Shown here in pieces: positions 1-45,625 of a DNA stretch of 45,625 nucleotides. The stretch is taken from positions 1-45,625 of the IMG/VR virus record IMGVR_UViG_3300017990_000027; one strand, written 5' to 3'. The position numbers and the translations under genes were made by a program. This stretch comes from a virus. Numbering within the stretch: the stretch's first letter is position 1; every line of letters starts with the position of its first letter. The notes below the pieces were generated by a model. It was not told the DNA's origin. It searched no databases and was given only the letters and a program-made list of their open reading frames with translations.

Positions 1-123
1 GGCGAAAGTGGATATCATTGATACAAACGTGGACGCTGTCAAAGCAAAGACGGATAATCTTCCGGCCGATCCGGCCTCAGAGACTAACGTTGACGCGACA
101 GAAACAAAGGTCGACGCGGTCCA
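1..123. repeat. Direct terminal repeat, left copy
   Basis: Bases 1-123 are identical to 45503-45625. The repeat lies inside the fibre coding sequence and joining the two ends restores one open frame. This is what a circular assembly with an overlap looks like. It is more likely an assembly overlap of a circularly permuted genome than a true physical end, because no gene boundary or cos-like signal coincides with it. Near-identical repeats of the same fibre gene lie next to it, so the repeat count at this junction may have been mis-assembled. Confidence 0.9.
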
Positions 124-1807
124 GACGACCGTCGACTCTGTCGAGACAAAGATCGACGCTCTTAATGATCTCGATTCGGCGGATGTTCAGTCAGCTTGTG
201 ACTCGGCCCTGGACGCTTACGATACCGGAGGCGGAGTCGCGAAAGAGAGCTCGGTCCTTTCGATACAGAACAATACAAGATTCGCGACGTCGATCCCGAC
301 TTATTTCTTAATCCCGACGAGCGCGGAAAATGTATATAAATTAATCGGTCGCTTTTATGACAGCGACGGAACTCCTGAGGATGTTGACAGTAATGATCTT
401 GGAATCGATGTCGATACAGCGAACGGGACCGATAAGAACGGAATCCTTTACAAAGAATTTGCTTGTACTAATCTCCTGGACGCTTCTGGATTTTCAGGAT
501 ATAAGAAACTTGAACACGGCTCGACCGGAGAATATTTCTGTTATGTGAAAATTGCATCGACAGAGGACGAAACTCAGTTCATGTATAACTTTAAACTGGA
601 GGAGGGCTCTGTTGAGTTCAGTTATTCCAGGACGAACCAGGTCCTCGACGAGGCTCCTGGAACCTCGACACTCGCAGACAGCTCAACGAATAAGGATATC
701 ATCGCCGAGGCGATGAAAGAGCGCGACGTTTCAGGGACGAGTCCGGTTAGCGGTTCAGTTTACGATGATATTATGGATAACATCGACGCGGTCCAGACAA
801 CGGCCAACGATATTGAGACGAAAGTTGATACAGTCGATACAGTCGTCGACGCTATAAAAGCAAAGACGGACAATCTTCCGGCGGATCCCGCGAGCGAGAC
901 CAACGTCGACGCGGTCGAGGCGAAAGTTGATATCGTGGATACAAACGTCGACGCTATTAAAGCAAAGACGGATAATCTTCCGGCTGATCCGGCCTCTGAG
1001 AGTAACGTCGACGCGGTCGAGGCGAAAGTTGATATCGTGGATACAAACGTCGACGCTATTAAATTAAAGACGGACAATCTTCCGGCGGATCCGGCCTCCG
1101 AGAGTAATGTCGACGCGGTCGAGGCGAAAGTCGATATCATTGACGCGAACGTCGACGATATCCTGGTCGATACAGGAACCACGATTCCGGACGCTCTGAC
1201 CGTTATTGATAGCAACGTTGACGACGTCCTAGTCGATACTGGAAACATAGAGGCAAAGGTCGATACAATCGATACAGTCGTCGACGCGATCAAGGTTAAG
1301 ACGGACAACCTCCCGAGTGATCCGGCCTCTGAAACAAACGTCGATGCAGTTGAGGCGAAAGTGGATATCGTTGATACAAACGTCGATGCGATCAAAGCAA
1401 AGACGGACAACCTCCCGAGTGATCCGGCCTCAGAGAGTAACGTCGACGGTGTTCAGACAACCGCGGATAGTATCGAGGCGAAAGTTGATATCGTGGATAC
1501 GAACGTCGACTCGATAGTCGCGAAACTACCGTCCGGAACTATTTCGGATATTACAAAGGCCGAGGTCAACGCGGAGGTCGCGGACGTGATCTTTGTTGAT
1601 ACGATCCCAGAGCTCGGAGTCGGAGCTCCGGCCGTGACTCCGACAGTCGCGACCGCTCTCATGTTGCAGTATATGGCTCTCCGTAATAAAAAGACTCAGA
1701 CCGAGACAGAGACCTCGATCTTTAATGCAACGGATACAGCGATTACAAAGGCTCCTCTGACAAAGACAGCCTCGATCGTGACCTCTGGAGAATTTGACGC
1801 GCCATAA
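1..1807 (+). CDS. Giant tail fibre, C-terminal part (continues from 44082)
   Basis: This is the 3' part of a fibre gene that begins at 44082 and is split by the ends of the linearised map. Joined across the 123-bp end overlap it stays in frame and gives about 1,075 residues. The part here has an AKTDNLPADPASE-type repeat, then a unique domain of about 200 residues (roughly bases 180-770), then several more copies of a 34-residue repeat (NVDAVEAKVDIVDTNVDAIK followed by AKTDNLPADPASES), and a C-terminal end with an Ala/Thr-rich segment. The regular Val/Ile/Asp spacing suggests an elongated, probably trimeric coiled-coil or fibrous shaft. Neighbours are baseplate and adhesin genes upstream and a DUF2612-type baseplate protein 15 bp downstream. 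A role in host attachment is inferred from position and repeat architecture; no receptor-binding fold was recognised. Confidence 0.85.
   Translation, partial: AKVDIIDTNVDAVKAKTDNLPADPASETNVDATETKVDAVQTTVDSVETKIDALNDLDSADVQSACDSALDAYDTGGGVAKESSVLSIQNNTRFATSIPTYFLIPTSAENVYKLIGRFYDSDGTPEDVDSNDLGIDVDTANGTDKNGILYKEFACTNLLDASGFSGYKKLEHGSTGEYFCYVKIASTEDETQFMYNFKLEEGSVEFSYSRTNQVLDEAPGTSTLADSSTNKDIIAEAMKERDVSGTSPVSGSVYDDIMDNIDAVQTTANDIETKVDTVDTVVDAIKAKTDNLPADPASETNVDAVEAKVDIVDTNVDAIKAKTDNLPADPASESNVDAVEAKVDIVDTNVDAIKLKTDNLPADPASESNVDAVEAKVDIIDANVDDILVDTGTTIPDALTVIDSNVDDVLVDTGNIEAKVDTIDTVVDAIKVKTDNLPSDPASETNVDAVEAKVDIVDTNVDAIKAKTDNLPSDPASESNVDGVQTTADSIEAKVDIVDTNVDSIVAKLPSGTISDITKAEVNAEVADVIFVDTIPELGVGAPAVTPTVATALMLQYMALRNKKTQTETETSIFNATDTAITKAPLTKTASIVTSGEFDAP
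778..1515 (+). repeat. 102-bp coding repeats in the fibre gene
   Basis: Several direct copies of a unit of about 102 bp (34 codons) occur in tandem, each starting near GTCGACGCGGTCGAGGCGAA and ending with the AKTDNLPADPASE coding stretch. One partial unit is interrupted around 1138-1260 by a variant (DDILVDTGTTIPDALTVID). A second block of the same unit lies at about 45415-45625 running into 1-165. Copies are nearly identical at DNA level, so they could recombine and change fibre length, and they could also cause assembly collapse. Confidence 0.85.
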
Positions 1808-1820
1808 AAAGGAGCTTTTT
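1806..1820 (+). promoter_or_regulatory. Hairpin covering the ribosome binding site of the next gene
   Basis: AAAAAG (1806-1811), loop GAG, CTTTTT (1815-1820) form a perfect 6-bp stem. It overlaps the stop codon of the fibre gene (1805-1807) and takes in the AAGGAG ribosome binding site of the gene starting at 1823. Ribosomes ending the fibre gene would open it, so it could couple translation of the two genes. The structure is seen; the coupling is inferred. Confidence 0.4.
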
Positions 1821-1822
1821 AA

Positions 1823-2560
1823 ATGGCACTTACGATTGACGAAATGATTGACGCTCTGATCTGGTCGACTGGCTTTCCGCCGATGCTTTCTCCGAGCGCG
1901 GGAGCGGTCTCAGAGCGTGATCGGTTTATTATCCTTGAGCTGTTTTATGGAATATTCGGCGATAATATTCCGGAGGATATGGTCGAGGGAGCTCTCGCCA
2001 GGATGATCGAGCAATTTAAACCGGCGGACAATCTAAAAGCAGTCATCCGGATATTCGCGGAGGAGTGCCAGGAGCTCGAGGACGCGATCGTCGAGACGAT
2101 TTTATATAAGAATCTGGCCGTTACGGAGTCGGCGACTTTGGATTTATACGGAGAGCTTTTCAACGTGCCGAGAAACGGTCGCCTGGATGGGCCTTATCGT
2201 ACTGCTATTGAGTTTAAGATCCGACAGCTCCGATCGGCCGGAGACGGAGATCTTGTAATTGACTCGGTCCTGGCCCTTACAGAATCGGACGACGTTATTC
2301 TCAACGAATTATTTCCGGCCGGAGTGACTATTCAATTTAACGGAATACTCACGACGACAGGATCCGAATTATACGGCTCAATTAAAAGACTCCTCTCGGC
2401 CGGTGTAGCTCTGGACGCTTTAATCTGGAGCGAGGGCGACGGATCCGATTTCTTTAATTTTGCAGACGAGGGAGGAGTCCCGAATCTTCCAGGTAAGGGG
2501 TACAATGAGGACGGATATTCGCCAGATGTCGGAGGAAAATATTCAGAGGGATTATCATAA
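1823..2560 (+). CDS. DUF2612-like baseplate / tail protein
   Basis: A 245-residue protein. The stretch from about residue 60 to 170 has the typical pattern of DUF2612 / phage tail protein I-like baseplate proteins: an acidic helical region (ECQELEDAIVETIL), then LDLYGELFNVPRNGRLDGPY and a DLVIDSVLALTESDDV segment. In related contractile-tail phages this protein follows the baseplate J-like protein and helps attach fibres to the baseplate periphery. Here the J-like protein (41423) is separated from it by an adhesin and the giant fibre. The C-terminus is Gly/Asp-rich and lacks the family pattern. Start chosen by AAGGAG 9-10 bases upstream. Confidence 0.7.
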   Translation: MALTIDEMIDALIWSTGFPPMLSPSAGAVSERDRFIILELFYGIFGDNIPEDMVEGALARMIEQFKPADNLKAVIRIFAEECQELEDAIVETILYKNLAVTESATLDLYGELFNVPRNGRLDGPYRTAIEFKIRQLRSAGDGDLVIDSVLALTESDDVILNELFPAGVTIQFNGILTTTGSELYGSIKRLLSAGVALDALIWSEGDGSDFFNFADEGGVPNLPGKGYNEDGYSPDVGGKYSEGLS

Positions 2561-2575
2561 TAACAGGAGGAAATT

Positions 2576-3688
2576 ATGTCAGCAGTAAAACCGACTACTG
2601 TTTTAAGGTGGTGTAACAAATTAGTCTCCGGCGTCCTTACGAAAAACGTCGTCGTGGACGGGACGAGCGGACAGCCGAACGTCGCGACGCCGAGCTCAGG
2701 AACTCAGGACAACGGCTATCCTTTTAATCAACGTCCGTCTCGACAAAACCAAAACTGGTTTAATGAGCTCGGCGCGAGATGGATTTTCTGGCTTGAATAT
2801 GTCGCGGATCTTTTCCTGACTGGATCCCCGAGATCCTATCTCGAGGGATTTCTTACAGCGATAGAGAATACAAAGACTTTAAATATCGGATCAAACGGAG
2901 GGATCGCTGACGTTCACACGGACGCGCCTCTCGCGGGTCGAGCCTGGACGCGAGTTAATAAAACCGGACCGTCAAATCTCCGTAAAATATTGGTCGATAC
3001 TCCAGGGACCGACTGGGAGGACTGGGCTCCTGGCGATAGTGCCGGAGGAGCTGGCTCCTCTGGGATGAGTGCGATCGCCGATAAGCTCTGGACTCATGTC
3101 TTTATTATATACGACCCTGTGAACGGCATCCTCGACGGCGGTTTCGATACGGACGTCGACGGGACGAATCTCCTGGCCGATGCAAACGCGCATCCCGACA
3201 CGATATCGGCCGGTTACAACTATACACATATCCGGAGAGTCGGATCTGTCCAGGTTATCGACGACGGAGGCGGAGGATATGAGATCCGTCCATATCTCCA
3301 GAGAGGTAACGAGTTCACGTTTAAGAAACCGGACATCCAGACGGGGAATTTTCCAGATACAAATTATAATCTCTTTGCTCTTAACAGCATCCCGAAAGAC
3401 ATCGGAGTCCTGGCTCGTATATTTTTTAATTTAATAAACTCGTCAGGCGGAAATGAACATATTATTTATTTGTCTGGAGAGTTCAGCACTCCCGCAGTTG
3501 GAGACGGTCGGATTATGTTATGCGATGACGGGAACACGGAGGAGATGATCGACGAGGTCCTGTCAAATACAGACCAGGAGATTTATTTGAAAGGATCTTC
3601 GACGGATGTAAATTTTGATTATTCAATCGCAGTATATAGCTATACCGATACAAGAGGACGAGAAAGCGGGACAGGGACCGGACAATAA
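2576..3688 (+). CDS. Tail fibre / host-attachment protein
   Basis: A 370-residue protein. The N-terminal part (about 1-90) has the RQNQNWFNELGARWIFWLEY pattern seen at the base of many phage tail fibres, where a short helical collar joins the baseplate. The rest, after a Gly/Ser-rich linker near residue 160, is rich in Asp, Gly, Tyr and Asn and has no fold I recognise; it is a candidate receptor-binding domain. It follows the DUF2612-like gene with AGGAGG upstream of the ATG and precedes the lysis group. The tail-fibre role is inferred from the N-terminal pattern and position. Confidence 0.6.
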   Translation: MSAVKPTTVLRWCNKLVSGVLTKNVVVDGTSGQPNVATPSSGTQDNGYPFNQRPSRQNQNWFNELGARWIFWLEYVADLFLTGSPRSYLEGFLTAIENTKTLNIGSNGGIADVHTDAPLAGRAWTRVNKTGPSNLRKILVDTPGTDWEDWAPGDSAGGAGSSGMSAIADKLWTHVFIIYDPVNGILDGGFDTDVDGTNLLADANAHPDTISAGYNYTHIRRVGSVQVIDDGGGGYEIRPYLQRGNEFTFKKPDIQTGNFPDTNYNLFALNSIPKDIGVLARIFFNLINSSGGNEHIIYLSGEFSTPAVGDGRIMLCDDGNTEEMIDEVLSNTDQEIYLKGSSTDVNFDYSIAVYSYTDTRGRESGTGTGQ

Positions 3689-3705
3689 TAAGAGAGGATT
3701 TTTCG

Positions 3706-4068
3706 ATGGATTACTCAGCTATAGTATTGATGATTGTCGCGGGAGGTTTTGGCCTGGTCGGGAAAATTGTATTTGACTGGTTAAAAAATCCAAGAGCTCA
3801 GGCTCCTCTCTCTCCGTCTCCGAAAACGACATCTATCAGTTTAAAGAACGGGAGTCAATCCGAGATCCTCGCGATTCTTAAATGGCTGAAAGAGGTCCAC
3901 GATCGACACGACGAGGACGGCGTCCCTCGGTGGTATTTCCCAAAGGCTCTAATTAAACACGCAGAGGAGAACGCGAAACAGACCGTCCTAATGGTTCAGC
4001 ATTTAAAAGATATCCGTGAATATCTGAAAGAAAACCAGACAATTCTCTCGAGAATGGCCGAGAAATAA
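3706..4068 (+). CDS. Membrane-anchored holin-like lysis protein
   Basis: A 120-residue protein with one hydrophobic segment at about residues 4-26 (SAIVLMIVAGGFGLVGKIVF), a short Pro/Ser-rich linker, and a charged helical C-terminal part (about 50-120). It comes directly before the patatin and M15 endolysin genes, which makes a role in lysis (holin or holin partner) likely. A single N-terminal membrane segment is unusual for class I or II holins and also fits an accessory or signal-anchor protein. An intrinsic terminator follows at 4092, so it ends the long tail transcription unit. Confidence 0.45.
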   Translation: MDYSAIVLMIVAGGFGLVGKIVFDWLKNPRAQAPLSPSPKTTSISLKNGSQSEILAILKWLKEVHDRHDEDGVPRWYFPKALIKHAEENAKQTVLMVQHLKDIREYLKENQTILSRMAEK

Positions 4069-4091
4069 ATGTGTACAATAAAATTTGTGCC

Positions 4092-4125
4092 GGCAACGGA
4101 TCCGCCGGCGCCATTGCCGTTTTTG
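4092..4125 (+). terminator. Intrinsic terminator after the holin-like gene
   Basis: GGCAACGG (4092-4099) pairs with CCATTGCC (4111-4118) with one mismatch, and the loop contains a further CCGCCGGC palindrome. A GTTTTT tract follows at 4119-4124. This would end or attenuate rightward late transcription before the patatin gene. The rest of the 4069-4191 gap holds no gene that I can see. Confidence 0.65.
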
Positions 4126-4191
4126 AAACGGAAAGGGCAACTCTGAAAAGCACTTAAAAATGTATTTTTCACACAAGGAGCGGAGGACAGG

Positions 4192-5088
4192 ATGAAAGTT
4201 ATCGGAATATTTCCAGGAGGCGGAGCGATGGGAACGATCTCCGTTTCGTGTTGGAAAGCTCTCAGCCTTAAGCTGAGGAGATCGATCGTCGACCTGGTCG
4301 ACCTGGGAGTCGGAACCTCGGTCGGATCTATTATTTGGGGCGGTCTCGCCTCCGGAAAGATTAAGACTCCGGATCTCCTTGAGGTTTTTAAGAAAGAGAT
4401 CCCGAGAACCTTTCGCCGGCGACGCGGGATCTATCCAAAATACACGCGTAAATATTTGACTCGTGCGATGCTCGATATATTCGGTCCGGACTTTCGTCTC
4501 GGCGATACTGTAAAGGACTGCATTATTACAGCGGTCCGAGGTGAGACGAAACGGAATCATTTTTTTAAATCATACCAGACAAAGGACGGACATCTCCCTC
4601 TCCTGGAGGCGATTACTCGATCTTATTCCGCTCCTTATTTTTTCGGAAAATGGGTCAATAAACAAGCTCGCGAGACGTGGCTCGACGGCGGGACCGGCTC
4701 GATGAATTGTCCGATCGTCGCGGGAATCTGGGAGGCTATTCGTAAAAACTGGCTCGGCCGAGAGCGTGTCCATGTCATAAGTATCGGGACTGGCTATCAC
4801 TCAGAGGAGAGAGCTTTCGACAAGCTCCGAAAAATGAGAATGTTTAAAGAGGTCGCGATGTTCCTGGATCCAATGGACGGAGGCCTGGCTCGATATCAAT
4901 CTCTCCAGGATAATATCGGAGCCGGAAACGATCTCCTCGATTGTGTTTCGGACTTTACATTTCAACACGTCGACGTCGAGCTCGATCGGCGTCTCTGTAA
5001 AATCGACGGATGGAAATACATCGACGAATATATTGATCTTGGTCAATCTATGGCCGAGAAAATTGATCTCGATAATTTTAAGGAGTGA
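4192..5088 (+). CDS. Patatin-like phospholipase
   Basis: A 298-residue protein with all landmarks of the patatin / bacterial phospholipase A family. These are the oxyanion-hole loop GGGAMG (residues 9-14), the nucleophile elbow GTSVG with Ser43, and the catalytic Asp in DGG at residue 165. Patatins hydrolyse ester bonds of membrane phospholipids with a Ser-Asp dyad. No signal peptide is visible. It sits between a holin-like gene and the endolysin, 3 bp before the latter, so a role in membrane disruption during lysis or release is the simplest inference. A role against the host, as in CapV-type effectors, cannot be excluded. Strong ribosome binding site GGAGCGGAGGACAGG precedes the ATG. Confidence 0.9.
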   Translation: MKVIGIFPGGGAMGTISVSCWKALSLKLRRSIVDLVDLGVGTSVGSIIWGGLASGKIKTPDLLEVFKKEIPRTFRRRRGIYPKYTRKYLTRAMLDIFGPDFRLGDTVKDCIITAVRGETKRNHFFKSYQTKDGHLPLLEAITRSYSAPYFFGKWVNKQARETWLDGGTGSMNCPIVAGIWEAIRKNWLGRERVHVISIGTGYHSEERAFDKLRKMRMFKEVAMFLDPMDGGLARYQSLQDNIGAGNDLLDCVSDFTFQHVDVELDRRLCKIDGWKYIDEYIDLGQSMAEKIDLDNFKE

Positions 5089-5091
5089 TAA

Positions 5092-5541
5092 ATGGTCTCG
5101 AAAGATTTCAAAGATTATCAAATTCTCCATATTAAGGAGAAAGATATCACGAGCTCCGGAGCGGATCTCGCGGATATAAATCTCTTTTTTATAATTGCAC
5201 TCGATAAGTTTTTCGGGACGTTGTTCGTCGAGTATGGGATCCACGCGGTTATTTTATTTAATGGACTGACGACTGGAAATCATAAATCCTTTACACACAA
5301 GAGAGGCCTCGCCGGAGATATCGCTTTCGCTGTGAGTGCTTCCGAAATGAGTATATATTCAATCTGGAAAAAAGCGATCGAGGCCGGTTTCAAAGGAATA
5401 GGTTTATACTGGAACGGCGTCGCGTATTCAATGCACCTGGACCTCAGGCCGAGTCTGGCTTTCTGGTCCATGAGAAAAGACGAAACCGGAGCCTGGATCT
5501 CCGACTCCGTCTTTAAAGATCCTCGCGAAATAAAGATCTGA
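5092..5541 (+). CDS. M15-type peptidase endolysin
   Basis: A 149-residue protein with the metal-ligand pattern of M15 / DUF882-like peptidoglycan peptidases: SFTHKRGLAGD gives His69 and Asp76, and YSMHLDLRP gives His115. These Zn enzymes cut peptide links in peptidoglycan. It lies directly after the patatin gene with AAGGAG before the ATG and is the last rightward gene before the convergent leftward unit. No signal peptide or wall-binding domain is seen, so export would need a holin. Endolysin function is inferred from family and position. Confidence 0.8.
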   Translation: MVSKDFKDYQILHIKEKDITSSGADLADINLFFIIALDKFFGTLFVEYGIHAVILFNGLTTGNHKSFTHKRGLAGDIAFAVSASEMSIYSIWKKAIEAGFKGIGLYWNGVAYSMHLDLRPSLAFWSMRKDETGAWISDSVFKDPREIKI

Positions 5542-5809
5542 CAGGACTATCCTGTCGATCCTCGGCTCTCAGGTTTTGCTCGTTGCTCCTGGGAGTCTTT
5601 TTATCTTTGTTATGGTCAAAGATCTCGTCCGGCAGTTTCGCCGGACCAACGATAACAGTTTCTAATCTGGCTTTTTTACTTATCTTGTCGAAATCAACAT
5701 TCTCTCTTTTTATTGTCAGTTGACACTTTCGACTCCATTTCGGACGCGTTAAATATTTGTATAGAAGAACCGCTCCGAGGACAGATATCAGGATATAAAA
5801 AGGCATCAT
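5513..5809 (-). CDS. Small protein with N-terminal membrane anchor
   Basis: A 98-residue protein with a hydrophobic segment at residues 3-17 followed by a basic, then highly charged hydrophilic tail. Its start has the AGGAGGTTTTTATG leader that recurs in this genome. It is the last gene of the leftward unit and overlaps the endolysin gene tail to tail by 29 bp. A spanin-like or host-membrane role is possible from the topology but there is no family match I can name. Confidence 0.55.
   Translation of the reverse strand: MMPFYILISVLGAVLLYKYLTRPKWSRKCQLTIKRENVDFDKISKKARLETVIVGPAKLPDEIFDHNKDKKTPRSNEQNLRAEDRQDSPVRSLFREDL
5566..5603 (+). terminator. Intrinsic terminator after the endolysin
   Basis: CTCTCAGG (5566-5573) pairs with CCTGGGAG (5588-5595), 8 bp with one G-T pair and a 14-nt loop, followed by TCTTTTT. 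It would end rightward lysis transcription and lies within the coding region of the convergent 5513-5809 gene. A separate perfect 6-bp hairpin, GACAGG / CCTGTC at 5540-5556, lies nearby; read leftward it is followed by a T-rich stretch, so it may serve the opposite strand. Confidence 0.6.
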
Positions 5810-5818
5810 AAAAACCTC

Positions 5819-5998
5819 CTATAAAACTGAAAAAATAATTATCAAGATTATAGTTATCGTAATGATCCAGGGAATATCTGACGGTTCAATTATCGGACCG
5901 AGATTCCGCCGGCATTTTAAAAAGACATACATCAAGGGAGGCAATACGAGAACTAGACCGACAATTAATAATATGATCCCTGTTGTAGTAAGTATCAT
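5819..5998 (-). CDS. 59-residue two-membrane-segment protein
   Basis: A short gene starting ATG at 5998 (GGAGAAAGAAAA upstream) and ending TAG at 5819. It overlaps the gene before it as ATGA. It encodes two hydrophobic segments (about residues 6-27 and 43-58) around a short loop with CRRNLGPIIEPSD. Two short membrane segments in under 60 residues fit a small holin or a host-membrane modifier; it lies in the leftward unit beside the membrane-anchored 5513-5809 gene and close to the convergent lysis genes. Function is not known. Confidence 0.55.
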   Translation of the reverse strand: MILTTTGIILLIVGLVLVLPPLMYVFLKCRRNLGPIIEPSDIPWIITITIILIIIFSVL

Positions 5999-6147
5999 TT
6001 TTCTTTCTCCTGTAAACAGTCTTTACATCTTATAATAAAACAGCTTTTTCTCTCCGCTCTTAAATGCTTATTATATTTGAAACAATATCCGCTCGTATTC
6101 CTGTCTACGAGAGCCGAACATTTAAAGTCACAGAATCTACGCTCCAT
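5995..6147 (-). CDS. Small Cys-rich protein, probable zinc-binding
   Basis: I place the start at the ATG at 6147 (M-E-R-R-F-C), which overlaps the last codons of the upstream gene and has AGGA 8 bases upstream; an earlier start at 6213 would lie deep inside the neighbour. The 50-residue product has Cys pairs near both ends (CDFKC, CKDC) and a further Cys in the middle, a pattern suggesting a small zinc-binding fold. No family is recognised. Confidence 0.5.
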   Translation of the reverse strand: MERRFCDFKCSALVDRNTSGYCFKYNKHLRAERKSCFIIRCKDCLQEKEK

Positions 6148-6643
6148 TGTCTTTGTCCTGTTCTTGTAATTCAAGAATCTTTTTCTTAAGGCTCCAGATG
6201 CGTATCGCTCCAAGTCTCGCGCATCTATACCGCTCCTCCTCTGTCAACTTAATCGCCGGCTGAACTTTCGCCGGCCTTTTTATCTCACATATATACGGTA
6301 GTCCGTTAAGGCCTCTCCAGGTGTCGCTTTTATCTACTGTAATGATGCCGGCACGATCAGGAATTATCTCGAGGTTGTTTTCTTTAAACATCTTATCCGG
6401 AATCGCGAAATACAGATATTTAATTTTATTACAATAATGACGATGCCGTTTCTTTTTCTCATTAAGCATATCGGACCGCGAGACTTTAATCTCGACCTCC
6501 GTCACGAATCCCGCTTTACTTATTACGGCGAGATCTGTTTCATGAGTGAATAATCCTCGAGTCATGCCTGGGACGATTAAGTTTCGAGTAAATCCAAAAT
6601 ATTCAGAGAGAGCGATCTCCATTTCAATAGTCTTAAGACTCAT
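6137..6643 (-). CDS. MmcB-like PD-(D/E)XK nuclease family protein
   Basis: A 168-residue protein with a PD-(D/E)XK-type core: Asp37 in HETDLAVI, then the E-x-K signature EVEIK (Glu51, Lys53), followed by KIKYLYFAIPDKMF, a conserved strand of MmcB-like DNA repair proteins. Members bind or cut DNA in repair. It overlaps the lipoprotein gene by 4 bp (ATGA) upstream and the small Cys-rich gene downstream. The fold call is good; whether it is an active nuclease, and on what substrate, is inference. Confidence 0.65.
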   Translation of the reverse strand: MSLKTIEMEIALSEYFGFTRNLIVPGMTRGLFTHETDLAVISKAGFVTEVEIKVSRSDMLNEKKKRHRHYCNKIKYLYFAIPDKMFKENNLEIIPDRAGIITVDKSDTWRGLNGLPYICEIKRPAKVQPAIKLTEEERYRCARLGAIRIWSLKKKILELQEQDKDNGA

Positions 6644-6981
6644 TGACAGCTCCCGATAATTAACCAGTCGAAGTATTTCGGACTGGCTGAGTGAATAGGG
6701 TTCGGAAACGTAACAACGGAGTCCTTTCTCTGGACCGAGAGCTCCCTCCAGGGATCCGTTGAATCGTATCGAGTCCAGGTTTCAATCATACACGAATCAG
6801 AGAGCCAGGGAAATATCAGCGTATAAGATCCGAGCGTCGTCGTGTCCTTTATATGGCCGGTTTCCGTGTAGCTTTGAACCAGGTCCTCGATCATTTCCTG
6901 GTCGTGACTGCATGTCGGACTCTGTGACTTATTGCACATTAAAAAGAGTCCTAAAAGTAAAGCAATAAATAAAATTCTCAT
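6640..6981 (-). CDS. Predicted lipoprotein
   Basis: A 113-residue protein with a short basic N-terminus, a hydrophobic stretch (residues 3-15) and a lipobox-like LFLMC ending at Cys16, followed by a polar N-K-S-Q-S segment. This is a lipoprotein signal, though the residues at -2 and -1 (Leu-Met) are unusual. The mature part has two more Cys and many Thr/Asp. Phage lipoproteins of this size include superinfection-exclusion proteins and o-spanins. Its position between a helicase and an MmcB-like gene, with 4-bp overlaps on both sides, suggests expression during takeover rather than lysis. Function unknown. Confidence 0.6.
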   Translation of the reverse strand: MRILFIALLLGLFLMCNKSQSPTCSHDQEMIEDLVQSYTETGHIKDTTTLGSYTLIFPWLSDSCMIETWTRYDSTDPWRELSVQRKDSVVTFPNPIHSASPKYFDWLIIGSCQ

Positions 6982-8426
6982 TTAAAAAGCTCCCTCCAGT
7001 TCGAGACAGTTATCAGATCCGCGAGCTCCTTTTTATTCCGGAGCGATTTCATAATCTTCTCGTCGATTGTCCCTGGACAATATAGATCGATATACGTCAC
7101 TTTATCGTCCTGGCCGATACGATGGCTCCGATCCTCTGACTGAGCTCGTTTCTCCAGGCTGAAATTATTAGAGTAATAGATATGGATGTTTGCAGAGGTC
7201 AACGTGAGACCATATCCTCCTGTCTGAGTATTTCCGACGAGAAACTGGACTCCCTCCGGATCCGCTCCTCGCTTGAGGATCCTTTTCGCTCGGTCCCTGT
7301 CCTCGTCACTTGTATCTCCGTAATAAGTAAGGACCGTCTCCTGGCCGTACTCCTCGGCCAGGTGTCTCTCGATCGCCTGGATATCCGCTCGGTAGTTGGC
7401 CCAGATAACGACCGGCCGAGAGCACTCGTCGAGGATCGACTGGAGCGCGGAGATCCTGTTGTTCTTAATCTCATGAACGACTCCGTCGTCATCGGTCAAG
7501 TGTCCGCATACAAGTTGATGCAGTCTCAGGAGTTTCGTTAATATGACTTTAGTCGTGACCGTCGACTCCTCCAGGAAAGCGACCGCGTCCTTTGATAGTT
7601 GTTTATAATATTTGACCTGTTCCGGACTCATGTCGACGGATACTTTTTGATATACTTTCGGAGGGAGATCGAGACAGTCTTTTTTCTTAACGATAAAACT
7701 ATGGACCGAGATTCGGTTCGTGAGCTCATTAAGATTTTTATATCCAACTACTTTTTTAAAAGTCCGTTGTTTTGTCTGCATGTCCACGAGGTCCGCGAAA
7801 TGAGATCTAAATGTATAATAAGATGTAAATCCAAGAATTCCGCGTTTCAAAAAATCAAATTGAGAGTATAGATCGAGAGGCGAGTTCGTGATCGGAGAGC
7901 CGGTCATTATCCGCCTGGCTTTCGCGAGCTTGCCGAGTTTAACCGCTCCCTTTGTCCGTTTCGCCTTTGGATTTTTTATAGTAGTTGACTCGTCGACGAT
8001 CATCAGACAAGAGAACCGTTTCAGAAATGTATCGGCGACGCGATAAGACCTCTCATAAGCCAGGGCCTCGATGTTCATTACAAGGATCCGGAGGAGATCC
8101 CCCTGGACCGTGAACGTCTCTCGAAAGACTTTCATCTCTTTTTTACCGGCTCCGGCTCTCCAGAGCGCGATCGAGCGATTGATCTCGTCGGATAAGTGAG
8201 TCGGGATCTCGTCGGTTTTCCAATTTGCATAAGATCCCTTATTCGCGAATATAGCAACTGCATTTATCCATCCTCGGGAATACATATAGCCGGCAACGTC
8301 GAGTCCGATCTTTGATTTTCCGGTTCCCATTTCCATAAGATACGCGAAATCTTTCCGGTCCTTTGAGGTGTCGAATGCGTCCGCCTGATGCTTATATGGA
8401 TCTGTTTTAAATGAAAAATTACTCAT
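6978..8426 (-). CDS. SNF2-type superfamily 2 helicase
   Basis: A 482-residue protein with the full SF2/SNF2 set: Walker A MGTGKS (33-38), DEST box II with downstream TTIKNP, motif III MTGSPI, and in the second lobe GYGLTLTSAN and the SNF2-specific EDRSHRIGQ motif. Such ATPases move along double-stranded DNA. In phages of this type they occur with a primase and PolA and are thought to help replication or remodel protein-DNA complexes. It lies in the leftward replication unit and ends overlapping the lipoprotein start (ATGA). No extra nuclease domain is present. Confidence 0.9.
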   Translation of the reverse strand: MSNFSFKTDPYKHQADAFDTSKDRKDFAYLMEMGTGKSKIGLDVAGYMYSRGWINAVAIFANKGSYANWKTDEIPTHLSDEINRSIALWRAGAGKKEMKVFRETFTVQGDLLRILVMNIEALAYERSYRVADTFLKRFSCLMIVDESTTIKNPKAKRTKGAVKLGKLAKARRIMTGSPITNSPLDLYSQFDFLKRGILGFTSYYTFRSHFADLVDMQTKQRTFKKVVGYKNLNELTNRISVHSFIVKKKDCLDLPPKVYQKVSVDMSPEQVKYYKQLSKDAVAFLEESTVTTKVILTKLLRLHQLVCGHLTDDDGVVHEIKNNRISALQSILDECSRPVVIWANYRADIQAIERHLAEEYGQETVLTYYGDTSDEDRDRAKRILKRGADPEGVQFLVGNTQTGGYGLTLTSANIHIYYSNNFSLEKRAQSEDRSHRIGQDDKVTYIDLYCPGTIDEKIMKSLRNKKELADLITVSNWRELFK

Positions 8427-8465
8427 GTCTTTCTCTCTTTCTGATTTCTAATCTCTAATCTCTAA

Positions 8466-8852
8466 TTATATAAGACCAAGATCTTGCAGTATATTGTTTT
8501 GGCTCTGTAACCTTTGGACCTTAGAACTGATAGTTTTAGCCTGTTTATTTCGGACCTTAATCACGGCGAGGATCTTATTAAAGAGCTGGACCTGGTCCGA
8601 TCTCTCGTCCGCCTTATCCTGACCGGCCGGCCCTCCGAGAATACCTCCGACGGACTGCATCGTTGAGGCGTTATCTGCCATTTTATCGAGCGTCGCCTGG
8701 ATCCTCTCAGTGATAAAAGTATGTCGAATCTTGTCAACAATCCGGAGGAGATCCGCCAGATACTCAGCGAGCTCCTCGTTTTCTGATAACGTCAACGGAG
8801 CGAACTCCTCCTCGGTCTCTGTGGTTTCAAGTTTCTTTATTTCGTCGGTCAT
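8466..8852 (-). CDS. Unknown helical protein
   Basis: A 128-residue acidic protein, almost wholly helical by composition, with a Gly-rich break near residue 70 (SVGGILGGPAG). It has a strong AAGGAGG ribosome binding site. I do not recognise a family. It lies directly upstream of the SNF2 helicase in the same unit, so it may be a helicase partner, but that is only context. A short tandem repeat of ATCTCTA lies in the 8447-8466 gap after it. Confidence 0.6.
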   Translation of the reverse strand: MTDEIKKLETTETEEEFAPLTLSENEELAEYLADLLRIVDKIRHTFITERIQATLDKMADNASTMQSVGGILGGPAGQDKADERSDQVQLFNKILAVIKVRNKQAKTISSKVQRLQSQNNILQDLGLI

Positions 8853-8865
8853 AACTACCTCCTTT

Positions 8866-9102
8866 TTAAAATTTAAAAGCTCGCCAGATTAAGTCTCTTA
8901 TCTCCCATTTTGTATAGTAGACAGGGCCGTTATATGGCTTTTTATCTTTGTATGGAAACCATTTCCCATTTACTCGGATCCGGTATCTTTTACCATGTTT
9001 AAAATTCATCCTCCATTTTTCCATATCAAATAGTTCGACTTTGTTCGTTTTGCCTTGTTTTTTGAGCAATATAACCACGTCAGATTTACGTTTCTCGCTC
9101 AT
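8866..9102 (-). CDS. Unknown small basic protein
   Basis: A 78-residue basic, aromatic-rich protein (many Lys, Trp, Tyr). The middle reads like a small beta domain (GKRYRIRVNGKWFPY). No family recognised. The stop codon lies in an AT-rich palindrome at 8862-8879. It follows the UvrD-like helicase in the leftward unit. Confidence 0.55.
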   Translation of the reverse strand: MSEKRKSDVVILLKKQGKTNKVELFDMEKWRMNFKHGKRYRIRVNGKWFPYKDKKPYNGPVYYTKWEIRDLIWRAFKF

Positions 9103-9156
9103 ATTTCGCCTATTCTCCTGGATCCCTGTCGCGATATTTAGCTACTCGCGAACGCT

Positions 9157-10668
9157 TTAATTAAGCTCCTGAAAATAGTATCGAGTCTGAGGCTCTACAA
9201 TCGAGAGCCGGTTTTTTGCTCGAGTCGCTCCGACATAATACACTCGGACCTCGTCGTCGTATCCTGGGCCGTCCATGTATCCGGAAAAGGTCCGATAACT
9301 CATATCGAGACAGAGCGCGACATTATCCCGCTCGCCTCCTTTGGCTCCGTGAATCGTTGATACATGGATCCGCGGATCCTGGAGAACTTTCTCGCCTCTC
9401 CGCCGGCACGATAAGAGATAAGTCCGATCGTATATCGATATTTTATTGAGTACATCATGCCAGGCCTGAGAGGCTTTTTCCTGGAGTCCCAGGCCCTCGA
9501 GTATGGCCGGACCGACTATTTCGGAGTCTGACCGGCCTCTTATCGTCCTCTCCACGCGATCGGGAGCTAAATCGACCACGAGGTCGGCCATGATCCGGAG
9601 CTCTTTAACGGCCGTATTTCGGCCCTTTCTGAGGTTCTCCCAGGCGATCGCTCCTCGAATAAAGTCGCTTTCATTGGTAGACTCGAACGCGGTTCGATAT
9701 GGGTATCCGCTAAGTCTGCATAATTCAATGACTTGTCGGATCTGGTATCCATTACGGACCAAAACGAGCCAATCTCCGGAGTCCATTTCGACCGATTCCA
9801 GGGAGAAACAGCTCTCAACGAGGCCCTCCTCGTCCCTGGCTCGGAACTCTTTCGGATATCGATTCTTAATTCGAGCGGATAATTGAACCGCGAGATCGTG
9901 AACCTGGCTCGGGATCCGATAGGACTGATCGAGGACCGTCGTCGAGTGTTGTTTTCCAAGTTCTATGAAATATGAAACATCGGCTCCGGACCATTTGAAA
10001 ACGGCCTGGTCATCGTCGCCGGCGATATACGTGTCCTTTGACGATCCGATCAGTCTCTCGACAATCCTCCATTGTATCGGACTGAGATCCTGAGCCTCGT
10101 CGACAAAGAGAACGTCCAGATCTGGCACGATTCCCTCGATTTCATATCTCTCTAACATATCCGAGTAGTCCGTGAGGGCGTTCGTCTCTCTGTATTTTTT
10201 ATAAGTCTGCTGAAACTGTTCCGCCTGGAAATATGAAAGGTCGACTCCGGACTCCTCCCAGACCTGACGGAGAGGTCGTTTCGTTGCTCGAGCCAGGCCG
10301 TCCAGGAAAAGGAGCTGATCTCCGTCCTCCGTCATCTCGTAAACCATAAGCGAGGAGCTTGTCCCTTTGATCTCAACGCCGGCGATCTCTCCGAGTTCCT
10401 GGAGATGCTCTTTCTGGACAACCTCGTCTCGAGTAATTCCGAGCTGACGAAAAGCGAGAGAGTGAATCGTTCGGAAATATTTAAACGAGGAAACCGGAAA
10501 GGCGAATCGATCGATCGCTCGATCCCTCGCCTCGTTGACTGCTTTTCGAGTGAACGATATAAAACCAATACTCTCTGGAGAGATCCCTCTGGCGAGATGA
10601 TCGTCCAGGAGATCGAGGAGCGTCGTCGTCTTTCCAGTCCCAGGCGGTCCCATTATTACGCGGATCAT
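9157..10668 (-). CDS. UvrD/Rep-type superfamily 1 helicase
   Basis: A 503-residue SF1A helicase: Walker A GPPGTGKTT (7-15), motif Ia FISFTRKA, box II DEAQD, motif III DDDQAVFKWSGAD, motif V STIHGAKGGE and motif VI VYYVGATRAKN. It is shorter than UvrD (about 720 residues), as is usual for phage versions. It moves 3'-5' on single-stranded DNA in this family. No DnaB-type replicative helicase is seen in the genome, so this or the SNF2 protein may unwind at the fork, which is inference. It overlaps the upstream gene by 4 bp (ATGA). Confidence 0.92.
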   Translation of the reverse strand: MIRVIMGPPGTGKTTTLLDLLDDHLARGISPESIGFISFTRKAVNEARDRAIDRFAFPVSSFKYFRTIHSLAFRQLGITRDEVVQKEHLQELGEIAGVEIKGTSSSLMVYEMTEDGDQLLFLDGLARATKRPLRQVWEESGVDLSYFQAEQFQQTYKKYRETNALTDYSDMLERYEIEGIVPDLDVLFVDEAQDLSPIQWRIVERLIGSSKDTYIAGDDDQAVFKWSGADVSYFIELGKQHSTTVLDQSYRIPSQVHDLAVQLSARIKNRYPKEFRARDEEGLVESCFSLESVEMDSGDWLVLVRNGYQIRQVIELCRLSGYPYRTAFESTNESDFIRGAIAWENLRKGRNTAVKELRIMADLVVDLAPDRVERTIRGRSDSEIVGPAILEGLGLQEKASQAWHDVLNKISIYDRTYLLSCRRRGEKVLQDPRIHVSTIHGAKGGERDNVALCLDMSYRTFSGYMDGPGYDDEVRVYYVGATRAKNRLSIVEPQTRYYFQELN

Positions 10669-10874
10669 TTGTCGGACGCTCCCTCCCAGATTTCATTTAT
10701 AATATTTTTCAGCCCTTTCTCAGATATTCGATTATATGAGTAATAAATCGAGGCGGAAAAAATAGCGACGAGTATGATCCAAACAAGGGCCATTTTAATA
10801 AAGAGTTTTCGGAGGCCCTCGTCTCTTTCCTCTTTTAGTTTTTTAAGTCGATCCTTTAAAATACTATCCTCCAT
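10665..10874 (-). CDS. Small single-pass membrane protein
   Basis: A 69-residue protein: charged coiled-coil-like N-terminus (LKDRLKKLKEERDEG), one hydrophobic segment (about 27-46) and a short C-terminal helix. Preceded by GAAAGGAG. It overlaps the helicase start by ATGA. Function unknown. Confidence 0.6.
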   Translation of the reverse strand: MEDSILKDRLKKLKEERDEGLRKLFIKMALVWIILVAIFSASIYYSYNRISEKGLKNIINEIWEGASDK

Positions 10875-10904
10875 ATTTCTCTCCTTTCTAAATTTCTACG
10901 CGGA

Positions 10905-11090
10905 TCATTCTGTTTCTTCGTTCTTTGGAATCGTTGTCGAGTACGCTATGCAATAAGGACAATTATCAGGATCCGCTGTCACATCGGTATTATTACAAAG
11001 TGTCATATTTTGAGCGGAAATATATTCTCGACTCCCACAAGTCGCCGGATCCTTTAATCCACACAATACAACAATCTTTCCCTCTGGCAT
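10905..11090 (-). CDS. Small Cys-rich protein
   Basis: A 61-residue protein with five Cys, including CPYC near the C-terminus and CGLKDPATC near the N-terminus, consistent with a small zinc-binding or disulphide fold. Preceded by the recurring leader AGGAGGTTTTTATG and by a terminator-like hairpin (11106-11141). No family recognised. Confidence 0.55.
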   Translation of the reverse strand: MPEGKIVVLCGLKDPATCGSREYISAQNMTLCNNTDVTADPDNCPYCIAYSTTIPKNEETE

Positions 11091-11105
11091 AAAAACCTCC
11101 TCGTT

Positions 11106-11141
11106 AAATTAAAAATAGAGAGCTTATTTAGTAAGCTCTCT
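11106..11141 (-). terminator. Leftward terminator-like hairpin over a stop codon
   Basis: AGAGAGCTTA (11117-11126) and TAAGCTCTCT (11132-11141) form a perfect 10-bp stem with a 5-nt loop. Read leftward it is followed by ATTTTTAATTT. The stop codon of the 11124-11453 gene is at the loop edge. It should reduce transcription into the genes to the left unless antitermination occurs, or it protects the 3' end of the upstream message. Confidence 0.65.
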
Positions 11142-11453
11142 CAGTCTATCAAAGAACTGACGGACAGCGGATCCAGTCCAGGACTCCGACGCCTCAGCCT
11201 CTTTGTACTCCTCCAGGAGCTCCTTGAGGCGGTCGCGGGCCCTTTCTTGAATACCTAATCTTTTCGATAAAATACTGAGACAGGCTTTTTCGAGGGCCCC
11301 TTTTGGTATATGCTCCAGATCACTTTCTCCGATATTGTCAAGATGTTTGTCTTTCCGCTCTGCATTCACCTGGTCGACAAGGTCCTCTCTGCTGAACCAT
11401 ACTCCATGAACACAGATCATTTTCTTATCGTCGACCTCTGCCGTTACTGTCAT
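11124..11453 (-). CDS. Unknown helical protein
   Basis: A 109-residue protein with a short beta-like N-terminus (KKMICVHGVWF) and a long charged helical remainder. Start follows the leader AGGAGGTTTTTATG. No family recognised. Its stop codon lies inside the hairpin at 11117-11141. Confidence 0.55.
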   Translation of the reverse strand: MTVTAEVDDKKMICVHGVWFSREDLVDQVNAERKDKHLDNIGESDLEHIPKGALEKACLSILSKRLGIQERARDRLKELLEEYKEAEASESWTGSAVRQFFDRLRELTK

Positions 11454-11485
11454 AAAAACCTCCTGTTAAATTAAAAAGTATTGAA

Positions 11486-11992
11486 TTATAAACGAGCCAG
11501 GAGTCTCGAGATAAGGCCCTGACTATATTTTTCAAATCCCTCCGCGGACATGTTCTCGCGGATATGTTTCAACTCGTCGCGGAGAAAGTCGACGTCGACA
11601 AGGTGCTCCGGTTTCTGTATATGAACGCCTCCTAGATCTGGAGCCGGATCTTGTCTCGGAGGTTTCGGAGGTTTCGGAGGCTGAGCCTGAGATCTCGGAG
11701 CCGGTTTCTTTTTTCCAGACCGGCACTTGTTACAAGCTACCTGACGAGGCCCTCCTGGCTTGAACTCGTCTCCGCATACCTTACAGATTTTTGGACCGTA
11801 ATTCGCTGTTTTTGACATACGTCTCTCCTTACATTTAACTTGATCAGGACACTCTTTATTTTTAGCCTGGTCGACGGACCTCGGCCGATATGGTTCTTTG
11901 CATTTTTTACAACGTTGCATCTTTAAGAGATATTTTCCGCTCTTAATCTGATAATAATATTTACGATCGAGAGGCGCGATATAGTCCTCCAT
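11486..11992 (-). CDS. Zinc-ribbon protein with Pro-rich linker
   Basis: A 168-residue protein. Two Cys clusters are clear: CKKC with later CPDQVKC at about residues 28-54, and CKVCGDEF with ACNKC at about 70-89, each resembling a zinc ribbon. A Lys/Pro-rich linker (about 92-118) joins them to a C-terminal helical domain. The layout suggests nucleic-acid or protein binding. It overlaps the upstream gene as TAATG. No specific family recognised. Confidence 0.6.
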   Translation of the reverse strand: MEDYIAPLDRKYYYQIKSGKYLLKMQRCKKCKEPYRPRSVDQAKNKECPDQVKCKERRMSKTANYGPKICKVCGDEFKPGGPRQVACNKCRSGKKKPAPRSQAQPPKPPKPPRQDPAPDLGGVHIQKPEHLVDVDFLRDELKHIRENMSAEGFEKYSQGLISRLLARL

Positions 11993-12186
11993 TAATCCCT
12001 CCGCTTTATGAAACGAGATCTCGTTGTCTGGATCCTCCGACTTATTGACGGGAGAAATCCTCCTGGCAATTCTTTCTCCTTACGAGACTGGACACAGATT
12101 TCGATATTAAAAAACATAGAACATTTGTTTTTCGCGGACGGATTATAATTCGGACATTTTGTCCGGTAACACTTAGGATCTTTCAT
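11992..12186 (-). CDS. Small Cys-containing basic protein
   Basis: A 64-residue protein with Cys at about 6, 11, 22 and 31, a pattern that could bind one zinc, followed by a strongly basic C-terminus. Preceded by GGAGCGTTTTAATATG, identical to the leader of the next gene upstream. Function unknown. Confidence 0.5.
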   Translation of the reverse strand: MKDPKCYRTKCPNYNPSAKNKCSMFFNIEICVQSRKEKELPGGFLPSISRRIQTTRSRFIKRRD

Positions 12187-12203
12187 ATTAAAACGCTCCT
12201 CGA

Positions 12204-12323
12204 TTAGTATCCGAAATATATCAGAGTTTTATAGCTACTATTTTCGGCGACGATAACCGCGTCAAAAAAGAAATCCGGATCGATTGTCATATATTCGCCG
12301 GTCCATCGTATCCAAATAATCAT
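12204..12323 (-). CDS. 39-residue small protein
   Basis: An ATG at 12323 follows the leader GGAGCGTTTTAATATG and opens 39 codons rich in aromatic residues (IIWIRWTGEYM, DFFFDA, LIYFGY), ending TAA at 12204. The ribosome binding site overlaps the last codons of the primase gene. Its identical leader to the next gene supports that it is translated. Function unknown. Confidence 0.45.
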   Translation of the reverse strand: MIIWIRWTGEYMTIDPDFFFDAVIVAENSSYKTLIYFGY

Positions 12324-12324
12324 A

Positions 12325-13836
12325 TTAAAACGCTCCCTCTCCCTTGATCTCCGGTGAGTCATGGCCGTCGGTCTGTTTATCGAACTCTGGAAAGCTCCAG
12401 ATCTTAACGGACTTTCCTTTTATTTTCCACGTTTCATTTTTACCGCCGGCCTCGCGGATAGCAGAGGCGACAGCGTTCACGGCGAAACCTCGGAATTTTT
12501 GTCGCTCGAGATAAGTCATAATATCAGCGAGTCGGAAATAATGACGGTTGTCATTGGTCCAGGCTTTCCCCTGGAGGACCTCGTCTTTCGCTCTCGCTTG
12601 GCTCCGGCCAGTGCAGAATTTTTCTATATGGACAAAGAGCTGTCCTTTATTCGATGCGTCGTCAGGAGCCTCGATAACGGTCAGGTCGTCCATTAAATTT
12701 TGTATTAATCCGAGCCAGGAGTTTCGAGGAGCCGGCGGAGGCATTGTATTTAATTGATTCATACAACACGCTTGAAAGAGACCCTGGTTTTGTAGCTCTT
12801 TCGTTGAGAGCTCGAGACGTCCGCCTCCCTCAACATCCAGAAACCAGATCGGCGGATCCGTGTCGAATTTCGTGAGGCCCGTCAGGATCGGCATCCCTGA
12901 GAGCTGTCCGACTCCATTTTTACGAGTTCGGCATAATGTAGAATTACAGTGATGACGGAGAAATGGTTTATCGCATGAATAATAATAGTCTCGCCGGCTG
13001 ACAGATTTAACGATCATCTCTATCTCTCTGGTCGAGAGCGCCGGTTTCATATATCGGATATTATACTCGTCCAGGAGCTCCTCCCATTTATCCGGATCCG
13101 CTTTCTTTAAATAAATAGCCAGGTTATACGCGACATTGTTCCGGCTCCCGACTTCGATTCCGTGAGTGATTAAATGCTGTAAGCAGGGAGGGCCGTCCGA
13201 TATATCCGACAGCATTTCAACAGTAAACGCCTTAAACTCTTTAGTCGGGATTTTGTATTTCTTAACGAGCTCTAAAAATTGAGAGGCGGAGAGCGGTTCT
13301 CCGCTGTCATTGTATCCGTATCGATCTGTATCTTTGTAATCGAAATACGGCATATTGAGCCAGGATCCGGCGTCGCCTCGATCGGACAGGACCTCGTCCT
13401 GTTTTGGAAAGATCTCAGATCCTCCGAAACCAAGTAAAGACGCGAAAGCGTTTAATTTCTCCCGCATGGTCCGAGCCTGGATCGGTTTCGTGATGAAACA
13501 GAATAAATGTAATCCGCCGGACTTTGACCGGCAAGGGACCAGAGGGAGGTCCTCGTCTCTTATGTGCTTTATTATATCGACGAGCTCGATGTCCTCGTAT
13601 TCATCAATATCGATCGCTCCAAAGAGACAGGAATTATCGTCTCGGATCGGGACGATTCCGATCCCTCGATCTCCGTTAAGATGCAAGTCCCAGAGTTCGG
13701 ACGTGACCGGCTCGAATATTGTCTTTGCCTGGCCGACAACTTTCGAGCCTTTCTTTTTTCCTCGGCTCAGGTCATACATACCATAAGCGCGATCGAGACC
13801 TTTAAAATATTTATGAAACTGATCCGATAATTTCAA
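12325..13836 (-). CDS. Archaeo-eukaryotic (TOTE-like) primase
   Basis: A 503-residue primase. The catalytic domain has the AEP motifs FGAIDIDEY (Asp76, Asp78) and SKSGGLH (His110), and the WLNMPYF segment at about 159-165 typical of the TOTE-type AEP group. A second region holds Cys218, Cys288, Cys297 and Cys302, resembling the metal-cluster domain of primase large subunits; whether it holds zinc or iron-sulphur cannot be told. The C-terminal about 180 residues look like an accessory domain. It would make primers for the PolA-type polymerase encoded upstream. Start codon is TTG at 13836 with GAGGAG 7 bases before it. Confidence 0.8.
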   Translation of the reverse strand: MKLSDQFHKYFKGLDRAYGMYDLSRGKKKGSKVVGQAKTIFEPVTSELWDLHLNGDRGIGIVPIRDDNSCLFGAIDIDEYEDIELVDIIKHIRDEDLPLVPCRSKSGGLHLFCFITKPIQARTMREKLNAFASLLGFGGSEIFPKQDEVLSDRGDAGSWLNMPYFDYKDTDRYGYNDSGEPLSASQFLELVKKYKIPTKEFKAFTVEMLSDISDGPPCLQHLITHGIEVGSRNNVAYNLAIYLKKADPDKWEELLDEYNIRYMKPALSTREIEMIVKSVSRRDYYYSCDKPFLRHHCNSTLCRTRKNGVGQLSGMPILTGLTKFDTDPPIWFLDVEGGGRLELSTKELQNQGLFQACCMNQLNTMPPPAPRNSWLGLIQNLMDDLTVIEAPDDASNKGQLFVHIEKFCTGRSQARAKDEVLQGKAWTNDNRHYFRLADIMTYLERQKFRGFAVNAVASAIREAGGKNETWKIKGKSVKIWSFPEFDKQTDGHDSPEIKGEGAF

Positions 13837-13839
13837 CGA

Positions 13840-13995
13840 TCACTCCTCTACTAATTCAACGGTTACAGTTACTCCTGGGCCTAAGTCCTCCATATCTGAG
13901 AGTATATAGTCGCGGATCTCCTCGAACGTTTTATTTTTAATCTCCGGTTCATCGCATTTCTCTGTGTCCGTTCTCATTACAATATTGATTATCAT
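13840..13995 (-). CDS. 51-residue small acidic protein
   Basis: ATG at 13995 with AGGAGAG upstream opens 51 codons, ending TGA at 13840, 3 bp before the primase TTG start; its last codons carry the primase ribosome binding site. The product reads like a small alpha/beta domain (IINIVMRTD, VTVTVELVEE). Function unknown; translational coupling to the primase is likely. Confidence 0.55.
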   Translation of the reverse strand: MIINIVMRTDTEKCDEPEIKNKTFEEIRDYILSDMEDLGPGVTVTVELVEE

Positions 13996-14006
13996 AATTC
14001 TCTCCT

Positions 14007-14041
14007 GTAAAGAGGGAGAGACCGGATCTCTCCGGTCTCCC
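14007..14041 (-). terminator. Leftward terminator-like hairpin before the primase group
   Basis: CCGGTCTCCC (14032-14041) pairs with GGGAGAGACCGG (14014-14025), a 10-bp stem with a 2-nt bulge and 6-nt loop. Read leftward it is followed by TCTTTAC, a weak T tract. It lies just after the stop of the 14050-14880 gene and probably lowers transcription into the primase group. Confidence 0.5.
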
Positions 14042-14049
14042 GTTGGTGT

Positions 14050-14880
14050 TTACATATACTCCGGATCGTCGGGAGCGTTCGAGCCTCCCTCAGCCGGAGG
14101 AGTTCCCAACTGAACCGCTCCCGAGTGTATGTCGTTATGGAAAGATTTCGCCTCAGCGTAAACCTCAGCGTCTCCGATGATCTCAGCCTGGCCGATATCA
14201 AATCCCATCCAGGCCCCTTTTTCGTTCGACTCCTCGACAGAGTCGACCTGATAAGTATGAGAGAACGACGGAGGAGTGAGTTTCCGGCCGTTTCGATCGG
14301 TTATCTTAAGGGCGAGCTGTTGAGAATTCCATCGCCGACTCTTTTTAAGCTGAGTCGATGTAAAGGAGAGAACAACAGGAACAACGGATCCGTCGTCTTT
14401 GACATGGAGGACATAGTGATAAGCAGTCCGGACGATCTGATTTCCGGTCTCCTTATGGATGTCGTGTCCCTTGTCGTCCCTGGTAGTCATCGCCAGGATC
14501 GACTCGTCATCATGAGAGGCAACGAAACCGCCTCCCTGATCCCGCGGGATCCACTCGACGTATTTCTTAACGAACGCGCAAGGGATGACGGAGATCGGTC
14601 CCTCGAATATCTCGCCGGTTACATTATTAAAGAAATCTCCCTCTTTAGCTCCCTTGATCTTGGTCGCTCCTCTGACCTGTGGACTCATGGCCTGGAGAAT
14701 TGAGAGAAACGGAATCGCGACGTCGTCGCTTGTTATGTTCTCAAGTCCGGCGCGGGACTGAGCATCCTGGACCATATCGCCGGCCAGGTCTTTCGATACT
14801 GCTTTCGAGCTCTGAGTCGCCGGAAGATTCTTTTTTCCGGCTTTCTTTTTTGAGCTCTTTTTTTCTGTCTTTTTCGGCAT
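14050..14880 (-). CDS. Possible single-stranded DNA-binding protein
   Basis: A 276-residue protein with a Lys-rich N-terminus (KKTEKKSSKKKAGKK), a central beta-rich domain (GDFFNNVTGEIF, VIPCAFVKKYVEWIP, a late VVPVVLSFTSTQ) and an acidic end (DDPEYM). This architecture is common next to PolA, primase and helicase genes in tailed phages and such proteins are often taken as T7 gp2.5-like ssDNA-binding proteins. The acidic tail fits that role. The identity is tentative, as I see no decisive motif. Confidence 0.45.
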   Translation of the reverse strand: MPKKTEKKSSKKKAGKKNLPATQSSKAVSKDLAGDMVQDAQSRAGLENITSDDVAIPFLSILQAMSPQVRGATKIKGAKEGDFFNNVTGEIFEGPISVIPCAFVKKYVEWIPRDQGGGFVASHDDESILAMTTRDDKGHDIHKETGNQIVRTAYHYVLHVKDDGSVVPVVLSFTSTQLKKSRRWNSQQLALKITDRNGRKLTPPSFSHTYQVDSVEESNEKGAWMGFDIGQAEIIGDAEVYAEAKSFHNDIHSGAVQLGTPPAEGGSNAPDDPEYM

Positions 14881-14908
14881 AAGTGCCTCCTGTTAATTGT
14901 TAAAAGGT

Positions 14909-14924
14909 TCGATATTTCTATCGA
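14909..14924 (-). promoter_or_regulatory. GAAA-tetraloop hairpin over a stop codon
   Basis: In the leftward transcript TCGATA-GAAA-TATCGA forms a perfect 6-bp stem closed by a GNRA tetraloop. The TAG stop of the 14918 gene lies at the stem/loop edge. ACCTTTT follows, too weak for a confident terminator. It may stabilise or process the message. Confidence 0.45.
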
Positions 14925-15481
14925 GTTATTTTTGTCTTAGCTACCGGATAGACTGAGAAAACGTCCTGAGGGATATCGGATCCCTGTTCCATTTGTTCAC
15001 GGACGAACGCTTTAAGAGTCGAGGGATGGACGGCCTCCTTATCTGTGACCGTAAGTCCGAGGTTCGTAACATAGGCCGAGATCTTTCCGGCCAGTTCATC
15101 GTCTCCCTTATTGAGACTGATTCCGAGAGTGTGTTTAATAAGGGAACCGTGACCGTTGCCTCTGAGCCAGGAGAACGCCTCCGGCTGATTCTTTTTCGAG
15201 ATGGATGACGCGAAAGATCGATCGACTTTGACCTTTGCTCCGTCGTCGAGCTTGATCTCTCCGAGTCCCATCTCGTCAAAGAGATCCGGAATCTGTTTCT
15301 CCGATACCTCAATGAGTTCGGCCTTTCTCTGTTTAAGATCCTCCTCGATCCTTTCAATAGCGTCCTCGATACTGATCTGGATCTGAGCGAGTTTTGCAAG
15401 TCGGCCGAGGTTGTCCTCGGTCACTCCGGAAGTCTTTCCGGCCTTTGCATCGTCGGACATCATGTCAATTATGTCAGACAT
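14918..15481 (-). CDS. Conserved phage protein of the replication region
   Basis: Start set at the ATG at 15481 because GAAAGGAGAAAGAT lies just upstream; an earlier in-frame start at 15556 has no such signal. The 187-residue product has a long helical middle (about 30-65, IEDAIERIEEDLKQRKAELI) and then a mixed domain with KVKVDRSFASSISKKN. I cannot assign a family, though similar proteins accompany PolA in phage replication modules. Lies between the possible SSB and the nuclease genes. Confidence 0.6.
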   Translation of the reverse strand: MSDIIDMMSDDAKAGKTSGVTEDNLGRLAKLAQIQISIEDAIERIEEDLKQRKAELIEVSEKQIPDLFDEMGLGEIKLDDGAKVKVDRSFASSISKKNQPEAFSWLRGNGHGSLIKHTLGISLNKGDDELAGKISAYVTNLGLTVTDKEAVHPSTLKAFVREQMEQGSDIPQDVFSVYPVAKTKITR

Positions 15482-15504
15482 ATCTTTCTCCTTTCTGTGA
15501 AATA

Positions 15505-15810
15505 TTAAGGGATCCGGATCTCGATCGGAGTGTATTCCCGATTTATCCGGTCCCATTTTAAAACATTAAAATTTCCCCTGGTTACTCGATCGATCATCGC
15601 GGACACGATCCCGATCATTACAGGATCCCCGATCAATAGGAGATAATCAGTCTCCGGATCGAAGTCTCCGAGTTTCTGATTCAGAGCTTCGTATATATGA
15701 GGTTTCGGTTTAATCAACTGCTCGCCAGTTGGAAACAAGGTCACAATCTCACCGAACGCTCTGGCCGGAGATAAGTCTTTCGTGATATCCTCCTGAATTA
15801 AATAGACCAT
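15505..15810 (-). CDS. Unknown small phage protein
   Basis: A 101-residue protein with a TDYLLLIGDPVMIGI strand-turn-helix that looks like a small alpha/beta fold, and FNVLKWDRINREY near the end. The start overlaps the stop of the nuclease gene (TAATG). No family recognised. Confidence 0.6.
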   Translation of the reverse strand: MVYLIQEDITKDLSPARAFGEIVTLFPTGEQLIKPKPHIYEALNQKLGDFDPETDYLLLIGDPVMIGIVSAMIDRVTRGNFNVLKWDRINREYTPIEIRIP

Positions 15811-16235
15811 TATGCTATCCCTCCGATCCTCTCAATAATTGTATCCCTTATCCTCTCGATAATTGTGTCCCTTAAAAAACCCCAGGACCACGGCCGAGTT
15901 ATCCAAAGACAACAGATCCAATCTGTCGCGTTCTCAGCTTTATATAAATAGATTTTATTTTCATGTCTGACAATTAGAAATAAATGAGTTCCCTCCGGCA
16001 CTCGCCGAGCTTGCCAGGATCTTTGACTCGGTGTAAGGAGATCTCGAGGCTCTTTCAGTTTTTTAGTTTTGCAGACTTTAAGCTCGAGCCAATAGTCTCG
16101 GCCTCCGTAAGCTCCGGAGACGTCAGGAGTCCCGGCTCCGGCGACGTTCTCGATTCTCTCGGTCGTCCCTGGGAGGCGTTTCTCCCGTCCGTTTTTGTCT
16201 TTCAGTAATTGCCAGAGCGCGGTCTCAGGTTTCAT
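15810..16235 (-). CDS. VRR-NUC-like nuclease
   Basis: Start taken at the ATG at 16235 with GAGGAG 7 bases upstream, giving 141 residues. The core has the VRR-NUC pattern: GAGTPDVSG (Asp38), then YWLELKV (Glu51, Lys53) and LTPSQRSWQ. These PD-(D/E)XK nucleases act on branched or nicked DNA; the phage version may resolve replication or recombination intermediates. The end carries an odd duplicated tail, TIIERIRDTIIERIGG. It overlaps the upstream gene by 11 bp. Confidence 0.75.
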   Translation of the reverse strand: MKPETALWQLLKDKNGREKRLPGTTERIENVAGAGTPDVSGAYGGRDYWLELKVCKTKKLKEPRDLLTPSQRSWQARRVPEGTHLFLIVRHENKIYLYKAENATDWICCLWITRPWSWGFLRDTIIERIRDTIIERIGGIA

Positions 16236-16776
16236 TTTTAAGCTCCTCGTTACAATCACAATAATCTTTCCCATTATGTAAATAGACAAACATCTCCGTA
16301 TAAAACCAATACTCTCTATTTGTCTGAAACGCTCCGAGACTACTGAAAAAATCCGAGTGTTTGCATCCCTCTGTATCTTTTAATTCCAGTTTTGGACGTT
16401 GAAAAACTGGAGAGGCTGTCTCTTTCGGCCTCCAGAGATTTTTATCCGATGGATTACAACCTTGAGCCGGTCCAGACATCGGCTGTGTTTTGCATAGTTC
16501 CGAATAAAAACAGTCAGTACAATACCGGACCTTTCTCCCTGGTCGAGCCGGATCTGGATATCCAGGAGGGACGCTTTGACGAGGTTCGATATTAAGATCT
16601 AAGTCGTGGACTCCTTTCAGGAGTTTTGTCTTTTTCTGAATAGCCTCCATTATAAACTTAACATCCATAAGGAGGAGCTGATCCGCGTTCGGCGCGGAGT
16701 CGATCGCTCTCTGGAGCGCGTCGATATTTGTCTGGATCTTTTCCAGGTTTCCGAGTGTCATTTTAATATGTATCAT
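16225..16776 (-). CDS. Unknown Cys-rich protein
   Basis: A 183-residue protein: a helical N-terminus (about 8-60), a Pro-rich segment, and then Cys clusters (YCTDCFYSELC at about 85-95 and later C at 107, 137, 173, 175). The Cys pattern suggests metal binding. It starts ATGA-overlapped with a small gene and precedes the VRR-NUC gene. No family recognised. Confidence 0.55.
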   Translation of the reverse strand: MIHIKMTLGNLEKIQTNIDALQRAIDSAPNADQLLLMDVKFIMEAIQKKTKLLKGVHDLDLNIEPRQSVPPGYPDPARPGRKVRYCTDCFYSELCKTQPMSGPAQGCNPSDKNLWRPKETASPVFQRPKLELKDTEGCKHSDFFSSLGAFQTNREYWFYTEMFVYLHNGKDYCDCNEELKNET

Positions 16777-16952
16777 AATACTGAGGATCCTCCTGATTTC
16801 GGTTCCTTAAATTCAGGGTTATATGGAATAAAGACGGTTGTCTGTTTTCCCGCGTAAATCCATCCGCCTGGGACTCTGATAACACTTAATCGGCTGTGAA
16901 CATGAAACTCCTCATGTAGTTCCATGCCATAAAGTTTTTTAGCATCTTTCAC
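16773..16952 (-). CDS. 59-residue small protein
   Basis: A GTG at 16952 overlaps the polymerase stop codon as GTGA, with GGAGG upstream inside the polymerase gene; 59 codons end in TGA that overlaps the next start as ATGA. The product (HVHSRLSVIRVPGGWIY, TTVFIPYNPEFK) reads like a small beta protein. The two stop/start overlaps support it as a real gene. Function unknown. Confidence 0.65.
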   Translation of the reverse strand: MKDAKKLYGMELHEEFHVHSRLSVIRVPGGWIYAGKQTTVFIPYNPEFKEPKSGGSSVL

Positions 16953-18871
16953 AGTTTAACCTCCTTAATATCTCCCCAATTCGGACCGAGCTCGACGTCG
17001 ACTTTCGACGGGACCGTGAGCTCGATACAATTCAACATAATATCCCGAATCTCTCTAGCTTGCTTATTTGACTGGATTGAAAAATCAACCTCGTCGTGGA
17101 CTGTAATGTGAGGGACATATCCGGCTCTGTGCATATCACGGAGAGCGAGTTTCATCATTTCCGCGCTTGTCCCCTGGACCAGGGAGTTCATCGCTCTATA
17201 TGTAAAGTATCGGACGACAGGAGGGCCGAATTTTTTAAGAGCCTCCTCTTTCTTGAGTGGCTTTATTCCCTCCTCATATTCCCGCGGTCCGAACAACTGG
17301 AAACGACGTCGCCGGCCGAGGACTGTCTTTATGTAACCTCTGGACGTTGCCAGGCGAGAACATCGATCGGAGAGTTTCTTGACGAAAGGGACTCGGCGAT
17401 GATAGATCTCGAATAGTCTTTTCGCGTCCGACATCGGGAGGCCGAGACTCTGAGCGAGTTTCTTTTTTCCCATTCCATAAAACAGACCGAGATTAATCGT
17501 CTTTGCAGACTTTCTTTTTATAGACGCCATGTCCGCGACCATTTGATGAAAGTCAAGGTCTGCGTCTTTAAGATACAGATCTCGAGCCTCGCTTGCTCCT
17601 TGAAAACCTGATAAAAATGAATAGTGGACCAGGACTCTCGGCTCCTGTTGAGACCAGTCAAAACATCCCCAGGGACAGCCTTTTTCTGGAATAAAGATCG
17701 ATCGGATTAATGGAGCGATCTCCTCGTCTCGACTAGGCACTTGTTGCAGATTAGGACGGGAATAAGAGAACCGGCCGGACCTGGTCCCGTAATCGGATCC
17801 TCGGAGGCTGTGGAGGACTGGATGGATCCGGCCTTTGTGTTCGTGTTCGAGAATCTTTCCCTTTACATAAACGCCTCCGCCTCGATCCAGTTTTCGAGCC
17901 TGAACTATTAACTTAAAGAAGACGTGATTTTGTTTCTCGAGCCAGGGACCAGGGAAAGACGGATTATCCTTATCTGTCTTAAGATACGAGAGGCCGAGTT
18001 TCTCACAGGCTCGGACGAGATCCGAGGAGGCCCATACGTTCGGAGTGAAACCGATCCGCCGGCGGATCTTTCTCATTGTTCGATCGAACTCTTTCTCCAG
18101 GGAGTCGCGTACCTCCTCAGCTCGATCGACATCGATCCGGACTCCTTGAAATCTCATGTCGACTAGGAGATCGATTAGATTTGTCTCGAGTTGAAATACG
18201 TCCTCGAGGTTTTGGTCTTTAATCTGGCTCATTTGTTTCTCAAGGACCAGGAGAGGGAGCTCCGCGTCGGCCTCTGCATAAGGACCAACGAATCGAGCCG
18301 GCAATCTCCAGAGATTACTCTTGACCTGGTTATCGAAAGTCTTTCCGGATCCCGAGATCCCGAGGACCGTTCGAGTCGCCTCTCTCATGAGTTTCTCCTC
18401 TTTAGACTCACCGAGGTATATCTGAGAGAGGGCCTCCAGGGAATATGAGGCGCGGTCCTCGTCGATAAGAGGCTCCGCGATTTGGATATCGAGTTTCGGT
18501 CCGTTGACCTTAATTCTCTCAGCTCTGAGAAACTCTAAATCGTATGGGATATTAGCTCCGACTTTCGGCTCGCGTCCTTTCAACTGATCGGCTATGTATC
18601 GCCGGCCTTGTGCCGGACTCTCGACGTTATCTCCTCCCTCGTGTCTTAGAGGGATGTATGTTTTAAATCCATCAGGCGTGGCGAGAGAGACTCCGACGAT
18701 ATATCCATCGCCTCGAACAGCTCCAGGGCCAAGATCAAGAAGGTTCGGATCTCGTGTCTCTATGTCGAGACCGATCTGAGAGGCACGTCCGCGGAGCGTC
18801 GGGAGCTCTGACAAGATCGGAGGACGCCAGTCACTCCGGACCTGGTCCGTCATTGTCCCAGGCTTAACCAT
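16949..18871 (-). CDS. polA: Family A DNA polymerase with 3'-5' exonuclease
   Basis: A 640-residue PolA-type replicative polymerase. The N-terminus carries the DnaQ-like exonuclease motif GLDIETRDP (Asp36, Glu38) and later AEADAELP. The polymerase domain has motif A GCFDWSQQEPRVL, motif B KTINLGLFYGMGKKKL and motif C HDE at about 592-594. There is no 5' nuclease domain, as in T7-type phage polymerases. It copies the phage genome. It overlaps both neighbours by a few bases in the leftward unit. Start at 18871 has only a weak ribosome binding site; a second ATG at residue 7 is possible. Confidence 0.95.
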   Translation of the reverse strand: MVKPGTMTDQVRSDWRPPILSELPTLRGRASQIGLDIETRDPNLLDLGPGAVRGDGYIVGVSLATPDGFKTYIPLRHEGGDNVESPAQGRRYIADQLKGREPKVGANIPYDLEFLRAERIKVNGPKLDIQIAEPLIDEDRASYSLEALSQIYLGESKEEKLMREATRTVLGISGSGKTFDNQVKSNLWRLPARFVGPYAEADAELPLLVLEKQMSQIKDQNLEDVFQLETNLIDLLVDMRFQGVRIDVDRAEEVRDSLEKEFDRTMRKIRRRIGFTPNVWASSDLVRACEKLGLSYLKTDKDNPSFPGPWLEKQNHVFFKLIVQARKLDRGGGVYVKGKILEHEHKGRIHPVLHSLRGSDYGTRSGRFSYSRPNLQQVPSRDEEIAPLIRSIFIPEKGCPWGCFDWSQQEPRVLVHYSFLSGFQGASEARDLYLKDADLDFHQMVADMASIKRKSAKTINLGLFYGMGKKKLAQSLGLPMSDAKRLFEIYHRRVPFVKKLSDRCSRLATSRGYIKTVLGRRRRFQLFGPREYEEGIKPLKKEEALKKFGPPVVRYFTYRAMNSLVQGTSAEMMKLALRDMHRAGYVPHITVHDEVDFSIQSNKQAREIRDIMLNCIELTVPSKVDVELGPNWGDIKEVKL

Positions 18872-19121
18872 TGGAGCCTGTCTTTCTGTATATCATGCCC
18901 TTGAGTCCGTTTCTCTGATGCTTAATTTTTAAATATGTGAAAGGCTCGTTCGCGATAACCGTAAATTCAGAACCGACAGCATTTCCGAGAATTTTACGAT
19001 AGTGATTAGTGGATCGCTTGAGACCGGCCCAGGCGCTATATATATAGTTCTTTTTTGTATGCTCGAGCTCTTTAAGTTTTTTATCAATTTCAAAAAATTC
19101 ATATAGAGTGATTGTTTTCAT
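18864..19121 (-). CDS. Unknown small basic protein
   Basis: Start set at the ATG at 19121, which overlaps the previous stop (ATGA) and has GGAG 8 bases upstream. The 85-residue product is basic, helical at first (EFFEIDKKLKELEHTKKN), then mixed (FTYLKIKHQRNGLKGMIY). It ends 8 bp inside the polymerase start. No family recognised. Confidence 0.55.
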   Translation of the reverse strand: MKTITLYEFFEIDKKLKELEHTKKNYIYSAWAGLKRSTNHYRKILGNAVGSEFTVIANEPFTYLKIKHQRNGLKGMIYRKTGSNG

Positions 19122-19333
19122 TTCTTCACTCCATTGTAACAATCGAGGATCCGCATTTCGTGATCTATTTTATCAATTATCTCGTCAGCCAGGCCCTCGA
19201 GAACGTCGTCCGGATCCAGATCAGCGTCAGCGTCAAAGTTGTTAATAGCTTCCTTTACAACTTTAGAAATTTGTTCGATTGTGATTTTTTCAGACGTATC
19301 TTTTTCGGTCAATAGGTCCTTTAATGTCGGCAT
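19118..19333 (-). CDS. Unknown small acidic protein
   Basis: A 71-residue acidic helical protein (FDADADLDPDDVLEGL), starting after GAAAGGAGAAAGAT. It overlaps the next gene as ATGA. Acidic small proteins like this can be DNA mimics or host-protein inhibitors, but nothing here proves it. Confidence 0.55.
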   Translation of the reverse strand: MPTLKDLLTEKDTSEKITIEQISKVVKEAINNFDADADLDPDDVLEGLADEIIDKIDHEMRILDCYNGVKK

Positions 19334-19375
19334 ATCTTTCTCCTTTCTAACTTTCTATAATTCTGATCTGATTTG

Positions 19376-19585
19376 TTAATCCTCTGGTATTTCGACAGGC
19401 TCTCCCTCATTGGTCACTATAAGAAACGGGCGTCCTTTCCCCTGGCTGATTTGAGAGGAGATCCAGATCCGCGCCTCCTCGACAGTCTGAGCCGAGCTTA
19501 AAATGACACCTTGTCGGCTGAGGTCCTCCGGACCTGTGAATTTATTAGAATCGACTATTCGATATTTTGGAATAATACTCGTCAT
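19376..19585 (-). CDS. Unknown small protein
   Basis: A 69-residue mixed alpha/beta protein with GGGAGG before the ATG; its start overlaps the previous stop (ATGA). The sequence VEEARIWISSQISQGKGRPF and FLIVTNEGEPVEIP suggest one helix and a hairpin. No family recognised. Confidence 0.55.
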   Translation of the reverse strand: MTSIIPKYRIVDSNKFTGPEDLSRQGVILSSAQTVEEARIWISSQISQGKGRPFLIVTNEGEPVEIPED

Positions 19586-19749
19586 ACTTTCCTCCCTGTA
19601 TGCGGTCCGCCTTTCGGCTGTTTTTGGATCCGTCTCGTTGCCTCAAAGATAAGTCCGATCGGGATCCTGGTCTCTGTTTCGTTGTCTCCATTTATAAAGA
19701 CGACGGTTTCGTCGTTAAAATCTACTTGTTTAATCGATATCAAGTCCAT
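19582..19749 (-). CDS. 55-residue small protein
   Basis: ATG at 19749 opens 55 codons ending TGA at 19582, overlapping the next start as ATGA. It overlaps the end of the upstream gene by 20 bp and has GGCGG 6 bases before the start. The product (ISIKQVDFNDETVVFINGD) reads like a beta strand pair followed by a helix. The coupled stop/start supports expression; function unknown. Confidence 0.5.
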   Translation of the reverse strand: MDLISIKQVDFNDETVVFINGDNETETRIPIGLIFEATRRIQKQPKGGPHTGRKV

Positions 19750-19969
19750 TAATAACCGCCTGGATCGAGGCCCCTGTGTGCAAGATCCGAAAGTTTTTCG
19801 AGAGCTCCTCCAGGCATTTTTTACAAGTTATAATAAAGACAGAGACCTTTCCCGTATCGGTCTCGACTAAAGGAATAGCCTCCAGATCCTCCTCTGTTTT
19901 ACATTTAAAACATTGAGGTCCGGACGTGTCATTCGCTCTTATTGTAATCGGAGTATTTTCCCAGGTCAT
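19730..19969 (-). CDS. Small zinc-finger-like protein
   Basis: A 79-residue protein with two CxxC pairs, CFKC (about residue 20) and CKKC (about 49), separated by about 25 residues with a beta-rich KVSVFIITC strand. This is a zinc-ribbon pattern. Start follows GGGAGGAA. Probably DNA or protein binding; not assigned to a family. Confidence 0.6.
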   Translation of the reverse strand: MTWENTPITIRANDTSGPQCFKCKTEEDLEAIPLVETDTGKVSVFIITCKKCLEELSKNFRILHTGASIQAVINGLDID

Positions 19970-20358
19970 CAGTTCCTCCCTATATGTATGATTAAAAACA
20001 GCATCACCATGAGCGCATATACAACAGAGCCGGCGATGATTAAAAATCCAGAGTGCTCTCCCAGGACGTTCTTGATCGCAGTCTTTAATTTATCAAGATT
20101 CTCGGCGAACTCTTGGAATTCTTTCGAGGTCTCTGTTTCGATTCCGGATCTATCCTCGACCATACCGATAAGTTTAAAATGATCTGGATTATTCAGCTCG
20201 CTTTTATGGACTGTATATTTCGCGCCGAAATTCGAGACTCGGCCGTGAGTTTCTCGGACCGCCTGGACCAGGACTCGAGTCGGATCTCCCTCCATATCTC
20301 CATGAATAACAACAGAGTAGTCGGTTAATTTATCGAGATATAATTTCTTAAGACTCAT
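19969..20358 (-). CDS. C-terminally anchored membrane protein
   Basis: A 129-residue protein with a soluble N-terminal region of about 100 residues and one hydrophobic segment at about 104-126 (FLIIAGSVVYALMVMLFLII). A tail-anchored topology suggests it works at the cytoplasmic face of the host membrane. The N-terminus (VVIHGDMEGDPTRVLVQAV) looks alpha/beta. Overlaps neighbours as ATGA on both sides. Function unknown. Confidence 0.55.
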   Translation of the reverse strand: MSLKKLYLDKLTDYSVVIHGDMEGDPTRVLVQAVRETHGRVSNFGAKYTVHKSELNNPDHFKLIGMVEDRSGIETETSKEFQEFAENLDKLKTAIKNVLGEHSGFLIIAGSVVYALMVMLFLIIHIGRN

Positions 20359-20570
20359 TTTTTACCCGCTCCCTGGCACTCAATACAAATATGTCTCTTT
20401 CCCATTTTCCAACCGTCTCGACGCATGAACCTGTTAACAAGATCCTGAGAGATCATGTTTCCTATTTTACAGTATCTCCAAAAACGACCCTCTTGGCATC
20501 CGTCACAATGGACAAAGGTTCGTCCCTCGACCTTTCCGTCCTTTATTGATATTCTAATATGTATTGACAT
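20355..20570 (-). CDS. Small zinc-finger-like protein
   Basis: A 71-residue protein with CDGC (residues 22-25) and CIEC (62-65), a two-pair zinc pattern, with basic residues between (RFMRRDGWKMGKRH). GGGAG precedes the ATG. Overlaps the next gene as ATGA. Possibly a nucleic-acid binder; no family recognised. Confidence 0.55.
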   Translation of the reverse strand: MSIHIRISIKDGKVEGRTFVHCDGCQEGRFWRYCKIGNMISQDLVNRFMRRDGWKMGKRHICIECQGAGKK

Positions 20571-20668
20571 TAATATCTCCCGACTAAATCAAAAATAGCG
20601 AGGACGGCCTGGACTGTGACGAGTATCATGGTTGCAGTAATCAGCCAGACCATTATCCTCGATAACAT
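20570..20668 (-). CDS. 32-residue single-membrane-segment peptide
   Basis: ATG at 20668 shares its A with the TAA stop of the 519-residue gene (TAATG) and opens 32 codons ending TAA at 20570. Almost all of it is one hydrophobic segment (IMVWLITATMILVTVQAVLA). The GGGAGATATTAATG leader of the next gene starts in its last codons. Translation is plausible by coupling but not proven; function unknown. Confidence 0.45.
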   Translation of the reverse strand: MLSRIMVWLITATMILVTVQAVLAIFDLVGRY

Positions 20669-22227
20669 TATTCCTTTAACTCTCCGACAACTAATCTATA
20701 TACACCATTATCGGCCCAGAAATTTGATCCGGTGATCTCCCATTTATCGGAAAGATCAAGGCTATAAAGCGTCATATCGGTCTCTTGAAATTTCTCGAGC
20801 CATTTCTCCCTCTCGTCGTCAGAGAACTCGCTCCACGGGATCCGGTCCGGATTATCGAAAGGGATCTCGGTCTTTGTCTCGGTCTTTTCGCTCGATTCTC
20901 TTTTCTTTTTCTCAAGTTTGTAGACCATTTCTTTTTCCCAGGCCGGAGCGAGAACACGGACCCACGAATTACTGTGTTTTAGATAATAAAAAGCAACGTA
21001 ATCCGCAGTACCAAACAGATCGGTCCATCGCTTCGCTTCGTCATCAGAGAATTTCCTGAAAGGAATGTGTTCCGGATTATCGAGAGGGATCTCAATTCTT
21101 TCAACAAGGCGATAAACACACTCCTTTTTCCAATTACAGTTATATACAACATACCACAGATTTCCATCACTAAGAGTCTGCACTTCATATCTGCCGGTCT
21201 GTTCGAGATCAGTCCATCGTTCAACCTCGTCCTCTGGAAATTTTCCGAAAGGAATATGTTTCGGATTTTTAAGAGGGATAAAAGAGACGAGAGACCCCTG
21301 ATCCGGATCCGTCTCTTTCGCGATAAGTCGATAGGCTGTGTCACCTTTCCAGTACGGAGCTCCGACAACAGGTCGCCACTCCTTATAATTATTACTATAA
21401 TATTCGACGTCGTAGACATCTCCAGAAACAAAGAGATCGACCCATCGGTCCGTCTCGTCATCAGAGAACTTTCCGAACGGGATCAGAGCCGGATTATCAA
21501 GAGGAACGTCGCTTTGTTTCTCCCTGGCGTCGGTCCCTGTCATATCGTCAATAATCTCGTCGACGAGATCTTTCGTCTCCTCTTTTAGATTCTCGATCAT
21601 TTCGTTGAAATTAACTCCGGCAGAGGAAAAACGATAAACACGCAGAGGCTCAAGGATCGAGTTATGCGCTCCGACATATTCAGTCCATAGAGAATTTTTC
21701 TCTTGATAGAGTTCAACAGTATAGGTATCTGATCTATGCAATAAAGAAAGGAGTCTCTGACTACTACTTAAGAAATAAGTAAAACGGACCCGTTGTTCAT
21801 TATAAAGAGTGTCAAAAGCATGCTCTTTACTTTCCGGAGTCCATTTTGACAACCGCTCAAGAAACTCAAGATCTGTCTCGGTTCTAGGAGCAGGATCGAG
21901 CACCTCCTCAGCCGTCTCCGGATCCTGATCCGGTTTATCCTGGAGAACGTTCTCGAGATTCAAGGCCACTATTTTTTTAAGATTGTCCTCGGCTGTGATT
22001 TTAAACTCCTCATATTTCTCGATTAGAGTTTCTTTAATCGCGAGACGTGTACGAGTGAAATAAGAGGATCCGGCTATTGTGTACTCTGTTCCCTCTGCAT
22101 CTTTAACGACTATCGCGATATCATCTCCTGATAGCGTCAAAACATCGATCGCCTTTTCGGCTCCGTCGATTTCCTGTCTGAGGTTAAGAAGTTGATTCGT
22201 GAGTTCTTTGTAAGCTGTGAGATCCAT
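20668..22227 (-). CDS. Early protein with four tandem 63-76-residue repeats
   Basis: A 519-residue acidic protein. Residues 1-110 look helical. Four copies of one domain start at residues 241, 317, 380 and 455. Each begins with [IV]P[LF]xNPxxIPxxxF, then a DDExxxW helix, a beta-like stretch with Trp, and closes with W-x-x-x-x-x-Y-[RK]-L. The region around 120-205 may be a decayed fifth copy. The Trp/Tyr spacing resembles small domains seen in other phage proteins, but I cannot name the family. It is the first gene after a strong leftward promoter and a leader terminator (22267-22367), which suggests high, controlled early expression. Function unknown. Confidence 0.7.
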   Translation of the reverse strand: MDLTAYKELTNQLLNLRQEIDGAEKAIDVLTLSGDDIAIVVKDAEGTEYTIAGSSYFTRTRLAIKETLIEKYEEFKITAEDNLKKIVALNLENVLQDKPDQDPETAEEVLDPAPRTETDLEFLERLSKWTPESKEHAFDTLYNEQRVRFTYFLSSSQRLLSLLHRSDTYTVELYQEKNSLWTEYVGAHNSILEPLRVYRFSSAGVNFNEMIENLKEETKDLVDEIIDDMTGTDAREKQSDVPLDNPALIPFGKFSDDETDRWVDLFVSGDVYDVEYYSNNYKEWRPVVGAPYWKGDTAYRLIAKETDPDQGSLVSFIPLKNPKHIPFGKFPEDEVERWTDLEQTGRYEVQTLSDGNLWYVVYNCNWKKECVYRLVERIEIPLDNPEHIPFRKFSDDEAKRWTDLFGTADYVAFYYLKHSNSWVRVLAPAWEKEMVYKLEKKKRESSEKTETKTEIPFDNPDRIPWSEFSDDEREKWLEKFQETDMTLYSLDLSDKWEITGSNFWADNGVYRLVVGELKE

Positions 22228-22266
22228 AACTTTCTCCTTTCTGGATTTCTGACTTTCTAAATTTCT

Positions 22267-22301
22267 GTTTTAAAAGATCGGGAGGTCCTGCATCCTCCCG
22301 A
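22267..22301 (-). terminator. Leader terminator before the 519-residue gene
   Basis: In the leftward transcript TCGGGAGG - ATGCAGGA - CCTCCCGA form a perfect 8-bp GC-rich stem with an 8-nt loop, followed by TCTTTTAAAA. It lies about 30 nt after the likely start of the 22338-22367 promoter and about 40 nt before the ATG at 22227. A competing pairing AGGTC/GACCT overlaps it, so it could act as an attenuator. Confidence 0.75.
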
Positions 22302-22337
22302 CCTGGGCACCTTATCACTGACCATAGCAACGGTTAA

Positions 22338-22367
22338 ATTATACGGAATTCCAAATACCAGAGTCAA
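22338..22367 (-). promoter_or_regulatory. Strong leftward sigma-70 type promoter
   Basis: On the minus strand TTGACT (22362-22367) and TATAAT (22338-22343) with an 18-bp spacer match the consensus at 5 and 6 of 6 positions. Start of transcription would be near 22331. It would drive the long replication unit, if the terminator at 22278-22301 is passed. Confidence 0.8.
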
Positions 22368-22372
22368 GTTTT

Positions 22373-22888
22373 TTATGAGTTTTTCTCATTTTCCTCATTT
22401 CCACTATAAGCGTCTCCGATTGACTTTTCATCTCCGCCGGATTTTCTGGAGCTGTCGGGATTGACTTCTATAAGGAGAGTCCGGCCCTCGTTTAGAAATT
22501 CCCGCCTGTAAAGTCCATCGAGCTTGAAACCCACGTCCTGTAAGGCTCTCACGGCGTTCGGTAAACTGAAATCAATCGGCAGATCGATAAATGTATTCCC
22601 GAGCTTTAGGTTTTCCTTTGTGGTCAACATGAAACCGAATCGATTTCTTAAAATAAGCCTCGCCTGGTCGATAAGGGTTCTCCGCATACTTTCGATATTT
22701 CGCAGGGAGAACGACACGAGATCCTCTCCATCCTTTTTATGAAGATCATACGCTTTCATGATAAACTCCCACTCGGATATTTTATCCGGCTGATTTTTAC
22801 AAACTTCTTTCTGCCAGTCGAGCGTCTCGATGCCGGACGTGATTTCAACAAGGACTCTGGTCATTTGTTTAATAGTAGCGAGATCCAC
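22373..22888 (-). CDS. Unknown early protein
   Basis: A 171-residue protein with GTG start at 22888 and AAGGAGG upstream. Mostly helical to about residue 90, then a beta-containing part (NTFIDLPIDFSLP, RTLLIEVNPD), and a polar tail. Its first residues (MDLATIKQMTRVLVEI) resemble those of the 519-residue protein (MDLTAYKELTNQLLNL), suggesting a shared N-terminal module. No family recognised. Confidence 0.55.
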   Translation of the reverse strand: MDLATIKQMTRVLVEITSGIETLDWQKEVCKNQPDKISEWEFIMKAYDLHKKDGEDLVSFSLRNIESMRRTLIDQARLILRNRFGFMLTTKENLKLGNTFIDLPIDFSLPNAVRALQDVGFKLDGLYRREFLNEGRTLLIEVNPDSSRKSGGDEKSIGDAYSGNEENEKNS

Positions 22889-22910
22889 AGGGACCTCCTT
22901 TCGTGATTGG

Positions 22911-22928
22911 TTTAGATTCTTATCTAAA
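22911..22928 (-). promoter_or_regulatory. Hairpin over the stop codon of the regulator gene
   Basis: TTTAGAT (22911-22917) and ATCTAAA (22922-22928) form a perfect 7-bp stem with a TCTT (leftward AAGA) loop. The TAA stop of the regulator gene is at the loop edge. No T tract follows, so it is not a simple terminator. Confidence 0.45.
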
Positions 22929-23285
22929 AGGTCCGCCGAAATCGTTCGCGACGGTTCTCAGTTTCTCAATATTTTCGATTGACGGCTCAGCTAAGATCGC
23001 GTCGATCGCTTTCATGATTTCACGGCCTCCCTGTTCGAGATCGTAATAATTGAAGTCTCCGAGCTTACCTCCGATCAGTCCGAGGACTTTGGCCGTCTCC
23101 TCAATTCGATCGACGACCGGCTGACTGGTCTCCTGGAGTCTCATCGCTTTCGCGAAAGTCGGATAGGCCATATCAAGGCGCTCTCGATGCCTTGCATGAA
23201 ATAACGTCATGTTATCCCAACAATATTTTTTAATCGAGGCGACCGTGTCCGGTTCGACCAGAGCATGATCCGCGGGACGTGGCAT
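22920..23285 (-). CDS. Possible HTH transcription regulator
   Basis: A 121-residue protein, first gene of the leftward unit. The stretch from about residue 38 to 72 (MAYPTFAKAMRLQETSQPVV, then DRIEETAKVLGL) has the spacing of a repressor-type helix-turn-helix: a Y-P-T-F turn entering the recognition helix and a later helix ending in LGL. It is transcribed away from the terminase genes, next to inverted repeats. A role as switch between early and late expression is inferred from this position. The C-terminal half is helical with no recognised effector domain. Leader is AGGAGGTTTATATG. Confidence 0.5.
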   Translation of the reverse strand: MPRPADHALVEPDTVASIKKYCWDNMTLFHARHRERLDMAYPTFAKAMRLQETSQPVVDRIEETAKVLGLIGGKLGDFNYYDLEQGGREIMKAIDAILAEPSIENIEKLRTVANDFGGPFR

Positions 23286-23324
23286 ATAAACCTCCTGGTT
23301 CAGGTGATGCCCCTTTCTCTAAGT

Positions 23325-23400
23325 GTATAGGGACGTTATATAAAATATAATATTAGTGTATAACAAAGCAATAAAATATTTTATATTAAATTCCCTATAC
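23325..23400. promoter_or_regulatory. Inverted GTATAGGGA sites in the divergent control region
   Basis: GTATAGGGA at 23325-23333 is repeated inverted as TCCCTATAC at 23392-23400. AGTGTATA also occurs twice in direct orientation (23322-23329 and 23355-23362). The first site sits at the start of the leftward transcript and the second just upstream of the rightward promoter, the expected places for operators. The rest of 23286-23469 is AT-rich promoter DNA without a gene. Confidence 0.5.
23338..23366 (-). promoter_or_regulatory. Leftward early promoter candidate
   Basis: On the minus strand TTGTTA (23361-23366) and TTATAT (23338-23343) are spaced 17 bp apart in very AT-rich DNA, ahead of the regulator gene at 23285. 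Several overlapping -10-like words make the exact choice uncertain. Confidence 0.5.
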
Positions 23401-23418
23401 TATTGGAGAGGCTCGGGA

Positions 23419-23447
23419 TAGACAGAGGCTTGTTTTTATGTTATATT
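23419..23447 (+). promoter_or_regulatory. Rightward promoter for the packaging genes
   Basis: TAGACA (23419-23424), 17-bp spacer, TATATT (23442-23447), 22 bp before the terminase small subunit ATG. The spacer contains TTGTTTTTATG, which is identical at the same position in the promoter at 28939-28967. Confidence 0.6.
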
Positions 23448-23469
23448 GGTAATATGACAGGAGTTCTAT

Positions 23470-24189
23470 ATGGCACGAAGTAAAAAGGGCCTCCCTGGAC
23501 CGAAAGCCAATCCGCCGAATCAGAAACAGCTCGCGACGATCTGGTCACATTACCGACGCGGTAAGTCCTGGAAAGAAATAGCCAAGATAACAGGCCTCTC
23601 TTATACTATATTAACGAAAGGCGACTCTGGACGGCGATCTCGAGAATATATCCGACGAAAAGAGGCTCAATTACACGCGAGGCCAGTCGGAGCTCCTCCT
23701 GGTCCGAGGCTCCTGGACGATAAGACTCGACAGCTCCTTATCATGTACTCTGCCCTGGATCTCCCTTTCGAGCGCATCGCGAATATACTCGGGATCCATA
23801 GATCCACGATATACGACTGGCAGAAAAAGGACTCGACGCTTAAGGAGGAGATGGAAAATTCAAAGGACTATATCGCGAGCCTGGCGATGAACGGTCTGAT
23901 TGAGAATGTCAAAGGATACAGTCACGAGGACGTCAAGATCTTTCATCAGGATATCGTGGAGACGAGGATCGATCCAAAGACCGGAGAGAAAGTCATCACA
24001 GAGCGCCGAGTATATGATAAGATCCCTATCACTAAACATTATAGACCAGACACAAAGGCCTCCGAGACGCTCCTTATTAATCTGAAATCATGGACCAGGG
24101 ACAACGAGTCGAAGCCTCCGAACGCTGACGAGGACGTTGTCGAGTTCGATATTCGGAAAGGACTCCTCGAGGAGGGATCCGGTAAGTGA
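23470..24189 (+). CDS. terS: Terminase small subunit
   Basis: A 239-residue protein at the head of the late unit, overlapping the large subunit start as GTGA. Two helix-turn-helix segments are visible: SWKEIAKITGLSYTILTKG (about 35-53) and LPFERIANILGIHRSTIYDW (about 98-117). The C-terminal part is mixed and acidic at its end. Small subunits recognise the packaging site and hand DNA to the large subunit. AGGAG lies before the ATG. The call rests on HTH content and on the position before the large terminase. Confidence 0.8.
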   Translation: MARSKKGLPGPKANPPNQKQLATIWSHYRRGKSWKEIAKITGLSYTILTKGDSGRRSREYIRRKEAQLHARPVGAPPGPRLLDDKTRQLLIMYSALDLPFERIANILGIHRSTIYDWQKKDSTLKEEMENSKDYIASLAMNGLIENVKGYSHEDVKIFHQDIVETRIDPKTGEKVITERRVYDKIPITKHYRPDTKASETLLINLKSWTRDNESKPPNADEDVVEFDIRKGLLEEGSGK

Positions 24190-25484
24190 AAAAAGCGATC
24201 TATGAGCCGACTCCGAAAATGATCGATGTCTGGAATAACTCGGACGGAGCAAAATATCGACTATTGGAGGGACCTGTCAGATCCTCGAAATCATATACAG
24301 CGGACACTCTGGCGATCGATGAGATCCAGGCCCTCCCTCCAACGAATGTACTGATCTCAGGGTATTCGATCGGATCTGTCGGCCGAAATGTAATCGCTGA
24401 ATGGAAAGAGATGATTGATCCGAAAGGCCTCGGCCTCTTTAAGGATCGGCGAGAGGGATCCGATCATTTCACGACGATCAACTGGCGAGGATTACGAAAC
24501 AAGAAGTTTTATATCAGAGGAGCTGGCAAAGAGCACGATTATAAACAGATTCAGGGAGGAACTTTCGGATATTGGTATGCGGACGAGTTCACAAGGCATG
24601 CAAAGAGTTTTGTCAATATGGCCGTGACTCGACAATCTCCAGAATTCGCTCGAGGGACCTGGACAACGAACGCAGACTCTCCTTTTCATTATGTTAAAGT
24701 GGATTATATGGATAATGCAGAGCTCCGAAAGCCAATGTCTGACGGACGCGCTTTTCTTAAACATTATCATTTTACATTGAGAGATAATCCATCTTTAACT
24801 CCCGAGTTCATTGAGACGCTGAACAGAGCATTTACTGGAGTATTTAAAAAGCGATATGTTGACGGTCTCTGGATCCTGGCCGAGGGCCTCGTTTACGATA
24901 TTTTTCAGGACGGACCTCCTCACGTTCTCGATAAGACGCCGAAAGCGAAGCATTACGTCGTCGGCATTGATTACGGGACTGGAAATCCAAGCTGTTTTAT
25001 CTTATTCGGCGTTAATCCAGACACGACTCCAAAGATCTGGGCCGAGGCTGAATATTATTATGACAGCAAGGTCCAGGAGATATCGAAAACGGACGCGGAG
25101 TATTCGGCTGATCTGAAAGACTTTCTCCAGACTTGGATCGGATCCGAACGGCCTCGAGGGATATACGTCGATCCGTCCGCTCTCTCACTTAAGACTCAAC
25201 TCAGGAAAGACGGATTTTTGTATATTAAAGATGCAAAGAATGATGTTCTTAACGGGATCCGGACTCAGGCGACACTCCTCCAGACTGGTAAGTATGCAAT
25301 CCATCGGAGATGTAAACAGACACGAGAGGATTATGGAGCGTATTCCTGGGATCCAAAGGCTCAGCTCAAGGGAGAGGATAAACCGCTGAAACAACACGAT
25401 CATACAAAGGATCCGGAGAGATATGTCTTATATACGTTATATGGTGAATTCGTACTCGATTACTCATTATTAACAAAGGATTAG
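24186..25484 (+). CDS. terL: Terminase large subunit
   Basis: A 432-residue packaging ATPase/nuclease. The Walker A variant GPVRSSKS is at 29-36, Walker B is in YWYADEF, and the nuclease domain starts with VGIDYGTGNPS (about 258-268) with later acidic residues such as YVDPSAL. It pumps DNA into the prohead and cuts it. Start is GTG at 24186. Headful packaging would agree with a circularly permuted genome, but the mode cannot be proven from this sequence. Confidence 0.92.
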   Translation: MKKAIYEPTPKMIDVWNNSDGAKYRLLEGPVRSSKSYTADTLAIDEIQALPPTNVLISGYSIGSVGRNVIAEWKEMIDPKGLGLFKDRREGSDHFTTINWRGLRNKKFYIRGAGKEHDYKQIQGGTFGYWYADEFTRHAKSFVNMAVTRQSPEFARGTWTTNADSPFHYVKVDYMDNAELRKPMSDGRAFLKHYHFTLRDNPSLTPEFIETLNRAFTGVFKKRYVDGLWILAEGLVYDIFQDGPPHVLDKTPKAKHYVVGIDYGTGNPSCFILFGVNPDTTPKIWAEAEYYYDSKVQEISKTDAEYSADLKDFLQTWIGSERPRGIYVDPSALSLKTQLRKDGFLYIKDAKNDVLNGIRTQATLLQTGKYAIHRRCKQTREDYGAYSWDPKAQLKGEDKPLKQHDHTKDPERYVLYTLYGEFVLDYSLLTKD

Positions 25485-25499
25485 AGCCAGGAGGAAATA

Positions 25500-26894
25500 A
25501 TGGCAAAGAAGAACATTGATTTAAAAGCAGACTCGAAAAATCCAACGCCGAAAGCAGGAGCAAACTCAAAGAGACGGTCGGACGGTTGGCTCAATATGCT
25601 GAAAGGATCCGGTATTGAAAATAGAGACGCCAGGGTCTCGAATGATTTCCGCGCCTCTCACGATATCGGAGAGTATATCCAGAGAGCTCTTTATCGATCC
25701 GACGGTCTCGGAAAGCGGATCGTTGATCTCTTGGTCGACGACATGATGCGAGGCGGTTTCTCGATATCTGGAGAGATGGGGGAGCTTAAAGCTGACGAGG
25801 TCGTGAAACAGGAATTCCGGAGACTTCGGCTCTCTAAGGAGAACAAGCGCGGTCTCTCCTGGGCCAGGGCGTTCGGAGGAGCTGTCTCGGTCCTTAGAGC
25901 TGACGACGGCGGAACATACGAGGACGAGCTTGATCCTGATAAGCTCAAGCGTATTGAAAAGGTTCTCGTTTATGATCGACATCGTGTTTCTGTATTACAG
26001 CGATACAGTGACGAGGATAATCCGAAATATGGAGAGCCTGAGATATATCAGATCTCCACGAACACAACACAGGGTCAGACACAGGTCCACGAATCGCGTC
26101 TCCTTATCTGGGATGGGATCGACGTCGACAACGAGCAGAGAGCTCTCAATGATGGATGGGGCGACTCGATTTATCAATCGATATGGACTCAGCTCTCCGA
26201 TATAGGGATCTCGTTCGGAGGATCCGCGAATCTGATCGATCAGTTTATTCTCGGGATCCTTGAGATCGAAAACCTCCAGGACCTTATCGCCGGCGGAGAG
26301 GAGGAGCAAGTTAAGAAACGGCTCCGCTTGATCGACATATCGAAATCGATCCTCGGCTCGATCCTCGTCAGCAAGGGAGAGAAATATGAACGTGTTTCGG
26401 CGAGTGTCGGAGGCCTGGACAAATTGCTCGACAAGATGATCCAGGCTCTTAGCTCTGTCTCTGGTTATCCGGTGACTGTTTTATTCGGACAATCACCGGC
26501 CGGCCTCCAGGCGACAGGTCAGTCAGATATACGAATCTATTACGATAAGGTTTCAGCGAATCAGGAGACCGAATATCGTCCGAATCTGGAGAGGCTCTCC
26601 TGGTTACTTATGAAACAGATAGAGGGGCCGAGTAAAGGTCAGGTCCCCGAGGACTGGGCTCTTACATTTCCGGAACTCTGGCAACCGACAGCGAAAGAGA
26701 CAGCCGAAACGAGAAAGATAAACGCGGAGACAGATAATATCTATATCACGAATAACGCTCTAACCGCTGACGAGGTCGCGAATTCGAGATTCGGATCCGG
26801 AGAGTATTCAGCGGAGACAGAGCTCGATCCGGCGATCGATCGAGGCGGAGAGCCGGTCCCTGAGGACGACGAGCCTGATGATCTTGATAATTGA
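25500..26894 (+). CDS. Portal protein (DUF1073 type)
   Basis: A 464-residue portal of the DUF1073 type: an N-terminal region with DIGEYIQRALYRSDGLGKRI and DDMMRGGF, a central RLLIWDGID stem and the conserved PVTVLFGQSPAGLQATGQSD segment at about 320-340. It forms the ring at the capsid vertex for DNA passage. It lies directly after the terminase with GGAGG before the ATG. The C-terminus is acidic. Automated tools may label this family Acb1-like; the gene order says portal. Confidence 0.88.
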   Translation: MAKKNIDLKADSKNPTPKAGANSKRRSDGWLNMLKGSGIENRDARVSNDFRASHDIGEYIQRALYRSDGLGKRIVDLLVDDMMRGGFSISGEMGELKADEVVKQEFRRLRLSKENKRGLSWARAFGGAVSVLRADDGGTYEDELDPDKLKRIEKVLVYDRHRVSVLQRYSDEDNPKYGEPEIYQISTNTTQGQTQVHESRLLIWDGIDVDNEQRALNDGWGDSIYQSIWTQLSDIGISFGGSANLIDQFILGILEIENLQDLIAGGEEEQVKKRLRLIDISKSILGSILVSKGEKYERVSASVGGLDKLLDKMIQALSSVSGYPVTVLFGQSPAGLQATGQSDIRIYYDKVSANQETEYRPNLERLSWLLMKQIEGPSKGQVPEDWALTFPELWQPTAKETAETRKINAETDNIYITNNALTADEVANSRFGSGEYSAETELDPAIDRGGEPVPEDDEPDDLDN

Positions 26895-26904
26895 GGAGTG
26901 ACGG

Positions 26905-28773
26905 ATGCCGATCGATCAATTCGCTATCGATTTAATAAAGAGCCAGAGGGAGAGCCTCGGGATCTCTAATCGGAAACTCGGCAGAGTGCCGGCTCAAAAA
27001 TACCCTCGTCAGTTCGAGGCGAAATATTCGAGGAAACTCCTCGCTCTTGTTCGATCCTGGGAGGCTCTTGTTAAGGAGAACCTCTTTCCGCTTTTAACGG
27101 GAATCGCTCAGGATTACGATCTGGAGAACGATAATCCGATGCGATCGGACGGAGCTGTTGAGGATCTCAATAAGCTAATGCAAGTTATTGAGACAGGAAT
27201 GACGATCGCTCCGGAGACGCGCCTCCTGGCTCTTAATATCGGCCAGAATACAAGCGAATGGAACGATAAAAACTGGAGGCGGACTTTAAGGACCGTCCTC
27301 GGCGTCGATGTCTTTACTCGTGAACCGTGGCTCGAGAATCTCCTCCAGGGTTTCGCTGACAAGAACGTCGCACTCATTACGAAAATGAGAGACGAGACTC
27401 TCCAGGATATTCGGCGGATTACGATCGAGGGCCTGGAGTCTGGAAAGCGAGTCCGGACGATCCGAGCGGAGATCCTCAACGGGACGAAACTTCAAGCTGG
27501 CCGTTTTAAGAAAACCAGGACCAGAGCTCAACTGATCGCCAGGGATCAGATCGGAAAGCTCAACTCTCAGCTCACAGAGAACCGTCAGACCGCTCTCGGT
27601 ATAGACGACTATACCTGGAGGACGGCTCTCGACGAAAGAGTCCGAGGCAATCCGGCCGGCCTGTATCCGAACGCGGTTCCGTCTCATTACGATCGGGAGG
27701 GAAAGACTTTCTCCTGGAATGATCCGCCGGCCGGCGGACATCCTGGAGAGGCGATTCAGTGTCGATGTGTAGCGGAGCCGAATATCGAGGAGCTCGCTGA
27801 TCTGATCGGCCCTCAGGGAAAGGATCTCGTCCCGCTTCCGAAAGGTCAGAAAAAGAAAACAGGGAAAGAGATCGATCTCAAAGAGTTTAAACCTCCGACG
27901 ACCGATCAAGAGGCGATCGATAACTGGACGGCCTGGTTGAATCAGCCGGAAGCTCCGACAGTTAAGAATCAGAATCAATTTCGACAACATCTCAAAGGAC
28001 TCGGTTTCTCGAAAACCACAGGAGCCGATTTTGATAACGCTAACAGGAACCAGATCCTCCTCGGTTATTATAAAACCGGAAATCTCCTCGGACCAGAGAT
28101 ATCGTCCCAGGCCTTTAAGGGAATAACTTCGAGACGTATCTCGGCCCTGGCTCGCGCTCCGTTGACTTTTTATAAAGGCCAGGATCGGACGATGCAGTTA
28201 AATTCAATCAGCTTTAAAGATAAATCCGGTTTAGTTGGTCCCTCCGGCACTGTCCGGACTTTGGATAAACCTATTCGCGAAAACATGAACTCTGGATTTT
28301 CCGCTCCGTCAAATAAAGGAGAGGAGATCGCGTCGATTATATCTCACGAGGCCGGTCATCAGGTCACAAGATACGAGCGAGGATTTATTGAGATGAAAGA
28401 CGGCCTCGGTCGCCCTGGTAAGGTATGGATACCGCATCAAAAAGGGACGAAACCGTCGGCCGGATTTAACGCGGAGCTGTATCCGTTTTTCGAGGAGGTC
28501 CGAGATCGTAAACTGAGAAAGGATCTCAGAAAATCGTATAAGACAGAGGAGGAGTTTAAGAAATTGGTCGACGAGATGACTCCGACAGCTCGGGACCAGG
28601 CACGTAAGGAGAGCCTGACCGCGGATCTTTCGGAATATGCCTCGACTGATTACTTTGAATTTGTATCCGAGGGATGGACGGAATATGTTCACTCTGACAA
28701 TCCGAGGCCGGTCGCTAAAAAGATCGGAGAGACTGTCGAGAAATATTACTCGGAGGGCGGGACTTTATATTGA
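26905..28773 (+). CDS. MuF-type head protein fused to an HExxH metallopeptidase-like domain
   Basis: A 622-residue two-part protein. Residues 1 to about 290 are an SPP1 gp7 / MuF-type minor head protein, with the typical RTRAQLIARDQIGKLNSQLT helix and a C-terminal EAIQCRCVAEP motif at about 284-294. After a charged linker (about 310-340) comes a C-terminal region with HEAGH at 481-485 and a later EFVSEGWTEYVH segment (Glu589), the pattern of a zincin metallopeptidase. MuF proteins are packed in the virion and in other phages carry C-terminal toxin or enzyme domains that enter the host. The peptidase target is unknown; prohead processing is another option. Confidence 0.8.
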   Translation: MPIDQFAIDLIKSQRESLGISNRKLGRVPAQKYPRQFEAKYSRKLLALVRSWEALVKENLFPLLTGIAQDYDLENDNPMRSDGAVEDLNKLMQVIETGMTIAPETRLLALNIGQNTSEWNDKNWRRTLRTVLGVDVFTREPWLENLLQGFADKNVALITKMRDETLQDIRRITIEGLESGKRVRTIRAEILNGTKLQAGRFKKTRTRAQLIARDQIGKLNSQLTENRQTALGIDDYTWRTALDERVRGNPAGLYPNAVPSHYDREGKTFSWNDPPAGGHPGEAIQCRCVAEPNIEELADLIGPQGKDLVPLPKGQKKKTGKEIDLKEFKPPTTDQEAIDNWTAWLNQPEAPTVKNQNQFRQHLKGLGFSKTTGADFDNANRNQILLGYYKTGNLLGPEISSQAFKGITSRRISALARAPLTFYKGQDRTMQLNSISFKDKSGLVGPSGTVRTLDKPIRENMNSGFSAPSNKGEEIASIISHEAGHQVTRYERGFIEMKDGLGRPGKVWIPHQKGTKPSAGFNAELYPFFEEVRDRKLRKDLRKSYKTEEEFKKLVDEMTPTARDQARKESLTADLSEYASTDYFEFVSEGWTEYVHSDNPRPVAKKIGETVEKYYSEGGTLY

Positions 28774-28934
28774 ACATTAAAAAGGCGATTGAATTAATAG
28801 GTCGATATCTGGCCGAATATCTCGAAAAACGGTTCTCTGGGACTCTAGTCTTTAAATTTGACTGTCGAGACGGAGGGATCGGGAGACTGTCTCTTGAGGT
28901 TAAAAAAGACCTCACGAAAGAGATCGACGATTGA
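28770..28934 (+). CDS. 54-residue small protein after MuF
   Basis: A TTG at 28770 overlaps the MuF stop as TTGA and opens 54 codons ending TGA at 28934. GGCGGG lies about 8 bases before it. The product has a helix (IKKAIELIGRYLAEYLEKRF) and a beta pair (GTLVFKFD, GRLSLEVKKD), a believable small fold. Its coupling to a MuF-peptidase gene makes an inhibitor or immunity partner conceivable, but there is no direct evidence. Confidence 0.45.
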   Translation: MNIKKAIELIGRYLAEYLEKRFSGTLVFKFDCRDGGIGRLSLEVKKDLTKEIDD

Positions 28935-28938
28935 TTTA

Positions 28939-28967
28939 TTGACTTTCATTTGTTTTTATGCTATCTT
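28939..28967 (+). promoter_or_regulatory. Rightward sigma-70 type promoter inside the head gene cluster
   Basis: TTGACT (28939-28944), 17-bp spacer, TATCTT (28962-28967). The spacer shares TTGTTTTTATG with the promoter at 23419. Start of transcription would be near 28974. An intrinsic terminator follows within 100 nt. Confidence 0.7.
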
Positions 28968-28973
28968 TGTATT

Positions 28974-29069
28974 GTACGGACGCTGAGGATCCATCGAGAA
29001 AAATGACCTATCCACAGGCCCGTCGAGAGCTAAGGGTTCAATTCCCGACGCTTTCGGCGGGCCTTTTTT
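28974..29069 (+). ncRNA. Candidate small RNA or attenuated leader
   Basis: Between the promoter at 28939-28967 and the strong terminator ending at 29069 lie about 96 bases without a convincing reading frame. The 3' half folds as one long nested hairpin: a 10-bp stem, then AGC/GCT, then GGG/CCC around a TTCAATT loop. The result is either a discrete small RNA or a leader whose terminator controls head-protein expression. The ends are inferred from promoter and terminator positions. Confidence 0.5.
29017..29069 (+). terminator. Long intrinsic terminator before the scaffold/protease gene
   Basis: GGCCCGTCGA (29017-29026) pairs with TCGGCGGGCC (29054-29063), 10 bp with one G-T pair; inside it AGC/GCT and GGG/CCC pair again around TTCAATT. 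Six T residues follow directly (29064-29069). It is one of the strongest terminator structures here, yet the next head gene starts only 14 bp later. Confidence 0.8.
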
Positions 29070-29082
29070 ATTGGAGTGATTT

Positions 29083-30549
29083 ATGCCGTATCCTAATGAA
29101 CACAGCGCGAGGCTCGCGGATCCTGGAAAGTTTGTCAGGTTTCGCCGTGAGAACAATAAACTCGGTGAGGGAATCGATGCGATTTTCGGAATAACCGAGT
29201 CCGGAGATTCTGAGATCCAGGCGATCCGTTTCTCCTCGGAAAAATTCAGCCTGTCGGACGTCAAGTCCTGGCTTAAAGATCACAACCACAAAGAACTCCT
29301 CCTCGAGGAGGCATCCCGAAAAGATTCCGCTGACGTGATCGAGGTCGATCGTTGTGACTATGTCTCGAAAGCGATCGGCTCGGTTAAGAAAACCGACGAC
29401 GGTTATCTCCAGGGAGTTGCTCCGATCGCAAAGGTCGGAATTATGAAATATCGTCTCGCTGATGGGACTCTCCGTCGAGAGTTCGTCCCTCCTGAGACTT
29501 TGTTCGAGTCGGACTCGATGGACTCTCTTAAATTAAAACCGATGACGAATCAACATCCTCCAGAGATCTCGATCGATTCAAAGACAGTAAAGCGTCGACA
29601 GGTCGGATCGACAGGAGAGAACATCGCAAAATCAGACGGAGTTTTTCTCACCACGAGCCTCGTCCTCACAGATAAAAAGATGATCGATAACGTTGACAGT
29701 GGACAGCAGGAACTCAGTCCAGGATATAAGGTCTCTGTTCTCCTGGAGCCTGGGACATATAAGGGCCAGAATTACGACGCGATTCAGGTTAAGCGGAGAT
29801 ATAATCATGTTGCCGTCGTGGATACGGCAAGAGGCGGAGCGGATCTCCGTCTCCATATAGATAACGAGGACCGTTTCGACGGTTTTATTGACATAGATCA
29901 GAATGATGACAGTCCATCAAATAACAATCCAAAGGAGGACCGTATGGTCAAAGTAACATTAAACAAAATCGCGTATGACGCGGAGCCGGAAGTCGCGAAT
30001 CATATCGACGCCCAGGACAAAAAGATCGAGGAGCTCCAGGCGAAAGTCGACGAGCTGACGTCTGAAAAGGATAAGGTTCAGGCGAAACTCGACTCGGCCG
30101 AGGAGGAAAAGACAAAGGCCGACGAAAAACGTCAGGATGATATCGACAAGGCTGTTGAGTCTCGTCTGGCTCTGGTAACGGTCGCGAAAGATCATCTCGA
30201 CGAGGACACCAAGATCGACGAGATGTCTGACAAAGATATCACTCTCGCAGTCATCGCGAAAGCATTTCCGGACCGGAAGCTCGACGGTAAGTCTGACGGC
30301 TATATCGAGGGAGCGTTCGAGTCTGCTGTTGAAGTCCTGAGCAAAAAGGACGGAGACGGTGACGGAGACGGTGACGGAGATGATGACGACGGAAGTAAGT
30401 CCGACGGCATCAAGAACCAGAGACGTAACGACTCCGGAAAGAAAACCGGAGATGGCGACGGTGAGGACAAAGTCGACTCCGACGAGTCCCATAAGAACAT
30501 GGTCAAGCGCATGACCAACGGCTACAAGCGCGACGACGACAAAAAGTAA
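29083..30549 (+). CDS. DUF2213-type capsid maturation protein with scaffold domain
   Basis: A 488-residue protein. The N-terminal about 270 residues match DUF2213 in pattern (KPMTNQHPP, then GQQELSPGYKVSVLLEPGTY and RYNHVAVVDTARGG), a family placed before the cement and capsid genes and thought to be a head maturation protease. The C-terminal about 200 residues are a charged coiled coil (HIDAQDKKIEELQAKVDEL) followed by an Asp/Gly-rich GDGDGDGDGDDDDG stretch and a basic end, which fits a scaffold. An internal start at 29944 would give the scaffold part alone. Protease activity is inferred from family. Confidence 0.8.
   Translation: MPYPNEHSARLADPGKFVRFRRENNKLGEGIDAIFGITESGDSEIQAIRFSSEKFSLSDVKSWLKDHNHKELLLEEASRKDSADVIEVDRCDYVSKAIGSVKKTDDGYLQGVAPIAKVGIMKYRLADGTLRREFVPPETLFESDSMDSLKLKPMTNQHPPEISIDSKTVKRRQVGSTGENIAKSDGVFLTTSLVLTDKKMIDNVDSGQQELSPGYKVSVLLEPGTYKGQNYDAIQVKRRYNHVAVVDTARGGADLRLHIDNEDRFDGFIDIDQNDDSPSNNNPKEDRMVKVTLNKIAYDAEPEVANHIDAQDKKIEELQAKVDELTSEKDKVQAKLDSAEEEKTKADEKRQDDIDKAVESRLALVTVAKDHLDEDTKIDEMSDKDITLAVIAKAFPDRKLDGKSDGYIEGAFESAVEVLSKKDGDGDGDGDGDDDDGSKSDGIKNQRRNDSGKKTGDGDGEDKVDSDESHKNMVKRMTNGYKRDDDKK
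29944..30549 (+). CDS. Nested in-frame scaffold protein (internal start)
   Basis: Codon 288 of the DUF2213 gene is an ATG at 29944 with a perfect AAAGGAGG five bases upstream (29931-29938), stronger than the signal of the full-length gene. It would give a 201-residue product made only of the coiled-coil and acidic scaffold region. This matches the lambda C/Nu3 arrangement, in which a scaffold is made from the 3' end of the protease gene. The signal is seen; the product is inferred. Confidence 0.7.
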   Translation: MVKVTLNKIAYDAEPEVANHIDAQDKKIEELQAKVDELTSEKDKVQAKLDSAEEEKTKADEKRQDDIDKAVESRLALVTVAKDHLDEDTKIDEMSDKDITLAVIAKAFPDRKLDGKSDGYIEGAFESAVEVLSKKDGDGDGDGDGDDDDGSKSDGIKNQRRNDSGKKTGDGDGEDKVDSDESHKNMVKRMTNGYKRDDDKK

Positions 30550-30605
30550 TCCGCTGATCGGATGACAATTAACTTTATTTTTTAACCATAAATGAGGAGA
30601 TATAT

Positions 30606-31331
30606 ATGTCTCAGAATTCTTACAACGCGGATCTGGCTCCCTCCTTTGCAGGGATGAAAGCGGACTCGAGATTCGATCTCGTCGAGAGCCTTATGGCCGT
30701 CGGGACTATTAACTTCGGTCGTGGACTTGCTATTGAGGCAGGGAATACGACTCAGGTCACGATCCCGAAAAACGACAACGCGAAACTGGTATTCGATGCC
30801 GATTTCGTCTTAGACAACAAAATAAACGGCAAGGTCAACGGTGAGGCCTGGACCGAGGTCGATTGGGACACGGACCACGACACGACAGCCGCCGCCCTCG
30901 TTTCAGCGATCGGCGCTCTGTCCGGAGTGACCTGTGAGCTTGACTCTGCCGACGTGAATAATCGGACTTTCTTAATTGAAACCGACGGCGTCGCGATCAC
31001 TCTCTCGGACGTTGCCGTGACTGGCGGAGCGAGCCAGGCCGGATCGACCGTAACCTATTCAGCCGATGACGTATTTCGTGGAATTGCTCTCCATGAGAAC
31101 AATGAAAACGGCTACTATTCAGACACGGAGCCGGTCTCTGTATTGAGACAGGGCGCGGTCTGGGTAGATACCGGAGTTGCAGTAACCGCGGACGATGACG
31201 CTTATATCGATCTCAGCGGTAATATCGGCAAGTTCACCAATGTAAGCACGAACAACCTGGCGACCGGCGGAAAATTCCGCTCGACAACTGCCGGAGCTGG
31301 CCTTGCTATCGTTGAAATAAATCTCCCGTAA
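30606..31331 (+). CDS. Capsid cement / decoration protein
   Basis: A 241-residue protein whose N-terminus (SFAGMKADSRFDLVESLMAV then GTINFGRGLA) and position just before the major capsid gene match phage structural cement proteins. The rest is Thr/Asp/Gly-rich and beta-like, with an inserted Ser/Thr-rich domain (about 70-150) that may be surface exposed. Strong GAGGAG start signal. It probably stabilises the capsid after expansion. Confidence 0.7.
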   Translation: MSQNSYNADLAPSFAGMKADSRFDLVESLMAVGTINFGRGLAIEAGNTTQVTIPKNDNAKLVFDADFVLDNKINGKVNGEAWTEVDWDTDHDTTAAALVSAIGALSGVTCELDSADVNNRTFLIETDGVAITLSDVAVTGGASQAGSTVTYSADDVFRGIALHENNENGYYSDTEPVSVLRQGAVWVDTGVAVTADDDAYIDLSGNIGKFTNVSTNNLATGGKFRSTTAGAGLAIVEINLP

Positions 31332-31379
31332 GGGATCGATCATCTTTATAAACTTTAACCTGTAAAACAGGAGCAAAAT

Positions 31380-32369
31380 ATGAGTAAGAAAATCGACAAA
31401 AGGGTGATCGATAACTCGGTTCACCTGGACGCGAACGAGAAAGCGTTTTTCACTCGTCAGCTTGAGCACATCAAGAGCCAGACTTATGATGTTCTCTATC
31501 CGGAGTATTCCGCGACTCGTCTGATCCCTGTCTCGACAGAGGCCGGACCTGGCGCGAAAACAATAACATATCGACAGTGGGACGCTGTCGGGACCTCGAA
31601 GATCCTGGCCTCTTATGCTGACGATCTCCCTCGTGTAGACGTAGACGGTAAGGAATTTACATCTCCGGTCCGTCCTCACGGTAACGCTTACGGTTACAAC
31701 GTCGACGAGATCGAGGAGGCCAGAATGGCCGGAGTTAATCTCACAGCGAGAAAGGCTCTCGCGAGTCGTCAGTCTTATGAGCAGTTCGTTAATAAGATTG
31801 CCTGGTTCGCGAACGGCTCGAATTCTCCGGAATATGCCGGTCTTATCGGTCTGCTGTATGCGCCGAATATCACAACCGGAACCGCTCACACGGGCGGGAC
31901 CTCCGGCAAGGTGAAATGGGCCGAAAAGAACGTCGATGAGATCCTTAAGGACATGAACGACACGGTCCAGGGTATTATTGACTTAACGAAAGGCGTGGAG
32001 CGTCCGGATACGATTCTCCTCCCTCTCGCTCAGTACGGGATCATATCGACCAAGAGACTCGGCGACGGATCCGATACGACAATCCTCGACTTTTTCCTGA
32101 GGACGAATCCCTTTATCAATACGATCGAGGGAATCTTTGAACTCAAAGACGTATCTCCGAAACCGTCAGCTCCGACAGGTGCCGGCACGACCGACGTCAT
32201 GCTTGTCTATAAACGGGATCCGATGAAATTGACTCTCGAAATCCCGAAACCATATACTCAGCTCCCTGTTGAGCCGAGAAATCTGGAGTTTATAGTCAAC
32301 ACGCACTCGAAATGCGGAGGCGTCATTGTCTATTATCCTCTGTCTGTTTCGATTCTCGAGGGAATCTAA
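31380..32369 (+). CDS. Major capsid protein (DUF2184 type)
   Basis: A 329-residue protein of the DUF2184 / encapsulin-like HK97-fold group: N-terminal arm (FFTRQLEHIKSQTYDVLYP), P-R-V-D-V region, YGYNVDEIEEARMAG helix, and later PDTILLPLAQYGIIS. It follows the cement gene with AGGAG upstream, and a strong terminator follows it at 32393. This is the expected place and signal for the most abundant virion protein. Confidence 0.88.
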   Translation: MSKKIDKRVIDNSVHLDANEKAFFTRQLEHIKSQTYDVLYPEYSATRLIPVSTEAGPGAKTITYRQWDAVGTSKILASYADDLPRVDVDGKEFTSPVRPHGNAYGYNVDEIEEARMAGVNLTARKALASRQSYEQFVNKIAWFANGSNSPEYAGLIGLLYAPNITTGTAHTGGTSGKVKWAEKNVDEILKDMNDTVQGIIDLTKGVERPDTILLPLAQYGIISTKRLGDGSDTTILDFFLRTNPFINTIEGIFELKDVSPKPSAPTGAGTTDVMLVYKRDPMKLTLEIPKPYTQLPVEPRNLEFIVNTHSKCGGVIVYYPLSVSILEGI

Positions 32370-32392
32370 AAACGGCGGAGTTGTCACTATTT

Positions 32393-32420
32393 CCGGCGGA
32401 CTAAGGTCCGCCGGTGTTTT
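32393..32420 (+). terminator. Terminator after the major capsid gene
   Basis: CCGGCGGAC (32393-32401), loop TAAG, GTCCGCCGG (32406-32414) form a perfect 9-bp stem followed by TGTTTTCTTT. It would raise the relative level of capsid message over the neck and tail genes. Confidence 0.85.
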
Positions 32421-32456
32421 CTTTCTATTAATCAATAAAAAACGAGCGAGGAAATT

Positions 32457-32849
32457 ATGATAATACTCAGTAAAAGAGACAATGTCCATCAGATAGAGGG
32501 CCGGATGATAGTCCCAGGGATCAACGTCATAGCTGACGAGGACGCGGATGTTATCCGGAACAGCCAGGCACTCCAGGAACAGGTCGACGGCAAGTATATG
32601 TCTGTAAAGACAGACAAGGACATCGAGGAGGGCTCAAAGGGCGGACTGCTTTCGGAGACTCTCGCAAATCTCAACGCTAAAAAAGCGGTTGCCCTGGTTA
32701 AGGAGACTCTGGATATCAAAGCGATCCGCGAGGCCCTGGATGTAGAGGATCGCGCGTCCGTTATAAAGGCCCTGGAAGCTCAGGAGAAAGAGCTCGCTCC
32801 AGATCCTAAGACCGATAAGGATGAGAGCAAAGACGAAAAAAAGGATTAG
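32457..32849 (+). CDS. Unknown structural-region protein
   Basis: A 130-residue protein. The N-terminus (IEGRMIVPGINVIADEDADV) reads like a small beta domain, the middle holds helices (REALDVEDRASVIKALEAQE) and the end is a charged Lys/Asp tail. It lies between capsid and connector genes, where short head accessory proteins are usual. No family recognised. Confidence 0.6.
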   Translation: MIILSKRDNVHQIEGRMIVPGINVIADEDADVIRNSQALQEQVDGKYMSVKTDKDIEEGSKGGLLSETLANLNAKKAVALVKETLDIKAIREALDVEDRASVIKALEAQEKELAPDPKTDKDESKDEKKD

Positions 32850-32852
32850 TCG

Positions 32853-33272
32853 ATGCCTATCGGTAGCGTAAAGGCCATTATCGGAGTCCTCGCTCCTCAA
32901 TATGCGAGCGGGGACTCGGCTCGACTGGACGATCTTATCGCGCTCGCTGAGCTCGTGACCGGCCAGGCGTTCGGGACAAAGAGAAATCTCGCCGTCGCTC
33001 TCCGTGTATGCCATACGTTGGCCCTGGAGGAGCGAAACGGCGCGGATCAGTCAGTTAGTCCTCAGACCGACAGCGGATCCGGAACAGGCGGAGCGATAAC
33101 TCAGGAGAAAGAGGGACAGCTCTCCAGGAGTTACGGGGTCGCCTCTAAAATCTCAGAATCTCAGCCGAATCTCTCCGCGACAAAGTACGGACTTCAATTA
33201 TTGGAGCTGATGAAATCTTGTCTCGTTTTACCGAGGACGAGTTCTCCTTTGATAACTGATCCGCAGACTTAA
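32853..33272 (+). CDS. Head-tail connector (DUF4054-like)
   Basis: A 139-residue helical protein with the DUF4054-type pattern: an opening helix, GDSARLDDLIALAELVTG, a Cys-His helix RVCHTLALEER, a Gly/Ser linker and SRSYGVASKI, then TKYGLQLLELMKS. Such proteins form the adaptor ring below the portal. The gene position between capsid and neck genes agrees. Confidence 0.65.
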   Translation: MPIGSVKAIIGVLAPQYASGDSARLDDLIALAELVTGQAFGTKRNLAVALRVCHTLALEERNGADQSVSPQTDSGSGTGGAITQEKEGQLSRSYGVASKISESQPNLSATKYGLQLLELMKSCLVLPRTSSPLITDPQT

Positions 33273-33274
33273 CA

Positions 33275-33796
33275 ATGGCCGGACGGACAATATTCAGGAA
33301 CGAGACGGTCGAGATCCGAGATCTCGGCCTGAGTCGAATAATGGAGGAGCTCGACCTGGCTGATAAGTCGGTCGTCAAAGTCGGACTCCCTGAGAACGGG
33401 ACCGCGTCTCCAGGATCCGGAAAGGGTTCCGGACACGAGGCCCTTGATATGTCGGAGCTGATCCAGGTCGGAGCGGTCCATGAGTACGGAGCTCCAAAAA
33501 GAAATATTCCGGCGAGGCCCTGGCTGAGATCTGCTTTCGACGAGAACCAGGGAAAGATTAACGATATAAAGATAAGGCTATATAAAAACATTATCGATGG
33601 AAAGACGAACACTCAGACCGCTCTCGGAAAGCTCGGCCTCGCTTTCGAGACAATGGTCAAGCGGAAAATTACGACGCTCCGAGAACCGGCTCTCGATCCG
33701 GCAACGATAGCCAGAAAAAGGAGCTCTAATCCGCTGATCGATATCGGTCAAATGCGAGCAAGTGTCCAGAGTGTCGTCGAGCTGAGGACCTTATGA
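33275..33796 (+). CDS. Neck / tail completion protein (HK97 gp10-like)
   Basis: A 173-residue protein. It contains VGAVHEYGAPKRNIPARPWL, the hallmark HEFG-x-P-x-RPFL-like segment of gp10/gpG-type tail completion proteins, followed by a helical part and DIGQMRASVQS at the C-terminus. It likely acts at the head-tail joint. The next gene overlaps it as ATGA. The ribosome binding site is weak. Confidence 0.7.
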   Translation: MAGRTIFRNETVEIRDLGLSRIMEELDLADKSVVKVGLPENGTASPGSGKGSGHEALDMSELIQVGAVHEYGAPKRNIPARPWLRSAFDENQGKINDIKIRLYKNIIDGKTNTQTALGKLGLAFETMVKRKITTLREPALDPATIARKRSSNPLIDIGQMRASVQSVVELRTL

Positions 33797-34143
33797 GTCT
33801 CAGAAATAAAAAGTTAGCTGTTAAGAGATTCTCGACCGGCGGATATAATGAGAACACTGGTCGATGGGAGGAGGACTCCAGTCCGGAGGAGTTTACGATT
33901 AAGGCCTCTCTGCAACCGATGACAGGCGAGGATCTGGAGGCTCTCCCAGAGGGAAAGAGAGCGGAGGCCGGATACTGGATTTTTACGTCTACAAAATTAA
34001 AGACGGTCCAGACTGACGGCTCAGATCAAAATCCGGATATTGTGGTGATATTCGAGGAGGAGTTCGAGGCCGTGACTCTTAAGAGATGGAGAAATAACAT
34101 AATTAATCACTATCAAGTCGGAGTCGTTCGTGTCGCTAGTTAA
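33793..34143 (+). CDS. Head closure / stopper-like protein
   Basis: A 116-residue beta-rich protein (SLRNKKLAVKRFSTGGY, TIKASLQPMTGEDLEALPEG, RAEAGYWIFTST). This pattern matches small head-closure or stopper proteins of the neck. The gene lies between the tail completion and tail terminator genes, as expected. Overlaps both neighbours. Confidence 0.6.
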   Translation: MSLRNKKLAVKRFSTGGYNENTGRWEEDSSPEEFTIKASLQPMTGEDLEALPEGKRAEAGYWIFTSTKLKTVQTDGSDQNPDIVVIFEEEFEAVTLKRWRNNIINHYQVGVVRVAS

Positions 34144-34696
34144 TATTACAGATCTCGAGGATAAGGTTTTCGCCTGGATAAAAGCGAATAAGACCGCGAC
34201 GGTTAAGGCGATAATGGAAAGACAGAACGCGCCTCGTCCCAAAAAAGGAAATCCTCCGGCAAAGGGAACCTATATCACGGTACGGATTAACACGATAACA
34301 AGTCCAGGAGATGACGAGCCGTCCCTGGCTAATGAGAACGGAGAGATCTTTCTTAATGGGACTCGAGATTTCGTCGTTATGCTCCAGGCCTTTCGGAAAG
34401 ACTCTCAAAGCGAGCTCGAGAAACTGAGAACCTCTTTATTTAAACCGACAGTCCGAGAGGCTCTCGACGCTGACGATATCGCTTTCGTAAATGAAATATC
34501 TGGAGTGTCAAATATATCCGGTCTCCTGGACGATACCCAGGAGGAGCGTGGATCTTTGGACTTACAGTTCCGGATCGGCTCTCAGGTTATAGATACTCCG
34601 AGCTTTATCGGGACCGTGGAGTCCGAGGGGACCTTTACGTCTCCTAATAAATCGGACGTTGAGGTTCCCGTTGATGTTACAGAACCAAGTCCATAA
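34130..34696 (+). CDS. Tail terminator-like neck protein
   Basis: A 188-residue protein starting GTG at 34130 inside the previous gene. It has an N-terminal helix, then KGTYITVRINTIT, GTRDFVVMLQAF and a late SLDLQFRIGS strand, the order seen in tail terminator / neck proteins placed just before the sheath gene. It probably caps the tail tube at the neck. Ends with a Pro/Asp/Val-rich tail. Confidence 0.6.
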   Translation: MSLVNITDLEDKVFAWIKANKTATVKAIMERQNAPRPKKGNPPAKGTYITVRINTITSPGDDEPSLANENGEIFLNGTRDFVVMLQAFRKDSQSELEKLRTSLFKPTVREALDADDIAFVNEISGVSNISGLLDDTQEERGSLDLQFRIGSQVIDTPSFIGTVESEGTFTSPNKSDVEVPVDVTEPSP

Positions 34697-34725
34697 TTTT
34701 TTAATATTAACGTGAGGAGATATTT

Positions 34726-35793
34726 ATGTCTACCAAAGAAATTGTCGACGTGCAAATTGACCTTAAGACCGCGACAGTCTCGAGGGCGTCTTTCTCTCTC
34801 CCTCTTATCCTGGGAGACACGGATCCGGCCGGAATGGCAGGGATCCGCTCAAAACTTTACTCGTCCGATACATACGATACGGCTATGGTCGCGGACGGTT
34901 TTACATCTTCCGATCCTGAGTATGGTCTGGCGAATGCTGTTTTCTCCCAGAATCCGACAATCAGCCAGGTACGCGTCGGAGTTAAACGCGCTCCCGATAC
35001 TAACTGGACCGACGCTCTGATCGCTATCAAAAATACAGTCGATGATTGGTTCGCCGTTCTTGCTGAACCTCGCGGAGTATCCGCAGAGGCGGACAACCTG
35101 GCGATTGCGAACTGGATCGAGGCTCAGAAAAAAGTCTATATAATCGCGTCGGACGATTCGGAGATTATAGACACAACAGAGGGGGCCGATACTGGCTCGA
35201 TCGCTAAGCAGATAAAAGACGCGGGTCTCGAACGGACGGCCGTCTTTTATTCAGCGACAGCGGACTCCGAGTATATTGACGGAGCTTTTCTCGGAGAGAT
35301 CCTCCCGAAAGATCCAGGTTCTTATACTGGAGCGTTCAAGAGTCTCTCAGGGATTACGATTGACGCTCTGACATCGGATCAGGTCGCGAACGCTCTCTCG
35401 AAGAACGCGAATGTATATACAGAGGTCGGAGGCGTCAATATAACCAGGCTCGGGACAATGGGATCCGGCGAATATATCGACGTGATAATATTTATTGACT
35501 GGCTCCGTGTCCGGATGACAGAGCGCATATATGCGCGGTTCGTGAACCTGGATAAAATTCCATATACCGACGCGGGAATTAATGTCATCGTGACGGAGAT
35601 CGAGGGACAGCTTATCGACGGGATAAATATCGGCGGATTGACGAATGATCCGGCTCCGACGGTTACGGCTCCGAAAGCGAGCGAGGTGTCCTCGGTCGAT
35701 CGCGGTAATCGGTTACTCAAAGACGTAAAATTCACGGCGTTTCTGGCCGGCGCTATTCACAAGGCGGAGATCCGCGGATCTGTATTCGCTTAA
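34726..35793 (+). CDS. Contractile tail sheath (DUF3383-like)
   Basis: A 355-residue sheath protein: N-terminal IVDVQIDLKTATVSRASF, the NPTISQVRVGVKR segment, AVFYSATADSEYIDGAFLGE in the middle, and the C-terminal YTDAGINVIVTEIEGQLIDG strand pattern that links neighbouring sheath subunits. This identifies the phage as a contractile-tailed myovirus. Strong GAGGAG start signal and a clear gap before it fit a highly expressed gene. Confidence 0.88.
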   Translation: MSTKEIVDVQIDLKTATVSRASFSLPLILGDTDPAGMAGIRSKLYSSDTYDTAMVADGFTSSDPEYGLANAVFSQNPTISQVRVGVKRAPDTNWTDALIAIKNTVDDWFAVLAEPRGVSAEADNLAIANWIEAQKKVYIIASDDSEIIDTTEGADTGSIAKQIKDAGLERTAVFYSATADSEYIDGAFLGEILPKDPGSYTGAFKSLSGITIDALTSDQVANALSKNANVYTEVGGVNITRLGTMGSGEYIDVIIFIDWLRVRMTERIYARFVNLDKIPYTDAGINVIVTEIEGQLIDGINIGGLTNDPAPTVTAPKASEVSSVDRGNRLLKDVKFTAFLAGAIHKAEIRGSVFA

Positions 35794-35828
35794 GATAATC
35801 TGAAACGTAAACCTTAAAGGAGAAATAT

Positions 35829-36278
35829 ATGTCTGTTTCAACTTATGATCCAGGGAAAGGCGTTCTCTCTTTCGCAGGATATCCGATCCACGGTTTCGCC
35901 GATGGGACCGCGATCGAGGCCGAAAGGACGAACGATTCATTTTCAATGGTCTCGGGAGCTGACGGCGAAGTTGCCAGGTCAGCGTCCAGAGATCGGACTG
36001 GTTTCGTGACCGTTCATCTCCTCCAGACAAGCGCGTCGAATGATGATCTCAGTCGTCAGCTTGATCTCGATGAAAAATTCGGAACCGGAGTCGGACCTTT
36101 ACAGTTTAAGGACCTCAGCGGACGGACTGTTTTTAAAGCGTCCGCGTCGTGGGTTCGGAAACCTCCGGCCTTATCTAATGGCAAAGAGGTGACTGAGAGA
36201 GTCTGGATAATTGATTGCGGAGATCTGGATATCCAGGTCCGCGGTAATTTCCAGGTCGGGACTCCAGAGGCTCCTTAA
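35829..36278 (+). CDS. Tail tube protein (DUF3277-like)
   Basis: A 149-residue protein directly after the sheath. It has YDPGKGVLSFAGYPIHGFAD, RTGFVTVHLLQTSASND and WIIDCGDLDIQVRGNF, a pattern of DUF3277-type inner tube proteins (all-beta). Tube monomers stack into the channel for DNA. Strong AAAGGAG start signal. Confidence 0.85.
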   Translation: MSVSTYDPGKGVLSFAGYPIHGFADGTAIEAERTNDSFSMVSGADGEVARSASRDRTGFVTVHLLQTSASNDDLSRQLDLDEKFGTGVGPLQFKDLSGRTVFKASASWVRKPPALSNGKEVTERVWIIDCGDLDIQVRGNFQVGTPEAP

Positions 36279-36315
36279 TATCTATTAACTTTTAACCTCG
36301 CCGAGGGAGGTTTTT

Positions 36316-36786
36316 ATGCCAGTCGAGACAATCGATAAAACGATCGACGGTCTGGATTTCCAGATCACAACTTTTGGCGCGATCAAGGGACAGAAAATCC
36401 AGACGCGCCTCATTAAGATCACCGCTCCAGGAGCCGGTCCTTTAATTAATCTATTAAAAGGGCTCGATTTTGAAAAAGATCGGTCCGAATTGATTAAGGA
36501 GTTCCTGGACGGAGAGGTCGATCTCGGGATCATCGCGAAAGCTCTCCAAGAGGTTCTCCAGAGTGCAGGAGACGAGGACCAGATCCAGAGTTTTATATTC
36601 CGCCTTTTAGAAAAAACAACTGTTAAATATGCAATAGTCGAGGGAGATATGAGGGTCCACGAACTCAGTCAGGAGAACATATTCGACGTTGTTTTTCAGG
36701 GCCGATATATGACGATGTATAAGCTACTTGTCGCCGTGATCCAGGTGAATAAGTTTTTCGGGTCGGGCGGTACTTCGAGCGACTGA
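36316..36786 (+). CDS. Tail assembly chaperone, short form
   Basis: A 156-residue protein placed between tube and tape measure, the normal site of the tail assembly chaperone pair. N-terminal part is beta (GLDFQITTFGAIKG), the rest helical. Near its end the 0 frame reads AAG-TTT-TTC and a -1 frame opens directly there, giving a longer product (see 36753-37004). The short form ends in G-T-S-S-D. Leader is GGAGGTTTTTATG. Confidence 0.8.
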   Translation: MPVETIDKTIDGLDFQITTFGAIKGQKIQTRLIKITAPGAGPLINLLKGLDFEKDRSELIKEFLDGEVDLGIIAKALQEVLQSAGDEDQIQSFIFRLLEKTTVKYAIVEGDMRVHELSQENIFDVVFQGRYMTMYKLLVAVIQVNKFFGSGGTSSD

Positions 36787-37004
36787 CGACGGAGGACGTA
36801 AGGCCCGAGGTCCGGTCCGCTATTAAAAGACTGGATCCGATTGTCCTGGAGAATTTTCAATTTTGGAGACTGGTCGAGAAAGGCGTTTCTCTGGAATCGC
36901 TCGATAAGTACTGGACTCTGGACGATCTGTCTCAGATGATCGCTGTCCTGGATCTCCAGGACGAGATTTATCAGATCGAAAAGGATAAGGCAAAGGAAAA
37001 ATAA
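36753..37004 (+). CDS. -1 frameshift extension of the tail assembly chaperone
   Basis: There is no independent start here. The -1 frame has a stop (TAA) just before 36753 and is then open for 83 codons up to TAA at 37002-37004, one base before the tape measure ATG. A shift at GTTTTTC (36753-36759) joins it to the short form, giving about 229 residues. The encoded peptide (VLENFQFWRLVEKGVSLESL) is helical and acidic, like other T domains that recruit the tape measure. The shift site is a T-run and is not a canonical XXXYYYZ heptamer, so the exact slip point is uncertain. Confidence 0.75.
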   Translation, partial: VFRVGRYFERLTTEDVRPEVRSAIKRLDPIVLENFQFWRLVEKGVSLESLDKYWTLDDLSQMIAVLDLQDEIYQIEKDKAKEK

Positions 37005-38660
37005 ATGTCTCTCGTTGTTCGTGAATTAATAACCGAGCTCGGATTTCGAGTCGATGAAAAGACACTCGATAAATACGAGGCGAAACTGGAGGCGACCGCT
37101 AAAAAAGCGAATCAGCTCGGTCGTAACATGACGCTTTTTGTCTCGACTCCGTTGATCGCTCTCGGGACCGGCCTTATAAAAATGGCCTCCGATGCTGAGG
37201 AAACGACCTCGAAATTTAATACTGTATTTCGAGATATTGGAGACCAGGCGAAACAAGCGTCCGACGAGCTTGTGAGGAGTTACGGCCTCAGTCGGAAAGC
37301 ATCGAAAGAGCTCCTCGGAGATACTGGCGATCTGCTGTCTGGTTTCGGTTTTACTCAGGAGTCCGCTCTGGATCTTTCTCGTCAGGTCCAGAGACTATCG
37401 GTCGACCTTGCATCGTTCACCAATTACTCAGGAGGCGCGAAAGGCGCGTCTCAGGCTTTGACGAAAGCTCTCCTCGGAGAACGTGAGTCCGTGAAACAGC
37501 TCGGGATCGCGATCCTGGAGGAGGACGTTAAGGCAAAGGTCGCCGAAATGAGAGCTCGTGGAATGACGTTCGAGACTGAACGTCAGGCGAAAGCATACGC
37601 GACTCTGGAGATCGCTCTCAGTCAGTCGAAAAATGCAATCGGTGATTATGCCAGGACTCAAGATCAGCTCGCGAATAGAATGAGACAATTTCAAGGACGC
37701 CTCGCGGATCTGGCTGTTTCTTTCGGAAAGCTCCTCCTCCCTCTCGCGAATAAGCTCGTCGGAGTCGGTCTCAAGCTGATCGATAAATTTGAGGCTCTTA
37801 ATGATACGACGAAAGAGCTCATCCTTATATTTGGAGGCCTGGCGATTGTTGCCGGTCCGCTGATATTTATATTCTCGAAAATACTTTTCTTAATTAAAGG
37901 GATGACGATCGCGACTCTGGGATGGACGGCTGTTATTGTTGCCGTTGTAACGGCCCTCGCTCTATTGATCCAGGATATTAAGGTCTGGGCCGAGGGAGGC
38001 GATTCTCTCCTCGGTCGATATCTCGGATCCTGGGAGAATTTCAAAGATGGATTAATGAGAATTTTTGAGGGAATAAAAGCGATAGTCCTCGGAGCCTGGG
38101 ATATCATCGTCGATACTTTCGCGCCGACGGTCGAGATCCTTTTATCAATGGCCGGATCGATCCTCCAGGTTTTCGGCGGAATATTCAAGATAATAGGGGG
38201 GATCTTTCGAGGAGATCTCCGGATGATAGGCCAGGGAATTAAGGACGCTCTCGGTGGGATTTTGGCTTTTGTCGGGAACTGGGTCCGCTTGTTTATCGAC
38301 GGACTGATCCGTCCGTTTCGGTTTTTGTTTTCACTCCTGGGAAATATGAAAGATCTGGTCGGAAAGGCCGGAGGAATTAAGAATATCCTCGGTAATGTCG
38401 GAGGCTTTCTCGGAGGCGCGGGAGAGGTCGCGACGTCGCTCGGGACGACAGCTCGAGAGACTGATGTTGTCGGAGCTCTGACGTCTCCCAGGGGCGGAGA
38501 TACGATCAACAATACAGAGGTCGGTCCCTCGTCGGTTACGGTTTCCGTCGATACAGGAGGCGGTCCGGCGGACGCTCAAGAGATCGCGGAGGCTGTTGTT
38601 AATAGACAGAATGAGATAGCAAAATCTCAGGCTCCGATCCGTGAGGAGGTAATCCTTTGA
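37005..38660 (+). CDS. Tape measure protein
   Basis: A 551-residue protein directly after the chaperone. The N-terminal part is a long helical region (AKLEATAKKANQLGRNMTLF, then ASDAEETTSKFNTVFRDIG), the middle has hydrophobic membrane-like segments (about 268-320, with further ones at 360-440), and the end is Gly-rich then charged. Length of the tape measure sets tail length, so the tail should be short for a myovirus (very roughly 80 nm at about 1.5 angstrom per residue). The hydrophobic segments may act at membrane passage. Confidence 0.88.
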   Translation: MSLVVRELITELGFRVDEKTLDKYEAKLEATAKKANQLGRNMTLFVSTPLIALGTGLIKMASDAEETTSKFNTVFRDIGDQAKQASDELVRSYGLSRKASKELLGDTGDLLSGFGFTQESALDLSRQVQRLSVDLASFTNYSGGAKGASQALTKALLGERESVKQLGIAILEEDVKAKVAEMRARGMTFETERQAKAYATLEIALSQSKNAIGDYARTQDQLANRMRQFQGRLADLAVSFGKLLLPLANKLVGVGLKLIDKFEALNDTTKELILIFGGLAIVAGPLIFIFSKILFLIKGMTIATLGWTAVIVAVVTALALLIQDIKVWAEGGDSLLGRYLGSWENFKDGLMRIFEGIKAIVLGAWDIIVDTFAPTVEILLSMAGSILQVFGGIFKIIGGIFRGDLRMIGQGIKDALGGILAFVGNWVRLFIDGLIRPFRFLFSLLGNMKDLVGKAGGIKNILGNVGGFLGGAGEVATSLGTTARETDVVGALTSPRGGDTINNTEVGPSSVTVSVDTGGGPADAQEIAEAVVNRQNEIAKSQAPIREEVIL

Positions 38661-39250
38661 TCGAGTTATTAAAGAGAGAGAAAAAGACAGGAAAGATCGG
38701 ACGGCTCGAGCTCGACGCGACGCTGTCGTATACTCCGAAAATGAATAATGACGTGACGAGTTTTCCGATCGAGGACGGGAGCGATATCTCGGACCATATA
38801 AGAAATAAACCGCGCGAGATCTCATTGACTGGATTTATTACAGATACTCCGGTCCGTGTAGATACTACCGTTTCGGATCTCCTGGTCAGCGGAGCCAGAG
38901 GATCCAGGGTTTCAGCGAGCTACATTGAACTGAAAAAGATCTGGACCGATCGAGACGTTGTCGACGTTATAACAGGGCTTGAGGTTTTTACAAGTATGGC
39001 CCTCCTCTCCTTATCAGTTCCGAGGACTCCGAGGGACGGTCATTCGATACGGTTCTCCGCGTCGTTTCGAGAGATCCAGAAAGTCACTACTGAAACGGTA
39101 AGTCTCCCGAACGCCTCGGAGGATATCGAGGACCTGGCGACGGCTCAGACTAACGTCGGATCTCAGGCGACAACGGAGACTGGAGACAAGGCCTCGGAGA
39201 AAGTCGACGAGGTTAAGAGCTCAGTCCTGGCCGGACTCTTTGGAGGATAA
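38657..39250 (+). CDS. Baseplate protein after the tape measure
   Basis: A 197-residue protein starting TTG at 38657 with GAGGAGG before it, overlapping the tape measure stop. The first half (GRLELDATLSYTPKMNNDVT, then SFPIEDGSDISDHIRNKPRE) has the pattern of N-terminal domains of distal tail / initial baseplate proteins that bind the tube end and span up to ITGLEVF and LSVPRTP. The C-terminal part is helical and charged. Role as baseplate initiator is inferred from order. Confidence 0.65.
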   Translation: MIELLKREKKTGKIGRLELDATLSYTPKMNNDVTSFPIEDGSDISDHIRNKPREISLTGFITDTPVRVDTTVSDLLVSGARGSRVSASYIELKKIWTDRDVVDVITGLEVFTSMALLSLSVPRTPRDGHSIRFSASFREIQKVTTETVSLPNASEDIEDLATAQTNVGSQATTETGDKASEKVDEVKSSVLAGLFGG

Positions 39251-39251
39251 T

Positions 39252-39566
39252 ATGGTCACAATACCGACGAAAAATATCGCCTCTTTTAAGCAGACTGTTA
39301 AACTGGATAATGAAAATTATGTATTGATATTTAATCATAATACGAGGACGGACTCCTGGACGGTTTCCTTTGAAAGGACCGACGGGACGTCAATAGTCGC
39401 CGGACTTGGAGTCGTTTTAAATTATGATATGATAACTCCGTTTCGTGCCTATGATCTTCCGCCTGGTCAGCTTTGGGCCGTGGATACAACAGGAGAAATT
39501 GACAAGATCGGGAGAGATCAGCTTGAACTCGTGGATATTGTTTATATACCGGAGGCCGAGGTTTGA
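39252..39566 (+). CDS. Baseplate plug-like protein
   Basis: Start chosen at the ATG at 39252, which has GGAGGATAAT before it; a longer start at 39240 overlaps the previous gene's end. The 104-residue product is beta-rich (KLDNENYVLIFNHNTRTDSW, then TVSFERTDG) and contains PFRAYDLPPGQLWAVDT, as in small baseplate plug proteins between tail tube and hub. Overlaps the hub gene as TTGA. Confidence 0.65.
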   Translation: MVTIPTKNIASFKQTVKLDNENYVLIFNHNTRTDSWTVSFERTDGTSIVAGLGVVLNYDMITPFRAYDLPPGQLWAVDTTGEIDKIGRDQLELVDIVYIPEAEV

Positions 39567-40423
39567 ATCAATTTAAACGCGAGGCATTTATCCGAGTTGG
39601 AGAGCTAGGATCGGAGGAGGGTATCGGGGTCCGCGATCTTCGCGTCGCCTTTAAGATCAAAAAGACGGATAAAACAAAAGGGAATACAGCGGAGATCTCG
39701 ATCTGGAATCTTAAAGAGGACAACCGATCAAAGATCGCGGTCCTTGATAACGTCCTCCTCCTCGAGGCCGGTTACATAGACGGCGACGGCTTGGCTCTTA
39801 TGTATAGCGGAAATATAACAAGTGTCAACAGCATAAAGACGGGATCTGATGTTGAGACGAAAATCGTATGTTCCGACGGGATCAAAGTCGCGAGGGATGC
39901 ACACTCGACAATCTCTTATAAAAGAGAGACGGAGGCTCGCGTCGTTCTCAATGATATTGTCTCTCAGTTTAAGGATAACGGAATCGCTGAGAAATATATC
40001 GAGTCTGTTGACTCAGATATTAAATATAAAAATGGTTTCGCGTTCTCTGGATTTCTGACCGATGCACTTTCAAAGGTATGCGGACGACTTGGTTTCACCT
40101 GGTCAATCCAGGACGGAGGGCTTAAGATTGTAAACAAAGACGGAGACGATGGACGGGACGCTGTTTATCTTTCAAAGGAGAGCGGACTGATCGGTCGTCC
40201 GATAAAAATAAACGAGGCAAAGGATAAGAGCGACGCTAAAAAAGCTCCTCCAGGTTTTAAAATTAAAGCTCTTTTAAATAGTGCAATCGAGCCAAAGACG
40301 AGAGTCGTTATATCGAGCGACGAGACCGGCGACGATAAGAAATTCAGAGTCGGCGATCTTGTCCATACAGGCGATACTCACGGGAAAAACTGGCTCACGG
40401 AGTTCGAGGGATGGGAGATATAA
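39563..40423 (+). CDS. Baseplate hub protein (gp27 / gpD-like)
   Basis: A 286-residue protein with TTG start. The pattern AEISIWNLKEDNRSKI, VLLLEAGYIDGDGLALMYSG and DGIKVARDAHSTISYKRE, followed by VSQFKDNGI and a hub-type LGFTWSIQDGGLKIVNKDG segment, is that of phage baseplate hubs related to gp27 and late control gpD. It forms the trimeric core under the tail tube on which the spike sits. Confidence 0.8.
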   Translation: MNQFKREAFIRVGELGSEEGIGVRDLRVAFKIKKTDKTKGNTAEISIWNLKEDNRSKIAVLDNVLLLEAGYIDGDGLALMYSGNITSVNSIKTGSDVETKIVCSDGIKVARDAHSTISYKRETEARVVLNDIVSQFKDNGIAEKYIESVDSDIKYKNGFAFSGFLTDALSKVCGRLGFTWSIQDGGLKIVNKDGDDGRDAVYLSKESGLIGRPIKINEAKDKSDAKKAPPGFKIKALLNSAIEPKTRVVISSDETGDDKKFRVGDLVHTGDTHGKNWLTEFEGWEI

Positions 40424-41064
40424 ACGAAATCGTCAGACAGGAGATATCGAATTATTTATTCGGTGTCCATACGGCAACGATCGGAGAGGTCCAGGAATAC
40501 GATCCGGCCGGTCCTTTCGTTTCTGTGAGGCCTGTCGTCCGTCAGAAATTCGCAGACGGAGACGATCGCTCTTTCGGGATCCTGGACGCGGTCCCTGTTG
40601 TGTTCCCGAGAGGCGGATCTTTTTCGATGACCTTTCCGATTAAGAAAGGCGACAAGGTCCTCCTGGTTTTCGGAGAGAGATCCCTGGACGACTGGCTCGA
40701 GGGATCCGGAAACGAGGTTTCTGTTTCGGATCCTCGGAGGTTCGATCTCTCGGACGCGATCGCGATCCCAGGGATCCAGGCGTTCGGATCGAGTTCTCCG
40801 GTCGATAATGAGAACGACGTAGAGATCAAGTTCGGATCTGGCTCTGTAACAATAGAGCAGAGCGGAAAGATTATCGTCAACGGATCTGCGATCGAGCTCG
40901 GTTCCGGACTGTTAAAAAAACTAATAACGGAGACCTTTGTTTCGTTGTTTAATGCTCACTTGCATACAGGCGGAACGATCTCAGGAAATACAGGACCTCC
41001 GACAGTTCCGATCGTTGAGCCGATACTTTCGACCGTGTTGACCTCAAAGACAAAGGCGGAATAA
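40411..41064 (+). CDS. Baseplate spike (gp45/gp138-like)
   Basis: A 217-residue protein: an OB-like N-terminal domain (TATIGEVQEYDPAGPFVSVR, RGGSFSMTFPIKKGDKVLL) and a C-terminal part with GSGSVTIEQSGKIIVNGS, a short beta-helix-like segment, and HLHTGG near the end. These are features of the membrane-piercing spike. The His-x-His near the tip may bind metal as in gp138-type spikes. Overlaps the hub gene by 13 bp. Confidence 0.8.
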   Translation: MGDINEIVRQEISNYLFGVHTATIGEVQEYDPAGPFVSVRPVVRQKFADGDDRSFGILDAVPVVFPRGGSFSMTFPIKKGDKVLLVFGERSLDDWLEGSGNEVSVSDPRRFDLSDAIAIPGIQAFGSSSPVDNENDVEIKFGSGSVTIEQSGKIIVNGSAIELGSGLLKKLITETFVSLFNAHLHTGGTISGNTGPPTVPIVEPILSTVLTSKTKAE

Positions 41065-41426
41065 TGTTAAAAGATATTAAGCTCGGACTGACGTCTCACG
41101 ATATCGCGATCGAGGACAACACTTTCTCGTTCGTGGAGGGAGCGGATCGAGTCGGTCAACAGATTAAGATCCGGATCCTCTGGTTCCTGGGAGAATGGTT
41201 TCTCGATACAAATCGAGGCGTCCCCTGGTTCGAGGAGATCTTTGTCAAGAATCCAGATATCGCAGAGATCGAGGCTCAGCTTAAGGTCGAGATCGCGACA
41301 GTCCCGAACGTCAAGGAGATAACTCAATGGTCGAGTGATCTCGATGTTAAAACGCGAACGTATACGGTCCGGTCCCGAGTAGATACTGAATTCGGACCGA
41401 TAACCATAGAGGAGACAATCCCATGA
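41064..41426 (+). CDS. Baseplate wedge protein (gp25-like)
   Basis: A 120-residue protein of the gp25 / Mu gp46-like lysozyme-fold wedge family: GADRVGQQIKIRILWFLGEW, RGVPWFEEIFVKNPD, and VKEITQWSSDLD. It joins the hub and tube to the wedge ring. The start shares TAATG with the spike stop, and its end overlaps the J-like gene as ATGA. Confidence 0.82.
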   Translation: MLKDIKLGLTSHDIAIEDNTFSFVEGADRVGQQIKIRILWFLGEWFLDTNRGVPWFEEIFVKNPDIAEIEAQLKVEIATVPNVKEITQWSSDLDVKTRTYTVRSRVDTEFGPITIEETIP

Positions 41427-42919
41427 ATTACGGAGTAACGGAAACGGGTTTCGTCCCGAAAAGATTAACGGACGTCCTGGAGAGTTTAAGGAAACGCTTT
41501 CGGGATCAGTTCGGCCAGATCGCAGTCGATGACGACTCGGTCCCTGGTCAGATTATAGGTATCATCGGAGAGCGTCTCGCGCTCCTCTGGGAGGGCCAGG
41601 AGAAATCTTATCAGTCATCTTTCAGATCGACAGCTTACGGAGTGAGTCTCGACGGGACCGCTCAGCTCGTCGGACTTGTTAGGCTCGAGGCGACTCCGTC
41701 GATCGTGTCCTGTCTTATGACCTCAGATAATCCGTCCGGATCGGTTCCGGTTCCGGATACAGCTCAGGGCCGAGTCCAGACAACGGACGAGATCTTTCAG
41801 ATACGAGATGCCTCGGCGATCGTCAACACGTCCGCCGGTCGTGTTAAAATAAAAGTAACGTCCGCGCTCACGTCCACGACTTACGACGTCACTCTGGAAA
41901 CCGTGACCTATTCGTTCACGACTCCGGCGAGTCCGGCTCAGACGAAAGGCGATATCGTCGACGGACTCCTCAATGAAATCAATACAACACAACCGGCCGG
42001 AGTGGTTCCAGTCCTGGCGACAAAGACGGACGGCGCGGATCCGGAGCTGATCGTCGACGTTGTCGACGGCCTTAATAATATCTTAATGAGTGTCGGCGCG
42101 AATCTCTCCCTTGACGAGGTTTCGAGTTTCGCTCTTTTCGATGCTTTGGAAACTGGCTCGGTCGCGGTTCCTGTCAACACGTTTATAAATATCGTTGGAT
42201 CGATTCCGAACGTGACCGCGTTCGATAACACGATCCCAGGGATCCGTGGGACCGATGTCGAAACAGATACAGAACTCCGTCAGAGGATGGAGACGGATCT
42301 TAATGTCGTCGGCTCCGGTACGGTCGACGCGATCCGAGCGAGGATTCTCCAGAACGTCGACAACGTGATCTCGGTCTCTGTCGTCGAAAATACTGAGACG
42401 GTAACGGTCGACGGGATCCCTCCGAAAGCGTTCGAGACGATTGTCCAGGGAGGACTCGAGCAAGATATCGCCGATGAAATCTGGCAAGTTAAACCGGCAG
42501 GGATCCAGGCGTTCGGAGATGTTATAAAGGACGTGACTGACTCCGTCGGCCGAGTTCATCAAGTCGGATTTTCAAAGGCGACGGAGATCTGGCTTTGGAT
42601 AAAAGGGACGATAACTCTGTTAGATAATGGCACGTTTCCGGAGGACGGTTTCACTCAGATATCAAATAATCTGATCGAGTTCCTGGAGACTTTTAATATA
42701 GGGGACGATGTTATCTTTCAGGAATTATATTGTCCGATTTATAACGTCCCAGGGATCGCCTCGGTCGATTTTAAGATCGCCAGGACCGCGATCGATACAG
42801 CTCGACCGGCGTATCCTGGAGGTTTTCAGGATACGAATATTATAGTCAGTCCGAAAGAGTTCGTCACGTTGACCGCTGATCGTGGAGTTTACGGTCTCGG
42901 TGTAGAGTTCACGACGTAA
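41423..42919 (+). CDS. Baseplate J-like protein
   Basis: A 498-residue protein with the baseplate J pattern: N-terminal TGFVPKRLTDVLESLRKRF and GIIGERLALLWEGQEKSYQS, GVSLDGTAQLVGLVR, later GIRGTDVETDTELRQRME and GTVDAIRARILQNVDNV, with ETIVQGGLEQDIADEIWQ near 350. It forms the wedge ring of the baseplate and follows the gp25-like gene as in other myoviruses. Confidence 0.88.
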   Translation: MNYGVTETGFVPKRLTDVLESLRKRFRDQFGQIAVDDDSVPGQIIGIIGERLALLWEGQEKSYQSSFRSTAYGVSLDGTAQLVGLVRLEATPSIVSCLMTSDNPSGSVPVPDTAQGRVQTTDEIFQIRDASAIVNTSAGRVKIKVTSALTSTTYDVTLETVTYSFTTPASPAQTKGDIVDGLLNEINTTQPAGVVPVLATKTDGADPELIVDVVDGLNNILMSVGANLSLDEVSSFALFDALETGSVAVPVNTFINIVGSIPNVTAFDNTIPGIRGTDVETDTELRQRMETDLNVVGSGTVDAIRARILQNVDNVISVSVVENTETVTVDGIPPKAFETIVQGGLEQDIADEIWQVKPAGIQAFGDVIKDVTDSVGRVHQVGFSKATEIWLWIKGTITLLDNGTFPEDGFTQISNNLIEFLETFNIGDDVIFQELYCPIYNVPGIASVDFKIARTAIDTARPAYPGGFQDTNIIVSPKEFVTLTADRGVYGLGVEFTT

Positions 42920-42929
42920 GGAGAGAGAT

Positions 42930-44063
42930 ATGGCTTTTCCTAATGGATGGGGCCGGAGATGTAAAATAACGATCGAATCGTCGGAAGTCGACGCGACGCT
43001 GACGGACTATCCTGTTTTGATTTTAGTCGGAAACCTGCCGTCTGAAATGGTCGACAATGACGGACCTTATCCGGCTCTCGAGGGCGGAGGGGATATTCGT
43101 TTCTCCTCGGACGAGGCCGGACAAAATCAGCTCGCTCTCGACGTGAAATCCTTTCATCTCGACAACGCTCCACAATACGCGAACTCGGCTCAGCTTTTCG
43201 TTAAGATCCCGAGTCTCTCCTCCTCTGTCGATACTGATATTTGGGTATGGTGGAATAAAGCAGGAGAGACTCAGCCAGGCGTCGCGACTACATACGGGAG
43301 AAATGCAGTCTGGAAAGATACTCATATTTCTGTCTGGCATTTAAACGAGGACTCTGGATCAGTCGCGGTTGACGCTTGCGGACGACACGACGGAACATTT
43401 AACGGAACTCTCCCAAACAAACAATGGGCCGGACTCGGTCAGGGTCAACAGCTCAATGGAACCTCTGATTATATTTCGATTCCCGATCATGCTGACTTTA
43501 ATCAATACCAGGATACGACGCTCTTTATAATCGCTAACAGCAACGATGTCGGCGGAGAGTGGCGTGGATGTTATACGAAAGATCGAGAACAATTCTCCGC
43601 GCATACGGTCGGGATCTGGAGGAGTAGCGACGCGACCGGCCAGATTCATTACAGAGTCGGACAGAACTCATATCAAAATACGAACTGGTCGACGTCAGGT
43701 TTTCGTCACTTGATTTTAAAATGGGCCGAGAACGGCGGGATCGCGAGAGGATGGGTCGATTATGTCGAGGACTGGAGCGGGGGAACAACGGCGTCCGGAG
43801 AACCGGCGAACGGAACAAATCCGATATATATCGGACGTGCTTATGATGGAGGATCCTCTGAGTTTTTCTCTGGCAAAGTTACCGAGGCGAGATGGATCCA
43901 GGGCCTCCTCTCCGACGACTGGATTACTACAATGGGGAATAACTATACAGACATCGCGAATTTTTTAACGACCGGATCTCCGGAGACTCCAGAGCTCGCA
44001 TCACAGTCAGAGAAAGCGATCCATCGGGGAATACATAAGGGAATACATAAAGGAATCTCATAA
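42930..44063 (+). CDS. Tail adhesin with DUF2341 and LamG-like domains
   Basis: A 377-residue protein. Residues about 1-115 match the DUF2341 pattern (CKITIESSEVDATLTDYPVL, DIRFSSDEAGQNQLALDV, DTDIWVWWNKAG). Residues about 130-345 match a LamG/concanavalin-like lectin (ISVWHLNEDSGSVAVDACGR, QLNGTSDYISIPDHADF). The last residues are a short HKGI repeat encoded by tandem 12-bp repeats at 44028-44051. Sugar binding on the host surface is inferred from the domains. It lies between baseplate J-like and the giant fibre gene. Confidence 0.75.
   Translation: MAFPNGWGRRCKITIESSEVDATLTDYPVLILVGNLPSEMVDNDGPYPALEGGGDIRFSSDEAGQNQLALDVKSFHLDNAPQYANSAQLFVKIPSLSSSVDTDIWVWWNKAGETQPGVATTYGRNAVWKDTHISVWHLNEDSGSVAVDACGRHDGTFNGTLPNKQWAGLGQGQQLNGTSDYISIPDHADFNQYQDTTLFIIANSNDVGGEWRGCYTKDREQFSAHTVGIWRSSDATGQIHYRVGQNSYQNTNWSTSGFRHLILKWAENGGIARGWVDYVEDWSGGTTASGEPANGTNPIYIGRAYDGGSSEFFSGKVTEARWIQGLLSDDWITTMGNNYTDIANFLTTGSPETPELASQSEKAIHRGIHKGIHKGIS
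44028..44051 (+). repeat. Two tandem 12-bp repeats at the adhesin C-terminus
   Basis: GGAATACATAAG followed by GGAATACATAAA, with a third partial GGAATC, encode the GIHKGIHKGI end of the adhesin. Repeat number could change by slippage without loss of frame. Confidence 0.7.
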
Positions 44064-44081
44064 TATAAAGAGGAGGCAAAT

Positions 44082-45625
44082 ATGCCCGCGTTTTACAGAA
44101 AAAAGAACACAGAGACGAGACTCGTTTTTCCGTTAATTAGTACAGCGAATCGTCCCGATTATTTCTCGGGGACGGTGTGGGGCTCGTTAACGAACGAGAG
44201 TATCACGGCCTATAAATTTTCAGACTCGGACGGCTGTTCATCGGTTACGATTGACGACAACACTCCGACGGAGCAAGGCTCCTCTGGTTTCTGGGAGCTT
44301 GAACTCTCCTCGTCAGAGATGACGCTCGGCGATAACTACACGGATTTAATTATTAAATTGAACGCTGACGAAATTGACGAACAGACTTTAATAATTGAGA
44401 CAAAGGTCAGGGCCTCAATGATCGATCTCGTTCAGCATGAGACAAATACTCCGGCATTTAAAGCAGTCGGAAACGGATCCGGTTCCGGTATGGAGGCAAA
44501 GGGCGGAGATACAGGGATCGGATTTAAAGCAGAGGGCGGAGATACGTCAGGAGACGGTATTGTCGGACGCGGAGCCGTCGCCGGATCTGGTCGAGGTATT
44601 TACGCGAACGGGACGAATATATTTGAGGGATTTTATGCACAAGGCGCGAGTGTTGGATTTAGAGCGAAAGGCGCGGGATCGAATCCAGGAATAAAAGCAG
44701 AGGGCCAGAACGGGATCCTCGCCGTCGCGGATGTTAGTTCCAATGAGTCCGGAATTAAAGCAACCGGAGACGGATCCGGCGCGGGTATCGAGGGAGCCGG
44801 AGGGACAAACGGAGCCGGTATCGATGCAATAGGAGACGGCAACGGGAGCGGTATAAATGCAACCGGCAAAAACGGTATAAATGCAGGAGCCTCAGAGGGA
44901 TCCGGAAACGGGATCAATGCTCAAGGCGGAACAACTTCCGGATCGGGCATATTCGCGGAGGCTCTGACTGACGGGAGCGGAATAAGAGCACAAGGAAATG
45001 GAGTTGGCGACGGAATACAGGCGGACGGCGGAGCTACTGGCGACGGTCTCAGAGCTACCGGCGGGAGTACTTCCGGACACGGTATAAAGGCGGACGGCGG
45101 ATCGACCTCTGGACACGGTATCTATGCAGAGGCGAAAGGCTCGTCCACTACAAACAAGGGTATTTATGCACTTGGTAAAAACCAGGGCGAGGGACTTCAT
45201 GCTGAGGGCGGAGCTGACGGCGAGGGAGCGAAATTCTCAGGACACGGCCAGGACGGCCTTTTCTGTGAAGTCGCGACAGGAGCCGGGGACGGAGCGTCTT
45301 TTAATGCCGGAACCTCTGGAAAGGATATCAACGCTCAGGAGATCGACTCTATCCTCCTGGATACAGGGACCACGATTCCGGCGACTCTCTCCACGATAGA
45401 CGGAAAGATCGACACGGTCGACTCGAACGTGGACGCTGTTAAGGCAAAGACGGACAATCTTCCGGCTGATCCGGCCTCAGAGACTAACGTCGACGCGGTC
45501 GTGGCGAAAGTGGATATCATTGATACAAACGTGGACGCTGTCAAAGCAAAGACGGATAATCTTCCGGCCGATCCGGCCTCAGAGACTAACGTTGACGCGA
45601 CAGAAACAAAGGTCGACGCGGTCCA
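44082..45625 (+). CDS. Giant tail fibre, N-terminal part (continues at 1)
   Basis: ATG at 44082 with AGAGGAGG upstream opens a frame with no stop to the right end; it continues in frame at base 1-1807 after removing the 123-bp overlap. Residues 1 to about 120 are a beta domain (TRLVFPLIS, FWELELSSSEMTLG), probably for baseplate attachment. Residues about 125-410 are a Gly-rich array of short repeats of the type G-x-G-I-x-A-x-G-(x)n, a candidate for a beta-solenoid or polyglycine-helix shaft. Then the TDNLPADPASE repeats begin. The fibre is followed by the DUF2612-like and second fibre genes. Confidence 0.85.
   Translation, partial: MPAFYRKKNTETRLVFPLISTANRPDYFSGTVWGSLTNESITAYKFSDSDGCSSVTIDDNTPTEQGSSGFWELELSSSEMTLGDNYTDLIIKLNADEIDEQTLIIETKVRASMIDLVQHETNTPAFKAVGNGSGSGMEAKGGDTGIGFKAEGGDTSGDGIVGRGAVAGSGRGIYANGTNIFEGFYAQGASVGFRAKGAGSNPGIKAEGQNGILAVADVSSNESGIKATGDGSGAGIEGAGGTNGAGIDAIGDGNGSGINATGKNGINAGASEGSGNGINAQGGTTSGSGIFAEALTDGSGIRAQGNGVGDGIQADGGATGDGLRATGGSTSGHGIKADGGSTSGHGIYAEAKGSSTTNKGIYALGKNQGEGLHAEGGADGEGAKFSGHGQDGLFCEVATGAGDGASFNAGTSGKDINAQEIDSILLDTGTTIPATLSTIDGKIDTVDSNVDAVKAKTDNLPADPASETNVDAVVAKVDIIDTNVDAVKAKTDNLPADPASETNVDATETKVDAV
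44461..45310 (+). repeat. Gly-rich short-repeat array in the fibre
   Basis: The frame encodes many copies of a short repeat built on G-[IL]-[KRYFN]-A-x-G-G/D with Ser/Thr/Gly spacers, for example GHGIKADGG and GHGIYAEA. DNA copies are diverged (GGCGGA, GGTATAAAGGCGGACGGC and relatives), so this is an old array. Regular Ile and Ala suggest inward-facing residues of a repeating rod. Confidence 0.75.
45503..45625. repeat. Direct terminal repeat, right copy
   Basis: Identical to bases 1-123. See the left copy. The unique genome length after removing one copy is 45,502 bp. Confidence 0.9.

Follow-up and report, generated by a model that had tools for sequence, protein, structure and literature searches.

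What is a promoter followed closely by a strong terminator doing in the middle of the head genes of a phage? This question is raised by an IMG/VR viral record of 45.6 kb, referred to here, at its full length, as the window. The protease, cement, capsid and tail genes are among the most needed in infection, yet they are placed behind a conserved promoter and a strong terminator. The initial annotation considered that this arrangement could specify a discrete small RNA or an attenuator, with expression of the downstream head genes controlled by antitermination.

Promoter, leader and terminator in the window

The late genes of the window lie on the plus strand in the order small and large terminase, portal, MuF-like gene, 54-aa ORF, DUF2213 protease, cement and capsid. 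The head module is Pam3/Mu-like, with a cement protein of the Pam3/E217 type and a capsid protein of family PF09950. Searching with the protease retrieved one further contig (7.6 kb), which is identical. Another strong terminator-like hairpin, with nine pairs and a T-rich tail, is found immediately 3' of the capsid gene (32393-32414). The features of the locus and of its relatives are collected in Table 1.

Table 1. Features of the promoter-terminator unit, its neighbours and selected counterparts in related loci (window coordinates unless a locus is named).
Feature	Position	Strand	Basis
MuF-like head morphogenesis gene, upstream neighbour of the unit	26905..28773	+	PF04233, E 6.6e-12; phrog_324, E 1.2e-71
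54-aa ORF, TTG start, conserved partner of the unit	28770..28934	+	HMM family, 40 distinct loci
sigma70-type promoter TTGACT-17-TATCTT, extended -10	28939..28967	+	Sequence; orthologous place in relatives promoter-enriched
Predicted non-coding RNA, about 96 nt (leader 28974-29015, then terminator)	28974..29069	+	Position relative to -10
Putative terminator hairpin: 15 bp, 3x3 internal loop, 3 bp, 7-nt loop	29016..29064	+	MFE, conservation
Terminator tail, six T	29064..29069	+	Sequence
DUF2213 head maturation protease gene, adjoining the 3' side of the terminator	29083..30549	+	PF09979, E 1.3e-34; phrog_530
Other members of the small ORF family	L005:4711-4893; L016:677-874
Example promoters in relatives: L018 TTGACA-18-TATAAT; L183 TTGACA-17-TATACT; L026 TTGACA-17-TATTAT
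Element GCGCGATAATATCAACC, two copies in covarying hairpins, second overlapping the terminator 5' arm	L020:3550-3690; L084:3560-3702

The promoter first proposed at this position is confirmed by direct reading, with a -35 hexamer TTGACT (28939-28944), a 17-nt spacer and a -10 hexamer TATCTT (28962-28967), to which a TG extension (28959-28960) can be added. It reaches 9 of 12 matches in the promoter scan. Across the region, promoter-like sites picked up by a simple scan are about twice as numerous as in shuffled sequences (36 vs 19), so that the window promoter is by itself weak evidence, the question is not settled from the window alone, and conservation makes the case. A Bacteroidetes-type promoter (TTG...TAnnTTTG) was also considered, as its -10 fits, but it was rejected because the hexamers of the relatives are of the ordinary sigma70 kind. 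The 54-aa ORF ends 4 nt before the -35, and the gene-free gap initially described between the head genes is smaller to that extent.

The hairpin is stronger than the 10+3+3-bp geometry first attributed to it. Indeed, 29016-29030 and 29050-29064 form 15 contiguous pairs, an inner GGG/CCC closing the 7-nt loop, and the MFE of -35.3 kcal/mol (z = -7.3) is matched by none of 200 shuffles; the description of a strong hairpin followed by six T residues holds. The likeness of the inner GGG-TTCAATT-CCC to a tRNA T-arm finds no support and is most likely due to chance. A tRNA or tRNA-derived element was rejected since ARAGORN detects no tRNA and the resemblance is limited to three GC pairs, with the neighbouring A.A and A.G unpaired. 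Past the hairpin, the protease gene has a ribosome site GGAG at 29073-29076 and its ATG lies 13 nt after the last T of the tail.

Conservation of the unit in related phages

The place of the unit is easily located, as it stands 3' of the small ORF. This ORF belongs to a family of 54-65 aa encoded 3' of the MuF gene and sharing the pattern F[TS]GK..ITI...GGIG. The protein of the window is predicted to consist of a helix and a beta-hairpin (AlphaFold2 mean pLDDT 80); it has no match in Pfam or PHROG, and a fold search gave no significant match. In the phage collection searched, neither the small ORF of L016 nor the junction DNA of the window found a match. Two particular arrangements are seen next to the small ORF. 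In L005, a strong ribosome site accompanies a short ATG...TAA frame (MPVFC) located just 3' of it and 5' of the predicted promoter (4950-4985), and in L181 a tRNA-Met gene is carried on the opposite strand between it and the terminator (2735-2809).

Related loci were gathered by capsid and protease searches, and the small ORF was located by its HMM in 40 distinct loci. A hairpin followed by a T-run can be identified 3' of the small ORF in all 40, the hairpin being chosen by an automatic scan in most loci and set by eye in eight where the scan took another one. In an automatic comparison that ignores kinship, a strong terminator is present at the junction in 35/36 loci with the small ORF vs 21/104 without it; among these 21, many are long structures and some overlap genes.

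Promoters were scored in the 130 nt 5' of the hairpin for 37 non-redundant units, against dinucleotide shuffles. A score of at least 10.5 is obtained in 15/37 units for 0.55 expected, and a score of at least 11 in 10/37 for 0.12 expected; scores are weak in about 15 of the 37. Pairs formed by a promoter and then a terminator at the spacing of the unit occur in 16 units, vs 6 pairs elsewhere in 168 loci (1.61 Mb, both strands). Promoter-like and terminator-like sequences are thus found in the same order and at similar spacing at an orthologous place, and the conservation of stem and promoter on which the initial annotation had made its proposal depend is strongly borne out. The compensatory stem changes that it regarded as supporting evidence are also found. 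Read directly, the window, L005 and L008 keep the stem paired through changes in both arms, and pairing is likewise retained through sequence change between L020 and L084, a count that is weak alone as 44/500 shuffles reach the same.

Dozens of related uncultured phages carry this three-part unit at the equivalent position, which argues for a real and undescribed regulatory element. Judged from its sequence, the promoter-RNA-terminator unit is real and orthologous, and the libraries searched contain no description of it. Rfam gave no covariance model match at the gathering score, with weak chance-level matches only. One divergent relative (L127) is carried on a contig from a bacterial isolate, Rufibacter sediminis H-1. 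The unit is absent from the nearest cultured phages compared. Little DNA separates the MuF gene from the protease gene in Hafnia phage Meifeng, Escherichia phage tunus and Faecalibacterium phage FP_Brigit, and Synechococcus phage S-CBS4 has other genes at that place.

The hairpin starts 48 nt after the -10 in the window, and the predicted RNA measures about 80-110 nt in most units. ORFs run through the hairpin in 13/20 units for 11.6 expected, and a ribosome-site-like sequence precedes only one of them. Ribosome-mediated attenuation and a small coding gene were rejected on these grounds, no leader peptide being found across units, and the stretch between promoter and terminator appears non-coding. 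When the proteases are 66-85% identical, leaders (48 nt) show an identity of 0.67-0.83, which exceeds both the 0.54-0.57 expected by chance and the 0.41-0.56 of protease third codon positions; leader identity drops to chance once protease identity is below about 60%. This conservation among near relatives, lost with distance, suggests that the sequence matters and that its turnover is fast. The leader is under sequence selection, as expected equally of a small RNA or of a bound leader. No single covariance model was used across units because the leaders align too poorly. A weak motif, about CGGTTGCTT, is common to the leaders of a subset. As it was spotted by eye first, the score of a motif search is the fair figure, namely 48.8 vs 36.4 +- 3.0 in shuffles, a score to which the relatedness of the units adds. 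Leaders with a GGTAGCCGGATCACCT-like sequence occur in L186 (2884-2945) and L190 (2402-2460), and L017 and L018 carry CCTCCTTTC. The GGTAGCCGGATCACCT-like sequence presumably resembles pieces of the 3' end of 16S rRNA; both kinds of leader sequence may represent ribosome mimicry or chance.

Proposed short RNA and read-through, and alternative explanations

The end of the stem is separated from the next start codon by a median of 22 nt, and by 8-30 nt in 33/41 loci. This spacing is also kept where another gene replaces the protease (L148, L155, L159 and L162). In these four loci and in L170, extra genes stand between terminator and protease, possibly encoding virion decoration proteins. Such short spacing usually leaves no room for a further promoter, so that the downstream genes need either read-through or promoters further in. 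As the terminator blocks the way into the protease, cement, capsid and tail genes, these would be fed largely by read-through.

The reading that we favour, with a probability of about 0.6, is that the unit is a conserved short-RNA gene within the late operon, which would behave like the pR'-tR' region of lambda: its default product would be a short terminated RNA, and read-through would give the late genes. After starting at the sigma70 promoter, a host-type RNA polymerase would transcribe about 95 nt of non-coding RNA before being stopped by the strong intrinsic terminator. The ribosome site of the following head gene adjoins the T-run of this terminator. Once late transcription is on, read-through would supply most of the expression of the protease, cement, capsid and tail genes. 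The default state would correspond to that of lambda 6S RNA, the source of StxS in Shiga-toxin phages, in which a constitutive promoter yields a short terminated RNA. We infer transcription, termination and regulated read-through, as well as any action in trans of the short RNA.

It is rather unlikely that the unit is purely a trans-acting small RNA gene parked in the late region, acting on host or phage mRNAs, with a terminator that only ends the RNA and lies near the next gene through compact packing. The possession of its own promoter and terminator would agree with this, as would a leader that is selected yet turns over fast, which is common for small RNAs, the possible exchange of the next gene, and the enrichment of CCTCC/CTCCT in leaders (6/37 vs 1.6 expected). 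However, among the phage sites searched, leaders show no significant pairing with the ribosome sites of the next gene, capsid, cement or MuF (cement reaches z -2 among six tests, and the terL score comes from two loci only), and a strong terminator before the capsid genes would be left to explain. Still less probable is a cis attenuator, whose leader would fold as terminator or antiterminator under the control of a phage or host factor, the short RNA having no role. An alternative fold as a general rule was rejected, because over 37 units the complementarity of leaders to the 5' arm of the terminator does not exceed that of shuffled leaders (z = 0.01), and a leader peptide is lacking. What speaks for it comes from L020, L021 and L084, which carry two copies of a nearly invariant 18-nt loop (elsewhere given as 19 nt). 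The stems that close these loops contain 4 doubly changed pairs, a count reached by 5/500 shuffles, and the second of them, an alternative stem, uses the terminator 5' arm. As this case is drawn from two lineages only, alternative folding may control read-through in that sub-lineage, where the hairpin pair of L020/L084 is a candidate protein-controlled antiterminator. Chance, by which a promoter-like site would happen to precede an ordinary terminator ending the upstream gene block, is very improbable. The window promoter taken alone, with its incomplete match in a region where such sites are common, would allow it, but not the recurrence of the pair at an orthologous place in many phages when it is nearly absent elsewhere.

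Small RNA and attenuator were the right pair of alternatives, although leader selection, pairing and antiterminator searches do not separate them. As for control by antitermination, the Q families PF03589, PF06530 and PF06323 have no match in the window and nine relatives, records that are possibly incomplete (PF06323 being searched without a positive control), and no NusG-like protein was detected in the same ten; an antiterminator-like fold is seen in one sub-lineage. A terminator kept before the head genes across a diverse phage clade implies either antitermination that is not recognisable as Q-like or NusG-like, or a conserved regulatory RNA overlooked in annotation, which would miss it because it is non-coding and fast-evolving. 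A more speculative and doubtful extension is that the short RNA makes up one functional pair with the helix-beta-hairpin protein of 54-65 aa conserved alongside it, for instance as an RNA-protein regulator or as an RNA for head assembly or packaging. It would then represent a class of RNA new to phages, found so far only in phages not yet cultured and in a small number of bacterial contigs.

Comparison with known systems

Two-hairpin antiterminators controlled by proteins, with a hexaloop, are known as the ANTAR/EutV type. The L020/L084 element is similar in its pair of hairpins, which share one loop, and in the overlap of the second hairpin with the terminator. It differs by a loop of 19 nt instead of a hexaloop and by its restriction to one sub-lineage, the window lacking it.

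The comparison with lambda pR'-tR' is chiefly drawn because there is little room for a promoter between the terminator and the next gene. Both share a sigma70 promoter of constitutive type, a short untranslated stretch, an intrinsic terminator and late genes behind it. The predicted RNA of the window is about half the length of lambda 6S RNA. In lambda, the region heads the late operon, whereas in the window the unit lies within the head cluster and follows a small ORF. Q allows polymerase past the terminator upstream of the lambda late genes (PMC7171158, PMC4825925), a protein whose families, as mentioned above, were not found in the window and nine relatives.

The put RNA of HK022 (PMC9378689) is also a phage RNA element linked to termination control, but it suppresses termination in cis and serves early genes, and no put-like hairpin pair is seen in the unit. 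In Shiga-toxin phages, the regulator StxS originates from the PR'-to-tR' region (PMC7873438). It is bound by Hfq, processed by RNase E and has known targets, whereas the RNA of the window is only predicted; the common point is a regulatory RNA that derives from a terminated transcript, in the interval from a late promoter to its terminator. IsrK of the prophage Gifsy-1 (PMC4825925), with which no sequence relation is claimed, adjoins an antirepressor gene instead of head genes, and offers the same economy of one promoter giving both a short terminated RNA and a longer read-through message.
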